Of a stretch of DNA of 56,693 nucleotides, positions 1 to 56,693 are shown one piece after another (position 1 is the stretch's first letter; every line of letters begins with the position of its first letter). The DNA is taken from NCBI RefSeq assembly GCF_014859555.1, contig NZ_JACUTY010000007.1, positions 1 to 56,693 of the forward strand. Direction: 5' to 3'. Below the pieces are notes generated by a model that was given only the letters and a program-made list of their open reading frames with translations, was not told the origin of the DNA and ran no database searches. This stretch comes from Thiomicrospira sp. (lineage in GTDB: Bacteria > Pseudomonadota > Gammaproteobacteria > Thiomicrospirales > Thiomicrospiraceae). Position numbers and translations under genes: made by a program.

Positions 1-1
1 G

Positions 2-1183
2 TTAAGCTGACTGGTTCATTTTGGTGACGAGTAATCCGGCGATGAGGATAAAGCCGGCGGAGAAATACAGACAGGCTTCCATGCCTGCAACTTGATAAAC
101 GTAACCCGACAATACCGTGCCCATTAACCGACCACCGGCATTGGCCATATAGTAGAAACCGACGTCTTTGGACGTGCCGTCGGCATTGGCGATGGAGACA
201 ATTAAATAAGAATGTACCGCTGAATTTAATGCAAACAACACGCCGAAAACCACCAGGCCTGCTATTAATATGGTTTGCGGCTCAATATCCAAAGTTAACG
301 CCATGACAAACGGCACGGCGGCCAACACCAGCGCTAACCAGCGTGCGGTTTTATCGGTCGGATTCGCGCCGGATTTTAGGCCGGTTAATTTTGGCGTTAA
401 GGCTTGAATAATACCGTAACCGATTACCCACAAGGCCATAAACGCGCCCACCGAGGTAGGCTCCCACTTTAGCACCCCCACCAAAAACACCGGTAAGGCC
501 ACCACAAACCAAACATCACGCGCACCGAACAAGAAAAATCGGGCGGCGGACAGCCAATTTAAACTGGGGTTTTTGGAGAGCATTTCATTGAACTTGGGTT
601 TGTTTTTGGCCTTGCCTAATGAGCCGTCCAAAAACACGATCGACACCAATAAGGCCACCGCCAACATCCCACTCATAATCATCATCGACTCGGCAAAACC
701 GTAGGCCGACAACAACACCGCGCCAACAAAAAAACCCACGCCTTTGAGCGCGTTTTTTGAGCCAGTTAATAAGGTCACCCAACGATATAGTTGGCCGGAA
801 GTATCTGAGGCGAGGTTTTTTATTGAACTTTTAGCGCTCATTTTATTCAGGTCTTTGGCGATGCCGGATAAGGCTTGCGCTATCATTACATAGACCACCC
901 CGAGCCATTCGGGCGGCACGGTGAGCATCATTAAAGCCAGAATTTGCAAACCCAGCCCAATGTTCATGGTGATGTTCAACCCCCAACGTGCGCCCAGCCA
1001 GCCGCCAATCAGATTGGTAACGATGCCGAAAAACTCATAAAACAAAAACAGCAACGCAATTTGTAGCGGGCTATACCCCAACTGCCAGAAATACAACACC
1101 ACCAACATACGCAACGCGCCGTCGGTTACGGTAAACGCCCAGTAGTTGCCAGTGACGATTGCATATTGCTGAGTGGGAGACAT
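2..1183 (-). CDS. arsJ: ArsJ-type organoarsenical efflux MFS transporter
   Basis: Complete 393-residue inner-membrane protein with about twelve hydrophobic segments and no signal peptide, as in the major facilitator superfamily. ArsJ exports 1-arseno-3-phosphoglycerate, the unstable product made when a glyceraldehyde-3-phosphate dehydrogenase uses arsenate instead of phosphate; export followed by breakdown amounts to arsenate efflux. I base the call on overall resemblance to ArsJ (opening with an NYWAFTVTDGALRMLVVLYF-like segment) and on the same-strand dehydrogenase immediately upstream, the known partner arrangement. The ATG at 1183 has an AAAGG about eight bases upstream. The stop lies at the extreme left edge of the window. 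The 190 bp separating it from its partner hold an inverted-repeat element, so the two may no longer be tightly co-transcribed. Confidence 0.85.
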   Translation of the reverse strand: MSPTQQYAIVTGNYWAFTVTDGALRMLVVLYFWQLGYSPLQIALLFLFYEFFGIVTNLIGGWLGARWGLNITMNIGLGLQILALMMLTVPPEWLGVVYVMIAQALSGIAKDLNKMSAKSSIKNLASDTSGQLYRWVTLLTGSKNALKGVGFFVGAVLLSAYGFAESMMIMSGMLAVALLVSIVFLDGSLGKAKNKPKFNEMLSKNPSLNWLSAARFFLFGARDVWFVVALPVFLVGVLKWEPTSVGAFMALWVIGYGIIQALTPKLTGLKSGANPTDKTARWLALVLAAVPFVMALTLDIEPQTILIAGLVVFGVLFALNSAVHSYLIVSIANADGTSKDVGFYYMANAGGRLMGTVLSGYVYQVAGMEACLYFSAGFILIAGLLVTKMNQSA

Positions 1184-1209
1184 GGTTAAAGCCTTTTGGT
1201 TTGTTTTTG

Positions 1210-1357
1210 AACCACGAAGGACACGAAGAGCGCGAAGTTAATTTTTAATTTTAAGTTATCAAACCTGAATTGGCTTATAACAAACATGGTTAGTTAAGTT
1301 ATGAGTTTAAAACTATTTAACTCTAAAACCTTCGTGCGCTTCGTGTCCTTCGTGGTT
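1210..1357. repeat. MITE-like inverted-repeat element
   Basis: Two 28-base arms, 1210-1237 and 1330-1357, are inverted copies of each other with about three mismatches. The shared core reads CACGAAGGACACGAAG. The 92-base interior is AT-rich and has no ORF. It lies between arsJ and the dehydrogenase gene. I recall this GAAGGACACGAAG motif as a dispersed repeat in many bacterial genomes, but cannot verify that here. Confidence 0.6.
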
Positions 1358-1373
1358 AAAAATTTACAAGAGT

Positions 1374-2390
1374 TTAAACAGTGCGATTCATTTGCGCCGC
1401 TTTGACCGCCAGTTCCATCATGCGCAAGACATAACCGATTTCGTTATCGTACCAAGCCAGAATTTTCACTTGCGTGCCGTTCACCACCATGGTGGATGGC
1501 GCATCAATGACCGATGAGCAGGTTTCGCCTTCGTAATCTACCGATACCAGCGGGCGTTCTTCGAAACCTAAAATGCCTTTTAGATAGCTATTGGCGGCTT
1601 GTTGTAGTTTTTGATTCACCTCTTCGACCGAGGTTTCGCGCCTCATTTCCAATACTAAATCGGTCAAAGACGCATTCATCAGCGGCACACGCACCGCCAC
1701 GCCATTCAACTTGCCTTTTAATTCTGGGAAAATCGATGCAATCGCGGTCGCGGAACCCGTTGTAGTCGGAATCAAAGATTCAAAACTCGCACGTGCGCGA
1801 CGTAAATCTTTATGCCCATGATCGACCACTTTTTGGGTGTTGGTGCGATCGTGCATGGTGGTGATCATGCCGTGTTTAATACCGATTTGTTCGTGCATGA
1901 CTTTAATCACCGGTGCAATGCAGTTGGTGGTGCAGGACGCGGCGGTAATAATGGGGTCTTTACCCGCTTCAAAAATGTGATCGTTAATACCCATTACAAT
2001 GTTTTTAATGCCCTCTTTCATCGGTGCGGCCACCACAATTTGCTTTACACCTTGATCTAAATAGGCTTGCAACGATTCTTTGGTGCGGAATTTACCGGTC
2101 GCTTCAATCACCACATCTAAATTCAGGCTTTGCCAATCCGTATCGGCGATGTCTTTATTTGAGCTGTAACTAATGCGCTTGCCTTCAATCACAATCTCGC
2201 TACCTTCGGCCACCGCGTCTCTTGACCAGCGACCATGTGCTGAGTCAAACTTGGTTAAATGTGCTGAACCATAAGCATCGGTGGCGATTTCGTTGATATG
2301 CACAATTTCAATATCCGGCCAACCCCAAGCTTCACGCAAAGCCAAACGTCCCATTCGTCCATAACCGTTAATTGCAACTCGAATTGTCAT
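1374..2390 (-). CDS. ArsJ-associated glyceraldehyde-3-phosphate dehydrogenase
   Basis: 338-residue GAPDH. The Rossmann motif INGYGRMGR is at residues 7-15 and the catalytic cysteine is C153 in ASCTTNC, followed by the conserved NGVAVRVP stretch near residue 225. In its arsenic role the enzyme forms 1-arseno-3-phosphoglycerate from glyceraldehyde 3-phosphate and arsenate for export by ArsJ. Placement directly upstream of arsJ on the same strand is the main reason to prefer this over the housekeeping enzyme of glycolysis or the Calvin cycle; the chemistry is the same. Start ATG at 2390 is preceded by AAGGAACAGGGT. The divergent 197-bp gap to the next gene should hold its promoter; I see no convincing ArsR operator in it. 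Confidence 0.85.
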
Positions 2391-2587
2391 ACCCTGTTCC
2401 TTATATCTGAAATATCGTATTTAGAAGCAGTATAAATTAGTTTGCATAAACATAAATTACAATTTTATGATAAAAATCCAATCCTATTCAGTTAGAATCT
2501 TACTTTGACCATCATAAGGGCACCCTAATTGAACTATTGTCTGAATTTCTATAAAGTAAGCTTTCTAAAAATTTAGGGTCTCATCAA

Positions 2588-3127
2588 ATGTTAAAAAGAT
2601 CGTTGTTAGCCTTGTGCTTTTTATTGGGTTCATCGCAAGTTTATGCTGACACGAAGCAAGATGAAGGTCATCAATTTCTGGTGCAAACTTCGCTTTGGAC
2701 ACATCATTACCAACACGACCCGGATCACAATAATCAGCAAGAGTTAATCAACCTTCTGTGGTATCCGAGCGCACAATACCAGCCCGAAACTTTAACAAAT
2801 AGTGCTTATACCTGGGTAAACCACACCCAATGGTTTGTAGGCGCGGCAACCTTTAAAAATTCTTTTTCACAACGCACTTATTACGGCTATGTTGGCGGGC
2901 GTTACCGTTTTAATAAATATGAATTTATAGAGCCATATCTGCGTTTGACCGGCGGATTACTGCACGGTTACCGTGGCGAATATCAAGATAAAGTTCCGCT
3001 CAACAAATATAAAACCGCCCCCGTTTTAGTGCCCTCAATTGGGGTAGACATACAACAGGTGAGCCTTGAGCTGGCGGCTTTCGCGGCCTCGGGAGTGATG
3101 TTGAATATCGGCTACTATTTTAGATAA
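2588..3127 (+). CDS. small outer-membrane beta-barrel-like protein
   Basis: 179 residues. An N-terminal signal peptide ends near VYA-DT (residue 21). The mature part has alternating aromatic and polar strands (TYYGYVGGRYRF, YLRLTGGLLHGYRGEYQD) and ends in YYFR, a C-terminal aromatic as in outer-membrane barrels. It resembles small proteins often annotated as sn-glycerol-3-phosphate transporter or PagP-like; I doubt the transporter label and cannot assign a substrate. It is divergent from the arsenic dehydrogenase gene and convergent with the thioredoxin-fusion gene. Start ATG has AGGG nine bases upstream. A 20-bp perfect palindrome of the CCAGGCCTGG family begins inside its stop codon. Confidence 0.65.
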   Translation: MLKRSLLALCFLLGSSQVYADTKQDEGHQFLVQTSLWTHHYQHDPDHNNQQELINLLWYPSAQYQPETLTNSAYTWVNHTQWFVGAATFKNSFSQRTYYGYVGGRYRFNKYEFIEPYLRLTGGLLHGYRGEYQDKVPLNKYKTAPVLVPSIGVDIQQVSLELAAFAASGVMLNIGYYFR

Positions 3128-3145
3128 GCACCAGGCCTGGTGCTT
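3126..3145. repeat. extended CCAGGCCTGG palindrome, intergenic
   Basis: Perfect 20-base dyad (arms AAGCACCA, centre GGCC) starting in the TAA stop of the barrel-protein gene. The core ACCAGGCCTGGT is at 3130-3141. It could fold as an eight-pair hairpin in RNA but no U-run follows, so it is not a canonical terminator. Confidence 0.9.
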
Positions 3146-3164
3146 GCCTAAAAGAGACTCGTCT

Positions 3165-3200
3165 AAAACGAAAACGCCCAACCCGCAAGGGTTGAGCGTT
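3165..3200 (-). terminator. Rho-independent terminator of the permease-thioredoxin operon
   Basis: A 12-pair stem (3173-3184 with 3189-3200, one mismatch) closes a GCAA loop. On the minus strand it is followed by a T-rich stretch, which orients it to end transcription of the minus-strand operon. Confidence 0.7.
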
Positions 3201-3250
3201 AATCTCATCAGATTTAAACAGCCTATTGAGCACCTCGATTAACTAGACCA

Positions 3251-3835
3251 TTATTTAAACCAAGCTTCCACCATTTTAGCGGTTGGCACGCCTCCGGCGT
3301 GTACTACTTTTTCGTTCACGACCACGGCGGGGGTCGTCATTACACCGTATTTAGCGATTTCAGCCAAGTCTTCTTCTTTGTGCAACTCGATGTTCACACC
3401 CTGTTCTGCACTCACTTTTTCAATCTGCTTGTAAGTGTTATTGCAGTTAGCACAACCGGTTCCTAATACCTTAACCTTAAAAAGGTCGGTTTTATTTAGC
3501 GCACCGGCTTTATCTGTGTCGCCACCACAGCAGCCCGACATTTGTGGTTTGACTGAATCACCGCAACATGAACTTTCCGTCGATTTTTGCTGAGCCGGTT
3601 GCGATGACGTGCCACAAGAGCCACCTTCACAACACTGGCCGTCTTTAGAGAACTTAGCAATCAGACTGCCCGGGCAAAAACCAGTGTAAGTGGCCTGCAA
3701 TCCCATTAAACCAGCAAAGGCCGTGACCCAAAGCCAACTCAGACTAAGCATGTCTACCTGCCCCATTAAATGCGCAATAATCATCGGCAACAACACCATG
3801 ATCGCCATTAAACGTACGACTTTATTTCCTTTCAT
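3251..3835 (-). CDS. membrane-anchored Cys-rich thioredoxin-fold protein (DUF2892-like plus thioredoxin_3)
   Basis: About 194 residues from the ATG at 3835, which has AAAGGGG six bases upstream; an upstream TTG at 3865 would overlap the permease and looks less likely. Layout: two hydrophobic segments (roughly residues 6-55) ending in a TGFCPGS motif typical of DUF2892 inner-membrane proteins; a low-complexity linker with CCEGGSCG, SSCCGD and GCCGG; then a small thioredoxin-like domain with GTGCANC and the cis-Pro-type MTTPAVVVNEKVV segment, as in the MTH895/thioredoxin_3 family. The cysteine pairs suggest binding of soft metals or As(III), and the domain could supply electrons to the adjacent ArsP-like permease; both are inferences. 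The order permease then thioredoxin on one strand supports an operon. Confidence 0.7.
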   Translation of the reverse strand: MKGNKVVRLMAIMVLLPMIIAHLMGQVDMLSLSWLWVTAFAGLMGLQATYTGFCPGSLIAKFSKDGQCCEGGSCGTSSQPAQQKSTESSCCGDSVKPQMSGCCGGDTDKAGALNKTDLFKVKVLGTGCANCNNTYKQIEKVSAEQGVNIELHKEEDLAEIAKYGVMTTPAVVVNEKVVHAGGVPTAKMVEAWFK

Positions 3836-3857
3836 CTGTTTCCCCTTTAGGCTTACT

Positions 3858-4829
3858 TTAAGCAAAAATGTAATTAAACAACCAACCCACTAACATAAAC
3901 GCAACCGCCAAAATCCCGGCAAACCAAATTAACGCCGGCCATTTGACAACCTTACGCAAAATAATCAACTCCGGTAACGATAACGCCGCAATACTCATCA
4001 TCAAAGCCAAAGCGCTACCAATCGGCACACCTTTTCCTAACATCGCTTCAATGATTGGGATTACCCCCACCGCATTAGAATACAACGGGATCCCTAACAA
4101 TACCGCCGCCGGCACCGACCACCAGGCCTGGTCACCGGCCAAATAGGTTTCGACCCATTCTTGTGGAACGTAACCATGAAACAACGCACCCAATGCAATA
4201 CCAACCAACACCCATTTCCATAAACGACGGAAGATTTCTTTAACTTCGGCCACCGCATTGTGGTGACGACCACGCAATGAATTGTCGGATGCGACACCGG
4301 CGACTTGTCCCATTTGAATTTTCCAAACATAATCTTCTACCCAGCGTTCAGGTTTGAGTTTTTCCATTAATACACCGCCCACATAAGCGACCACCAGGCC
4401 TGCTACCAGATATAAAAGCGCCACTTCCCAGCCCAATATACTGATTAACATCACCATCGCGATTTCATTAATCATCGGGCTGGCAATTAAAAATGAATAG
4501 GTCACCCCCAGCGGCACACCGGCTTCAACAAACCCGATAAACAAAGGCACCGAGGAACAAGAGCAAAACGGTGTTAACGCCCCCAGTAGAATGGCTAAAG
4601 AACGCGCCATCCACTTGGGTTTGCCTTGCACATATTCACGCACTTTTTCCGACGAAACTAAGGTGCGCAACAAACCCATCAGATAAATAATAACGCCCAG
4701 CAACACAAAAATTTGCACCACGTCCATCACAAAAAATTGCACCGCCTGCCCGAGTCGGCTATCCGGCAATAAACCCAGCCACTGATACGCAACCAAATTA
4801 CCCAATGCTGTAAACATGGCTTTTTCCAT
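3858..4829 (-). CDS. ArsP-family (DUF318) permease
   Basis: 323-residue polytopic membrane protein of the predicted-permease family PF03773. The signature PFCSCSSVPLFIGFVEAGVP (about residues 87-106) and later conserved ASPMINEI and GIPLYSNAVGVIP segments are visible. Characterised ArsP members export trivalent organoarsenicals such as methylarsenite; other DUF318 members have unknown substrates, so the arsenic role rests on the neighbouring arsJ block. Start ATG at 4829 has no clear ribosome site; a second in-frame ATG at 4817 has GGA eight bases upstream and may be the true start. First gene of a two-gene minus-strand operon. It contains one perfect ACCAGGCCTGGT (4121) and one variant (4393). 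Confidence 0.75.
   Translation of the reverse strand: MEKAMFTALGNLVAYQWLGLLPDSRLGQAVQFFVMDVVQIFVLLGVIIYLMGLLRTLVSSEKVREYVQGKPKWMARSLAILLGALTPFCSCSSVPLFIGFVEAGVPLGVTYSFLIASPMINEIAMVMLISILGWEVALLYLVAGLVVAYVGGVLMEKLKPERWVEDYVWKIQMGQVAGVASDNSLRGRHHNAVAEVKEIFRRLWKWVLVGIALGALFHGYVPQEWVETYLAGDQAWWSVPAAVLLGIPLYSNAVGVIPIIEAMLGKGVPIGSALALMMSIAALSLPELIILRKVVKWPALIWFAGILAVAFMLVGWLFNYIFA
4121..4132. repeat. ACCAGGCCTGGT palindrome
   Basis: Perfect 12-mer inside the permease gene, read as Gln-Ala-Trp. Confidence 0.95.
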
Positions 4830-5020
4830 TAATAAGTTGAAACAAATATAAAGCTAAAATCAATATATCTGAATAACCAGATTAAAGCAATTATATTTCC
4901 TCCATAGCAAAGGGTGCTTAAGCAAACGTTTTGAAGGGAACCTTAATTTAACCACTTGAAAATTAGGCTATTCTGAACAAAACTCACTTTTAAACTAATT
5001 TATACCCCAATACAAATTAG

Positions 5021-5050
5021 TTATCCAAAAGCCAAGCTTTCCTTTATAAT
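5021..5050 (+). promoter_or_regulatory. possible sigma70 promoter of mqo
   Basis: A perfect TATAAT at 5045-5050 lies 35 bases before the mqo start. The -35 match (TTATCC at 5021-5026) is poor, so only the -10 element is persuasive. Confidence 0.35.
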
Positions 5051-5085
5051 GACTGGTTCGATTCGTCCCAAGAGTTTTATCCATC

Positions 5086-6432
5086 ATGAAGAAACGGGTT
5101 TTTGATGTTGTCATCGTCGGCGGTGGTATTTCTGGCTGTGCTTTGACCTATACCTTAGCAAAATACAGCGGTGTAAAATCCATCGCCGTGCTCGAAAAAT
5201 ACGGCAGCCTTGCGCCACTTAATTCGAATGCGCGTAGCAATAGTCAAACTCTGCACTGCGGAGACATCGAGACCAATTATTCATTGGCGAAAGCTGCTCA
5301 GGTAAAACGCCAAGCCAATATGCTGGTGCGTTACGCTGACCAGGTTGATAAAAACAACTTTATTTTCAAATTCCCAAAAATGATTTTGGCGGTCGGAGAG
5401 CAAGAGTGTGAGGTGTTGGAAAAACGCCACCACGAGTTTGCTGAAACCTTCCCTTATATGCAACTTTGGGATGCCGAAAAGATTGCCGAAATAGAACCGG
5501 CTGTCGCTCTAGTTAATGGCGAGCCACGCCCCGAAAAAATTCTCGCATCCGGCTGTACCGATGAATACAGCGCAGTGAACTATGGCAATTTGTCGCGCGC
5601 GTTTATTAATTCAGCACGCAAATACGCCAGCGACATTTCGATCAACTTGAGCACCGAAGTCAAACGCATTAAAAAGTTTGAAGACCATTACGAAATCACC
5701 ACCCCACAAGGCACGTTTATGTCGCGTTTTGTAGTGGTGTCCGCCGGAGCGCACAGTTTGTTGCTGGCCAACCAGCTTGGGCACGGTTTAAAAATGTCGA
5801 TTTTGCCAATGGCCGGCAGCTTTTATTATGTTCCGAAAATGCTCAACGGCAAGGTTTACACGATTCAGAACGACAAACTGCCGTTTGCCGCTTTACATGG
5901 CGACCCGGACTTAATTGAACCCAATAAAACCCGCTTAGGCCCAACTGCCTTGATGTTGCCAAAACTTGAGCGTTACACTGGCGGCACCTATTGGGATTTC
6001 TGGAGAAGTTTAAAGCTGGACTTTAAAGTTATAAAAGTCTTTTGGGACTTAATGAAAGACCGCGTAATCCGCAATTACATTTTCCGTAATATCGCGTTTG
6101 AAATTCCCGGCATTCGTCAAAAGCTGTTTTTAAAAGATGCTCGCAAAATCATTCCAGGCCTGCAGCAAAAAGACCTCACTTTTGCTCAAGGTGTGGGTGG
6201 TTTACGTCCGCAAGTCATCGACAAAGTCACTGGTGAACTTAAACTGGGCGAAGCCAGCATTGTACCGGAAGGCGAGAATTTAATTTTCAATATGACCCCT
6301 TCTCCGGGCGCAACCACCTGCTTGTACAACGCCTATCGCGATGCACGCATTGTGTGCGAATCCTTAGGGATTGAGCTGCACCGCAAACAATTGGTTGATG
6401 ACCTACTAGATGGCCAAGACCTGTTTGAATAA
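5086..6432 (+). CDS. mqo: malate:quinone oxidoreductase (Helicobacter-type)
   Basis: 448-residue FAD-dependent enzyme oxidising malate to oxaloacetate and passing electrons to quinone at the inner face of the membrane. The N-terminal dinucleotide-binding motif VVIVGGGISGCA is at residues 8-19, followed by NSNARSNSQTLHCGDIETNY. Later conserved stretches are GSFYYVP, KLPFAALHGDPD, LGPTALMLPKLER and NMTPSPGATTCL. These match what I recall of the roughly 450-residue Helicobacter/Campylobacter MQO rather than the longer E. coli type. Thiomicrospira relatives are known to use MQO in place of soluble malate dehydrogenase. The gene's end overlaps the next ORF by 23 bp. Confidence 0.88.
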   Translation: MKKRVFDVVIVGGGISGCALTYTLAKYSGVKSIAVLEKYGSLAPLNSNARSNSQTLHCGDIETNYSLAKAAQVKRQANMLVRYADQVDKNNFIFKFPKMILAVGEQECEVLEKRHHEFAETFPYMQLWDAEKIAEIEPAVALVNGEPRPEKILASGCTDEYSAVNYGNLSRAFINSARKYASDISINLSTEVKRIKKFEDHYEITTPQGTFMSRFVVVSAGAHSLLLANQLGHGLKMSILPMAGSFYYVPKMLNGKVYTIQNDKLPFAALHGDPDLIEPNKTRLGPTALMLPKLERYTGGTYWDFWRSLKLDFKVIKVFWDLMKDRVIRNYIFRNIAFEIPGIRQKLFLKDARKIIPGLQQKDLTFAQGVGGLRPQVIDKVTGELKLGEASIVPEGENLIFNMTPSPGATTCLYNAYRDARIVCESLGIELHRKQLVDDLLDGQDLFE

Positions 6433-7429
6433 ACCGATTCCCGTCACCTTGGTGACAGGGTTGCTGGGTAGCGGCAAAACCAGTCTTATTCGCCACCTGC
6501 TTCAACACAAACCCACGCACACGCGCTGGGCGCTGATTATAAATGAATTTGGTGACATCGGCATTGACGGCGCCAGCTTGCAATCACAAGACGTGCCGTT
6601 ATTTGAAGTCAACGGCGGTTGTATTTGCTGTAGCGCACAAGCAAATCTGGCGAAAGCGTTAAACCAAGTCGGCCAACTTAAATCACTTGATCGCTTAATT
6701 ATCGAACCCACCGGCTTGGGTCACCCTGCCCAAATTCTTGACCTGCTGCAACGTCATCAAAACACTCAACCTTTTAAGCTACAAAACACCTTCTGTGTGC
6801 TTGATATGGCGAGTTTTAGCTTAGAACGTTATCAAAAATCGGCGGTTTTGCGCGATCAAATCAGCCTAGCCGATTACTTGGTATTAAATAAAACCGATTT
6901 AATTTCCGCCCAACAACTTGAGTCATCCGAAACTTTTCTGAAAAACCTGCGTCCAACAAAAGCCGCCATTATGGCGACTCAGCAAGCGAAAGTGGATCTT
7001 AGCTGGCTAGAGCAAACTCCCACCAGGCCTGGTTTTAGTTTATTAGAAGCCCCCATACACCAAGCCACACCCACTCAATCACTTGAAGCCGATAGCCAGT
7101 TGCCCAACGTGATTCGTGCTCACATTCAAGTTGGGCCAGTGAGCAGTGTCGGCTGGATTTTCACATCCAAGCTTTTATTTATGCGCCCGGCGGTTAGAGA
7201 ATGGTTCGATACGCCACCGCCAGGCCTGGTTAGAGCCAAAGGTTTAATACGAATGGGTCAACAATGGCAGCAGCTTAATTGGATAGACGGTCAGCTCAGC
7301 CTTGAAGAGCAAGCTTGGCGTGCCGACAGCCGCTTGGAGTTGGTGTTTGATCAAGAGATTGATCCGACATTAAGCTTTCAAGCGCTAGAAAAAAGCCTGA
7401 CAAATCTAATACAAGTTCGTGACCTATAA
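6410..7429 (+). CDS. CobW/COG0523-family GTP-dependent metallochaperone
   Basis: 339 residues. P-loop GLLGSGKT at residues 17-24, metal-binding CICC (C71, C73, C74) after VNGG, and G-domain NKTD at 160-163; the C-terminal half is a CobW_C-like region. These G3E GTPases deliver metal, often zinc, to target enzymes. The only ATG overlaps the mqo stop by 23 bp, implying translational coupling. The next gene encodes FolE2, the GTP cyclohydrolase used when zinc is scarce, a pairing often found in Zur regulons; I found no convincing Zur box. The gene carries two palindromes, at 7022 (Thr-Arg-Pro-Gly) and 7220 (Pro-Gly-Leu-Val). Confidence 0.85.
   Translation: MAKTCLNKPIPVTLVTGLLGSGKTSLIRHLLQHKPTHTRWALIINEFGDIGIDGASLQSQDVPLFEVNGGCICCSAQANLAKALNQVGQLKSLDRLIIEPTGLGHPAQILDLLQRHQNTQPFKLQNTFCVLDMASFSLERYQKSAVLRDQISLADYLVLNKTDLISAQQLESSETFLKNLRPTKAAIMATQQAKVDLSWLEQTPTRPGFSLLEAPIHQATPTQSLEADSQLPNVIRAHIQVGPVSSVGWIFTSKLLFMRPAVREWFDTPPPGLVRAKGLIRMGQQWQQLNWIDGQLSLEEQAWRADSRLELVFDQEIDPTLSFQALEKSLTNLIQVRDL
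7022..7033. repeat. ACCAGGCCTGGT palindrome
   Basis: Perfect 12-mer inside the metallochaperone gene, read as Thr-Arg-Pro-Gly. Confidence 0.95.
7220..7229. repeat. CCAGGCCTGG palindrome
   Basis: Perfect 10-mer (flanks G...T) inside the metallochaperone gene, read as Pro-Gly-Leu-Val. Confidence 0.95.
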
Positions 7430-7521
7430 GCCAAAGCTTGTTATTATCTCCGATCTACTAAAATCAATAACACGCGCAGCATAGAATTCTATCTCGCGGT
7501 TAGGCTACAGAAGGAAATTGC

Positions 7522-8469
7522 ATGACCAAGCACATGCCCGATATCGCGTGCCAACCCCACCAGGGCCCACAAGGTAAACTTAACTGGGTCGGAATGAGTG
7601 GCATAGAGCTGCCCATTCTGGTTCAATCCAAACACGAAGCCATTCGTTTATCGTCTCGCACTCAAGCTTATGTCAACTTAATTGACCCTAAAAGCAAAGG
7701 CATTCACATGTCTCGGCTATACTTGCTGCTTGACCAAATGGCGGTTCAAAACACCTTGTCACCTGCGCGTATACAAGATATTTTGAGCCAGTTTATTGAG
7801 TCGCACCAAGGTTTAAGTGATCACGCGTTTGTTGAATTCCGCTTTGACTATTATGAACGTCGTGCCTCTTTAATGAGTGACAATTCCGGCTGGAAACATT
7901 ATCCGGCCACCTTCCGTGGTGAACTCAAACAAGGTCAATATTCCTGTGAAGTCACCATTGAAGTACCTTATTCGTCAACCTGCCCTTGTTCGGCGGCTTT
8001 GTCTCGCCAGCTAATTCAACAAGCGTTTGAAGAAAAATTTTCGCAGACTGAAAACTTGGATTATCACAAAGTAGTGGCATGGTTAGGCACACCGGAAGGG
8101 ATTTGCGCGACACCTCATAGCCAGCGCTCTTACGCTCAAATTAAAGCCAATATTTCAAACATGTCTGACTTTGATTTTTCAGACTGGATTAATATCATCG
8201 AAAACAGTTTGAAAACCCCGGTGCAAGCCGCGGTTAAACGTGAAGATGAACAAGAGTTTGCGCGTTTAAATGCAAGTAATTTAATGTTCTGTGAAGATGC
8301 GGCCAGACGTTTACAAGCCACTCTGGATGAACAAACACAAGTGAGTGATTACTGGTTACGTGTGAATCATTTAGAAAGCCTGCATCCGCATGATGCGGTC
8401 GCGGTGGTGACCAAAGGCATTGAAGGCGGGTATATTGATGATCCAAATTTAATGGGCTTAATTAACTAA
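7522..8469 (+). CDS. folE2: GTP cyclohydrolase FolE2 (type IB)
   Basis: 315-residue GTP cyclohydrolase I of the metal-flexible type IB family. It converts GTP to 7,8-dihydroneopterin triphosphate, the first step to tetrahydrofolate. The family signature STCPCS (residues 152-157, including the active-site cysteine) and the GTPEGICATPHSQRSYA stretch are present, along with conserved N-terminal VGMSGIE. A good ribosome site (AGAAGGA) precedes the ATG. FolE2 replaces zinc-dependent FolE in many bacteria. A folM gene occurs at 40.7 kb in this window, consistent with non-canonical folate chemistry. Confidence 0.9.
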   Translation: MTKHMPDIACQPHQGPQGKLNWVGMSGIELPILVQSKHEAIRLSSRTQAYVNLIDPKSKGIHMSRLYLLLDQMAVQNTLSPARIQDILSQFIESHQGLSDHAFVEFRFDYYERRASLMSDNSGWKHYPATFRGELKQGQYSCEVTIEVPYSSTCPCSAALSRQLIQQAFEEKFSQTENLDYHKVVAWLGTPEGICATPHSQRSYAQIKANISNMSDFDFSDWINIIENSLKTPVQAAVKREDEQEFARLNASNLMFCEDAARRLQATLDEQTQVSDYWLRVNHLESLHPHDAVAVVTKGIEGGYIDDPNLMGLIN

Positions 8470-8481
8470 TTTAGTTGCTTA

Positions 8482-8489
8482 AGCGTTTT
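8482..8489. repeat. 8-bp target-site duplication, left copy
   Basis: AGCGTTTT abuts the left terminal inverted repeat of the insertion element; an identical copy abuts the right end. Eight-base duplications are typical of the ISL3 family. Confidence 0.75.
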
Positions 8490-8513
8490 GGGTATCCATA
8501 TTTTGTGATTGAT
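8490..8513. repeat. left terminal inverted repeat of ISL3-type element
   Basis: 24 bases starting GGGTATCC and ending TGATTGAT, matching the right-end copy with one mismatch. Similarity continues a few bases inward (GGCT). Confidence 0.8.
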
Positions 8514-8912
8514 TATGGCTCTTTGTAGCGTGATAATAAAAACTCTTTTTATGATTGATTGGTGTTGACTCCGCTTATCAGGAGAGCTAATAGTGAAACC
8601 AGAATAAATTGATATTATTCCGGCCTTTGACGGCTGCTTCGCTGCATATGGCATGGACGATAGAGTTGAAGTTATTGAGCAAGTATTGCGTGGCGCATTG
8701 AGACTTATTGGATTATTGACGCATGCTCTTCAATCTCTTACCCTTTAACAATGGATGGTGAAGCTGGAAGTAATTGCATTGGTATCCATAATCCTGATAA
8801 AACCATAACTGTTTTTGAGGGCGCTATTTATCAATCCTTGGAGGAATTAAACAAGGTAAGGTACCCTAACAAATAGGGGCTGTAAAACCTAGATTGATTT
8901 AGAGGATTGAAA
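8514..8912. other. degenerate stretch inside the mobile element
   Basis: About 400 bp with no credible complete gene. Two fragments look once-coding: around 8594-8748 (including an IIPAFDGCFAAYGMDD-like peptide after an early stop) and a 41-codon ORF at 8751-8876 (MDGEAGSNCIGIHNPDKT...). I do not recognise either; they may be pieces of an older passenger gene. Confidence 0.4.
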
Positions 8913-9173
8913 ATGCCAACTATAAGCACATTCTACGGAATCATTATTCAGATGTTCTATGGCGACCATTCGCCACCTCATATTCATGTTAAATACAGCG
9001 GTCACGAGGCGGTTGTTGATTTTCAGAAAATGGAGATCATTAAAGGCTCGTTACCCCGTAGAGCAGCCAACTTGGTTTTAGACTGGGCAGAGTTGCATCA
9101 GTCTGAATTAATAGAAGATTGGGAGCTTTGCTCAAATCACCAAGCACCAAAACCTATTGCACCTTTGGAGTAA
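8913..9173 (+). CDS. DUF4160 domain protein
   Basis: 86 residues from the ATG at 8913, preceded by AGAGGA; a TTG two codons upstream is the alternative. The sequence MPTISTFYGIIIQMFYGDH with SPPHIHVKYSG is typical of DUF4160. These small proteins very often sit directly before a DUF2442 gene, as here with 3 bp between. The pair behaves like a toxin-antitoxin or accessory module in genomic context, but no activity is established to my knowledge. It is intact although the transposase in the same element is broken. Confidence 0.8.
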   Translation: MPTISTFYGIIIQMFYGDHSPPHIHVKYSGHEAVVDFQKMEIIKGSLPRRAANLVLDWAELHQSELIEDWELCSNHQAPKPIAPLE

Positions 9174-9176
9174 GTT

Positions 9177-9431
9177 ATGGAATGGGATGTTACAGAAGTC
9201 AGTGTAAAAGCGGATAACGCGCTTTACGTTCGCTTTAAGGACGGGGTGCAAGGAACGGTAGAATTCGCCAATTCATTTTTCTACGGTGTTTTTGAAAAGT
9301 TGAAAGACCCTCAAGAATTTCGTCAAGTTCGCATAGTGGATGGCGTTGTTACATGGCCTGGTGAATTGGATTTGGCACCCGATGCAATGCATGACGAAAT
9401 TCAGAAAACTGGCAAGTGGGTATTAGGCTGA
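9177..9431 (+). CDS. DUF2442 domain protein
   Basis: 84 residues, starting MEWDVTEVSVKADNALYVRF with the later GVVTWPGELDLAPDAMHDEI motif characteristic of DUF2442. The ribosome site GGAG overlaps the end of the DUF4160 gene, so the two are translationally linked. Its last base is the first base of the ATG that opens the transposase remnant. Function unknown; it may bind DNA or its neighbour. Confidence 0.8.
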   Translation: MEWDVTEVSVKADNALYVRFKDGVQGTVEFANSFFYGVFEKLKDPQEFRQVRIVDGVVTWPGELDLAPDAMHDEIQKTGKWVLG

Positions 9432-10707
9432 TGCAAGATACTGCTTCACAACCTACTCTAGGGCAACAAGCCGAATTATTCCCGAACTGTCATTCACACC
9501 TGGAATTGTTGGGTTTGGTAAGCGAGAACAGCTAATCCGTGACCTCCCCATTCATGGAAAGCGTGCAGGCATCTATGTCGATACCAAGCGTTATCAATGC
9601 AAATCTTGTCGAAAAACTTTCTATGAATCGATTCCAGAAACCGACGCCAAGCGTCAGATGACCATTCGTTTAAAAGACTGGATTGGTCATAAAGCTATTA
9701 AGAATACATTCGCCTCTATCGCCGAGGACATTGGAGTGGCGGAAGGCACAGTCAAATCGGTTTTCAATGACTAGATCAACGAACTTGAAAAGACAGTACG
9801 CTTCGAGACGCCCCAATGGATGGGCATAGATGAAATCCATCTGATTAAGCCGCGTGGCGTGATAACAAATATTCAAAACAATACTGTTGTCGAAGTGCTA
9901 CCAAACCGTAATAAAGAAACTATGCTGCGCTATCTCGGCAACCTACATAACAAAGACGGTATTAAGTACGTGGTAATGGATATGTGGCGACCATACCGCG
10001 ATGCGGTTGAGGCGGTATTGCCGAATGCAAGCATTGTCATTGATAAGTTTCATGTTGTGCGTATGGCAAATGATGCACTTGACACCGTACGTAAATCGCT
10101 ACGCTCCGAACTAGAGCCAAAACAACGACGTCACCTCAAGAATGACCGTTTTATACTTCTCAAGCGTCGCAAGGAACTTTCCGACCATAAACATTTATTA
10201 TGTCCGGCTGGTTAGAGAATTATCCTCAACTGACACTGGCCTATATTGCTAAGAAGCCTTTTACGAGATTTATGATGCGGAAAACCTGCTGGATGCCAAC
10301 CATCGCTACCAGGCATGGCGCGAAATGATTAAACCCGAGATTGCCGGTGCTTATGCAAATTTAATCCGCGCTTTTGAGAATTGGTAACTGTATATTCTCA
10401 ACTATTTTCATCACCCAGTGACGAATGCCTATACGGAGTCGCTAAACAACCTGATCCGTATTATGAAGCGCTTGGGTCGTGGATACTCATTTGAAGCGCT
10501 TAGAGCCAAGATTCTGTTTTCAGAAGGGATTCAAAGCATAAATACAAAAAACCGAAATTTGAGCGTCGTGGTCGTGACACAGAGGTGATGATGAAGTATT
10601 CGTTTAACGAAGAATGGCCTCCATCAACGCAAGAAAGAGAATTTATTGGCAACTATGGAGCTGACATTTCAATCCTGATTGAGAAAATTGAAAAAGGTGA
10701 GCTTTAG
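9431..10707 (+). pseudogene. ISL3-family transposase, multiply disrupted
   Basis: Conceptual translation after repairs gives a recognisable ISL3 transposase: zinc-binding YQCKSCRKTF, a helix-turn-helix region (IAEDIGVAEGTVKSVF), the DDE domain start MGIDEIHLIKPRGVI, VIDKFHVVRMANDAL, and the C-terminal TNAYTESLNNLIR and LGRGYSFEALRAKILF blocks. Lesions seen: a frameshift near 9510, TAG at 9772, frameshifts near 10195 and 10250, TAA at 10385, and a frameshift near 10548; the repaired frame then runs to TAG at 10705. The longest open piece is 9820-10215. It belongs to the element bounded by the inverted repeats. Confidence 0.88.
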
Positions 10708-10712
10708 CCTTT

Positions 10713-10736
10713 ATCAATCACAAAATATGGATATCC
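10713..10736. repeat. right terminal inverted repeat of ISL3-type element
   Basis: 24 bases, reverse complement of 8490-8513 with one mismatch; it begins six bases after the transposase remnant's final stop. Confidence 0.8.
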
Positions 10737-10744
10737 AGCGTTTT
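10737..10744. repeat. 8-bp target-site duplication, right copy
   Basis: AGCGTTTT directly after the right inverted repeat, identical to 8482-8489. Confidence 0.75.
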
Positions 10745-10816
10745 AAGCTTGAAGCGACAAACAATAAATGAGAACCGACACTGGATGTAAAGTCCAGCGT
10801 CACACTCAATTTACGA

Positions 10817-11032
10817 CTAAGCCGTCGTATTGATATTTTGCCCAAGGTTCGCCGGCAACTTCGAAGCCGGAACCGGGGCGATCCCTTCCAACAACGTCAT
10901 GACGGCGTCCGTTTGCGCATCCATGGACTTTTTCAGCATGGTTACTTGGGCTTCTTGTTTCGCATATACTTGGCTTTGCGCCATCGTACCTGCAACCACG
11001 CCGCCGGCGGTAACACCCTCTGGTATAGCCAT
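10817..11032 (-). CDS. YjfB-like putative motility protein
   Basis: 71 residues. The segment AKQEAQVTMLKKSMDAQTDA followed by a Pro-rich stretch and the ending NLGQNINTTA matches the YjfB family (Pfam putative motility protein), small proteins of unknown mechanism sometimes linked to flagellar regulons. The ATG at 11032 has a strong ribosome site (AAGGAGAG) and starts one base after the yidD stop, so it is the second gene of a two-gene unit. No flagellar genes are visible nearby. Confidence 0.65.
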   Translation of the reverse strand: MAIPEGVTAGGVVAGTMAQSQVYAKQEAQVTMLKKSMDAQTDAVMTLLEGIAPVPASKLPANLGQNINTTA

Positions 11033-11033
11033 G

Positions 11034-11450
11034 TTAACTCTCCTTTTTATCGCTGTCTTTAATGGTCTCGTCTGGTGATTTTTCCATGTCCGAGTCTTTT
11101 ACAAGCTGATGGTCGTCACAGCGATGTCCCAACCAACCACAGCCACATTCAGGCACCGGATCTATGCCTCCGTCACTGCCGGGGTGACAAGAACCAATGC
11201 GCCGAATTGCTAGCCAGAAACCGTAAATCAATCCGTGTCGTTGCAACGCCTCAATGGTGTAGTGCGAACAAGTTGGATAAAAACGGCAACGTGGCCCTAA
11301 TATTGGACTAATAAACAACTGGTAAAAGCGCACCAAGCCAATCATTAGCCACTTAAACGGGTTATATTTTTGCAGAATTTGCCAAACAGTCATCTCAGTC
11401 CACTCGTTATAAAACTTGCCTAAGTTTAGCAAACTCGGTGTTTCTATCAT
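11034..11450 (-). CDS. yidD: YidD membrane protein insertion efficiency factor
   Basis: About 138 residues from the ATG at 11450 (AGGTG six bases upstream); a later ATG at 11393 gives a protein closer to usual YidD length, and an upstream TTG at 11507 is unlikely. The family core is clear: [20 protein letters not shown] then SHYTIEAL and [15 protein letters not shown]. YidD assists YidC-mediated insertion at the inner membrane and is normally next to rnpA-yidC; here it is detached and coupled to a YjfB-like gene. The tail after the core is unusual: a [13 protein letters not shown] segment and then a charged repeat rich in Lys, Asp and Ser. Confidence 0.85.
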
Positions 11451-11579
11451 ATGGACACCTAAGCTCTTATTAACTCTATCGACCCTCAAACTGAAAGCTT
11501 GAGCCAATGCTTTATCGGTAAAAGCGTGAATTCATCACTTTGGCGCTTCAGGCTGGCTTAAAAAAGCCCATATTTCTGG

Positions 11580-11585
11580 CATAAT
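11580..11585 (+). promoter_or_regulatory. possible extended -10 promoter of proC
   Basis: TGGCATAAT, a TGn-type extended -10, lies 33 bases before the proC start. Just upstream (11555-11568) is a small perfect hairpin GGCTT-AAAA-AAGCC. No good -35 element is seen. Confidence 0.35.
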
Positions 11586-11618
11586 AGCGATATCAAACTG
11601 AATAAAGGACACAACAAC

Positions 11619-12443
11619 ATGAATTCCACCATCTGCTTCATTGGTGCTGGCAACATGAGCCGCAGCTTAATTGGCGGTTTGCTGGCTAGTGGTTATGACA
11701 AATCCAAAGTCTGGGCCTCCGATCCAAACACCGATACCACTGAATCCTTAAGCCAACGTTTTGACATTAAATGCTATAGCGACAATCAACAAGCCATCCA
11801 ACAAGCCGATATTGTCGTGCTGGCGGTTAAACCTCAGCAATTACAAGCGCTAAGCAAAAGCCTGGCGCCGACAGTGCAAAACAAAAAACCGCTGCTGATT
11901 TCGATCGCGGCGGGTGTACGCAGCGCCGACATTGATCGCTGGCTAGGTAACAATCAGGCGATTGTGCGTAGCATGCCCAACACACCGGCTTTAATTCAAG
12001 CCGGCGCGACCGGATTATTTGCCAATCCCAAAGTCACCAGCACTCAAAAAGCCGATGCCGAACACATTTTGCGCGCCGCCGGTTTAACTTTGTGGGTCAA
12101 TCAAGAAAACCAGCTCGATGCGGTAACTGCATTGTCCGGCAGCGGCCCGGCCTATTACTTCTTATTTATGGAAGCCATGGAGGCCGCAGGCAAACAACTG
12201 GGACTAGACCCTAAAACCGCGCATTTGCTCACGCTGCAAACCGCGTTTGGTGCGGCTAAAATGGCGCTAGAAAGCGCTGACGACTGCGCCACACTTCGCC
12301 AACAAGTCACCTCACCCAACGGCACCACCGAGCAGGCGATAAAAAGTTTTGAATCGGATCAATTTTCCGCCATTGTGTCGCGTGCCATGCACGCTTCTCA
12401 CAAACGCGCACAACAACTAGCTGATGAATTAGGAGAAGAATAA
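11619..12443 (+). CDS. proC: pyrroline-5-carboxylate reductase
   Basis: 274 residues. It reduces 1-pyrroline-5-carboxylate to proline, the last step of proline synthesis, in the cytoplasm. The N-terminal Rossmann motif FIGAGNMSRSLIGGLL, the VLAVKPQ segment near residue 70 and the signature ALSGSGPAYYF near residue 170 are all present. The ribosome site AAAGGAC precedes the ATG. The stop overlaps the start of the yggT-type gene by one base. In many relatives yggS lies just upstream; here yggS is 15 kb away. Confidence 0.92.
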   Translation: MNSTICFIGAGNMSRSLIGGLLASGYDKSKVWASDPNTDTTESLSQRFDIKCYSDNQQAIQQADIVVLAVKPQQLQALSKSLAPTVQNKKPLLISIAAGVRSADIDRWLGNNQAIVRSMPNTPALIQAGATGLFANPKVTSTQKADAEHILRAAGLTLWVNQENQLDAVTALSGSGPAYYFLFMEAMEAAGKQLGLDPKTAHLLTLQTAFGAAKMALESADDCATLRQQVTSPNGTTEQAIKSFESDQFSAIVSRAMHASHKRAQQLADELGEE

Positions 12444-13012
12444 TGGGATCACCTGTCGATCAAGCCGGACTTTTTTTACTGCAATTTATAGCAGGCCTGG
12501 TGATATTTGTTTTGGTTTTACGATTTTTAATCCGCGCCACCCACACCGATTGGCGCAATCCGATTGTGATGTTTATTGCCAAAGTAACCAACCCAGTTTG
12601 TAAGCCGTTTGCGATGATTTTACCGTCTCAGGGACGCTGGGATTTGGCGGCGTTAGGTGCGGCCTTTACCATCCAAATCATTTTTGTGCTCCTCATCGGC
12701 TGGTTGAGCGCACGTGATTTTAGCTTAATGTTCATCTTTTTAAGCAGCCTAACCGAAATCATCAACGTACTGCTCGACATGCTGTTCTGGTTAATTATCA
12801 TCCAAATTATCTTGAGCTGGATTGATCAAGGCCGTAACCCAAACCTGGATATATTTCGCCAGTTAACTGCCCCCATTTTGGCACCTTTCCAGCGGTTGAT
12901 TCCGCCCATGGGTGGCTTTGACTTATCGCCGATTATCGCCATTCTAGTGATCAAACTTGCTCAGATATTAATTGTCGGTTCGATCGTGCAGCTTGCGCAA
13001 ACTATGGTGTAA
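12443..13012 (+). CDS. YggT family membrane protein
   Basis: 189 residues with four to five hydrophobic segments and two YggT repeats: the characteristic ...[20 protein letters not shown] and, later, [21 protein letters not shown]. YggT proteins are inner-membrane proteins of poorly defined role (osmotic stress and division-related functions proposed in different lineages). It is one base overlapped with proC, and metX begins 10 bases after its stop, suggesting one transcript. It carries the 11-base palindrome variant GCAGGCCTGGT at 12491. Confidence 0.85.
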
Positions 13013-13022
13013 AATAGCGCCC

Positions 13023-14162
13023 ATGAAAAACTCAATCGGAATCGTCACCCCGCAGACCTTGCATATTGATGAACCACTAGCCCTCGTCAGCGGCGCGGTG
13101 TTACCTCAATATGACTTGGTCTATGAAACCTATGGTTCGCTAAATGCCGAGGCCAGTAATGCCATTTTGATTTGCCACGCCCTGAGTGGCGATCATCATG
13201 TGGCCGGTTTTTATGACGGCGACGAAAAGCCCGGTTGGTGGAACGATTACATTGGCCCGGGCAAACCCATTGATACCGACGAGTTTTTCGTTGTCTGCTC
13301 TAACAATCTAGGCAGTTGCCGTGGTTCAACTGGCCCCACCTCACTTAACCCGGAAACAGGCAAAGCCTTTGGTAGTGACTTTCCGATTGTCACTTGCCGT
13401 GACTGGGTGCATAGCCAAAACCAATTACGCCAACACTTAGGTATTGACCAATGGGCGGCAATTGCGGGTGGCTCAATGGGCGGCATGCAGGTGATGCAGT
13501 GGGCAATTGATTATCCAGATAAACTTCGCCATGCGGTGGTGATTGCCGCCGCGCCTAAGTTAAGCGCGCAAAACATTGCGTTCAACGAGGTTGCACGCCG
13601 CGCAATTATGACCGACCCTGAGTTTCATGAAGGGCGTTTTATCGAAGCTGGCACCACCCCTAAAGGTGGTCTGGCCCTTGCGCGGATGTTAGGGCACTTA
13701 ACCTATTTATCGGATGACATGATGGGCGCCAAGTTCGGCCGCGAACTGCGCGCTGACAAACTCAAATACAGTTTTGATGTCGAGTTCCAAGTTGAAAGCT
13801 ACCTGCGTTATCAAGGTGAAAAGTTTGCTACTAAACAAAACTTTGATGCCAACACCTACTTACTCATGACCAAAGCACTCGACTATTTTGACCCCGCCGG
13901 CGAGTTTGAAAATAATTTAAGCCAAGCCTTCGCTCATACAAAAGCGCAGTTTTTAGTGGTTTCTTTTACCTCTGACTGGCGTTTTTCACCGGCACGTTCG
14001 CGTGAAATAGTAAGGGCGTTATTAGATAACGATTTAAGTGTGAGTTATGCCGAAGTCGAGTCTGAGCACGGCCACGATGCATTCTTACTGCCTAACACCC
14101 ATTACGAAGGTATTTTCCGCGCATACATGCGTCGCCTACAACAGGAGGTTCGTCCTGCATGA
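13023..14162 (+). CDS. metX: homoserine O-acyltransferase MetX
   Basis: 379 residues from the ATG at 13023; an earlier in-frame start inside yggT is rejected. Alpha/beta-hydrolase fold enzyme that acylates homoserine at the start of methionine synthesis. The nucleophile elbow AGGSMGGMQ (near residue 145) and the acid/His region [10 protein letters not shown] near the C-terminus form the Ser-Asp-His triad. Whether it uses acetyl-CoA or succinyl-CoA cannot be told from name alone; several gammaproteobacterial MetX enzymes are succinyltransferases. Overlaps metW by 4 bp (ATGA), the usual metX-metW pair. Confidence 0.9.
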
Positions 14163-14773
14163 ACCAAGTTATCACGCCGGAATTTAAACTGATTTCTGAC
14201 TGGATCTCACCGGGCTCCCACGTGCTAGATCTTGGCTGTGGCGACGGTACATTGTTAACCTACCTGAAGTCGTCTCGCCAAGTGCGCGGTTACGGCATGG
14301 AAATTGATCCACAAAAAAACATTCAAGCCGTTATGAATGGTATCAATGTGATTCAAAGCAACTTAAACAGTGGCGATTTAAACGCGTATTTTGATCCTCA
14401 TAGCTTTGACTACGTCATCATGACCCAGGCTTTGCAAGTCGTTAGCCGCCCAGACTTGTTGCTTGACCGCATGTTAACCGTCGGTAAAGAAGGCATTATT
14501 ACCTTCCCAAACTTTGGCCATTGGAAAATGCGTGCTCAACTGCTGTTTAAAGGCCGGATGCCAGAAACCGATACCCTACCCTACCATTGGTATGACACCC
14601 CCAACATACACCTCTGTACCTTTAACGACTTTGAAGGCCTTTGCGAAGAAAAAGGCATTGAAGTAATGGCCCGCACGGTTGTGAACACTCAACATCAAAC
14701 CAATCTAGGTATGCGATTATGGCCAAATTTACTTGGAGAAGTCGCACTTTACAAGGTAAAAAAGCGTAATTAA
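14159..14773 (+). CDS. metW: MetW methyltransferase-like protein
   Basis: 204 residues, class I SAM-binding fold: [12 protein letters not shown] near residue 22 and [18 protein letters not shown] further on, both typical of MetW. MetW partners MetX in methionine synthesis and is reported to stimulate acyltransferase activity in some bacteria. Translationally coupled to metX by an ATGA overlap. An AAGATAAAC...GTTTATCTT inverted repeat lies just after its stop. Confidence 0.9.
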
Positions 14774-14805
14774 GATAAACCTCTCTTTTATTTTTCGTTT
14801 ATCTT
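14772..14805. promoter_or_regulatory. inverted repeat downstream of metW
   Basis: Nine-base perfect arms (14772-14780 and 14797-14805) around a T-rich 16-base centre. It may be a weak terminator of the metX-metW unit or an operator for the PilZ gene; no U-run follows the right arm. Confidence 0.35.
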
Positions 14806-14854
14806 GCCTATACTGATTAGCAATAAAATAAAAATATGCTGGCACACCATCACT

Positions 14855-15790
14855 ATGTCTCGATCCTCTAGAAATGTACGACGTTTTTTTCGTATTGATA
14901 TGCCTGTGCGCTATTTCGTTACCGCTTGTGCGCCGGTTTTTGATCGCGATATTTACTCAACTGGGGCCAAATACCACACCCCCTACATTCACAAACAACT
15001 GGCTGAACAAAAACAACGCACCCTGGAATCGTTAACTCATATCCAAGACCAAAAAGAGGCCTTAACCGATATTTTTCTGGATATTATTCGGCGAGTTGAA
15101 TTTTTTGGCGAATGCTGCGAAATGATCGCACGCGGTCACAACCCCAAATTTAACAAAACCGTGTGGCAAGACCTCATTAGTCACCAGCAAGGATTTATCA
15201 AAATTAAACCCTTGCAACAATCCTCGCCTAAAACCCATCAACACCTTAAAACTATTGAAGACAAATACCTGTTTTTTTTAAACCGATTAGTCGAAAGTGT
15301 TTCAAATTCTAGTGCCGACCATTTCCATGCACCCGATTACTTACCGCACGGCTTTCGGATTGATGAGCTCAGTCAGATTTTTAGCGATTCCAAATACGAC
15401 AACATTCCACTGGTGCAATCGATTTTGCACAGCGCCGAATTTATCACCACACACACCGAATTATTTCGTCGCATTCATGATGACCACTGCTTACGCCAAA
15501 ACCCAACCGAATGGCCGGAAGAAATGGCCAACGTCAGTGCCAGCGGCTTGGCGGTGTTAACTGAAAAAAGCTTCGACATCCATCAACGCGTACATGTGCA
15601 TTTGTATTTTCCTGAAGCCGAAAAAGTGCTAAAGTTTGATGGTGTGATTGTAAATATTCAGGCCGATCCACTAGGCCGACTGGAACGCATGGCGATGAAT
15701 TTTGAATTCCCGGATGGCAAAGAGCAGGCTTTTTTGCAGACCGAAATCCAACGTTATGAAATTGAAGAATGCTTAAATCTTAAACTTTAA
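14855..15790 (+). CDS. PilZ-domain protein with a long insertion
   Basis: 311 residues from the ATG at 14855 (an upstream TTG at 14804 is not preferred). The two c-di-GMP-binding PilZ signatures are present but far apart: RRFFR at residues 9-13 and NVSASG at 226-231. Between them lie about 210 mostly helical, His- and Gln-rich residues. After the second motif comes the expected strand-rich part (VHVHLYFPEAEKVLKFDG). The likely role is a c-di-GMP effector, fitting the two diguanylate cyclases at 33-39 kb. Alternatively the first motif is coincidental and only the C-terminal part is PilZ-like. Confidence 0.65.
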   Translation: MSRSSRNVRRFFRIDMPVRYFVTACAPVFDRDIYSTGAKYHTPYIHKQLAEQKQRTLESLTHIQDQKEALTDIFLDIIRRVEFFGECCEMIARGHNPKFNKTVWQDLISHQQGFIKIKPLQQSSPKTHQHLKTIEDKYLFFLNRLVESVSNSSADHFHAPDYLPHGFRIDELSQIFSDSKYDNIPLVQSILHSAEFITTHTELFRRIHDDHCLRQNPTEWPEEMANVSASGLAVLTEKSFDIHQRVHVHLYFPEAEKVLKFDGVIVNIQADPLGRLERMAMNFEFPDGKEQAFLQTEIQRYEIEECLNLKL

Positions 15791-15806
15791 ATAATGAGAA
15801 CTTCCT

Positions 15807-16223
15807 ATGCCCGGCACAAATCATCATGTTGAATCCGGCTTTATCGGTGAACTACCACTCAATTTAAAACCACCTGCCGAAGACCTGCTTAAATACAGCA
15901 CGATGAAGCAATTGATATTGATGCGTCAACACGGCATTGATGATTTTTTTCAAAAGACCTACCCCTTCATAAATGATACCGAATGGCTCGACATCATTGA
16001 CAAAGTCCTGCTCACCAAAGTGTCTTATTTTGAGCTAAACGATCGATTTAGCGCCGCACAAATGAATAAACTTCTCGAAATCGCTCGATTTGCCCTCAAA
16101 CTGCCCAATGAAAGCGCACAAAGCATTTATCAAATTACAGAACATCGCTACCCCGTATTCGCCAAAGTAATCAAAAACCTAATATTCATTTGCCAGAAAA
16201 AGGTCAAACAACACGCGGCTTAA
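15807..16223 (+). CDS. conserved-looking hypothetical protein
   Basis: 138 residues, predicted soluble and mainly helical, rich in Ile, Leu and Lys. No signal peptide, cysteine pair or catalytic motif stands out and I do not recognise a family. It follows the PilZ gene by 16 bp and is probably co-transcribed with it, so a role in the same signalling pathway is possible. Its stop codon shares its last base with an 18-bp perfect palindrome. Confidence 0.6.
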   Translation: MPGTNHHVESGFIGELPLNLKPPAEDLLKYSTMKQLILMRQHGIDDFFQKTYPFINDTEWLDIIDKVLLTKVSYFELNDRFSAAQMNKLLEIARFALKLPNESAQSIYQITEHRYPVFAKVIKNLIFICQKKVKQHAA

Positions 16224-16240
16224 CCACCAGGCCTGGTGGT
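16223..16240. repeat. extended CCAGGCCTGG palindrome, intergenic
   Basis: Perfect 18-base dyad beginning at the last base of the preceding stop codon; core ACCAGGCCTGGT at 16226-16237. No U-run follows. Confidence 0.92.
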
Positions 16241-16292
16241 CAGTACTCTTGTGTATTAATGGCTAACATTGCGATACTCATAAGGAGTTTAA

Positions 16293-16970
16293 ATGTCGAT
16301 CAAACACTGGCACGCCCACGATCAACCGCGTGAAAAACTTATCGAATTTGGCGCCGCAAGCCTATCGGATGCACAATTACTGGCGATTTTTTTACGGGTG
16401 GGCGTAAAAGGCAAAAGTGCGGTCGAGCTCGCACAAGACCTACTCGACTATTTTGGTGATCTACACAGCTTATTGCATGCCGACCAAGCCGAGTTTTGCC
16501 AAGCTAAAGGTTTAGGGTTGGCAAAATATGCGCAACTAAATGCGGTATTAGAAATGGCACGCCGTCATTTTGAAAGCGGTCTCAAAAAAGGCCAAGCCTT
16601 CCAATCGCCGGAATTAAGTGCCCAGTTTTTTATGAATCAAATCGGTCATCAACCGCGCGAACAATTTGGCTGCTTACTCCTTGATCAACAACATCAAATG
16701 ATTCACTTCGAAATTCTGTTTTATGGCACCGTAAACCAAGCCAGTGTCCACCCGCGCGAACTTGTTAAGCTGGCGCTTAAACATAACGCCGCCGCTGCGA
16801 TTGTGACACACAACCACCCGTCAGGCCTTCCTAAGCCCAGCGAAAGTGATCACCAGATTACCCAATTAATAAAACAAGCCTTTAACCTAGTGGATGTTCG
16901 ACTATTAGATCATGTTATCCTAGGTGATCATGGGCGCTGGCACTCGATGGCGCAGTGCGCCCAAATCTAG
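16293..16970 (+). CDS. radC: RadC family JAB-domain protein
   Basis: 225 residues. N-terminal helix-hairpin-helix-like region ([20 protein letters not shown]) and a C-terminal JAB/MPN domain with the metal-protease-like motif [16 protein letters not shown]. Once thought a repair protein; its biochemical function remains unsettled. AAGGAG precedes the ATG. Placed before rpmB-rpmG, as often seen in gammaproteobacteria, but separated by a 180-bp leader. Confidence 0.9.
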
Positions 16971-17152
16971 CCCCATGCAGATTTTTGGATTTAACCGAAT
17001 TAAGTCTTGCATTCAAGCCAGGATTTGTGGATAATTCTGTCTTCTTGTTTTTAGGTAAAGTTTCTTTACCGTAATTTAGAATTCTTGAGCGAGCGGTTTG
17101 CTTCTTGCTCTGAAGTTTTCATCGTTAATGAATGGATATAGGGGATTGAGAG
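16971..17152 (+). promoter_or_regulatory. leader/promoter region of rpmB-rpmG
   Basis: About 180 bp without a gene. A weak sigma70-like pair, TTGCAT and GATAAT with 17 bases between (around 17007-17035), precedes a perfect hairpin GGTAAAG-TTT-CTTTACC at 17054-17070. The hairpin could belong to the mRNA leader; its role is not known. Confidence 0.35.
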
Positions 17153-17389
17153 ATGTCTAAAGTTTGCCAAGTCACAGGAAAACGCCCTGCGGTCGGTAAC
17201 AATGTTTCCCACTCTCACCGTAAAACACGTCGCCGTTTTTTGCCAAATTTACAATCGCACCGTTTTTGGGTTGAATCTGAAAACCGCTTTGTAAAACTAC
17301 GCGTTACACCAGCTGCTATGCGTACAATCGACAAGAACGGAATCGAGTCAGTGCTTGCAGATATGCGCGCACGTGGTGAGAAGGTTTAA
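17153..17389 (+). CDS. rpmB: 50S ribosomal protein L28
   Basis: 78 residues, the standard length. Begins [20 protein letters not shown] and carries the basic [12 protein letters not shown] segment. A structural protein of the large subunit. Only one cysteine, so it is the zinc-free form usual in gammaproteobacteria. Forms an operon with rpmG 13 bp downstream. Confidence 0.97.
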
Positions 17390-17402
17390 TTAGGAGACGG
17401 TT

Positions 17403-17558
17403 ATGCGCGATAAAATTAAGTTAGTCTCTTCAGCCGGTACAGGTTATTTTTATACTACGGATAAAAACAAACGTACCATGGCTGGAAAATTTGAAATCAA
17501 GAAATACGATCCAGTGGTTCGTAAACATGTCTTGTTCAAAGAAGCCAAAATCAAGTAA
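17403..17558 (+). CDS. rpmG: 50S ribosomal protein L33
   Basis: 51 residues, starting [19 protein letters not shown] and ending [10 protein letters not shown]. Large-subunit protein. It lacks the paired CxxC motifs of the zinc-binding form. Ribosome site AGGAG lies at the end of the rpmB intergenic gap. A strong terminator follows 17 bases after its stop. Confidence 0.96.
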
Positions 17559-17574
17559 TCTTGATTTTGCCTAG

Positions 17575-17600
17575 AAAACCGACCTCGTGTCGGTTTTTTT
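17575..17600 (+). terminator. Rho-independent terminator after rpmB-rpmG
   Basis: Stem AAACCGAC/GTCGGTTT with a CTCGT loop followed by a run of T. Confidence 0.85.
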
Positions 17601-17666
17601 ATATCTGGAAATCCATCCCTCTCCTGTGGTTTAATCATTGCATTACCCATAAAACCAGATACCCCC

Positions 17667-19097
17667 ATGCTTAAACTCTATTCCGTTAAACAAGCACAAG
17701 CGATTGATAACCAAGCCATTACCCAGCTGGGTTTAACTGGTTTAACCCTAATGAAGCGTGCGGCGGCCTTTGCCTTCGAAATTTTGCAGCGACAATGGCC
17801 GCAAGCCCGACAGCTTTATATTTTGTGCGGTCCTGGCAATAATGGCGGTGATGGTTATGCGCTGGCTAAAATTGCGCACATTAACGGCCACCAAGTCGAC
17901 ATTGCTCAAATTGGTGAAGCTCCGCTTGAAGGCTCCGCTGCCCAAGCACGTCAAGAAGCGCTCGCTTTAGGTTTAATTGCCGCTGACTTTTCAGCCCAAA
18001 AACTCATGCAGGCCGACCTTGTGGTGGATGCGTTGTTTGGCATAGGCTTGAATCGGCCCCTAGAAACCCCTTGGAACCAAATCATTGATGCGATTAATAA
18101 AGCACAACGCCCGATTCTTGCACTCGACATTCCAAGCGGCTTAGACGCCAACAACGGACAAGTGTTAGGCGCGGCGATTAAAGCGCAACATACCGCAAGC
18201 TTCATCGTTCATAAAACAGGCCTCTATCTAAATGATGGCCCCGATTTTACTGGCCAAGTGCACTTAGGTGATCTACAGCTGCCAGAAGAAATACGCAACG
18301 ACTTGGTTCCGCAGGCTACCAGCTGGCAACAAGATGACCTGCCTTGCATTACACGTCGACGTAATAGTCATAAAGGCACATATGGCTCGGCTTTACTAAT
18401 CGGCGGCAATCACAATATGATGGGTGCGTTAGCCTTGGCCGGAAAAGCCTGTTTGCGATCCGGGGTGGGCTTAACCAAACTCATCAGCCGTGCTGAACAC
18501 CAGGTCGCTTTAAGCCAAACCCAGCCCGAACTGATGTGTTACCAACAAACCGACTTTCATCGTTTGGCGATTAAGTCCGATGTGATTGCGATTGGCCCCG
18601 GACTTGGCACCGACAGCTGGGCTTGGAACCTATATGAAGAAGTATGTAAAAGCAATCGTCCGCTGGTATTAGATGCGGATGCGCTGAACTGCTTGGCGCT
18701 TGAACCCTTTCATTACGAACGCTGGATATTAACGCCACATCCGGGCGAGGCTTCTCGATTACTGGAACGGCCAACCCATGTAATTCAAAACGACCGCATT
18801 AACGCGATTCAAGCTTTGCACAAACGTTATGGCGGTGTGATTGTGCTCAAGGGTGCGGGAACCTTAATCTACGATGGACAAAACATGGCGTTATGTCGTG
18901 CCGGCAATCCAGGCATGGCGGTAGGTGGTATGGGCGATGTGTTAACTGGACTCATTGCTGGCCTAGTGGCGCAAGGGTTTAGTTTATTTGAGGCGGCTCA
19001 ACGCGGCGTAGAGCTGCATGCGCGCGCCGGCGATAAGGTGGCGCAAAGCCGTTCTGAATCGAGCTTACTGCCATCCGATGTTATTGACGTTTTATAA
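17667..19097 (+). CDS. nnr: bifunctional NAD(P)H-hydrate epimerase / ADP-dependent dehydratase
   Basis: 476 residues. The N-terminal YjeF_N domain (CGPGNNGGDGYALAK near residue 52) epimerises damaged NAD(P)H hydrates. The C-terminal carbohydrate-kinase-like domain (GSALLIGGNHNMMGA near 245; LTPHPGEASRLL near 362; GNPGMAVGGMGDVLTG near 412) dehydrates the S form using ADP. Together they repair hydrated NAD(P)H in the cytoplasm. Full length for the fusion. Monocistronic or first in the run leading to gshB. Confidence 0.92.
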   Translation: MLKLYSVKQAQAIDNQAITQLGLTGLTLMKRAAAFAFEILQRQWPQARQLYILCGPGNNGGDGYALAKIAHINGHQVDIAQIGEAPLEGSAAQARQEALALGLIAADFSAQKLMQADLVVDALFGIGLNRPLETPWNQIIDAINKAQRPILALDIPSGLDANNGQVLGAAIKAQHTASFIVHKTGLYLNDGPDFTGQVHLGDLQLPEEIRNDLVPQATSWQQDDLPCITRRRNSHKGTYGSALLIGGNHNMMGALALAGKACLRSGVGLTKLISRAEHQVALSQTQPELMCYQQTDFHRLAIKSDVIAIGPGLGTDSWAWNLYEEVCKSNRPLVLDADALNCLALEPFHYERWILTPHPGEASRLLERPTHVIQNDRINAIQALHKRYGGVIVLKGAGTLIYDGQNMALCRAGNPGMAVGGMGDVLTGLIAGLVAQGFSLFEAAQRGVELHARAGDKVAQSRSESSLLPSDVIDVL

Positions 19098-19150
19098 GCC
19101 TTCACGCATAGTAATGAGCCATCACTTAATTTTTGGCTAAAGGACAACAA

Positions 19151-20122
19151 ATGCAGATTAAACTCGGCATCGTAATGAACCCGATTGAACAGATTAAACC
19201 TTACAAAGACAGCTCGTTTGCGATGTTACTCGAAGCGCAACGCCGGGGTTACGAACTGTTTTATATGCAACCGCAGGATATTTATCTACAAAATACCCAG
19301 CCGTTTGCCATCACCAGCGAACTCAAAGTGTGGGATCGTAATGATGGCCAACACTACGGTTTCGGTGCCTCCAAAGCGACTCATTTGGCTGAGCTAGATA
19401 TTATCTTAATTCGTCAAGATCCGCCGTTTGACAACGACTATCTCTACTCAACCCATATGCTTGAGCTGGCTGAAGCGCAAGGTGCATTGGTGGTGAACAA
19501 ACCTCAGAGTTTACGCGATGCGAATGAAAAACTGTTTGCTAGCTGGTTCCCGGAATCCATACCGCCCACGCTGGTAAGTGCGCAAGCTGATCTGCTAAAA
19601 GCGTTTGTTGCTGAACAACAAGACACCATTTTCAAACCTCTCGATGCCATGGGTGGGGCGTCGATTTTTCGTGTCAAACAGGGCGATCCAAACCTAAGTG
19701 TAATCATTGAATTAATGACTGACCACGGCCAACACCATATTATGGCGCAGCGTTTTTTGCCTGAAATCAGTGCGGGTGACAAACGTATCTTGCTCATTGA
19801 TGGCGAACCTGTGCCTTATGCCCTAGCGCGCATTCCACAAACCGGCGAAACCCGCGGCAACATTGCGGCAGGTGGTCGAGGCGAAGGGATTGAGTTAACC
19901 GATAGAGATCGTTGGTTATGCCAACAAATTGCGCCTAAATTACGCGAAAAAGGTCTCATTTTTGTTGGCCTTGATGTGATTGGCGACTATGTTACAGAAA
20001 TCAATGTAACCAGCCCCACCTGCATTCGTGAGTTAGACAAGCAATTCGGTTTGAATATTGCCGGCACACTGCTAGATAATCTTGAATCTAAACTAAAATC
20101 TAAGATAAATGGTACCAAATGA
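19151..20122 (+). CDS. gshB: glutathione synthetase
   Basis: 323 residues from the ATG at 19151 with AAAGGA upstream; an in-frame TTG at 19133 is less likely. ATP-grasp enzyme joining gamma-glutamylcysteine and glycine. Visible signatures: LGIVMNPIEQIKPYKDSSFAML at the N-terminus (family type), KPLDAMGGASIFR near 160 and the C-terminal EINVTSPTCIRELD. Overlaps apbE by 4 bp. Confidence 0.94.
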   Translation: MQIKLGIVMNPIEQIKPYKDSSFAMLLEAQRRGYELFYMQPQDIYLQNTQPFAITSELKVWDRNDGQHYGFGASKATHLAELDIILIRQDPPFDNDYLYSTHMLELAEAQGALVVNKPQSLRDANEKLFASWFPESIPPTLVSAQADLLKAFVAEQQDTIFKPLDAMGGASIFRVKQGDPNLSVIIELMTDHGQHHIMAQRFLPEISAGDKRILLIDGEPVPYALARIPQTGETRGNIAAGGRGEGIELTDRDRWLCQQIAPKLREKGLIFVGLDVIGDYVTEINVTSPTCIRELDKQFGLNIAGTLLDNLESKLKSKINGTK

Positions 20123-21171
20123 ATTTAATGCCATCTAAGTTTCTACTCCAGCCTACCTTAAAACTCGGTTTTTTTTACAGTCTTCTATTAGGCGCCAGCT
20201 TGTGGCTAACAGGCTGTAGCGCACCCGAAAACACCACCCAACAAAGCTTTTATGTATTTGGCACCGAAGTTCAAGTCTTGATTGTTGGGGCGCAAACCCA
20301 ACAGGCACAAGAGGCAATTCAAGCGATTGAACAACGTTTTCAAACCTTCCACAACGAATGGCATGCTTGGGAACAAGGCGGGATTGTCAGCAAAATCAAT
20401 CAGGCCATTGCCAATAACCAAGCAATTGAAGTGCCGGACACGGTTAAAGCCTTTATTCAAACCACTCAAAAACTCAGCGCGCAAACAGACTATTTGTTTG
20501 ATCCGGCCATTGGCCAATTAATTAAGATGTGGGGGTTTCATTCGGAAGACTGGCAAGGCCCGCCCCCCTCCGAAGCCGAACGCCAGGCCTGGTTAAATAC
20601 ACGGCCTTCGATCAAAGATATCTACTTCAAAGATCACCAGTTGTTCAGTCGTAATTCGAATGTTCAGCTCGACTTTGGTGGCAATGCAAAAGGCTTAGCG
20701 CTTGACATCGCCGCGCAAACCTTAGCCGATATCGGCATTCAAAATGCACTAATTAATATTGGCGGCGATATCAAAGCATTAGGATTTAAAAACCACCAGG
20801 CCTGGTCGATTGGTATCCAAAACCCCAGCGCGCCATCTCAAGCCATCGCCCAACTTCAAGCCCAAGATGGCGACAGCATTTTCACCTCGGGCACCTATCA
20901 GCGTTATTTTGATTGGCAAGGTCAACGTTTTAGTCACATCATTAATCCCAATAACGCCTGGCCGGCCGACAGCTTTGCTTCGGTTACGGTGATTCATGAC
21001 GATGCCATTACCGCTGATACTGCTGCCACCGCACTACTGGTTGCCGGCGAACAAGACTGGCAACGCATTGCCGACCAGCTTGGCGTGAAAGCGGTGTTTA
21101 TTGTCCACCGTGATGGACACTTTGAGATGACACCCGCCATGAAACAACGTTTAACGAACCTGAAAAACTAA
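20119..21171 (+). CDS. apbE: ApbE-family FAD:protein FMN transferase, lipoprotein
   Basis: 350 residues with a lipoprotein signal ending at LTGC (about residue 33), so exported and anchored. ApbE attaches FMN to threonine in target flavoproteins such as NqrB/NqrC and RnfG. Conserved DFGGNAKGLALD, LINIGGDIKALG and the C-terminal SHIINP, ADTAATALLVAG match the family. Two palindrome copies (20583, 20795), both read as Gln-Ala-Trp. Its target flavoprotein is not in this window. Confidence 0.9.
   Translation: MNLMPSKFLLQPTLKLGFFYSLLLGASLWLTGCSAPENTTQQSFYVFGTEVQVLIVGAQTQQAQEAIQAIEQRFQTFHNEWHAWEQGGIVSKINQAIANNQAIEVPDTVKAFIQTTQKLSAQTDYLFDPAIGQLIKMWGFHSEDWQGPPPSEAERQAWLNTRPSIKDIYFKDHQLFSRNSNVQLDFGGNAKGLALDIAAQTLADIGIQNALINIGGDIKALGFKNHQAWSIGIQNPSAPSQAIAQLQAQDGDSIFTSGTYQRYFDWQGQRFSHIINPNNAWPADSFASVTVIHDDAITADTAATALLVAGEQDWQRIADQLGVKAVFIVHRDGHFEMTPAMKQRLTNLKN
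20583..20592. repeat. CCAGGCCTGG palindrome
   Basis: Perfect 10-mer (flanks G...T) inside apbE, read as Gln-Ala-Trp. Confidence 0.95.
20795..20806. repeat. ACCAGGCCTGGT palindrome
   Basis: Perfect 12-mer inside apbE, read as Gln-Ala-Trp. Confidence 0.95.
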
Positions 21172-21208
21172 ACAACCAAACCATTGGGTTTGCTCTATAA
21201 TTTAGATC

Positions 21209-21775
21209 ATGAAATCAGCACATTCACTCCAACACCAATTTCTGATCGCCATGCCAAGCCTAGATGATTCTTGGTTTGAAAAAACCGTGATTTATGTGAT
21301 TGAAGATAACAATGAAGGCAGCACAGGCTTAGTGGTTAATAAACCCCACAGTTTAAACGTGGGCCAGATTCTAGAACACTTCCACATTCATACCGACCTG
21401 TCGCCCACCGCCCTAAATCAAACCATCCTAATGGGTGGACCGGTCGACATTGAACGGGGTTTTATTTTGCACCAACCAGTCGGCGGCTGGCAAAATACGG
21501 TTGACCTTAACCACAACCTTGGTTTGACCGTTTCGGAAGACTTTTTGCAAGCCTTAGCTGAAGGCACCGCCCCCCAAGATCATATTATTTTTTTAGGTAT
21601 GGCGTCTTGGGGAAAAGGTCAACTTGCGAGCGAAATCCAACGCAACAACTGGCTAACGGCCCCTTATAATGCCAGCCTGATTTTTGAAACTCAGCTTGAG
21701 ACACGCTGGAAAGTGGCGTTAGGTATGTTGGGCGTTTCGCCTGAATTTTTAAGTGGTGAATCTGGACATGCCTAA
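21209..21775 (+). CDS. yqgE: YqgE/AlgH family protein
   Basis: 188 residues. HQFLIAMPSLDDSWFEKTV, GSTGLVVNKPHSL and ILMGGPVDIERGFILH are the family hallmarks. The molecular function is not established; AlgH was named as an alginate regulator in Pseudomonas. Located, as usual, directly upstream of ruvX with the two reading frames overlapping. Confidence 0.92.
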   Translation: MKSAHSLQHQFLIAMPSLDDSWFEKTVIYVIEDNNEGSTGLVVNKPHSLNVGQILEHFHIHTDLSPTALNQTILMGGPVDIERGFILHQPVGGWQNTVDLNHNLGLTVSEDFLQALAEGTAPQDHIIFLGMASWGKGQLASEIQRNNWLTAPYNASLIFETQLETRWKVALGMLGVSPEFLSGESGHA

Positions 21776-22196
21776 GTACCCAGATGGATTAGTAATGGGG
21801 TTTGATTTTGGCCTTAAACGCATCGGCGTAGCGATTGGTCAAACCATTACCCGCACCGCCAGCCCAGAAACCGTGGTAAATAGTCGTGACGGTGTGCCAG
21901 ACTGGGCACATATCACACAACTATTTGAACACTGGAAGCCGGTTGCGATAGTGGTGGGTCTACCTATGCATCTAGACGGCACAGAACAACCTTTTACCCA
22001 AAGTGCACGCAAGTTTGGCCAACGTTTACACGGCCGTTACCAATGTCCGCTGTTTTTTATTGAAGAACAATTGAGTTCGCACGAAGCCGAACAACGTTTA
22101 AAATCTCGCGCGCACCCCAACACCCAACTGGACGCGCATGCCGCTCAAATAATTTTAGAAAATTGGTTAAGCCACTATGACAAAACTGAATCTTGA
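21768..22196 (+). CDS. ruvX: RuvX/YqgF Holliday-junction-resolvase-like protein
   Basis: About 142 residues from the ATG at 21768, which overlaps the yqgE stop; an in-frame GTG at 21753 is possible. RNase H fold: MGFDFGLKRIGVAIGQ with the catalytic Asp at the N-terminus, VVGLPMHLDGTEQP in the middle and the C-terminal DAHAAQIILENWL. Associated with pre-16S rRNA processing in E. coli. Overlaps pyrR by 20 bp. Confidence 0.92.
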   Translation: MPKYPDGLVMGFDFGLKRIGVAIGQTITRTASPETVVNSRDGVPDWAHITQLFEHWKPVAIVVGLPMHLDGTEQPFTQSARKFGQRLHGRYQCPLFFIEEQLSSHEAEQRLKSRAHPNTQLDAHAAQIILENWLSHYDKTES

Positions 22197-22689
22197 CATC
22201 AACCAACTGCTGGATGAACTCGCGCAAAAAGTACGCGAACATAAACTTTTTGACGACCAAGCCAAACTGATTGGTATCCGTACTGGCGGCGAATGGATTG
22301 CAAAAGGACTGCATCAGCGCCTAAACATAACCAGTCCATTAGGGGTATTAGATATTTCGTTTTATCGTGATGACTTTTCTAAAATCGGGTTAAACCCGGC
22401 GGTGCAGCCCTCCAATATTCCGTGGAGTGTCGATGATCAACACATCTTTTTAATTGACGATGTACTTTATACTGGTCGAACCACCCGCGCCGCGATGAAC
22501 GAAATTTTTGACTATGGTCGCCCGGCCAGTATCACTTTGGTCACTTTGGTGGATCGCAAAGGCGCACGTGATTTGCCGATTCAACCCGACATAAGTGCAT
22601 TACAAATGCAATGCCATCAAACCTTAAAATTAACGGGGCCAGAGCCCTTAAGCATGACCTTAATTGAGAACGCGGAGGCCGATCAATGA
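22177..22689 (+). CDS. pyrR: PyrR bifunctional regulator / uracil phosphoribosyltransferase
   Basis: 170 residues with the PRPP loop [17 protein letters not shown] (written here as [17 protein letters not shown]) near residue 90. In Gram-positives PyrR binds pyr mRNA leaders; in Pseudomonas-type gammaproteobacteria it heads a pyrR-pyrB-pyrC' operon, as here. It starts inside ruvX and ends with a 4-bp overlap with pyrB, so regulation by a leader attenuator directly upstream seems unlikely at this position. Confidence 0.92.
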
Positions 22690-23726
22690 GTGCTCGATTA
22701 ACTCGCCCCAATATCCAGTTAAATGAACAAGGCAAACTCAAACACTTTCTCACGCTGGAAGGTTTGAAACCGCATCATTTAACTGAAATTCTGGATACCG
22801 CGGAATCCTTTCTAAACCCTCACACCAACGAGATTAAGAAAGTCCCTTTACTGCGCGGCAAAACCATTATGAATTTGTTTTTCGAGCCCAGCACCCGTAC
22901 CCGCACCACTTTTGAAATTGCCGAAAAACGCCTATCGGCCGATGTAATGAACCTCAACATCAGCGCCTCAGCCACCAAAAAAGGCGAATCGTTGCTCGAC
23001 ACCATGTGGAATCTGGAAGCCATGCAGGCCGATATGTTTGTGATTCGACATTCGGAAAGCGGTGCCGCACACTTCTTTGCCGAACATGTCGCACCGCACG
23101 TGCATGTGCTGAATGCTGGCGATGGCCAACATGCTCACCCCACTCAAGCCATGCTGGATATGTTCACGATCCGTAAGCTCAAAGGCGATGTGTTTGATTT
23201 AAAAGTGGCGATTGTGGGCGATATTTTGCATTCACGTGTTGCGCGCTCGCAAATTCAAGCACTGAGTTTGTTGGAGGCGCGCGAAATTCGCGTGATTGGT
23301 CCAAAAACTCTGATTCCGCCCTTCCCAGAAGCACTTGGTGTACACGTGTATCACGACATGGAGGCCGGGCTTGAAGGTGTGGATGTAATTATTATGTTGC
23401 GTTTGCAAAACGAACGTATGCAAGGCGCGCTGCTCCCCAGCGAACAAGAGTATTTTAATCTTTACGGCCTCACCGAAAGACGTTTGGCCTACGCCAAACC
23501 GGATGCGATTGTAATGCACCCGGGGCCGATTAACCGTGGGGTTGAAATAGATTCCGCGGTAGCCGATGGCCCGCAATCGGTGATTCTGCAACAGGTCACC
23601 TACGGCATTGCGGTGCGCATGGCGGTGATGTCGATCATTATGAGTAATGCCGCCTTACTCGCTCAAGCGCAAGCCGAGGCCGTCGAAAGCCCCGAACAAG
23701 CCTCTTCACAGGAGCGTCCAGAATGA
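22686..23726 (+). CDS. pyrB: aspartate carbamoyltransferase catalytic chain
   Basis: 346 residues. It forms carbamoyl aspartate from carbamoyl phosphate and aspartate. The carbamoyl-phosphate loop [12 protein letters not shown] is near residue 67 and the aspartate-site [12 protein letters not shown] is near 277. The N-terminal extension before HFLTLEGL resembles Pseudomonas class A enzymes, which assemble with an inactive dihydroorotase, and the next gene encodes exactly such a protein. The C-terminal tail (last about 20 residues) is Ala/Glu/Gln-rich and looks disordered, a possible local addition. Confidence 0.95.
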
Positions 23727-25006
23727 AAATAATCATCAAAAACGGTCGCGTTATCGACCCAAGCCAAAACCTGGATTGCACCACCGATCTATATATTGCG
23801 CGTGGTCACATTGTTGGACTGGACACACCACCTGAAGGTTTTGAGCCGAATCAAACCATTGATGCAAAAGCTAAATGGATACTACCAGGCCTGGTGGATA
23901 TGCAAGCACGTTTAGGCGAACCGGGGCATAACCAAACAGGCCACATCGCCTCCGAAACCAAAGCCGCGGTAGCGGGGGGCATTACCAGTTTATGCTGTCC
24001 GCCCGATACTGATCCGGTCACTGATACCCAGGCGGTGGCGGAATTAATTCAGCGGCGCGCACGTCAAGCCGCCACCGCATTTGTGATGCCGATTGGCGCT
24101 TTGACTCAAGGCTTAAAAGGCGAACACTTAAGTGAAATGTATGCACTTAAACAAGGCGGTTGTGTTGCACTCAGCCAAGCCAATCAGCCGATTCAAAACC
24201 CGCTGATTTTAAAAAATGCGCTCGAATATGCCGCCTCGCATAATTTGCTAGTGATATTGCGCAGTGAAAATCATCAACTCAAAAATCACGGCGTAGCCCA
24301 CTCAGGTGCGGTCAGCACACGCTTAGGTTTACCCAGTATTCCAGCCTCGGCTGAAACCACCGCCCTAGCGCGTGATTTAATTTTGGTTGAAGAAGCGGGT
24401 GTTCGCGCCCACTTTTCGCAAATTTCCTGTGCACGCTCGGTCGAAATGATCCAGCAAGCTAAACAACGTGGTTTACCGGTGACCTGTGATGTCGCGATTC
24501 ACCAGTTGTTTTTAACCGAAATGGATTTGCTAGATTTCAGCTCATTAGTCCACGTTACCCCGCCCTTGCGCAGTCAAGCGGATCGCGATGCACTACGCCT
24601 AGGCGTTAAAATGGGCGTTATTGATGCGATTGTGAGTGACCATACGCCGCGTGGACGAGATGAAAAACAACTGCCGTTTGGTGAAAGTAAACCCGGCATT
24701 AGCGGACTTGAAACCCTACTAGCCTTAACTTTAAGATTGGTGGATGACAAGGTTTTAAGTCTTTCGCAAGCCATCCAGTTGCTAACCGAACAGCCGGCGA
24801 ATATTCTTGGGCTAAACTGCGGTAGCTTACAATTAGGTAGTAGTGCCGACTTAGTGATTTTTGATCCAGAATCCTATTGGACCCTGCATTCTGAAAGCAT
24901 GCTATCCGAAGGTAAAAACTCGCCGTTTAGCGGCTGGGAATTTAGCGGCCAAGTTGAAATGACATTTTTTCAAGGTCGCCCGGTGTATTTAGCCAACGCG
25001 GTTTAA
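23723..25006 (+). CDS. pseudo-dihydroorotase (PyrC'), ATCase partner
   Basis: 427 residues with the amidohydrolase fold, but the zinc-binding HxH of active dihydroorotases is replaced: the strand reads [14 protein letters not shown], with Gln and Arg where the two histidines belong. DHTPR in the C-terminal half survives. Such inactive PyrC' chains are a structural requirement for the dodecameric ATCase of Pseudomonas. The 4-bp overlap with pyrB supports an equimolar complex. A separate dihydroorotase gene at 30528 would supply activity. A palindrome copy (23884) overlaps codons for PGLV just before the lost metal site. Confidence 0.9.
23884..23895. repeat. ACCAGGCCTGGT palindrome
   Basis: Perfect 12-mer inside the pseudo-dihydroorotase gene, read as Pro-Gly-Leu-Val. 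Confidence 0.95.
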
Positions 25007-25011
25007 GTCAG

Positions 25012-25680
25012 ATGCGAACCCGACTCGATGCCATCTTTATTAGCCAACAAGTTCAAAAGAATGGTTTTTGGTTAATAAAGATTGAGTTGAGTCAGTTTAC
25101 CGAGTTAGCCATAGGCACACGTTTTATCCACGAACTAAACCAGGCCTGGTTGTTTCAAAAACAATCCATTTATTTAACCCTGCTCAGCCAAACCGATTGG
25201 CAAAACTTACAAGCCAAGCAAGTTTTCAGTCTAGAGCTCATGCCGAGTCAATTGGCATTTAACCCGCAAACACCACAAGTCTGGTTAGGTTCGGAGCTTA
25301 GTCAGGCCGCGGTATTTGATGCCGCCAAACGTTGGCAACAAAGCCCGAAACCCAAAGCGCCGATGATGGCGTTGTTGCATGCCCAGCACGCGTTTATGTT
25401 TCAACCTAAACCCGCCAAGTTTTTGGTCAACATTAATGCACAAGTCATTGGCGCCGCGCCCTTGTTAGAAGATTGGGGCATCGCCAATCGTTTAGCTTCA
25501 ACGGCCGGTTTACCCGGTTCACTCGAAGGCGACCTGGCCGATCTATACCAGGCCTGGTTGTTGGCTTATCAGCACCAGGCCTGGTCAGTATTTGGGTTTT
25601 TGCCCAAGCACCAGTACCAGGCCTGTTTAAAACTGAACCAAGCCTACCCAAACATCGATTATCAGGTGCAACCGCTTTAA
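25012..25680 (+). CDS. degenerate PyrK/ferredoxin-reductase-like protein
   Basis: 222 residues, starting five bases after the pseudo-dihydroorotase stop, so almost certainly in the pyr operon. I do not recognise it outright. The second half loosely follows the NAD-domain pattern of dihydroorotate dehydrogenase electron-transfer subunits: LEDWGIANRLASTAGLPGS then LADLYQAWLLAY and a VFGFLPKHQYQACLKL segment where PyrK has its CGPxxML motif. It has a single cysteine, so it cannot hold the [2Fe-2S] cluster of PyrK, and the flavin RxYS motif is missing. If the relation is right it is a second pseudo-enzyme in the operon. It also holds four palindromes (three perfect). Confidence 0.5.
   Translation: MRTRLDAIFISQQVQKNGFWLIKIELSQFTELAIGTRFIHELNQAWLFQKQSIYLTLLSQTDWQNLQAKQVFSLELMPSQLAFNPQTPQVWLGSELSQAAVFDAAKRWQQSPKPKAPMMALLHAQHAFMFQPKPAKFLVNINAQVIGAAPLLEDWGIANRLASTAGLPGSLEGDLADLYQAWLLAYQHQAWSVFGFLPKHQYQACLKLNQAYPNIDYQVQPL
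25139..25150. repeat. ACCAGGCCTGGT palindrome
   Basis: Perfect 12-mer inside the PyrK-like gene, read as Gln-Ala-Trp. Confidence 0.95.
25547..25558. repeat. ACCAGGCCTGGT palindrome
   Basis: Perfect 12-mer, read as Gln-Ala-Trp; first of a tight cluster. Confidence 0.95.
25574..25585. repeat. ACCAGGCCTGGT palindrome
   Basis: Perfect 12-mer 27 bases after the previous copy, read as Gln-Ala-Trp. A one-mismatch copy follows at 25616-25627 (Gln-Ala-Cys). Confidence 0.95.
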
Positions 25681-25713
25681 AGAGCACGGTTAGGAATCAA
25701 CTCGCACCGTCCT

Positions 25714-25944
25714 TTATGTTTCGCTAATATGGCTAGAACCTTTTCGCAACTTGTGTGCCATCACTTCTAATTCTTTGGCAAAGTCGTGCTGAGCCTGTGA
25801 ATACACCACGCTAAGCGATGCATCAATTAAAGTTTCGAGCTCTTCGAACGGCTCATCCGTTAAACTAGCCATTTGCTGTTCATTCAACAGGGCTTTAAAA
25901 TTTTCTACAATTTGGGCGGCATGGCCTTTTATTTGCATGGTCAT
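25714..25944 (-). CDS. small hypothetical protein
   Basis: 76 residues, charged and predicted helical, with no cysteine and no export signal. Features such as HAAQIVENFKALLNEQQ and ELETLIDASLSVVYSQAQHDF suggest an amphipathic helical bundle. AGGAC lies before the ATG at 25944. It follows ppk2 on the same strand with a 38-bp gap, so the two may be co-transcribed. No family recognised. Confidence 0.6.
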   Translation of the reverse strand: MTMQIKGHAAQIVENFKALLNEQQMASLTDEPFEELETLIDASLSVVYSQAQHDFAKELEVMAHKLRKGSSHISET

Positions 25945-25982
25945 AATTCTGTCCTTTTTTAAGCTTAATCATGCTTACTCGT

Positions 25983-26777
25983 TTAGTCGCCTTGGAAAAT
26001 ATCATCGCCACTACTTAATATTAGCGGATCAGGCTGTCCGACAACGTCTTCATTTTTGCCTTCATAAGGCACATTCTGTAATATGAAACGCATACATGCT
26101 AACCGTGCGCGTTTTTTATCATTCGATTTAATCACCGTCCAAGGCGCTTCCGCCGTATTAGTATAAAAAAACATATCTTCTTTCGCCTTAGTATAGTCTT
26201 CCCAGCGATCAAGTGAGGCCAAATCCATTGGGCTCAGTTTCCATTGTTTAAGCGGATCTTTTTTGCGCCCATTGAATCTTTGTAGCTGCTCTTTGCGACC
26301 AACCGAAAACCAAAACTTCATTAAACGCACCTGGTCGGCCACCAACATGCGCTCAACCTCGGGTGCCTGATGCATAAACTGGGTATATTGCTGCGGTGTG
26401 CTAAAACCCATTACACGCTCAACCCCGGCTCGGTTATACCAAGAACGGTCGAACAATACGATCTCGCCCGCGGTAGGCAGATGCTCAAAATAACGCTGAA
26501 AATACCACTGACCTTTTTCACGTTCACTCGGCTTATCTAACGCCACCACCCTTGCACCACGTGGGTTTAGATGTTCCATGATACGTTTAATCGTGCCACC
26601 TTTACCTGCGGCATCGCGACCTTCGAATACCATCACAATGCGCTCATCGTTTTCCTTAACCCAGCGTTGCATTTTGAGCAGTTCAATTTGCAGTGCGCGT
26701 TTGATTTCTTCGTATTCTTCGCGCGGCATTTTCTGATCATAAGGGTAATCACTTTCGCTCGACTTGACTGGTTTCAC
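25983..26777 (-). CDS. ppk2: polyphosphate kinase 2
   Basis: 264 residues. PPK2 transfers phosphate between polyphosphate and nucleoside diphosphates, mainly making ATP or GTP from polyphosphate. The Walker A region FEGRDAAGKGGT is at residues 51-62 and the conserved FDRSWYNRAGVE at about 109-120; the lid region with FNGRKKDPLKQWKLSPMD follows. The single-domain length and these motifs fit class I PPK2. The gene is divergent from yggS across a 188-bp gap. Confidence 0.92.
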   Translation of the reverse strand: MKPVKSSESDYPYDQKMPREEYEEIKRALQIELLKMQRWVKENDERIVMVFEGRDAAGKGGTIKRIMEHLNPRGARVVALDKPSEREKGQWYFQRYFEHLPTAGEIVLFDRSWYNRAGVERVMGFSTPQQYTQFMHQAPEVERMLVADQVRLMKFWFSVGRKEQLQRFNGRKKDPLKQWKLSPMDLASLDRWEDYTKAKEDMFFYTNTAEAPWTVIKSNDKKRARLACMRFILQNVPYEGKNEDVVGQPDPLILSSGDDIFQGD

Positions 26778-26965
26778 AGCTTCTCCTTGTTATATCCAAT
26801 TCTTAAATCTTAAATCTTAATATTACACCATTTAAATTTCCGCTTACGCCACAAGGCATACTCCATCAAACCATAGCGCGACAAATCATTTCAAACCTAT
26901 TTTTTATCAATTTGCTAAGGGTTTGCTAGAATGCAGAATAACAATCACTAACCAAGGCTCTCAAT

Positions 26966-27655
26966 ATGGATTATCAAGCGAATTTGGCACAAGTCACTCA
27001 CCGTATTCGTCAGGCCGAACAGCGCTTTGACCGCCTGCAGGGATCCGTGCAGCTTTTAGCGGTTAGTAAAACCAAACCGATTGAAGCCATCAATGCCTTG
27101 GCCAAACTCGGACAAAACGCATTTGGCGAAAACTATCTACAAGAGTCGTTAGATAAAATCGGCCAACGCCCCGATTTGGAATGGCATTTTATTGGCCCAA
27201 TTCAGTCCAATAAAACCAAACCGATAGCTGAGCATTTCAACTGGGTGCATAGTGTAGATCGACTAAAGATTGCGCAACGTTTAAGCGCCCAGCGCCCAAC
27301 TGAATTACCCCCACTTAATATTTTGTTACAAGTTAACATTAGCCAAGAAGAGACCAAGTCAGGATTTAGTCCACAACAACTGCTTGATCAAGTCGAACAG
27401 ATTCAGCAATTGCCTAACCTGACATTACGCGGTCTAATGGCGATCCCCAAAGCCGAAACCGAGTTTGATCAACAACGCGTTGCTCTGGCTCAAATGCATA
27501 GCTTGTTTAACCAACTGAAGTCTGTGTTAAACACCACTAATTTCGATACCTTATCCATGGGTATGTCCGGCGATTTAGAAGCGGCCATTGCCGAAGGTAG
27601 CACACTTGTTCGCATCGGCACAGACCTCTTTGGGGCGCGTGACTATGCGGTTTAA
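26966..27655 (+). CDS. yggS: YggS-family pyridoxal-phosphate homeostasis protein
   Basis: 229 residues, a single-domain alanine-racemase-like barrel binding PLP at the lysine in LLAVSKTKP (near residue 35). Conserved FGENYLQE, WHFIGPIQSNK, the LxGLMAIP segment and SMGMSGDLEAAI are visible. These proteins keep free PLP in balance and have no known enzyme reaction. Usually beside proC-yggT; here separated from them. Confidence 0.92.
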   Translation: MDYQANLAQVTHRIRQAEQRFDRLQGSVQLLAVSKTKPIEAINALAKLGQNAFGENYLQESLDKIGQRPDLEWHFIGPIQSNKTKPIAEHFNWVHSVDRLKIAQRLSAQRPTELPPLNILLQVNISQEETKSGFSPQQLLDQVEQIQQLPNLTLRGLMAIPKAETEFDQQRVALAQMHSLFNQLKSVLNTTNFDTLSMGMSGDLEAAIAEGSTLVRIGTDLFGARDYAV

Positions 27656-27796
27656 AGCAGAATTCTTTATACCTCAATTCAACAAATTAGGTTGAAAAAC
27701 CTGCCCTGCCCTGTATATTAGCGCCGCTAGACATACGAACCATCACATCGTAAAAACAACTACATAAAAATAATATAATTCTCAGAGGAGCGCTTC

Positions 27797-30418
27797 ATGT
27801 TAAATAGCATTTCCGCTAAATTACTGTTTCGAATGATCCTGGTCAGTGCTGCAGGCCTGGTGATTGGATTGGGGATGGTGTTTAAGTCATCATCCGATCT
27901 GCAACAAACTACCGCCGAAAACTTCGCCTTTGAAAAACGTGAACAATCGTTGATGCTTATTAATTCAAAGGTGGAAGCGACCTTAAATACCGTGCAAGGC
28001 ATTGTGGCGGGCAACCCAAACATTGGTCAGTTCTTTTTAGACAACGATCACCAAGGCTTGCATGACATTACTACTAAGGTCGCAGCGGACTTTAAACGCT
28101 CAACCGATTATAACAACTTAGCTTTTGTGGCCTTTGATCGCGACAACCAAATATTTGTGCGTTCGTTTGTGCCGTTACCCGATCCCGCGATTGGTAAAAA
28201 GGCACCACGCGACTTTTCAGATTTATTACGAGGCCGTCAACACAGCAGTGCTAACATCGATTTATCCGGCGTGGGTTTATTTATCACCGCCAGTGTTCCG
28301 ATCATGGCGCCAAACACTCATTCGGATGTGGTCGGGGTTTTAGACATTCGAACCGGTTTAGGCAGCATTGTTGACCAAATGGCGAGTGATGGTGCTTATA
28401 TGGTGGCACTCATCAACGAAACCGGTTTAAAGCGTTGGGCAAAAGGGGCAGAAACGCCAAAAATCGGCGCTTACAACCTAGCACACCAAAGCTGGTTTAA
28501 TCAATCAAGCCTTTGGTTTGAAGGTTTGGATATTGACAATCTGATTGCGAATGAGTTTAGCATCACCAACAATAAAGTGATTTCAAGCGCCCCCATCATA
28601 AGCAGCGATGGTCATACCGTGGGTTACTATTTAATTGGCATGGATAGCTCGCATCCGGACATGGTGAATGCCATGGAAGGCGTGAACAACGTTATTCTAA
28701 TTATGTTTTTACTCATCATTGGTTTGATTGTCGCTTTGATGCTGTTTTTATGGCATGCCAGCAAAACCATTATCACCAAACCGATTCAATCGATTCTAAA
28801 TGCGATTCGCGAAGTCGAACAAACTGGCAAAATTGATACCCAACTCGACAGTAAATCGCGTGACGAAGTCGGGGCAATGACACGTGCCTTTGCTTCACTA
28901 CTGCATCAAATCAATCAGGCTTTAAACGAAGCCAATCAAACCGTTTCTGCGATTGCGCAAGGCGACTTTAGCCAGTCTATGCAAGGCGAATATCGAGGCG
29001 ATTTGCGCCGTTTAAAAGAAGGCGTGAACGCCTCCGCGCAAAGTGTGTCCTTTATGATGGATGAACTTTCTAAAGTCATGCAAGCCCTAAAAGACGGTCA
29101 ATTTAATGTGCGTATGGATGAAAAGGTTGCACCCAATTTCCGGGCTTTAGTCGAAGGTGCTTTACATTCGATGGAAACGGTGATGCTTGAAATTAACCAA
29201 ACCTTATCCGGTATGCAGCAAGGGCAATTTAACCTGCGCGTTGAAGCGCATGCGAACGGTGAATTATTAACCCTTAAAAACCACGTAAACGAGTCTTTAA
29301 GTGCGTTAGAATCCGCAATTAAAGAAATCAATCAAATCATGGCGGCACAAGCCAAAGGTGATTTAAGCCAAACCATCCAAGGCGAATACCAAGGAGAATT
29401 GGACGAATTAAAACGTGCCATTAACGCCTCCAGTGAGCAATTAAATAAAATTGTCACCGATGCGATTGAAGTTTCCAGCCAAGTCACTAACGCGGCCGAC
29501 GAAGTATCACGTGGCGCGATGGACTTAAGTGATCGCGTACAACAACAGGCCGCCTCAGTTGAAGAAACCTCCGCCACCATGGAGCAGATGAACAGCGCGG
29601 TGCAAAACACCAATGATCATGCCAAACGTGCGGCTGAAGTCGCGCACGAGGTGCAAGGTAAAGCACAACAAGGCAATAATGTCATGGCGGATACCATTGA
29701 AGCGATGAGTTCGATCCAACAGTCAAGCCACAAAATTAGTGAAATCGTGACCCTTATTGATGGCATCGCTTTCCAGACCAACCTACTCGCCTTAAACGCG
29801 GCCGTCGAAGCCGCACGTGCTGGTGATCATGGGCGAGGCTTTGCGGTGGTAGCGGGCGAAGTTCGGGCTTTAGCACAAAAATCCGCCGAAGCCGCTAAAG
29901 ACATCAAAAATTTGATTGATGAAAGTGTCGGACGCATCGATCAAGGTACCAAACTCGCGACCGAATCCGGTGAAGTATTGGCCCAAATTATGGGGTCGGT
30001 GGAACAGGTCTCTGGCATGATTGAGCAAATCGCGCAAGCTTCGACTGAACAGGCCGAAGGGATTTCACAAGTCAATAAAGCGATTGCACAAATCGACAGC
30101 GGCACCCAGCAAAACGCGGCTCTAGTGGAAGAAACCAGCGCCGCGGCTGAGAGCTTAAACGAACAGGCACAGGTATTGCGTGATGACATGAGTCGTTTTA
30201 AAACCAAACAACATAATGCCGCCTTAAGCAAACCCGTTGCACCGAAGCTGGTGAAACCTAAGCCTGCCAAGCTCGAAACGACTCAAACCCACTTAAGCGA
30301 AGCGGTCGAGCCCAAACAGGAAAAAACGCTGGCCCCGGCCAGTCAGCTTAAACCAGCGATGCCATTAGCCAAACAACCGTCCAAACCGGCTGATAAAGAT
30401 GAATGGGCCGAGTTTTAA
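27797..30418 (+). CDS. methyl-accepting chemotaxis protein with tandem HAMP units
   Basis: 873 residues. One transmembrane helix near residues 9-30, a periplasmic Cache-like sensor to about 295, a second helix ([21 protein letters not shown]), then several HAMP-like units in tandem to about residue 545. Two of these are near-repeats: [20 protein letters not shown] and [20 protein letters not shown]. The signalling hairpin [20 protein letters not shown] is near residue 655. The C-terminus ends DEWAEF after a Lys/Pro-rich linker, resembling the pentapeptide tether for CheR/CheB. Ligand unknown. AGAGGAG precedes the ATG. Palindrome variant GCAGGCCTGGT at 27851. Confidence 0.92.
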
Positions 30419-30440
30419 TTACGCCTTAAACCGCTAAACT

Positions 30441-30468
30441 AAACGCCCTGCTCTGTCAGGGCGTTTTT
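30441..30468 (+). terminator. Rho-independent terminator after the chemoreceptor gene
   Basis: Stem AAACGCCCTG/CAGGGCGTTT with a six-base loop, followed by T residues. Confidence 0.85.
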
Positions 30469-30527
30469 ATTCGCATCAAATAATTTTCTCTTGTTAAAAT
30501 AACCTAAACATAAACAAGGAAGGTTGT

Positions 30528-31859
30528 ATGTCACGCACACTGATTAAACAAGCCACCATGGTCAACGAAGGCCAACAACAGATCGTAGACCTGTTAATTG
30601 AACAGGGTCGAATTGCCCAAATCGCGCCACAAATTAATTGCGCGGCTGATCAGACAATTGATGCTGAAGGCCTTCACTTAATGCCCGGCATGATTGACGA
30701 TCAAGTGCATTTTCGCGAACCAGGCCTGGTGGCTAAAGGCGACATTGCAAGCGAATCTCGCGCGGCGATTGCTGGTGGCACCACCTCCTATATGGAAATG
30801 CCCAATGTGAATCCACCCACCATTAGCTTAGAGGCACTCGAAGCCAAATATGCGTTAGGCGCGCAAAAATCCTGGGCGAACTACTCGTTTTATCTGGGCG
30901 CGACCAATGACAACTTAGACGATGTTGCACGCGTTAATCCTCAAAACGTGTGTGGTGTAAAAATATTTATGGGCTCGTCTACCGGCAATATGCTGGTTGA
31001 TCAAGAAACTGCGCTGCGTAATATTTTTAGCCAAAGCCCGATTCTAATTGCAACCCACTGCGAAGACACGCCGATGATTAAGGCGCAAGAAGCGCTATAC
31101 CGTGAACGCTATGGTGAAGACGTGCCGATGAGTGCGCATCCGATTATTCGCTGTCGTGAAGCCTGTTATAAGTCATCGTCGATGGCGGTCGAGCTGGCCA
31201 AACAAACTGGCGCTCGTCTGCATGTATTGCATATTACGACCGCAGATGAATTAGCCTTGTTTGAACCCGGCCCGGTTGAGTCCAAAAAAATTACTGCTGA
31301 AGCCTGTGTACATCATTTATGGTTTAACGATGCGGATTATGAATCACACGGTTCTCTCATCAAGTGCAACCCGGCCGTTAAAAGCCAATCAGACCGTGAT
31401 GCGATTCGCCAAGCGGTCATTGAAAGCCGAATTGATGTAATTGCCACCGACCACGCCCCGCATACTTGGGAAGAAAAGCAAAATAGCTATTTCAACGCAC
31501 CAGCCGGTTTGCCGCAAGTTCAACAATCCCTAACCGCTTTGTTAGACCTGTATCACCAAGGCGTATTTAGCTTAGAAATGATTGTGGATCGTTTTTCACA
31601 CAACGTTGCACGTTTATACCAAATCGCCGATCGCGGTTTTATTCGCGAAGGTTATTGGGCTGACTTAGTATTGGTTGACTTAAACAAACCTCATACCGAT
31701 GACAAAGCCCACAACCTCTACAAATGTCAGTGGTCACCTTGGGAAGGTCACACGTTTAAATCGAGCGTGATAAAAACCTTTGTTAATGGCGAATTAATGT
31801 ACGACCAAGGTCAATTCGCGGCATTTAAACCCGGACAGCGTTTAACATTTAAGCGTTAA
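30528..31859 (+). CDS. pyrC: dihydroorotase
   Basis: 443 residues, amidohydrolase fold. It cyclises carbamoyl aspartate to dihydroorotate, the step after PyrB. The metal-site strand reads MIDDQVHFREPG: the first His of HxH is Gln and the second is retained, a pattern I associate with a recognised subgroup of active class I dihydroorotases. The carbamylated-lysine region VKIFMGSSTGNML, LHVLHITTADE and TDHAPHTWEEK are intact. It stands outside the pyrRBC' operon with its own ribosome site (AAGGAAGG), and is the likely active enzyme of the pair. Palindrome at 30719. Confidence 0.9.
   Translation: MSRTLIKQATMVNEGQQQIVDLLIEQGRIAQIAPQINCAADQTIDAEGLHLMPGMIDDQVHFREPGLVAKGDIASESRAAIAGGTTSYMEMPNVNPPTISLEALEAKYALGAQKSWANYSFYLGATNDNLDDVARVNPQNVCGVKIFMGSSTGNMLVDQETALRNIFSQSPILIATHCEDTPMIKAQEALYRERYGEDVPMSAHPIIRCREACYKSSSMAVELAKQTGARLHVLHITTADELALFEPGPVESKKITAEACVHHLWFNDADYESHGSLIKCNPAVKSQSDRDAIRQAVIESRIDVIATDHAPHTWEEKQNSYFNAPAGLPQVQQSLTALLDLYHQGVFSLEMIVDRFSHNVARLYQIADRGFIREGYWADLVLVDLNKPHTDDKAHNLYKCQWSPWEGHTFKSSVIKTFVNGELMYDQGQFAAFKPGQRLTFKR
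30719..30730. repeat. ACCAGGCCTGGT palindrome
   Basis: Perfect 12-mer inside pyrC, read as Pro-Gly-Leu-Val, immediately after the metal-site motif. Confidence 0.95.
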
Positions 31860-31897
31860 TTCATCCCAATTACAGATTAGCTAAAGGAGCATTACTT

Positions 31898-33268
31898 ATG
31901 GCACTCGAATCTATGAACCCCGCAACTGGCGAGGTGTTTGCCCAATACGACAGTTGGGATCAAGATACGCTAGATTTAGCCGTAAAACGCGCCGGACAGA
32001 AATTTGCCGATTGGTCACAACGCACCTCTATGGCCGAACGTTGCGACTTGATGCGACGTGCGGCTGAAGTTTTGAAAAATCAAAAAACGGATTTGGCACG
32101 TTTGATTACCTTGGAAATGGGGAAATCCATCAAAGAGGCCGAAGCCGAAATAGATAAGTGTGTTTGGGTCTGTGAATATTATGCCGACAAGGGGCCGGCG
32201 TTTTTGGCGGATGAAATCGTTGAAACCGATGCCAGCAAAAGCTTAATTTGTTATCAGCCCATGGGCGTGGTGCTAGCGGTGATGCCGTGGAACTTCCCTT
32301 TTTGGCAAGTGTTTCGGTTTGCTGCACCCGCTTTAGTCGCGGGCAATATTGGCTTATTAAAACACGCATCAAACGTACCACAGTGCGCGCAGGCGATTGA
32401 AAAGGTGTTTTTGGACGCCGGCTTCCCCGAGTCTGTATTTACCAACTTAATGATTGGGGCAGATAAAGTTGAAAGCGTGATTCGCAATCGTTATGTACGG
32501 GCCGTGACCTTAACTGGCAGTGAACCGGCCGGTCGTAAAGTCGCCGCCATTGCGGGTTCGGAATTGAAAAAAACCGTATTAGAATTGGGTGGTTCGGATG
32601 CGTTTATTGTGCTCGACGATGCCGATATCAAGCTGGCTATTGAAGGCGCGGTCACCAGTCGTTTTTTAAATATGGGGCAAAGCTGCATTGCAGCCAAACG
32701 TTTTATTGTGGATCAGAATATTTTTGATGAATTTGTCGACCAATTTAAACAGGCGGTTGAAGCCAAGTTTACAGCGGGAGATCCGATCGACCCGAACACC
32801 ACTTTGTGTCCAATGGCACGCCAAGACTTATTGGATGAGTTACACCTGCAAGTTACCGAATCCGTCAAACTAGGTGCTAAAGTTGTCACGGGCGGCCATC
32901 AAATCGAACGTCCGGGCAGCTATTATGCCCCCACTATCCTCACCCATATTTCGAGCAACATGCCGGCGTTTAGTGATGAGTTTTTTGGCCCGGTCGCGAT
33001 TGTGTTGAAATCCTCTGAACCGGCGCATGCAACCGGTTTAGCGAATGCGACCGACTTTGGTTTATCCGGCTCAGTCTGGAGCCGGGATATTTCAACCGCT
33101 GAAACCATTGCACGCAATATGGAATCTGGCGCTTGTTATGTCAACGGCATCAGCAAATCCGATCCGCGCCTGCCTTTTGGAGGCGTGAAGAACTCAGGTT
33201 ATGGTCGTGAACTGTCTTATCAAGGAATTCGTGAATTTGTAAACGTGAAGTCGATTTGGATTAAATAA
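31898..33268 (+). CDS. NAD(P)-dependent aldehyde dehydrogenase, succinate-semialdehyde type
   Basis: 456 residues, ALDH superfamily. [12 protein letters not shown] near residue 130, [11 protein letters not shown] near 206, catalytic Glu in LELGGSDAF near 232 and catalytic Cys in [11 protein letters not shown] near 266. Length and the [11 protein letters not shown] opening resemble the Sad/YneI succinate-semialdehyde dehydrogenase group, which would feed succinate to the TCA cycle; substrate is inferred only. A long perfect palindrome follows 26 bp after the stop. Confidence 0.85.
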
Positions 33269-33294
33269 CCACTTTGGTTTGTGTGTGCACGTCA

Positions 33295-33316
33295 AGACCA
33301 CCAGGCCTGGTGGTCT
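33295..33316. repeat. extended CCAGGCCTGG palindrome, intergenic
   Basis: Perfect 22-base dyad, the longest of the family here; core ACCAGGCCTGGT at 33300-33311. It lies between convergent genes (aldehyde dehydrogenase and a diguanylate cyclase). No U-run on either side. Confidence 0.93.
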
Positions 33317-33348
33317 AAGTTAGGTGTTTATTGGCTGACTTAGCCGCA

Positions 33349-35154
33349 TTAAGATGCGACTACACATCGGTTACGGCCTTGGTTTTTAGCTTGATACAAG
33401 GCTTTGTCTGCACGCTGGATCACCTGATCCAAATCCTGATCATTAGAGCGATAACTGCTAATCCCAATACTAATCGTAATAGGGAGTGTCTGGCCTTTAT
33501 AATCCGCTGGATAGTTTTCAACCGAATGACGAATGCGCTCAGCTAACAATTGAGCTTCTGACTCGGGTGTATTCGGTAGCAAAATCGCAAACTCTTCACC
33601 GCCCAAACGTCCAACAACATCAACCTTACGCACTGAATCGGACAGGACCTTAGCCAAGTTAACCAATACCGCATCACCAGCCGCGTGGCCATAGTTATCA
33701 TTGACGGATTTAAAATGATCGGCATCTAGCATTAAAAAACTGAATTGATTATCGTAACGTTGTGCACGTTCAAACTCTTCATCACAAGCCAACATAAAGT
33801 AGCGACGATTCCAAAGCTGCGTCATATCGTCAACGGTCGCCAACTCTTTTAAGCGTTCTTCGAGTTGTTTTCGATCGGTAATGTCTTGTTGAAACCCGCT
33901 CCAAATCCAATCGCCATTCTCGGCCTGTGTGGGTTCTGAATCTTCCATTCGCATCCAGCGAACCTTGTCATCCAAAAAATAACGCCCTTCCCATACAAAG
34001 GCTTTGTGCGCTTTCCAGGCAAATTGTTGGCGTTCTTGAAAGTCGGCTAAATCGTCAGGATGAATCGGCTTGCGATTCAAAAGGTCGGCGGCGCTATTGA
34101 CCCCGTTCATCGCTAAAAACTGTTTGTTACAATATTCATAATGCGCTTGTTGCTCTGCATCAACACGCAAAGTATATAAACCCAGCGGCACTTGTGATGA
34201 AAACTGTTGATATTGCTGATTAATACGGCTTAGTGCTTGCTCGAATGAGCGGCGCATAAGGGCGTTGCTAATACTTTCGGCCACCACTTCTAGCAACGTA
34301 ATTTTGTCCTGCACCCACGTGTATGGCTGACGCACCGAGTCGATCCCCAGCAAGCCAACCAACTTACCATGCTCAATCATCGGAATCGCTAATAACGACT
34401 GTACACCTTGCGCCAATAAAACATCGCGTTCACTCGCAACGCTATCTTCTAAATCCGCCACGCTAGGAATATTAACCGGCCGTTGCATCATAATTTGGGT
34501 ATGAATCCAAGGAAAGTCGGAGCGAGCCAAGTTTTGACGCACAGCCATTTTGGATTCAATACTTTCCGCGCACCATTCATGCGTGTTTGAAAACTCAATA
34601 CCTGCCGAGTCGTATTGAAATACATAACAACGATCCACATCAAAAAAATGACCCAACTGCGCCATCACTAAATCAATGGTTTGGTCTAATTCATCAGAGG
34701 AGGCATTAACCAGCCGTTTAGATATATTGGCGACCAGTTTTTCAAACTCAATCTGGCGTTGATTCGAAGATAACGCTTCCTGTTTTTCCGACAAGTTCTC
34801 AATCAGGCCAATGCCACCCAATAACTCACCCCTATCGCGAACTGGATGAAACTCGAACGACAGCGGTAGCCTTCTATCGTTCAACGTGAATTGATAATCC
34901 AACTCTAGGCTAACCGACTCACCCTGCAAGACTTGTTCGACAGCCTGTGAGACACGGCTGTCTTTTAGTAAACGCAGTTCCAACCCAACTAATTGATCAC
35001 AGGATCGATCCAGCAAATCACAACAAGCTGGATTACAGGCCAACAGTTTGGCCTGTGTATCAAACACAAACACCGCCGATGCGGCGTTTTCAAACATCGC
35101 CGTCAGCCAAGCCTGAGAATGCGTTATGGCAAAATTAGACATATGTGTTTGCAT
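33349..35154 (-). CDS. diguanylate cyclase with PAS-GAF-PAS sensor
   Basis: About 601 residues from the ATG at 35154; a second ATG at 35142 and a TTG further out are alternatives. No transmembrane segment, so cytoplasmic. PAS-like domain near residues 15-120, a GAF domain around 145-310 (VDRCYVFQYD, LLAIPMIEHGKLVGLLGID), a second PAS with PAC around 320-425, and a C-terminal GGDEF domain with intact GGEEF active site. RKVD five residues before it matches the RxxD inhibitory site, so product inhibition is expected. It makes c-di-GMP. Last gene of a gcvH-rlmI-dgc run, 11 bp after rlmI. Confidence 0.9.
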   Translation of the reverse strand: MQTHMSNFAITHSQAWLTAMFENAASAVFVFDTQAKLLACNPACCDLLDRSCDQLVGLELRLLKDSRVSQAVEQVLQGESVSLELDYQFTLNDRRLPLSFEFHPVRDRGELLGGIGLIENLSEKQEALSSNQRQIEFEKLVANISKRLVNASSDELDQTIDLVMAQLGHFFDVDRCYVFQYDSAGIEFSNTHEWCAESIESKMAVRQNLARSDFPWIHTQIMMQRPVNIPSVADLEDSVASERDVLLAQGVQSLLAIPMIEHGKLVGLLGIDSVRQPYTWVQDKITLLEVVAESISNALMRRSFEQALSRINQQYQQFSSQVPLGLYTLRVDAEQQAHYEYCNKQFLAMNGVNSAADLLNRKPIHPDDLADFQERQQFAWKAHKAFVWEGRYFLDDKVRWMRMEDSEPTQAENGDWIWSGFQQDITDRKQLEERLKELATVDDMTQLWNRRYFMLACDEEFERAQRYDNQFSFLMLDADHFKSVNDNYGHAAGDAVLVNLAKVLSDSVRKVDVVGRLGGEEFAILLPNTPESEAQLLAERIRHSVENYPADYKGQTLPITISIGISSYRSNDQDLDQVIQRADKALYQAKNQGRNRCVVAS

Positions 35155-35165
35155 ATTAGCGGCCT

Positions 35166-36365
35166 TTACCACTTCGCCGTGACACGGCAAAAAAAGGTTT
35201 TGAGATATTGGGTCTCAACAATCGCTGGGTGAATCGGATGATCCGGTGCTTGGTAAGCTTGATCAAACACTTGAACCGAGCGATCAATATGGCTGGCTGC
35301 CACCTGAATTTGGTTCAACAACGCATCGCGACTCATATGATGAGAGCAGGACGCAGAAATCAAAACACCATTAGGCGATAACAAACGCATAGCCAACTCG
35401 TTAATTCTACGGTAACCTTCCGAGCCGGATTTTAAATCTTTTTTACGTTTAACAAACGCCGGCGGATCAACAATCACCACATCAAACTTTTCCGCCTGGC
35501 CTATTAACGCGGTCATCACTTCAAACGCATTGCCTTGATAGCTGGTGACTTTATCTGCCACGCCATTAAGTTCGGCATTCACATGCACCCCGTCCAACGC
35601 GGCTTCCGAAGCGTCCACGCAGGCCACGGATTCGGCACCAGCCAATGCCGCCTGAATGCCCCAACCACCTAAATAGCTGAACACATCCAACACCCGCTTG
35701 CCTTCTACCATTTGCGCCATGCGCGCACGAGCGGAACGATGGTCATAAAACCAACCGGTTTTTTGACCGCCCAATACTGGCACCACAAATTGGGCTCCAT
35801 TTTCGCGCATGATAACCTGTTCAGGCAACTCGCCATAAGCCAGCTCTTGATAACTCGGCAAGCCTTCTAATTCGCGGCTCGCCATATCATTTCGCCACAC
35901 CACCGCGCGCGGATGATACAGGTTAATCAATACCTGTAAAATATCTTGTTTCACCGCTTCCATACCGGCGGTACCAATTTGTACGACAAACACATCATCA
36001 AACCGATCAATCACCAGGCCTGGTAGTCCGTCACTTTCGCCAAAAGCCAAACGATAATAAGGCTCGCTGTAAATCGCTTCACGCAGCGCTTGCGCTTGCT
36101 GTAAACGTTTTTTGAAGAAAGTTAAACCCAGCTGATGTTTAACATCACGAGTAAACACGCGTGCACAGATTAAGGTATTCGGGTTCACATAAGCCAAACC
36201 TAGCGGCTTGCCATTGCTGGCTTCTACCACCACTTGTTGACCGGCCTCAAACGACTTTAACGGCGTCGTTTGGGTGTCGACCTCGTTACTGAACACCCAA
36301 ATATGGCCTTGTTTAATACGACGGTCTTCGTTTTTCTTTAAACGTAAACTTGCTAAATCAGCCAT
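35166..36365 (-). CDS. rlmI: RlmI-type 23S rRNA (cytosine-C5) methyltransferase
   Basis: About 399 residues, starting at ATG 36365, which overlaps the gcvH stop by eight bases. N-terminal PUA-like domain (GHIWVFSNEVD), a central region with GLPGLVIDRF, then a SAM-binding fold: KTGWFYDHRSAR, VLDVFSYLGGWGIQAA and the catalytic VIVDPPAFVKRKKD with SASCSHHM. E. coli RlmI methylates C1962 of 23S rRNA. A palindrome (36013) encodes Pro-Gly-Leu-Val in the conserved GLPGLV motif. Confidence 0.88.
   Translation of the reverse strand: MADLASLRLKKNEDRRIKQGHIWVFSNEVDTQTTPLKSFEAGQQVVVEASNGKPLGLAYVNPNTLICARVFTRDVKHQLGLTFFKKRLQQAQALREAIYSEPYYRLAFGESDGLPGLVIDRFDDVFVVQIGTAGMEAVKQDILQVLINLYHPRAVVWRNDMASRELEGLPSYQELAYGELPEQVIMRENGAQFVVPVLGGQKTGWFYDHRSARARMAQMVEGKRVLDVFSYLGGWGIQAALAGAESVACVDASEAALDGVHVNAELNGVADKVTSYQGNAFEVMTALIGQAEKFDVVIVDPPAFVKRKKDLKSGSEGYRRINELAMRLLSPNGVLISASCSHHMSRDALLNQIQVAASHIDRSVQVFDQAYQAPDHPIHPAIVETQYLKTFFCRVTAKW
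36013..36024. repeat. ACCAGGCCTGGT palindrome
   Basis: Perfect 12-mer inside rlmI, read as Pro-Gly-Leu-Val. Confidence 0.95.
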
Positions 36366-36744
36366 CAATTTCCGCCTGATACTCTTCTGAGTCCATTAGA
36401 TCATCCAGTTCAGACTCATCATGAGGCGCGATTTTAATTAACCAACCCCCATCATAAGGCTCATCATTTATCATTTCTGGCGCGTCTTCCAGCGCCTCGT
36501 TGATCGCCACAACTTCTCCACTCACTGGCGCATGAATTTCAGACGCGGTTTTCACCGACTCAATCATTAATACATCATCGCCTTCACTGACGTCCGTGCC
36601 CAGTTCCGGAAAATTGACCCCCACAATATCGCCCAAGGCTTGTTGAGCAAAATCGGTAATGCCCACCACGACCAAACCGTCTTCATCTAAATAGGCCCAC
36701 TCATGACTTTCGGCATATTTTAAGTGCCCGGGTAATACGCTCAT
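36358..36744 (-). CDS. gcvH: glycine cleavage system H protein
   Basis: 128 residues from the ATG at 36744, preceded by TGGAGA; an upstream in-frame extension to 36801 is rejected because it lacks a ribosome site and adds residues outside the family. The lipoyl-lysine motif is MIESVKTASEIHAPVSG (K near residue 64). It shuttles the aminomethyl group on lipoate between P, T and L proteins. No gcvT or gcvP is nearby, so it may serve free glycine cleavage elsewhere or lipoate relay; C-terminus is strongly acidic. Confidence 0.92.
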   Translation of the reverse strand: MSVLPGHLKYAESHEWAYLDEDGLVVVGITDFAQQALGDIVGVNFPELGTDVSEGDDVLMIESVKTASEIHAPVSGEVVAINEALEDAPEMINDEPYDGGWLIKIAPHDESELDDLMDSEEYQAEIDG

Positions 36745-36883
36745 TTTGATCTCCAGATACAGGATTAATTTAAGGTATTTATAATACCACCGCCTCGGCA
36801 AAAACAGTAATATTTTCGGATAGAGAGCCCTAAGAAACCAAGGCTTTAGAGAGGCGTGATCGATTCAAAAAATTCGATTAAAA

Positions 36884-38728
36884 TCAGGCGTATTTAACTT
36901 GATTTCGACCTGCATTTTTAGCTTCATACAAGGCTTGATCGGCACGTTTAAGCACGGAGTTTTCGGTATCATTTAGCTGGAAACAGGTTAAACCAAAGCT
37001 ACAAGTTAAACTGAGTCCAGGAATCGCTTGAAATTCATGACTGGCAACCATCACATGTAAGCGCTCGGTAATGTCCTTCGCTATGTCCATATCGGTTTCC
37101 AATAGCATGATGACAAACTCTTCGCCACCATATCGGCATAATAAATCCGAACTGCGCAAGCCACTTTGGATCAGCTTAGCTAGCTCCTGTAATACCGCAT
37201 CCCCAACATCATGACCGTTTTCGTCATTAATGATTTTAAAATAATCCACATCCAGCATTAATAAACACATTGGGGTTTGATAACGTCTAAAACGGGTCAA
37301 TTCCTGGCTAAGCACTTTATTGAAAAACAATCGATTACTCACACCCGTTAATTCATCGGTTTGTGATAGATGAGCCAACTGCTGCTGTGTCTCAACCAGC
37401 TCAGTAATATCGTGCATAGCGACCGTAAACTGACCAAACAGTGCTTCTGTGAGAGGTTGGATTTTGACCGCAAAATAATAGGCGCGCCCCGCTTTCATGA
37501 TTTTGGCCACATGAGAATCCGCTGGGTGGTTTAACACGTGCTGAATCCAAAATATGCCATTTATTTCGGGCTGTAATAAACCTTCGCCGGGCTCAAACGT
37601 ATCACACACACTTTGATACCGCTGATGAAAAGCTTGTAAATCATCAAATTCACTAAAAAAATCAAAAAAATGTTTGTTTGCATCCAGGGTGCGCGTCATA
37701 TCTGTGACGTATAAAATATCGGAAGCGGAATCAATCACATCGCGAAAATAATTACGCTGAAGTGTTATTTGCTGGCGACTCAAAAAGATAAACGCCAATA
37801 AAACCAACATCACAACTACAACAATAGACACAATCAAATATCGATTTAGTAACGCATTCATATCATTAAAATTAGTTGAATCCAGCGTTTTGGCCACCAA
37901 CCAGTGACCCTCAACTTCGCCAAACGCATCAAAAATAGGCACCCAAGTAATCGCCAGTTGATCTTTGTATATAAATATCTCATCGCTCAACAAGTTTTCC
38001 ATACCAATCAACGTTACCAGCTCGACTAATTCATCGGCTGCATGGCTATTCACCACATAATAGTCATCAATAAACTGGTCATTACTCGGCAAGATCAACT
38101 TGGGACGATGACGTTTATCTGCCAGCACCAGCGAGCGCGTATTTTCAATATTTAAACGATCAATTAAGGGCTGAAACTGGGATACAACTTCGACCACACC
38201 CAATACTTTTGAGCCTTCAAGCACCTGCACCATGGATTTAAATGTCATAGAGAACAATCCCGTACTGACGGTCGTGGTAGGGGCTTCATGCGGGTTGTTT
38301 ATTAGGTATTCAAGGTCAGTTCGAATGCCAATTAATGAATCACCTCGACGCACCGTCCAGCTTCTTTCCATGCTGATCCCATCGCGATTAATCACCTGTA
38401 ACCAAATATCATTAGACGGTGTTTTAGCTTGGATACGTTGGGCTGTAGTCGCTAGTCCGGCGCTAAATTCGCAACAAGGCAAACTGAGGAGTTGTTGAAC
38501 ATTCGGATTTTCCGCCAACATTAACGCCAGCGCTAAGGCCGAACTTTTTTGCTCGCTAATTAGAGCATTCACCTGGGTATGAATATCTTGTTTGTGTGCG
38601 TCATAAACCGCATAACGAAGCGACTCGCTTTCTTGCTGGTATAACCAAATTTTGGACAGGATCACCAATAAGATAATCACGCTGAACAAGGCCATCAGCC
38701 ATCGATATCTTTGCAATACTTGCTTCAT
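36884..38728 (-). CDS. membrane-bound diguanylate cyclase with periplasmic sensor
   Basis: About 614 residues from the ATG at 38728 (GGA six bases upstream), which places a transmembrane helix (LMALFSVIILLVILSKIWLY) right at the N-terminus; upstream ATGs at 38773 and 38821 would add up to 31 residues. A periplasmic double-Cache-like sensor runs to about residue 300, then a second helix (YLIVSIVVVVMLVLLAFIFL), a PAS-like segment and a C-terminal GGDEF domain with GGEEF intact and RSSD five residues upstream as the inhibitory site. It makes c-di-GMP in response to an unknown external signal. The 92-bp gap to gcvH suggests a separate transcript upstream. Confidence 0.88.
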   Translation of the reverse strand: MKQVLQRYRWLMALFSVIILLVILSKIWLYQQESESLRYAVYDAHKQDIHTQVNALISEQKSSALALALMLAENPNVQQLLSLPCCEFSAGLATTAQRIQAKTPSNDIWLQVINRDGISMERSWTVRRGDSLIGIRTDLEYLINNPHEAPTTTVSTGLFSMTFKSMVQVLEGSKVLGVVEVVSQFQPLIDRLNIENTRSLVLADKRHRPKLILPSNDQFIDDYYVVNSHAADELVELVTLIGMENLLSDEIFIYKDQLAITWVPIFDAFGEVEGHWLVAKTLDSTNFNDMNALLNRYLIVSIVVVVMLVLLAFIFLSRQQITLQRNYFRDVIDSASDILYVTDMTRTLDANKHFFDFFSEFDDLQAFHQRYQSVCDTFEPGEGLLQPEINGIFWIQHVLNHPADSHVAKIMKAGRAYYFAVKIQPLTEALFGQFTVAMHDITELVETQQQLAHLSQTDELTGVSNRLFFNKVLSQELTRFRRYQTPMCLLMLDVDYFKIINDENGHDVGDAVLQELAKLIQSGLRSSDLLCRYGGEEFVIMLLETDMDIAKDITERLHVMVASHEFQAIPGLSLTCSFGLTCFQLNDTENSVLKRADQALYEAKNAGRNQVKYA

Positions 38729-38894
38729 AACGGTTCCATGCAAATTCAACCCATTTAAAATCTCACGCTTCATTTTGAACTCAAATAAACATAATTGCTT
38801 ATCAATTTTGCTAATACGCATCAAAGTTTTTACTATGACTACAGATTCAATTAAGCCAATGCGCTTAAGTGAACCTGTCTACTTTAACTCCACA

Positions 38895-38923
38895 TTGGTA
38901 ATGAGGTAAAAAAGCGTTACTAT
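38895..38923 (+). promoter_or_regulatory. possible sigma70 promoter of ggt
   Basis: TTGGTA and TACTAT separated by 17 bases, each four of six to consensus, ending 52 bases before the ggt start. Confidence 0.3.
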
Positions 38924-38975
38924 AAAGCCTGGGCACCACGATTAACCCCTGATTATCTATTGACTGAGGCCATTC

Positions 38976-40655
38976 ATGTTGTATTCACGCACCCTATTGA
39001 TTGTTATCAGCTTATTTTCTTTATCCATCACCAGCCCGGTTTATGCCGATTCGCGGGCGGCTGTAGCCATGCCAGATAGCTATTCAGCTAACGTGGCACA
39101 AGCTATCTTGGATAAAGGAGGCAACGCGATTGATGCCGCCGTCGCGGCGTCTTTTAGCTTAGCCGTGACTTACCCTGAAGCGGGAAACTTAGGCGGAGGC
39201 GGATTTATGCTGATTCATGCCCAAGGCGTAACTCGGTTTCTGGACTATCGCGAAACCGCCCCACAAGCCGCACACCGAAATCTTTACCTAGATAAAGAAG
39301 GTGAGGTGATTCCATATCGTTCACTGGTTGGGTACCAAGCGTCTGGCGTACCCGGCAGCGTGATGGGTTTATGGCAAGCACACCAAACTTACGGTCAACT
39401 GAGTTGGTCGGAACTGATTGAACCGGCGATCGACTTAGCTAAAAATGGCTTTATCGTTCACCCAAAACTGGTCGAGACTGCAACCTGGTATCAAAACTGG
39501 GCCTATGAAAAAGCCGACAACTTGAATTTTTTGGACTACTTTGGAAACTTGGAAGCTGAACAGACTTTCAAACAACCTGAATTAGCGAACACTCTTAAAC
39601 GCATAGCCGAACATGGAGCCGACGAGTTTTATCAAGGCGAAACTGCCCAATTAATTGCGAAACAAATGCAAGCCAATCAAGGTTTAATTACACTGGAAGA
39701 CCTAGCCAACTACCAGGTCAAATGGCGCCAACCAGTGCAAGCTCGCTGGCAGGGTTATGATGTCTATTCCTCACCCCCTCCGAGTTCCGGTGGCATTGCG
39801 CTGGTGCAATTATTACAAATGAAAGCCGAGTTGTCACACGAGTTTGAAGGCGTATATCACAACAGTGCCAGCTACGTTCATCTGTTGGCTGAAATCAAAA
39901 AACGCGTGTATGCGGATCGCGCTGAGTATTTAGGTGACCCGGATTTTTACCAGGTCCCCACCGACAAGTTGATTGCGCCAAAATATCTAGTCCAACGTGC
40001 AAAAGAGGTCAATCCGATTCGCATCTCACCCACACCTGAAATTAAACCAGGCCTGGTGGAAAGCGAACAAACCACGCATTTTTCGATTTTGGATGCGCAA
40101 GGCAATGCGGTTTCGAATACCACCACGCTAAATATGCCCTTTGGCAGTGGCGTGGTGATTAAGGGTGCGGGGTTCTTAATGAATGATGAAATGGATGACT
40201 TTTCCGCCAAACCCGGTGTGCCCAACGTATTTGGCGTGATCGGTGGCGAAGCCAACGCCATTGCCGCCAATAAACGCATGCTGTCGTCCATGACACCGAC
40301 GATTTTATTGCGCAATGGACAAGTGTCCAAAGTGATCGGTACACCAGGCGGTTCGACCATTATTACGAGTGTGTTTCAAGCCTTGGTGAATAACATTGAA
40401 TTTGATATGACGGCGCAACAAGCCGTGGATGCCTCGCGCGTTCACCATCAGCTTTGGCCTAAAGATGAAATTGGCTTTCACCCATCGTTGGATGCCAATA
40501 CGATTCAAACCTTAACAAACCAAGGTTATACCGTATCTCAACGCCGGTTTTTTGGTGATTTACAGTTTATTAGTCGTTCTCGATTCGGCGATTTAGAAGC
40601 CGCCTCCGACCAGCGCGGCCGTGGCGAAAGTCGTGTCTGGATAATAAGCGAATAA
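38976..40655 (+). CDS. ggt: gamma-glutamyltransferase
   Basis: 559 residues with a signal peptide ending near VYA-DS (residue 25), so periplasmic. It hydrolyses or transfers the gamma-glutamyl group of glutathione. Autoprocessing splits the precursor before the catalytic threonine in EQTTHFSILD (near residue 365). Conserved NAIDAAVAASFSLAV, GNLGGGGFML, the SPPPSSGG oxyanion region and TPGGSTIITSVFQ are present. Convergent with folM with only 2 bp between stops. Palindrome at 40046. Confidence 0.93.
   Translation: MLYSRTLLIVISLFSLSITSPVYADSRAAVAMPDSYSANVAQAILDKGGNAIDAAVAASFSLAVTYPEAGNLGGGGFMLIHAQGVTRFLDYRETAPQAAHRNLYLDKEGEVIPYRSLVGYQASGVPGSVMGLWQAHQTYGQLSWSELIEPAIDLAKNGFIVHPKLVETATWYQNWAYEKADNLNFLDYFGNLEAEQTFKQPELANTLKRIAEHGADEFYQGETAQLIAKQMQANQGLITLEDLANYQVKWRQPVQARWQGYDVYSSPPPSSGGIALVQLLQMKAELSHEFEGVYHNSASYVHLLAEIKKRVYADRAEYLGDPDFYQVPTDKLIAPKYLVQRAKEVNPIRISPTPEIKPGLVESEQTTHFSILDAQGNAVSNTTTLNMPFGSGVVIKGAGFLMNDEMDDFSAKPGVPNVFGVIGGEANAIAANKRMLSSMTPTILLRNGQVSKVIGTPGGSTIITSVFQALVNNIEFDMTAQQAVDASRVHHQLWPKDEIGFHPSLDANTIQTLTNQGYTVSQRRFFGDLQFISRSRFGDLEAASDQRGRGESRVWIISE
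40046..40057. repeat. ACCAGGCCTGGT palindrome
   Basis: Perfect 12-mer inside ggt, read as Pro-Gly-Leu-Val, about 40 bases before the catalytic-threonine codon. Confidence 0.95.
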
Positions 40656-40657
40656 AC

Positions 40658-41359
40658 TTAGCGCTGGCCACCATCAAGCGTCAAAGTTGAGCCGGTGCTA
40701 TATGGACTGTTCATCAAATAAGTTAGCGCCTCAAAAACAACCTGCGCGCCCGGCTCAATCCCCAGTAGCGATTTTTGCAAGCGTTTTTCTCGGTAGTCCG
40801 CTTTATCGTGTTGGTTAAACATCACCAGGCCTGGTGCTATATCGTTTACTTTAATATCTGGTGCTAAAGCCTGTGCAAATGAACGTGTCATGTTTTGCAA
40901 AGCGGCTTTTGACGCGCTATAACCGATTTGATTGGCCGATCCGCGTTCAACACTCGCATCACTCAGCGAAATAATGTCTTTCAATTCGCCGTCACTTGCA
41001 CGCAACAAAGGTGTCAACGCTCGGTTGAGTTCATAAGGCGTTTTTACATGCACTTGCCATTGCTGATCAAAACTGTTTTCGACCTCATCATCTAGCCATA
41101 TAGAGGCATTGTGAACAATCGCACGCAAACTTTCCGCCGTTTGCCCGACCTGCTCAATAAAACCGGCTCGCTGTTTGGCGTCGGTAAAATCAACTTGAAT
41201 CGCGTGTGCGCCAAGTTTTATCAACTCATCCACGCCAGGCTTGGGATTGCGAAAACTGAAAATTACTGGATAATCTTTTTCTAGTAGAAATTGCTTAGCC
41301 AAATGCAAACCAACTCGCTGGCCGGCACCGGTAATCAAAATTGCATTTTTAAGTTTCAT
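40658..41359 (-). CDS. folM: FolM-type dihydromonapterin/dihydrofolate reductase
   Basis: 233-residue short-chain dehydrogenase. Cofactor motif ILITGAGQRVGLHLA near residue 8, VHNASIW near 84, and the Tyr-Lys catalytic pair in GYSASKAAL near 148. The GxGQRxG form and IHNAS-type segment are those of FolM rather than general SDRs. FolM reduces dihydromonapterin and can support folate reduction; it pairs logically with folE2 at 7.5 kb. Palindrome at 40824 codes for APGLV. Confidence 0.8.
   Translation of the reverse strand: MKLKNAILITGAGQRVGLHLAKQFLLEKDYPVIFSFRNPKPGVDELIKLGAHAIQVDFTDAKQRAGFIEQVGQTAESLRAIVHNASIWLDDEVENSFDQQWQVHVKTPYELNRALTPLLRASDGELKDIISLSDASVERGSANQIGYSASKAALQNMTRSFAQALAPDIKVNDIAPGLVMFNQHDKADYREKRLQKSLLGIEPGAQVVFEALTYLMNSPYSTGSTLTLDGGQR
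40824..40835. repeat. ACCAGGCCTGGT palindrome
   Basis: Perfect 12-mer inside folM, read as Pro-Gly-Leu-Val. Confidence 0.95.
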
Positions 41360-41423
41360 AAGCTACCTTTTAACACCATAATAACAAGAGCATCTTGATA
41401 TCTGCAAAACTAAGCCCCCGCAA

Positions 41424-41442
41424 AACTAACCTGGGGTTAGTT
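41424..41442. promoter_or_regulatory. operator-like inverted repeat between folM and the epimerase gene
   Basis: AACTAACC-TGG-GGTTAGTT, eight-base perfect arms with a three-base spacer, in the 159-bp divergent gap. It could be a repressor site; none is identified. Confidence 0.35.
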
Positions 41443-41518
41443 GAGATGTTCATAAGTATACCGAATTCATCACCCAGCCGATTAACCAAAGTAACTCGGT
41501 TTGGACTAAGGAGACAAC

Positions 41519-42376
41519 ATGAATCTACTCATTCTTGGCGGCACCGGTTTTGTGGGTCGCCATTTAGCCAGCGCGCTACGCCATGACGGCCATAATGTGA
41601 TTCAAATGGGGCGCAGTGCTTATAACTGCATCGAGAACTTAACCGAGCTGCTTAAAGCGCAAGACGTTGTCATTCAAATGGCGGGCGCGAACATCGGCCA
41701 ACGCTGGAATGAAGATTATAAACAAACCCTTTATTCCAGTCGAATCGACACCACTGAAATGCTGGCTAAGGCATTAGCTTTATTAGATACGCCGCCCAAA
41801 CAAGTTATTGCGATTTCAGCGATTGGACTTTATCCACAACGCCCTTGCGGCGAACCTTTAGATGAATCCTGCCAGCAAGTGGATGATAGCTTTCTGGGTG
41901 AGTTAGGCCAAGCTTGGGAAAACGCCAGTTTAAAACTTAGCCCGGAGCCGCTTATTATGCGTTTTGGTGTGGTCTTGGGTAAAGACGGCGGCGCGTTAAA
42001 GAAAATGCTACCCGCGTTTCGGTTTGGCCTTGGCGGGCCAGTGGTTACTGGTGAACAATGTTTTAGCTGGGTTCATATTGATGATGTGGTTGAGGCTTTT
42101 CGCTGGGCGATTCAACACCCCGAACATCGCGGGGCCATCAATGTCACCGCCCCGCAACCGCTTACTCAAAAAGAATTTGGTCACACGCTGGCTAAAGTAT
42201 TGCGGCGTCCATTTGGACTGCCGATGCCGGAAAAATTGCTCAACTGGCTATTTGGTGAAGGTGCGCAGGTTCTCACGCATAGCAGCTGTGTGGTGCCGAC
42301 ACGGCTCGAAAAACTCGGGTTTAAGTTTAAATACCCGGATGCTAAGTCAGCCTTAACCCAAATATTGAGACGTTAA
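41519..42376 (+). CDS. TIGR01777-family NAD-dependent epimerase (YfcH/SDR39U1)
   Basis: 285 residues, extended short-chain dehydrogenase. LILGGTGFVGRHLA at the N-terminus, QMAGANIG near residue 55, ISAIGLYP near 100, SWVHIDDVV near 178 and the C-terminal GAINVTAPQPLTQ are typical of the family. Substrate unknown; eukaryotic and bacterial members have been linked to division and to heme binding without a settled reaction. mutM starts one base after its stop, so the two are one unit. Confidence 0.85.
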   Translation: MNLLILGGTGFVGRHLASALRHDGHNVIQMGRSAYNCIENLTELLKAQDVVIQMAGANIGQRWNEDYKQTLYSSRIDTTEMLAKALALLDTPPKQVIAISAIGLYPQRPCGEPLDESCQQVDDSFLGELGQAWENASLKLSPEPLIMRFGVVLGKDGGALKKMLPAFRFGLGGPVVTGEQCFSWVHIDDVVEAFRWAIQHPEHRGAINVTAPQPLTQKEFGHTLAKVLRRPFGLPMPEKLLNWLFGEGAQVLTHSSCVVPTRLEKLGFKFKYPDAKSALTQILRR

Positions 42377-42377
42377 C

Positions 42378-43235
42378 GTGCCAGAATTGCCTGAGGTCGA
42401 AACCACCAAACGTGGCATCGAAAACCAAATTTGCCACAAACGAATTGTTGAAATTCAGATACGCCACACCCAGCTACGCTGGCCCGTTCCAGTTGAGCTC
42501 AAAACACGGCTACCAGGCCTGGTGGTTGAGTCGGTTAAACGACGTGGCAAATATTTATTGCTTAAAACCGCCGCTGGCCATATTTTGATTCATTTGGGTA
42601 TGTCAGGGCATTTGCGGGTTCTGTCGCAATCCACCCCACCCGGCAAACACGATCACATCGACCTGGTGTTTGAAGATGGAACCTGCTTAAGATATCAAGA
42701 CACTCGACGTTTTGGCGCTTGGTTATGGACAGATCAAGCGCCTGAAGATCATCCGCTACTTTCAAAACTGGGGCCAGAACCTTTATCGGACGCGTTTAAT
42801 CCTGACTATCTATGGCAAGCTACGCGGGATCGTAATACCGCGATTAAGTCCTTTATGATGAACAGTCATCAGCTAGTGGGGGTAGGAAACATTTATGCGA
42901 ATGAATCCTTGTTTTTAAGCGGTCTTCACCCATTAAAGCCTGCAAAAGATTTATCGAAATTAGAATGCGCTAATCTGGTCACACAGATTCGGCAGGTATT
43001 AAGTGTGGCGATTGAGCAAGGTGGCACGACCTTAAAAGATTTTCTCAGCCCAAGTGGTCGCCCCGGTTATTTTGTGCAAAAATTATTGGTGTATGGTCGT
43101 GCGGATCAACCATGTTTAAACTGCGGCACAGCGATTGAACGTGCGGTACATTTTCAACGTGCGAGTTATGTTTGTCCAATATGCCAACCTCAGCCTAAAA
43201 AAAGCCGCGCTAAGCAGGAGAAGACATCAAAATGA
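42378..43235 (+). CDS. mutM: formamidopyrimidine-DNA glycosylase
   Basis: 285 residues with a GTG start giving the mature N-terminal PELPEVETTKRGIE, where the proline is the catalytic amine. It removes oxidised purines such as 8-oxoguanine and cleaves the strand. MNSHQLVGVGNIYANESLF is the helix-two-turn-helix region and CLNCGTAIER...CPICQP the C-terminal zinc finger. The ATGA overlap couples it to the lipoprotein gene. Palindrome at 42512, in the codons for LPGLVVES. Confidence 0.95.
   Translation: MPELPEVETTKRGIENQICHKRIVEIQIRHTQLRWPVPVELKTRLPGLVVESVKRRGKYLLLKTAAGHILIHLGMSGHLRVLSQSTPPGKHDHIDLVFEDGTCLRYQDTRRFGAWLWTDQAPEDHPLLSKLGPEPLSDAFNPDYLWQATRDRNTAIKSFMMNSHQLVGVGNIYANESLFLSGLHPLKPAKDLSKLECANLVTQIRQVLSVAIEQGGTTLKDFLSPSGRPGYFVQKLLVYGRADQPCLNCGTAIERAVHFQRASYVCPICQPQPKKSRAKQEKTSK
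42512..42523. repeat. ACCAGGCCTGGT palindrome
   Basis: Perfect 12-mer inside mutM, read as Pro-Gly-Leu-Val. Confidence 0.95.
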
Positions 43236-43678
43236 AACGTCCAGTATTCCTAGTTGGCCTTGTCAGCCTTGTGTTGTTAAGTGCTTGCCAAAATAAATCC
43301 GATACCCAATCCTGGCCACTAGTTGAAGACTGTGACTTACACCAACAAACCTGCCAATCGCAACAAGGCGAATCACGTGCCAGCTTAAGCATTCAACCCC
43401 AGCCAATTCCGCTAGCGAAACCTTTTCAGATTGAGGTTCAGCTCGATAATTTAGAGGCGCAAACCCTAGAGTTGGACATCTCAGGCATTAATATGTATAT
43501 GGGTTACAATCGTGTCAGCCTTACAGCCAACCCTGATCAGCCCGGCCATTATACTGGCGCCTCCATGCTGGCGTTCTGTACCAATGAAGTCATGGAATGG
43601 CAAATCAGCCTTTTGCTTCAGCAAGCCGATGGAAGCCGATTGCAAATTCCGTTTAAACTCGTCACTCGAAATCGTTAA
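43232..43678 (+). CDS. small lipoprotein with Met/Cys-rich beta domain
   Basis: 148 residues. Lipoprotein signal ends at LLSAC (Cys19). The mature part has a Cys pair spaced by six residues (EDCDLHQQTC), then an immunoglobulin-like strand pattern with GINMYMGYNRVSL and AFCTNEVMEW. Methionines and a cysteine clustered this way recall YtkA/FixH-like or copper-binding periplasmic domains, but I cannot assign a family. Overlaps mutM by 4 bp and is followed at 11 bp by a P-type ATPase gene, so metal handling is possible. Confidence 0.6.
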   Translation: MKRPVFLVGLVSLVLLSACQNKSDTQSWPLVEDCDLHQQTCQSQQGESRASLSIQPQPIPLAKPFQIEVQLDNLEAQTLELDISGINMYMGYNRVSLTANPDQPGHYTGASMLAFCTNEVMEWQISLLLQQADGSRLQIPFKLVTRNR

Positions 43679-43689
43679 CAGGGGCCACT

Positions 43690-46470
43690 ATGAGCTTAAC
43701 GAATACCGAACAAACTCAATCCGACTCTGCCAAGCCAGATCAAACTCAATCCGCCCCGCTCTTCACACGTTCTGTCGAAGACGTAAGCCAACAGTTTGAC
43801 ACCGATGCCCAGTTGGGTTTAAGTCAGGCGGAAGCCGAACAGCGCCTGACAAAATACGGCCCTAACCAGCTCAGCGAAACCCATGGTGTCGCGATAATCC
43901 CATTATTCCTTCGTCAGCTCAAAAACCCGCTGTTAATCGTGTTGTTTTTTGGGGCCTTGCTGTCATTTTACATCCAGCATTATGTCGATGCATTTGCGAT
44001 TACCGCCATTATCCTAATCAACGCCACCATCAGTTTTATGCAAGAGTTTAAAGCGCAACGTTCGATGGATGCCTTGCGCGAGATGGCCGCCCCCAAATGC
44101 TGGGTTAAACGAGATGGCGAATGGCAGAATTTAGCCGCCGCCGACTTAGTGCCGGGTGATTTAATTAAACTCGAAACCGGCACGATTATTCCAGCCGACG
44201 CCCGTCTGGTTGAAACCGTGCAAATTCAAATCGATGAATCGGCCCTTACTGGCGAGTCGGATCCAGTCAGAAAAAATGCCAAGCCACTCAGCGACGCCAA
44301 TTTAATATTGGCCGATCAAATCAATATGTGCTTTATGAGCACCTCGGTAATCCATGGTTACGCGACCGCGATCGTCACCGGCACTGGCATGAATACCGAA
44401 GTCGGTCATATTGCCGAGCTAATGGAAAGCGGTGAACAACGCTTAACGCCACTCCAGCTCCGCATTAAAAACATGTCTCACATTTTAATCTTGGCCGCAC
44501 TTGTCATAGTCGCGATCATTATGGCGATGGGCTTTTTTCAGGGTATGAACCTGAGCAATATGAGCAGCATCGGCATTTCACTCGCGGTGGCCGCAATTCC
44601 AGAAGGTTTGCCGACGGTCGTCACCATTGTTTTAACAATGGGTGCTTATCAAATGATGCGCTCGAACGCGCTGGCGAAACACCTGACATCGGTCGAAACC
44701 CTCGGCTCCACCACCGTTATTTGTTCGGATAAAACCGGCACGTTAACTCAAAACAAAATGCAAGTTCAGAAAATCTGGCTGGGCGGTGAATCCTTGCGAG
44801 TGGATGGCGTCGGTTACGAACCTAAAGGTCAATTTTACAATGATGACGGCCAGCCGATCGAAGCCCACACCCACAAACCCTTAATGAAAATGCTCAAAAT
44901 GTCGGCCTTGTGCAGTGACACACGCTTGGTCGAAACCGACGGCCAGTATTCGATTCATGGCTTACCCACTGAAGGTGCGATTGTCGTTGCCGCCGCCAAA
45001 GCAAAAGTCACCAAAGAACAGTTATTAAACGATTACGATATCGAACACAGCTTCCCGTTTGACTCAAGTCGAAAAATGATGAGCGTGATTGTGCGGGATG
45101 AAGACAACCAGGCCTGGTTGTATGTAAAAGGCGCACCCGATGTCATCATGAGCCGTTGCGACTACATGGTTCGACAAGGCGAAACGGTCAATTTTTCAGG
45201 TTATCAAAAAGACGCACACGAGGTGACCAGCGAGTTTGGTCGCCAGGCCTTGCGTACTTTGGCCATCGCCTTTCGAAAACTCAGTGAAGAAGACCTAGAG
45301 TCGCCCGATACCACCCTGGAAACTCAGCTCACTTTAAAAGGCATCTACGGCATCATTGACCCTCCTCGACCCGAAGCCACGCAAGCCGTTAAAGACTGCC
45401 ATAGCGCCGGCATTGGCGTGGTAATGATCACTGGCGACCATGTTGAAACCGCCAAAGCCATCGCGCTCCAAATGCATATTATTGACAACGCCAACAGCTC
45501 CAGCCTGACTGGAGCCGAGCTAAATGAACTGGATGACCAACAGCTTTATGATTGCGTTAAAAACATTCGCGTATTTGCGCGTGTAACCCCCGAACACAAG
45601 CTGCGAATCGTGCACGCCTTGCAATCGCATCAAGAAGTCGTCGCCATGACAGGCGATGGAGTGAACGACGCGCCCGCTTTACGCGCGGCCGACATCGGCG
45701 TGGCGATGGGCATCAGCGGAACGGGTGTGGCAAAAGAGTCGGCCGACTTAATTTTATTGGATGATAACTTTAAAACCATTGTGACTGCGGTTCGAGAAGG
45801 ACGCCGCATTTACGATAATATTCGCAAGTTTATCCGCCAAGCCCTCACCGCCAATGTCAGCGAAGTATCGGCCTTGCTGTTTGCATTTGTGCTGATTTCG
45901 GCCACCGTAGATGAAAGCGGCAACATGCTGGTGATGCTGACATTGGCCCCGTTGATGATTTTATGGGTTAACCTGGTAAGTGACGGTATTCCTGCGCTTG
46001 CGCTGGGGGTTGATGGCGCTGAAAACGATGTCATGAAACGCCAGCCACGCGCTTCGAATGAAAGCTTTTTTGCCGACCACCTCAGCCACCGAATCGTTAT
46101 TCGCGGACTGGCGATGGGCGCATTGACTTATGGCGTATTTATAAGTGCCATTAACCAAGATTACAGTTCTGAGTATGCTCAGACTTTAGCCTTTATGACG
46201 CTGATTTTTGGTCAACTGTTCCATATTTTTGATGCCCGTACCTTTACCACCATTTACCAGCGTAACCCATTTAGTAATCCGGCATTACTCTGGGCGGTCG
46301 CCGGTTCGGCGGCTTTGTCGATTAGTATGGTGTACTGGTCTTGGGGTCAGACGGTGCTAGGTACAACGGCGGTGGCGTTAGAACACCTGCTGATCGTGAT
46401 TGCTTTATCCGCGTTACCCACGCTGATTTTGTCGGGGATTAAGCAGCTATTCAAGGTGAAATGGCTTTAA
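43690..46470 (+). CDS. P-type cation-transporting ATPase (P2, calcium-pump-like)
   Basis: 926 residues. Phosphorylation motif CSDKTGTLT near residue 351, actuator loop ALTGESDPV near 192, TGDHVETA and TGDGVNDAPA in the P domain. The membrane motif AAIPEGLP near 308 and NLVSDGIPALALGVD near 763 are those of P2-type pumps moving Ca2+ or monovalent cations, not the CPC of heavy-metal pumps. A charged, Gln/Ser-rich N-terminal tail precedes the first domain. The ion cannot be fixed from sequence alone. Palindrome at 45107. Confidence 0.9.
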   Translation: MSLTNTEQTQSDSAKPDQTQSAPLFTRSVEDVSQQFDTDAQLGLSQAEAEQRLTKYGPNQLSETHGVAIIPLFLRQLKNPLLIVLFFGALLSFYIQHYVDAFAITAIILINATISFMQEFKAQRSMDALREMAAPKCWVKRDGEWQNLAAADLVPGDLIKLETGTIIPADARLVETVQIQIDESALTGESDPVRKNAKPLSDANLILADQINMCFMSTSVIHGYATAIVTGTGMNTEVGHIAELMESGEQRLTPLQLRIKNMSHILILAALVIVAIIMAMGFFQGMNLSNMSSIGISLAVAAIPEGLPTVVTIVLTMGAYQMMRSNALAKHLTSVETLGSTTVICSDKTGTLTQNKMQVQKIWLGGESLRVDGVGYEPKGQFYNDDGQPIEAHTHKPLMKMLKMSALCSDTRLVETDGQYSIHGLPTEGAIVVAAAKAKVTKEQLLNDYDIEHSFPFDSSRKMMSVIVRDEDNQAWLYVKGAPDVIMSRCDYMVRQGETVNFSGYQKDAHEVTSEFGRQALRTLAIAFRKLSEEDLESPDTTLETQLTLKGIYGIIDPPRPEATQAVKDCHSAGIGVVMITGDHVETAKAIALQMHIIDNANSSSLTGAELNELDDQQLYDCVKNIRVFARVTPEHKLRIVHALQSHQEVVAMTGDGVNDAPALRAADIGVAMGISGTGVAKESADLILLDDNFKTIVTAVREGRRIYDNIRKFIRQALTANVSEVSALLFAFVLISATVDESGNMLVMLTLAPLMILWVNLVSDGIPALALGVDGAENDVMKRQPRASNESFFADHLSHRIVIRGLAMGALTYGVFISAINQDYSSEYAQTLAFMTLIFGQLFHIFDARTFTTIYQRNPFSNPALLWAVAGSAALSISMVYWSWGQTVLGTTAVALEHLLIVIALSALPTLILSGIKQLFKVKWL
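45107..45118. repeat. ACCAGGCCTGGT palindrome
   Basis: Perfect 12-mer inside the ATPase gene, read as Gln-Ala-Trp. Confidence 0.95.
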
Positions 46471-46478
46471 GCGCTCAT

Positions 46479-46967
<489 letters not shown>

Positions 46968-47002
46968 TCATTAGTTATTGTGCACATCATACCTTGAGTC
47001 TT

Positions 47003-47623
47003 TTAAAATTGCGACGATTCCACGGGATGCCATAACGCGAAGCGTGTTTGGGCCGTGGCTTTTTCGCGATAAATTTGCCAACCGCTGGGTAAAGTTGGCC
47101 AATCCAGTTGTTTTTCTTGCTCAATATACAACCAGGCCTGGTGGTTTAACCAGCCATTTTTAAACAAGGCATCCAAGGTTGGCTGAACCAAATTTTGATT
47201 AAATGGCGGGTCAATAAACACCAGATCAAATCCTTGTTCAGCATTGTGCGCGAGATATTGCAGACTATCGGCGGTTTGTATCTTTATGGCGTGCGCCTTC
47301 AACAATTGGCTGTTTCGCGTTAACTGACGTGCTACTTGTTCGGACTTTTCTAGCATCAATACTTCACGTGCGCCACGCGATTTGGCTTCAAACCCAAGCG
47401 CGCCTGAACCAGCAAACACATCTAAGCAACGTTTGCCGGCTATCTCAAACTGTAACCAATTAAACAGGGTTTCGCGCACCCTATCTGAAGTCGGACGCAA
47501 GCCATCCTGATCCAGAACCGGCAATTTACGCCCACGCCAATCGCCGCCGATAATTCGTATAACACCACCAGGCCTGGTATTTTTGGTAGGTGCTTGGTTT
47601 GCAACCTGGGTGGTTTTTTTCAT
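47003..47623 (-). CDS. rsmD: 16S rRNA (guanine966-N2)-methyltransferase
   Basis: 206 residues. Cofactor motif CLDVFAGSGALGFEAKSRG near residue 63 and the catalytic FIDPPFN near 135 are diagnostic. The N-terminal IRIIGGDWRGRKLPV and LRPTSDRVRETLFNWL match RsmD. Two palindrome copies (47131 as Gln-Ala-Trp, 47567 as Thr-Arg-Pro-Gly); the second lies in the variable N-terminal extension. Confidence 0.94.
   Translation of the reverse strand: MKKTTQVANQAPTKNTRPGGVIRIIGGDWRGRKLPVLDQDGLRPTSDRVRETLFNWLQFEIAGKRCLDVFAGSGALGFEAKSRGAREVLMLEKSEQVARQLTRNSQLLKAHAIKIQTADSLQYLAHNAEQGFDLVFIDPPFNQNLVQPTLDALFKNGWLNHQAWLYIEQEKQLDWPTLPSGWQIYREKATAQTRFALWHPVESSQF
47131..47142. repeat. ACCAGGCCTGGT palindrome
   Basis: Perfect 12-mer inside rsmD, read as Gln-Ala-Trp. 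Confidence 0.95.
47567..47578. repeat. ACCAGGCCTGGT palindrome
   Basis: Perfect 12-mer inside rsmD, read as Thr-Arg-Pro-Gly. Confidence 0.95.
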
Positions 47624-47638
47624 CTCAACCCACCCACA

Positions 47639-48943
47639 TTATTCAGGCTGTCCGACCATCAATGTCAGCATTTTGTCAGCTTGAATATGACGCTGCCAAG
47701 CATCTAATACATCTTGCTTAGTTAAGGCCTCGATATGACGTGGAAACGCGTCCAAGTAGTCTAACGGTAAATCATAAAAACCGATCATACTGATATAACC
47801 CAGAATTTTGCTATTGCTGTCTAAACGCAACGGCCAGCCACCAATCAAGTTACTTTTAATGTCGGTCAGCTTTTCATCCGAAAAGTCGGTCATAAAGTCC
47901 TGTAAGGTTTGTTTAACCACTTGATCCGCTTCTAAAGCCTGACTGTTTTGGGTCGATAAACCAATCAACCAAGGTCCGGCCACCCGCATGGGTGCAAAGT
48001 AACTGTAAACGCTATAAACCAAACCGCGTTTTTCACGCACTTCTTCCACTAGTAGTGAGCCAAATCCGCTGCCGCCCAATAAATGATTGCCTAAAAACAA
48101 CGCATAATAATCTGGATGACCGCGTTCAACGCCTAACTGACCCAGCATGTAATGGGTCTGTGCCGAACTAAAGTCAACCACTTCGGTTTGCGCGGTTTGT
48201 AAAGGTTTAGGTGTTAGTAAAGCAGGCGCAGGTTCCCCGGTTTTTAGTGAACGTGTAAGATGTTCAGCGATCTGCTCGGCTTGTTTGCGATCAATCGCAC
48301 CCACAATCGAGACCTGAGCGTTTTTAGCCACATAATAACGTTGATAAAACGCTTTTAAATCGCGCGGTTTAATCGCTTGCACGGATTCAATATTACCTGC
48401 GGTCGGATGGGCATAAGGATGGTCGGCATACAAGGCCTGCCAGAAAGCCAAACTTGCTACTTGATTGGGTTGCTCTTCGCGCTGTTTTAACGCTTGAATC
48501 AAACGCGCTTGATCACGTTCAAATATCGCTTTAGGAAAAGTCGGTTGCGCCAATACTTCGGCAAACAAGTCCAGCGCGGGGCTCAGCAAGTTTTCTCGCG
48601 TTAAGCTACGCAAATTAAAACTGGCCGAATCCCGACTCGCTTGGCCACCAAATTGCGCGCCTAAGTTATTAAAGCCGATCGAGATTTGTTGCTCGTCTTT
48701 TTGCTTTGTGCCCGCTGACAACAAGGCCGACGTTAAATTCGCCAGGCCTGGTTGCGAGGCATCACGCGCACTACCGGCATCAAAGCTCACTTCAATATCG
48801 ACCATCGGCAGTTGAGGCGCTTCAACAAACAGTACTTTCACCCCTTTTGCCGTCTGCCAGGTTTGAATGTCGATCGACGCCTGAGAAAGGCTAAAGACGA
48901 TTGAGCCAATGGCGAAAACTAAAACGTGCATAATTTTTTTCAT
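47639..48943 (-). CDS. M16 peptidase-like protein lacking the zinc motif
   Basis: 434 residues with a signal peptide (about 22 residues), so periplasmic. M16 fold with the late GSGFGSLLVEEVREKRGLVYSVYSY substrate-binding block near residue 290, but no HxxEH: the equivalent position reads LANLTSALLSAGT. It is probably the non-catalytic half of a heterodimer with the upstream gene, as in the mitochondrial processing peptidase. The start overlaps the partner's stop by one base. Palindrome at 48742. Confidence 0.85.
   Translation of the reverse strand: MKKIMHVLVFAIGSIVFSLSQASIDIQTWQTAKGVKVLFVEAPQLPMVDIEVSFDAGSARDASQPGLANLTSALLSAGTKQKDEQQISIGFNNLGAQFGGQASRDSASFNLRSLTRENLLSPALDLFAEVLAQPTFPKAIFERDQARLIQALKQREEQPNQVASLAFWQALYADHPYAHPTAGNIESVQAIKPRDLKAFYQRYYVAKNAQVSIVGAIDRKQAEQIAEHLTRSLKTGEPAPALLTPKPLQTAQTEVVDFSSAQTHYMLGQLGVERGHPDYYALFLGNHLLGGSGFGSLLVEEVREKRGLVYSVYSYFAPMRVAGPWLIGLSTQNSQALEADQVVKQTLQDFMTDFSDEKLTDIKSNLIGGWPLRLDSNSKILGYISMIGFYDLPLDYLDAFPRHIEALTKQDVLDAWQRHIQADKMLTLMVGQPE
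48742..48751. repeat. CCAGGCCTGG palindrome
   Basis: Perfect 10-mer inside the inactive M16 gene, read as Pro-Gly-Leu-Ala. Confidence 0.95.
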
Positions 48944-50337
48944 CAGTGCATTCTCCCGCTAAATTCAGGTTTTGGGGTAGGTTTGCGATTGGTTTCACCG
49001 CTTGGGCGTAAAATTCCAACCGTCAAATTATCCGCGTGCAAAACTTTTTTAGCCACCGCTTGAATTTGCTCAGGCGTGACGCTACGTAAGTTTTCGACCC
49101 AATGTTGCATCGTATCGGCTGGCAAGCCCACACTAACCATAGAGCCGATACTGTTCGCTTGGGATTGAATCGAATCTTGCTGATAAACATATTGGGCTTC
49201 GGCCTGCGCCAACACCCGAGCTAACTCGGCTGGCTGAATCGGCTCGTTTTGTAAGCGCTCAATTTCCGCCAATATAGCGGCTTCAAGCGTTTCTATGTCA
49301 ACCTCGGCTTGTGGCTGGGCACTGAATAAAAATTGCGCGCCTAAGCGGCCAGTTGACCGATAAAAAGCGCCGATTGAACTGGCGATTTTTTGATCTCGAA
49401 CCAAAGATTGGGTTAAGCGCGCACTATCATCGCCATCTAACACACTCGCCAGTACGGCTAAAGCATAAACTTCTTGAAGGTCCTGCGCGGTGACTAGGCT
49501 TGGCGCATGGTAACCCATAATAATATTCGGCACTGGCGTGGCGTCTTTTAACTCGAAACGGCGCTGACCTTGTTGCTCAAGTTCAAACTGGGATTTAGGG
49601 GGATTGATGGTTCGAGGAGGATAAACACCATAGGTTTTTTGAGCCAGTTTAACCACGGTTTGCGGATCGACATCACCCACTACCACCAAAGTCGCATTAT
49701 TGGGCGCATACCATTGACGATACCAGTCTTTTAAATCTTGCAGCTCATAATTTTCAATATCTTTCATCCAACCAATGACCGGATTGCGTTCTGGGCTACT
49801 TAAATAAGCCGTCGCTTTAAACTGCTCAAATAACTTAGAGCTCGGTCTATCTTCCACCGACCATAATCGCTCTTGTTTGACCACATTGCGCTCGGGCTGA
49901 AATTGCTTGTTGGTTAACGACAAGTTCGCCATACGATCCGATTCAAGCGTCATGACTTCTTCTAAATGTTGTGTTCCGACCACTTGAAAATAGGCCGTAT
50001 AATTGGCTGAAGTAAATGCATTTTCTCGCCCACCCATTTGGGAAACCCGCTTGGAGAACTGACCTGGCTCGACCGAATCCGTACCTTTAAACATCATATG
50101 CTCAAGCATGTGTGACACACCAGTTAGGCCATTGGGTTCATAATTGGCACCCACTTTATACCAGATCTGGTGCACCACAATGGGTGCACGTGTGTCTTGC
50201 TTCACCACCACTTGCAGACCATTTTCGAGCGTGGTTTCAAACAGTTCGGCTTGTGCCATCACACTCAAACTGAGGCCAGTTAACAAAACGATACCGCTTA
50301 TTATTGGACTTACTGATCGCATTAATTTGGACTTCAT
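48943..50337 (-). CDS. M16 zinc metallopeptidase, catalytic subunit
   Basis: 464 residues with an N-terminal signal peptide (ends near MAQA). The inverted zinc motif HMLEH is near residue 82 with the distal Glu expected in the LTLESDRMANL segment. Periplasmic peptidase; substrate unknown. First gene of the M16 pair, likely running on into rsmD-coaD. Divergent from ftsY across 128 bp. Confidence 0.9.
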   Translation of the reverse strand: MKSKLMRSVSPIISGIVLLTGLSLSVMAQAELFETTLENGLQVVVKQDTRAPIVVHQIWYKVGANYEPNGLTGVSHMLEHMMFKGTDSVEPGQFSKRVSQMGGRENAFTSANYTAYFQVVGTQHLEEVMTLESDRMANLSLTNKQFQPERNVVKQERLWSVEDRPSSKLFEQFKATAYLSSPERNPVIGWMKDIENYELQDLKDWYRQWYAPNNATLVVVGDVDPQTVVKLAQKTYGVYPPRTINPPKSQFELEQQGQRRFELKDATPVPNIIMGYHAPSLVTAQDLQEVYALAVLASVLDGDDSARLTQSLVRDQKIASSIGAFYRSTGRLGAQFLFSAQPQAEVDIETLEAAILAEIERLQNEPIQPAELARVLAQAEAQYVYQQDSIQSQANSIGSMVSVGLPADTMQHWVENLRSVTPEQIQAVAKKVLHADNLTVGILRPSGETNRKPTPKPEFSGRMH

Positions 50338-50372
50338 CGGCCAACTCCCCTATAGCTTCTTGGCTGTGTGAA

Positions 50373-50401
50373 TTAGGTTTTTCGCGTTTTTCATTTATAA
50401 T
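50373..50401 (+). promoter_or_regulatory. possible promoter of ftsY
   Basis: A perfect TATAAT at 50396-50401 lies 65 bases before the ftsY start; the -35 candidate TTAGGT at 50373 (17-base spacer) is weak. Confidence 0.35.
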
Positions 50402-50465
50402 GGTCGGATTGCCATTTTACAAGTGAAACCCCGCACGGGTTCCATCATAAGCTCATGAGGAAACT

Positions 50466-51512
50466 ATGTTTAGTTTTTTACGCAAAAAAGATCAAGATAC
50501 GGCCACAGACCAGACCGAAAAACCCGAAGCACAAAGTGACGCCTACCCTTTAGAAAACCAAGCGCAGGAGCCAGAAACGACCACCAGGCCTGGTGTGTTT
50601 GCGCGTTTAAAAAGCCAACTTAGTAAAACCCGCAAAGTCTTGAATGATGGGCTGGCGGACTTGGTACTGGGCAAAAAAGAAATTGATCAAGACCTATTAG
50701 ACGAGCTGGAAATGCTACTGCTCACTGCCGATGTTGGCATAGACGCGACTGATCACATTATTCAAAACCTAACCCAGCAGGTTTCGCGTAAAGAACTGAA
50801 AGATTCTCAAGCGTTAATTGATTCGTTAAAAATTCAACTGCGTGCGATATTAGAACCGGTTAGCCAGCCTTTAACGCTGGTTAAATCTGATAAACCCTTT
50901 GTGATTTTAATGGTCGGGGTCAATGGGGTCGGTAAAACCACAACCATTGGTAAGCTGGCGAAAAAGTTTCAGCAAGAAGGTAAATCTGTGATGTTGGCCG
51001 CCGGCGATACCTTCCGTGCGGCGGCGGTTGAGCAGTTGCAAACTTGGGGCGAACGTAACCAAGTGCCCGTAATTGCGCAAGGCACAGGCTCCGACTCCGC
51101 CGCGGTTATTTATGATGCGATTCAATCCGCTCAAGCACGCAAAATTGACGTTTTGATTGCGGATACTGCTGGGCGTTTGCATACTCAAAGTAACCTGATG
51201 GAAGAACTTAAAAAAGTCAAACGCGTGATGTCTAAAGTCGATGCCAGCGCACCGCATGAAGTGATGCTAGTGTTGGATGCCAGTACCGGACAAAACGCGC
51301 TTAGCCAAGCGAAACAGTTCCATGAAGCCATGGGATTAACTGGCCTGGTGATTTCAAAATTGGATGGCACCGCTAAAGGCGGGATCGTGTTTTCACTGGC
51401 TCAGCAACTGGGGATACCGGTTCGTTTCATCGGTGTCGGTGAAACCATTGATGACTTGCGTGTTTTTAACGCGAATGAATTTACCGATGCCTTATTTGAA
51501 ACACAAGCCTAA
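50466..51512 (+). CDS. ftsY: signal recognition particle receptor FtsY
   Basis: 348 residues. Acidic N-terminal A region, then the NG GTPase: GVNGVGKTTTIGKLA near residue 158, DTFRAAAVEQL near 178, DTAGRLHTQSNLM near 240 and SKLDGTAKGG near 297. It docks SRP-ribosome complexes at the membrane. Transcribed away from rsmD, the usual arrangement. A palindrome (50583) sits in the unconstrained linker as Thr-Arg-Pro-Gly. Confidence 0.95.
   Translation: MFSFLRKKDQDTATDQTEKPEAQSDAYPLENQAQEPETTTRPGVFARLKSQLSKTRKVLNDGLADLVLGKKEIDQDLLDELEMLLLTADVGIDATDHIIQNLTQQVSRKELKDSQALIDSLKIQLRAILEPVSQPLTLVKSDKPFVILMVGVNGVGKTTTIGKLAKKFQQEGKSVMLAAGDTFRAAAVEQLQTWGERNQVPVIAQGTGSDSAAVIYDAIQSAQARKIDVLIADTAGRLHTQSNLMEELKKVKRVMSKVDASAPHEVMLVLDASTGQNALSQAKQFHEAMGLTGLVISKLDGTAKGGIVFSLAQQLGIPVRFIGVGETIDDLRVFNANEFTDALFETQA
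50583..50594. repeat. ACCAGGCCTGGT palindrome
   Basis: Perfect 12-mer inside ftsY, read as Thr-Arg-Pro-Gly. Confidence 0.95.
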
Positions 51513-51530
51513 CGCAATCGGAATGTCGGC

Positions 51531-52325
51531 ATGTCAAACCCGGACCTAAACAGCCAAGAAAAACATCAAGCGTATAAAACCGGCTACCGGTTTGGCCTAA
51601 AAGGGCGGAGTTTAAGTCACATTCCGAGTCAAATTCGCGGCAACACCCAATTACGAAGTTTGTATGATCAAGGCTGGCAAGAAGCCCAACAAGAAATGAT
51701 GGCCGGTGATAAGTACGATAAAAAAAACTACATACGTCATCGCGTGATATGGATTGTCATGACCGCACTGGCGGGTATCATTACCGCCTACCTGATTATT
51801 CAAAACAGCCAGGTTGATTTACCAGATGCGCCCAGTAAACAAGCGGCCCCTGTCGTTAAGACCTCTACTTTGATACCTATCAATACTCCAGCAGATTGGG
51901 AGTCGGTTGATAGTTCGTCTCTTAGCTTGCTATCGGACCAGGAACGCCTAAGTTTGTCGGAGGTAAATCAAGCCCATCCGGTTATACCCAAACAAGCCGT
52001 TAAGCCTCTCAATCAAGAGTTTAAGGTTAGTCTGTATAATGGTGATAATGCAGAACAAAAATTTACAGCTGGAGCACATCTACCCAAATATGTCCGTCAG
52101 CTTATATTGGAAGTAGATACACATGATTTTAATAAGCCGATGGCCTTAACAATTCGTTGGCTGTGGCAGCGCCATTTAATACAAACTCAAAACTGGCCAG
52201 CGGAACGCTCGATTATTCAATCTAAACAATCGCTGTTTAGTGCTCAACAAGGGGCCTGGGCCATTGAAATACTTGACCCTTCAGGCCAACTAATTTACCT
52301 TTACGAATTTAGTTATGTTCAATAG
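51531..52325 (+). CDS. RMF-like domain, transmembrane helix and DUF2914-like domain
   Basis: 264 residues. Residues 13-58 resemble ribosome modulation factor: AYKTGYRFGLKGRS, a proline, a spacer and GWQEAQQEM, matching the GYxxGxxGRS...GWxEA pattern of RMF. One transmembrane helix follows at about 73-91 (VIWIVMTALAGIITAYLII). After a Pro/Ser-rich linker, the periplasmic C-terminal domain (about 165-264, ending IYLYEFSYVQ) looks like DUF2914. It starts 18 bp after ftsY. A membrane-tethered ribosome-binding role is an inference. Confidence 0.6.
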   Translation: MSNPDLNSQEKHQAYKTGYRFGLKGRSLSHIPSQIRGNTQLRSLYDQGWQEAQQEMMAGDKYDKKNYIRHRVIWIVMTALAGIITAYLIIQNSQVDLPDAPSKQAAPVVKTSTLIPINTPADWESVDSSSLSLLSDQERLSLSEVNQAHPVIPKQAVKPLNQEFKVSLYNGDNAEQKFTAGAHLPKYVRQLILEVDTHDFNKPMALTIRWLWQRHLIQTQNWPAERSIIQSKQSLFSAQQGAWAIEILDPSGQLIYLYEFSYVQ

Positions 52326-52340
52326 AAATATAGGAATATT

Positions 52341-52988
52341 ATGCTTAGCCACTTTATAACCAGGCTTAACCTGCCGAAGATGAGCATCTGGTTTTCAACT
52401 GGGGTTATATTAATAACCTTATCGGGTTGTTCAAACACGCCACCGGCCGCCTCAGCGCAGGACAATATTTGTGACATTATTGAACACGATCGCCACTGGT
52501 ATTATGCCGCCAAAAAGTCGGAGAAAAAATGGGGAACCTCCGTACCGATCCTCAAAGCTTTTGTCTACCAAGAGTCTCGATTTGTTCACAATGCCCGCCC
52601 GCCACGTGAATACGCATTGGGTTTTATACCCTTACCGCGCCGCTCCAGTGCTTATGGTTTTGCTCAGGCTCAAAACCCCGCTTGGCATGATTACCAAAAA
52701 GCAACCAACAACTACTCGGCTCGACGTAATAATAAATACGATGCACTTGATTTTATTGGCTGGTATAACAGTGTATCAAACAAGCGTAACGGCATTTCGC
52801 TTGGCGATCCTTACAACCTGTATTTGGCTTACCATGAAGGCAACGGTGGCTACTCCCGTAAAACCTACAATCAAAAACCTTGGCTACTAGATGTAGCAAA
52901 GAAAGTTCGCAACCAGGCCTGGCGTTATGAAAACCAACTTAAATCCTGCCAAGTTGCCCCTAGAATTTGCTTATGGCCATTTTGCTAA
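52341..52988 (+). CDS. lytic transglycosylase-like lipoprotein
   Basis: 215 residues; lipoprotein signal ends at LSGC (about Cys30). An internal ATG at 52380 would give a shorter, more usual signal. SLT-like core: AFVYQESRF with the catalytic Glu near residue 78, SAYGFAQAQNPAW near 107 and AYHEGNGGYSRKTY near 170. It would cleave peptidoglycan from the outer membrane. Fifteen bases after the preceding gene. Palindrome at 52913. Confidence 0.82.
   Translation: MLSHFITRLNLPKMSIWFSTGVILITLSGCSNTPPAASAQDNICDIIEHDRHWYYAAKKSEKKWGTSVPILKAFVYQESRFVHNARPPREYALGFIPLPRRSSAYGFAQAQNPAWHDYQKATNNYSARRNNKYDALDFIGWYNSVSNKRNGISLGDPYNLYLAYHEGNGGYSRKTYNQKPWLLDVAKKVRNQAWRYENQLKSCQVAPRICLWPFC
52913..52922. repeat. 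CCAGGCCTGG palindrome
   Basis: Perfect 10-mer (flanks A...C) inside the transglycosylase gene, read as Gln-Ala-Trp. Confidence 0.95.
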
Positions 52989-53014
52989 GCGGTAATGACT
53001 AAGGTTCTCATAAT

Positions 53015-53043
53015 AAAAAACCCACCGTAAGGTGGGTTTTTTT
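53015..53043. terminator. bidirectional Rho-independent terminator
   Basis: Stem AAAAAACCCACC/GGTGGGTTTTTT with a GTAA loop between convergent transglycosylase and fabB genes; T-runs on both strands. Confidence 0.9.
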
Positions 53044-53076
53044 ATACTCTGTATAACCTAGTTTGTAGGATACGAA

Positions 53077-54297
53077 TTAATCTTTGTAACGTTCAACCAC
53101 TAAAGACGCGTTTGTGCCACCGAATCCAAAGCTGTTACTCATGATACGGTTTAAGCCAGCATTCTCAATCGTTTTAGTCACAATTGGCATGCCTTCGCAC
53201 TCAGGGTCAAGGTTCTCTATATTAATCGATGGTGCAATGAAGTCATTTTCCATCATAATTAAGCTATAAATTAACTCATGAACGCCCGCAGCACCTAATG
53301 AATGGCCAGACATAGCTTTAGTTGAACTGATTTTTGGAATATTATCGCCAAACACCTCACGTACCGCGGCCATTTCTTTAGTATCACCAACGGGTGTACT
53401 CGTGCCATGCGGATTAATGTAGTCCACCGGCCCTTTAACAGTACTTAAGGCTTGCTTCATACAACGAACCGCACCTTCTCCAGATGGCGCAACCATGTCA
53501 TAGCCATCCGAGTTCGCGCCATAACCTGTAATCTCAGCATAAATTTTTGCACCACGAGCCAAGGCATGTTCGAGTTCTTCAACAACAACCATGCCTCCGC
53601 CGCCGGCAATAACAAAACCATCACGATCTGCATCATAAGTACGCGATGCTTTATCGGGCGTATCGTTATATTTAGTCGACAATGCACCCATGGCATCAAA
53701 TAACACAGACATAGTCCAATGCAGCTCTTCACCACCACCGGCAAACACGACATCTTGCTTACCAAGCTGGATTTGTTCTACTGCTGTGCCGACACAATGT
53801 GCACTGGTTGAGCAAGCGGAACTGATCGAAAAATTAACGCCTTTAATTTTAAATGGCGTAGCTAAACAAGCTGAAACAGTACTGCCCATGGTACGAGTTA
53901 CCATATAAGGCCCTACACGTTTAACACCTTTTTCGCGTGCAATTTCTACCGCTTGCGTGGAGTTTGAATTTGATCCTCCTCCTGAGCCAGCGATAATGCC
54001 GGTACGCTCGTTAGAGACCATCTCTGGTGCCAAACCTGCGTCGGCAACCGCCTGTTCCATCGCAATATAACTATAGGCGGCGGCATCACCCATAAAACGT
54101 AATTGCTTACGTGGAATCAAGGCTTCAAAATCAAGGTTCTTAACCGCGCCATGAACTTGAGAACGTAGACCATTCTCAGTGTATTCTGGAGCACTTACGA
54201 TGCCTGATTTACCGGATCGTAAAGACTCCATCACTTCTTGTTTATTGTTACCAATACTGGAAACAATGCCTAAACCTGTAATAACTACTCGTCTCAT
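53077..54297 (-). CDS. fabB: 3-oxoacyl-ACP synthase I
   Basis: 406 residues. It elongates unsaturated and other acyl chains in fatty acid synthesis. Thiolase fold with catalytic Cys in [10 protein letters not shown] near residue 163, His in [10 protein letters not shown] near 298 and Lys/His in [14 protein letters not shown] near 330. Two bases downstream of fabA, the classical fabA-fabB operon for anaerobic-type unsaturated fatty acid synthesis. Confidence 0.95.
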
Positions 54298-54299
54298 AA

Positions 54300-54815
54300 T
54301 TAAAACGCATCCGTGTTAGTAAATAATCCGACTTTTAGGTCATTGGCGCTATATATCTCACGACCATCAACAAATAAGTGTGCATCACCAATGCCCATAT
54401 AAAGTTTACGCTTAATCACACGCTTCATATTAATAACATATTCAACTTTTTTAGCGGTTGGTAACACTTGACCATAAAACTTGACCTCACCCGAACCTAA
54501 AGCGCGACCGCGACCAGGACCACCGGTCCAACCTAGGTAAAAGCCAATTAACTGCCACATAGCGTCTAAACCAAGACAACCAGGCATAACCGGGTCTTCA
54601 TTAAAGTGACATTCAAAAAACCATAAATCTGGATTTACATCGAGTTCTGCACGAATTTGTCCTTTGCCGAACGTACCGCCCTCTTCCGAGATATGTGTGA
54701 TGCGATCAAACATCAACATCGGTGGCTTCGGCAATTGCGCGTTGCCAGGACCAAATAATTCTCCGCGGCCACAAGCTAAAATTTCTTCTTTAGTAAAACT
54801 CGATTGTTGTTCCAT
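54300..54815 (-). CDS. fabA: 3-hydroxydecanoyl-ACP dehydratase/isomerase
   Basis: 171 residues from the ATG at 54815 (GGAAG upstream); a TTG four codons earlier is less likely. It dehydrates hydroxydecanoyl-ACP and isomerises trans-2 to cis-3 decenoyl-ACP. LMFDRITHI near residue 35, [22 protein letters not shown] (catalytic His and later Asp) and GSGEVKF are all present. It heads the operon with fabB. Confidence 0.96.
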
Positions 54816-54845
54816 TACGTCTTCCAAGTAATAATTAGTTGGAGC

Positions 54846-54874
54846 ATTATACCAGTCTGGATAAAACCAGTAAA
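54846..54874 (-). promoter_or_regulatory. promoter of fabA-fabB
   Basis: On the minus strand TTTACT and a perfect TATAAT are separated by 17 bases, 31 bases before the fabA ATG. Confidence 0.6.
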
Positions 54875-54942
54875 ACTTGAATAATAAATTGCGGTGTTTT
54901 TAGGTATTTTTTTATGATGAATAGCAAGAAATGTGAAATGAA

Positions 54943-55018
54943 TGGTGCCGACAGAGAGACTCGAACTCCCAACCTACTGATTACAAATCAGTTGCACTAC
55001 CAATTGTGCTATGTCGGC
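54943..55018 (-). tRNA. tRNA-Thr (UGU anticodon)
   Basis: 76 bases including encoded CCA. Acceptor stem GCCGACA/TGTCGGC, D arm GCAC...GTGC, anticodon arm ACTGA-TTTGTAA-TCAGT giving UGU, five-base variable loop and a T arm GGGAG-TTCGAGT-CTCTC. Very close to the E. coli tRNA-Thr(UGU) I recall. It reads ACA codons. Confidence 0.97.
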
Positions 55019-55029
55019 AATAGGGCGGT

Positions 55030-55057
55030 ATTATAAGGCTTATAACTTTGTTGTCAA
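55030..55057 (-). promoter_or_regulatory. consensus promoter of tRNA-Thr
   Basis: On the minus strand a perfect TTGACA and a perfect TATAAT are separated by 16 bases, with a GC-rich stretch (ACCGCCC) between the -10 and the tRNA 5' end, as in stringently controlled stable-RNA promoters. Confidence 0.85.
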
Positions 55058-55074
55058 CGCTATTCTATAAAAAA

Positions 55075-55854
55075 TCATTGATAATCTTTAGAGATCAAAA
55101 AAAAGTGTAATCCTTGCAGAACAAGGTTTGGTTGGAATAACCAATCATCCCCAAGGCTCTCAACAAAAACATTAGACCCTCCCCCCGTTAAAAACACTAA
55201 GGGCACTTGATCATTTAACAGTGTTTTTTTTATTATTTGAACATGCTCTCTAATAAAATGAACAATCAAATAATGAATACCAGATAACATTGCATCGTTT
55301 GTACTTTTCCCCAATAATGGGAAACTGCGAGTGAAAGCATTAAATTGAGCATTAGTGGCTAATTTACTTGATTCACCCTTTAAACTCTCTAGCATTAAAT
55401 CCGTACCAGGAACAATCAAACCGCCTAAATGATGACCAGACTGATCAATACAATCCAAGGTTATCGCTGTACCAATATCGACCACGATGCAGGCACTCTG
55501 GGATAACTGGTATGCGGCCCCCATAGCTAACAATCTATCAATACCTAGTTGCCTTGGATTTACGTAACTACTTGTTACGCCAAGTAATACTTTAGGGGAC
55601 TCTATTAATCGGACATCAGCACCAGAACATCTTGATAATAGTTTGCAAAAAGGTGACACAAATTCTGACTTACCTACACTTGCAATCAGCACAGTTTTTG
55701 GATGAGTACGCTCGGAGATGGTTTTATATATTACTTCGATTAGCTCTGCTGGCGTTAAAGCCGAATAATCCAAACTTTCTCCGCTAATGTACTTGTTCTT
55801 AAAAACATAACTCCACTTTACATTGGAGTTACCGAAGTCAATCAACCAGTTCAC
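55075..55854 (-). CDS. coaX: type III pantothenate kinase
   Basis: 259 residues, ASKHA fold. DFGNSNVKWSY at the N-terminus, NPRQLGIDRLLAMGAA near residue 95, VVDIGTAITLDCID near 120 and GGLIVPG near 140. It phosphorylates pantothenate in the first step of CoA synthesis; CoaD, a later step, is encoded at 46.5 kb. Overlaps birA by 4 bp, a common coupling. Confidence 0.93.
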   Translation of the reverse strand: MNWLIDFGNSNVKWSYVFKNKYISGESLDYSALTPAELIEVIYKTISERTHPKTVLIASVGKSEFVSPFCKLLSRCSGADVRLIESPKVLLGVTSSYVNPRQLGIDRLLAMGAAYQLSQSACIVVDIGTAITLDCIDQSGHHLGGLIVPGTDLMLESLKGESSKLATNAQFNAFTRSFPLLGKSTNDAMLSGIHYLIVHFIREHVQIIKKTLLNDQVPLVFLTGGGSNVFVESLGDDWLFQPNLVLQGLHFFLISKDYQ

Positions 55855-56618
55855 AGTCTATCCTTTTTACGTAACGAAACCATACCCGATGTTAACTCAA
55901 CTGTACCTTGATCAGATACATTATTAATAGTTTTAATTAAAAGACTACCCGAGTCTGAAACTCCAAGATAAAGGCCTTTATCAAATGACCACCCTTTCAA
56001 ATTAACAAGTTCACCAATTTGAAAATAATCAGAATTATTCCAGTTTGACTTATCAGATACCCATTTTTCAGGCTGGTACGAATCCGCAGTCTCTAGTAAA
56101 GCTTGAACCAACTTGAATGTTAAATCATATTTATTTTGACCTTCACTTAAAGGTACTCCCTTTGCACAATAATCTGAAAACTGATGTTCAAAACTTCCGG
56201 TATTAACTCCTAGTCCAATAACTAACCAACATAAATGATCAGTTCTATTTACCACTTCAACCAACAATCCCGCTACCTTTGAATCATCCATATAAATATC
56301 GTTCGGCCACTTGACTTTATAATCGTGCCCAGTATTAATCGCTAATGATTGTTTTACACGCAAGGCCAATAACTGACTAAACCCCTGCAGTTGATTAATT
56401 GGACAGTTGATAGGTAATAATAAGGAAAAGGTAATGGATTGCTGGTCTGATTCCCAGTGAGACTCTCGTTGTCCATAACCATTTGTCTGAATATCAGCAA
56501 TACAAAGACTCGGGATCAAAGTACTTTTTGCCTTATATTTTAAAAATTGGTTGGTTGAAGGAATAGAGCCAAAAAAGTCTACAGACAAATTAGGAAATCC
56601 AACTTTGAACAGTTCCAT
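55851..56618 (-). CDS. birA: biotin--protein ligase, without DNA-binding domain
   Basis: 255 residues: catalytic and C-terminal domains only, so it should not act as a bio-operon repressor. STNQFLK near residue 20, KWPNDIYMDDSKVAGLLVE near 114 and LVIGLGVNTG near 144 support the call. The biotinyl-AMP loop is unusual, reading QTNGYGQRESHW where E. coli has GRGRRGRKW. It attaches biotin to the acetyl-CoA carboxylase carrier protein. First gene of birA-coaX, downstream of a 5S rRNA end. Confidence 0.88.
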   Translation of the reverse strand: MELFKVGFPNLSVDFFGSIPSTNQFLKYKAKSTLIPSLCIADIQTNGYGQRESHWESDQQSITFSLLLPINCPINQLQGFSQLLALRVKQSLAINTGHDYKVKWPNDIYMDDSKVAGLLVEVVNRTDHLCWLVIGLGVNTGSFEHQFSDYCAKGVPLSEGQNKYDLTFKLVQALLETADSYQPEKWVSDKSNWNNSDYFQIGELVNLKGWSFDKGLYLGVSDSGSLLIKTINNVSDQGTVELTSGMVSLRKKDRL

Positions 56619-56646
56619 TAAAAACCTTAAGTTATTCTAGGCAAAA

Positions 56647-56672
56647 AAAAACCCCTCATGCGAGGGGTTTTT
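56647..56672 (-). terminator. terminator of the upstream rRNA operon
   Basis: Stem of up to eleven pairs, with CCCCTC/GAGGGG at its core and an ATGC loop, flanked by long A and T runs; it follows the 5S rRNA end on the minus strand. Confidence 0.85.
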
Positions 56673-56680
56673 AGATGTAT

Positions 56681-56693
56681 GGAGCTTGGCGAT
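56681..56693 (-). rRNA. 5S rRNA, 3' end only (partial)
   Basis: The last 13 bases, read on the minus strand as ATCGCCAAGCTCC, match the 3' end of gammaproteobacterial 5S rRNA and are followed by a strong terminator. The rest lies outside the window. Confidence 0.6.

Follow-up and report, generated by a model that had tools for sequence, protein, structure and literature searches.

The ribosome modulation factor (RMF) known so far is small and soluble, so a gene that appears to carry the RMF fold as the head of a membrane protein, directly beside the gene of the SRP receptor, raises a simple question: is the tethered head in contact with ribosomes, or is it a general docking module? Such a gene lies in a stretch of 56,693 nucleotides of DNA from Thiomicrospira sp. 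(here, the window). A preliminary description of it, made from the DNA letters alone, had proposed an RMF-like N-terminal segment, one transmembrane (TM) helix and a DUF2914-like periplasmic domain, and had suggested that the tethered RMF could hold or sense ribosomes at the membrane. Whether the head contacts ribosomes or docks something else, the answer has a bearing on the evolution of RMF-like domains and on a possible tie between the envelope and translation.

Gene, protein architecture and predicted topology

The open reading frame starts with ATG, and its bounds are exactly those of Table 1. Hydropathy analysis of the product gave a single peak, in the 19-residue segment starting at residue 72 (mean Kyte-Doolittle 2.4, against 0.6 for the next best elsewhere), in agreement with the one helix described earlier. 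In the full-length model, helices span residues 9-23 and 39-93, and the second of these continues without a break out of the RMF domain and across the membrane. Beyond the membrane, pLDDT falls below 50 at linker residues 99-127 and 149-161, stretches that, judging by the model, are probably disordered; the motif between them is modelled as helices 128-131 and 136-147. We predict a single-pass inner-membrane protein with its N-terminus inside and its C-terminus outside. The positive-inside rule, applied to the basic juxtamembrane stretch, places the RMF domain in the cytosol, and the C-terminus is placed in the periplasm because most other DUF2914 proteins of the class look secreted or membrane-anchored.

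Table 1. Coordinates of the gene, its predicted domains and its neighbours in the window
Feature	Start	End	Strand	Residues	Basis and remarks
ftsY (SRP receptor)	50466	51512	+		Sequence, conserved neighbour; ends 18 bp upstream of the gene
Complete gene (RMF-fold head, TM helix, linker, DUF2914)	51531	52325	+	264 aa	ORF, homologues
Cytosolic RMF-fold domain (predicted side)	51555	51707	+	~9-59	Pfam/NCBIfam RMF, profile-profile, fold match to RMF structures; strongest constraint
Basic juxtamembrane stretch KYDKKNYIRHR	51708	51746	+	60-72	Sequence and model
Single transmembrane helix	51747	51806	+	~73-92	Hydropathy peak, model helix, family alignment
Periplasmic linker, low-confidence, probably flexible	51807	52022	+		pLDDT; length variable among homologues
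Conserved short linker motif, consensus LxLLSxxxRxDL	51912	51971	+		Family alignment and model
DUF2914-like beta-sandwich	52023	52316	+	165-262	Sub-threshold Pfam, homologues over cut-off, model
SLT_4 lytic-transglycosylase-domain lipoprotein	52341	52988	+		Pfam PF19489, 243 bits, conserved neighbour; 15 bp downstream of the gene

The N-terminal domain is a divergent homologue of RMF

Scanned alone, residues 1-61 retrieved RMF as the top family in both Pfam (PF04957; 22.1 bits, E = 1.6e-4, with residues 11-55 aligned to profile positions 8-51 of 53) and NCBIfam (NF011162; 23.9 bits, E = 2.9e-5). Neither score reaches the curated cut-off of its family (27.9 and 40 bits, respectively), so the single-sequence scan alone is sub-threshold; a single-sequence search of the PDB found RMF at E-values of only 0.16-0.52, too weak by itself. 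At the level of the family, a profile of the Thiomicrospiraceae homologues scored 35.9 against an RMF alignment, compared with a maximum of 21.9 among 300 column-shuffled RMF controls and 7.5 for reversed RMF. When two distant homologues were added, profile-profile comparison with RMF gave a probability of 96.8% over 44 columns. The RMF alignment (A4) comprises five RMFs taken from sequenced loci and an E. coli RMF sequence that we take to be correct.

The domain as modelled by AlphaFold2 (pLDDT 82, pTM 0.67) returned three RMF structures as its first matches in the PDB—2jrm, 9iot, and 6h4n—with probabilities of 0.99-1.00, TM scores of 0.68-0.78, and rmsd of 1.3-2.3, after which probability dropped steeply. 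The corresponding Foldseek E-values stayed modest, at 0.08-0.4, in keeping with a query of only 61 residues. Between them, the shuffle-controlled family profile, the profile that includes distant homologues, and the fold match make the homology firm: residues ~9-59 form a genuine, if divergent, homologue of RMF. The segment that the preliminary description had placed at residues 13-58 thus does match RMF profiles, and it lies on the side of the membrane predicted to be cytosolic, judged by charge and by the periplasmic DUF2914 end.

Residues retained and lost relative to RMF

Yoshida et al. (PMC8126665) examined, by mutation, the residues that do not vary among 50 RMFs. Ribosome binding needed each of G16, C29, W40, and W44 and was abolished when any one of them was changed to alanine, and dimerisation needed G23 and R45; the 16S rRNA is contacted at helix 28 by R3 and K5, and at C1536 of the anti-SD by R45 (PMC8126665). 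Removal of the first five residues abolished ribosome binding. The single mutants R3A, K5A, R11A, and R45A reportedly still bound the ribosome but failed to dimerise it (PMC8126665).

We compared these positions, in E. coli RMF numbering, across 22 aligned homologues from the family. The structural core of RMF is kept, with G16 and G43 present in all 22, P30 in 21, G23 in 20, and W44 in 18, and A12 is retained as well. C29 is replaced by M, I, A, or L, and W40 by F, Y, C, or S, mostly F. Every homologue has D, E, or H in place of R3 (D or E in 20), neither K nor R occurs at K5, R11 is retained in 2/22, and R45 is never R (E in 10, Q in 4, H in 4, D in 2, F in 1, and N in 1). The basic tail of RMF, MKRQKRD, is missing from every tethered form, and the net charge of the domain is +1 in the window protein and -2 to +3 in its homologues, against +7 for E. 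coli RMF. The suggestion that the head works as RMF does therefore finds no support: R3, K5, and R45 are absent in 22/22 homologues, with reversal of charge at R3 and R45. Since the single mutants still bind, loss of any one of R3, K5, R11, or R45 is a stronger argument against 100S formation than against binding.

Other basic positions are retained, R37 as R/K42 in 22/22 homologues and R24 as K/R26 in 19/22, and given these the head may contact RNA; it may also bind ribosomes through another surface. The family heads also have invariant residues of their own, K16 and R20, which stand in place of Q14 and Q18 of E. coli RMF; the two lie one turn apart on helix 1, and R36 is mostly conserved. 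The two distant homologues have kept neither K16 nor R20. When the window is compared with its nearest relative, dN is 0.07 in the head and ~0.2 in the linker and DUF2914 part, with dS near saturation, so that ratios are rough. Purifying selection on the head, the most constrained region of the protein by sequence, together with the lost RMF residues, indicates that the domain is in use but not as a standard RMF.

Distribution and gene neighbourhood

Homologues were found at tblastn level in 25 of 36 Thiomicrospiraceae genomes, and a strongly diverged homologue occupies the same slot in two further genomes of the family (G002 and G007). Named homologue records come from the sulfur oxidisers Hydrogenovibrio, Thiomicrorhabdus, Thiomicrospira, and Sulfurivirga, genera by which we name the family Thiomicrospiraceae. 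G003, G005, G006, G008, G015, and G022 lack the gene, and there the transglycosylase gene comes immediately after ftsY. The position beside ftsY, noted from the window alone at the outset, is conserved: ftsY precedes the gene in 14/14 named loci where sequence covers that side, and the SLT_4 gene and fabB lie downstream in most named loci. A search for terminator-like sites on the + strand of the 18- and 15-bp gaps in the window found none, which makes it likely that ftsY, the gene, and the SLT_4 gene form one transcription unit.

The same architecture, RMF–TM–DUF2914, also occurs at low identity in two other gammaproteobacterial families, represented by carriers in G092 and G082 with RMF scores of 18-24 bits and DUF2914 scores over cut-off; searching the family and order to which each of these distant carriers belongs gave one genome apiece. 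The gene order in G092 is ftsY-ftsE-ftsX-[gene]-rpoH, with no SLT_4 gene beside the gene, and the carrier in G082 (L124) has no ftsY nearby. Linkage to ftsY is thus found in two families, whose local gene order differs, and was not seen in the third family. The G092 homologue (L123; G092:C96, 3390-4163), encoded between ftsX and rpoH, keeps G16, C29, W40, and W44 and has lysine at R45; by sequence it is closer to RMF than is the window's own family.

Among phylum-wide RMF matches with long open frames we found no further RMF–TM–DUF2914 fusion, the matches being mostly small soluble RMF-like proteins. Another locus (L069/L140; G138:C300:20723-20851, - strand) encodes an RND-type transporter that ends in a cytosolic RMF-like domain, scoring 37.9 bits in Pfam and 42.4 against the NCBIfam threshold of 40. 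It is a second, unrelated membrane-tethered RMF domain, and it passes both cut-offs.

The DUF2914-like domain

The C-terminal domain of the window protein scores 18 bits against DUF2914 (Pfam PF11141), below the cut-off of 23.6, and most homologues lie above it (26-76 bits); residues 165-262 are modelled as a beta-sandwich. Across the class, DUF2914 proteins mostly carry an apparent signal peptide or membrane anchor, as judged by eye. Fold matches of the domain model in the PDB were dominated by the beta-sandwiches of UNC119, PDE6D, and RhoGDI, and also included PmoD (target TM 0.54). With target TM scores of only about 0.3-0.4 for UNC119, PDE6D, and RhoGDI, we do not claim lipid binding by the DUF2914 part. 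Elsewhere, L088 (G213:C30) is a DUF2914 protein with a TM anchor and, in the cytosol, a short basic tail but no RMF domain; it adjoins fabB, whose product is 71.6% identical to the FabB of the window.

Ribosome hibernation factors and FtsX

A search of 36 family genomes for a soluble RMF over cut-off found none, and no soluble RMF was seen as a substitute in those family genomes that lost the gene. In E. coli, the level of RMF rises when FtsY is depleted, and hibernation has so far been tied to just three membrane proteins, YqjD, ElaB, and YgaM, of which YqjD associates with the 30S subunit via its N-terminus (PMC10502375). The genome of the window encodes one short HPF, about 110 aa from its ATG.

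FtsX was found in 0/35 Thiomicrospiraceae genomes (G000-G034), compared with 16/20 other gammaproteobacterial genomes. In most gammaproteobacteria it is encoded just after ftsY, and FtsEX exerts cytosol-to-periplasm control of wall hydrolases. In the same Thiomicrospiraceae genomes the usual ftsE-ftsX-rpoH is missing downstream of ftsY. We considered replacement of FtsEX as the main mechanism and demoted it, as relatives without the gene also lack FtsX and one carrier (G092) has both. Because those relatives keep the SLT_4 gene as well, the gene cannot simply stand in for FtsEX.

A possible repurposing of the RMF fold, and its alternatives

RMF and DUF2914 are both known domains, and their combination here is a new architecture. 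A search of the open-access literature found no published RMF-membrane fusion and no relevant account of DUF2914, in keeping with the preliminary description, which knew of no system of this form. The reading that we favour, with a chance of being right that we put at about even, is that the RMF fold has been repurposed as the cytosolic docking head of a single-pass envelope protein, without RMF-type 100S formation. The head descends from the RMF fold and has lost the residues with which RMF grips 16S rRNA, and because of this loss it would not form 100S ribosomes as RMF does. It may instead bind a cytosolic partner through a basic surface of its own, made up of the invariant K16, R20, and R/K42 and the mostly conserved R36. 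As the second helix is predicted to run unbroken through the membrane, a binding signal could pass along it to the flexible linker and the DUF2914 beta-sandwich. The periplasmic part would then act on the envelope, a role suggested by the SLT_4 lipoprotein encoded beside it and by the lack of FtsX in the family. It may plausibly do so together with the SLT_4 transglycosylase, to which gene order links it; against this link, several relatives without the gene keep ftsY-SLT_4, and the G092 carrier has ftsE-ftsX intact and no adjacent SLT_4 gene.

The original suggestion, that a tethered RMF holds ribosomes at the membrane, fared less evenly: the fold, the predicted cytosolic side, and the linkage to ftsY speak for it, and the missing rRNA-contact residues weaken it. 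Recast as a hibernation or docking factor whose head binds the 30S subunit via an altered surface and holds idle ribosomes near the SRP receptor, in the manner of YqjD, it is possible though rather doubtful. What keeps it alive is the lack of a soluble RMF over cut-off alongside a short HPF, together with the E. coli data on RMF and FtsY and on YqjD, ElaB, and YgaM (PMC10502375). Further points in its favour are the retained R42 and K/R26, the new K16, R20, and R36, and a distant homologue, L123, that keeps all four single residues essential for ribosome binding (PMC8126665). It is set back by the loss of all the named contact residues (R3, K5, and R45, the first and last of them replaced mostly by acidic residues), by the need of RMF for its first five residues in binding (PMC8126665), by a head of near-zero net charge, and by the several relatives that have neither the gene nor a soluble RMF in its place. 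A bolder version—a transmembrane RMF whose head docks ribosomes or 30S subunits via a rebuilt interface while DUF2914 senses the envelope, coupling ribosome silencing to the state of the membrane and cell wall—we regard as unlikely; if true, the coupling would occur in a lineage without soluble RMF.

The head might alternatively serve FtsY and the SRP pathway, its basic face binding FtsY (for example, the N-terminal A domain) or the translocon and tuning membrane targeting. The closest and most constant neighbour is indeed ftsY, in two families whose gene order otherwise differs, and K16 and R20 would offer a conserved basic patch. The argument is one of gene order, however, and both the third carrier of the architecture, which has no ftsY nearby, and the loss of the gene from several relatives, which marks it as non-essential, make this accessory role distinctly unlikely. 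That the likeness to RMF is due to chance, in a helical hairpin that happens to carry glycines and a tryptophan, is highly improbable: single-sequence scores under the curated cut-offs would allow it, but the shuffle controls, the family-level match, the three RMF structures that head the fold search, and two distant proteins of the same architecture with similar RMF scores all argue against it.

Comparison with known systems

Under the repurposing that we favour, the fold of RMF is reused as a membrane-protein head beside the gene of the SRP receptor. With RMF itself the head shares the two-helix fold, the equivalents of A12, G16, G23, P30, R37, G43, and W44, and a cytosolic location, here a predicted one. 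RMF is small, basic, and soluble, whereas the near-neutral head is part of a 264-aa protein that continues into a TM helix and a periplasmic domain; the head also lacks the basic N-terminal tail, R3, K5, and R45, and C29 and W40 are replaced. YqjD, ElaB, and YgaM of E. coli likewise place a cytosolic N-terminal part on a membrane anchor. They are C-tail anchored and have no periplasmic domain, whereas the TM helix here is internal and followed by about 170 residues, and the window protein had no Pfam match to these proteins or to another membrane ribosome-binding family. FtsX is likewise a transmembrane protein encoded just after ftsY, but has no sequence relation to the window protein, and one distant genome (G092) has both FtsEX and this gene. 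Finally, other DUF2914 proteins (PF11141) share the same C-terminal domain, and most are periplasmic by apparent signal peptide or TM anchor; most of those surveyed have no cytosolic domain or a short tail, whereas an RMF-fold head occurs in three families only.
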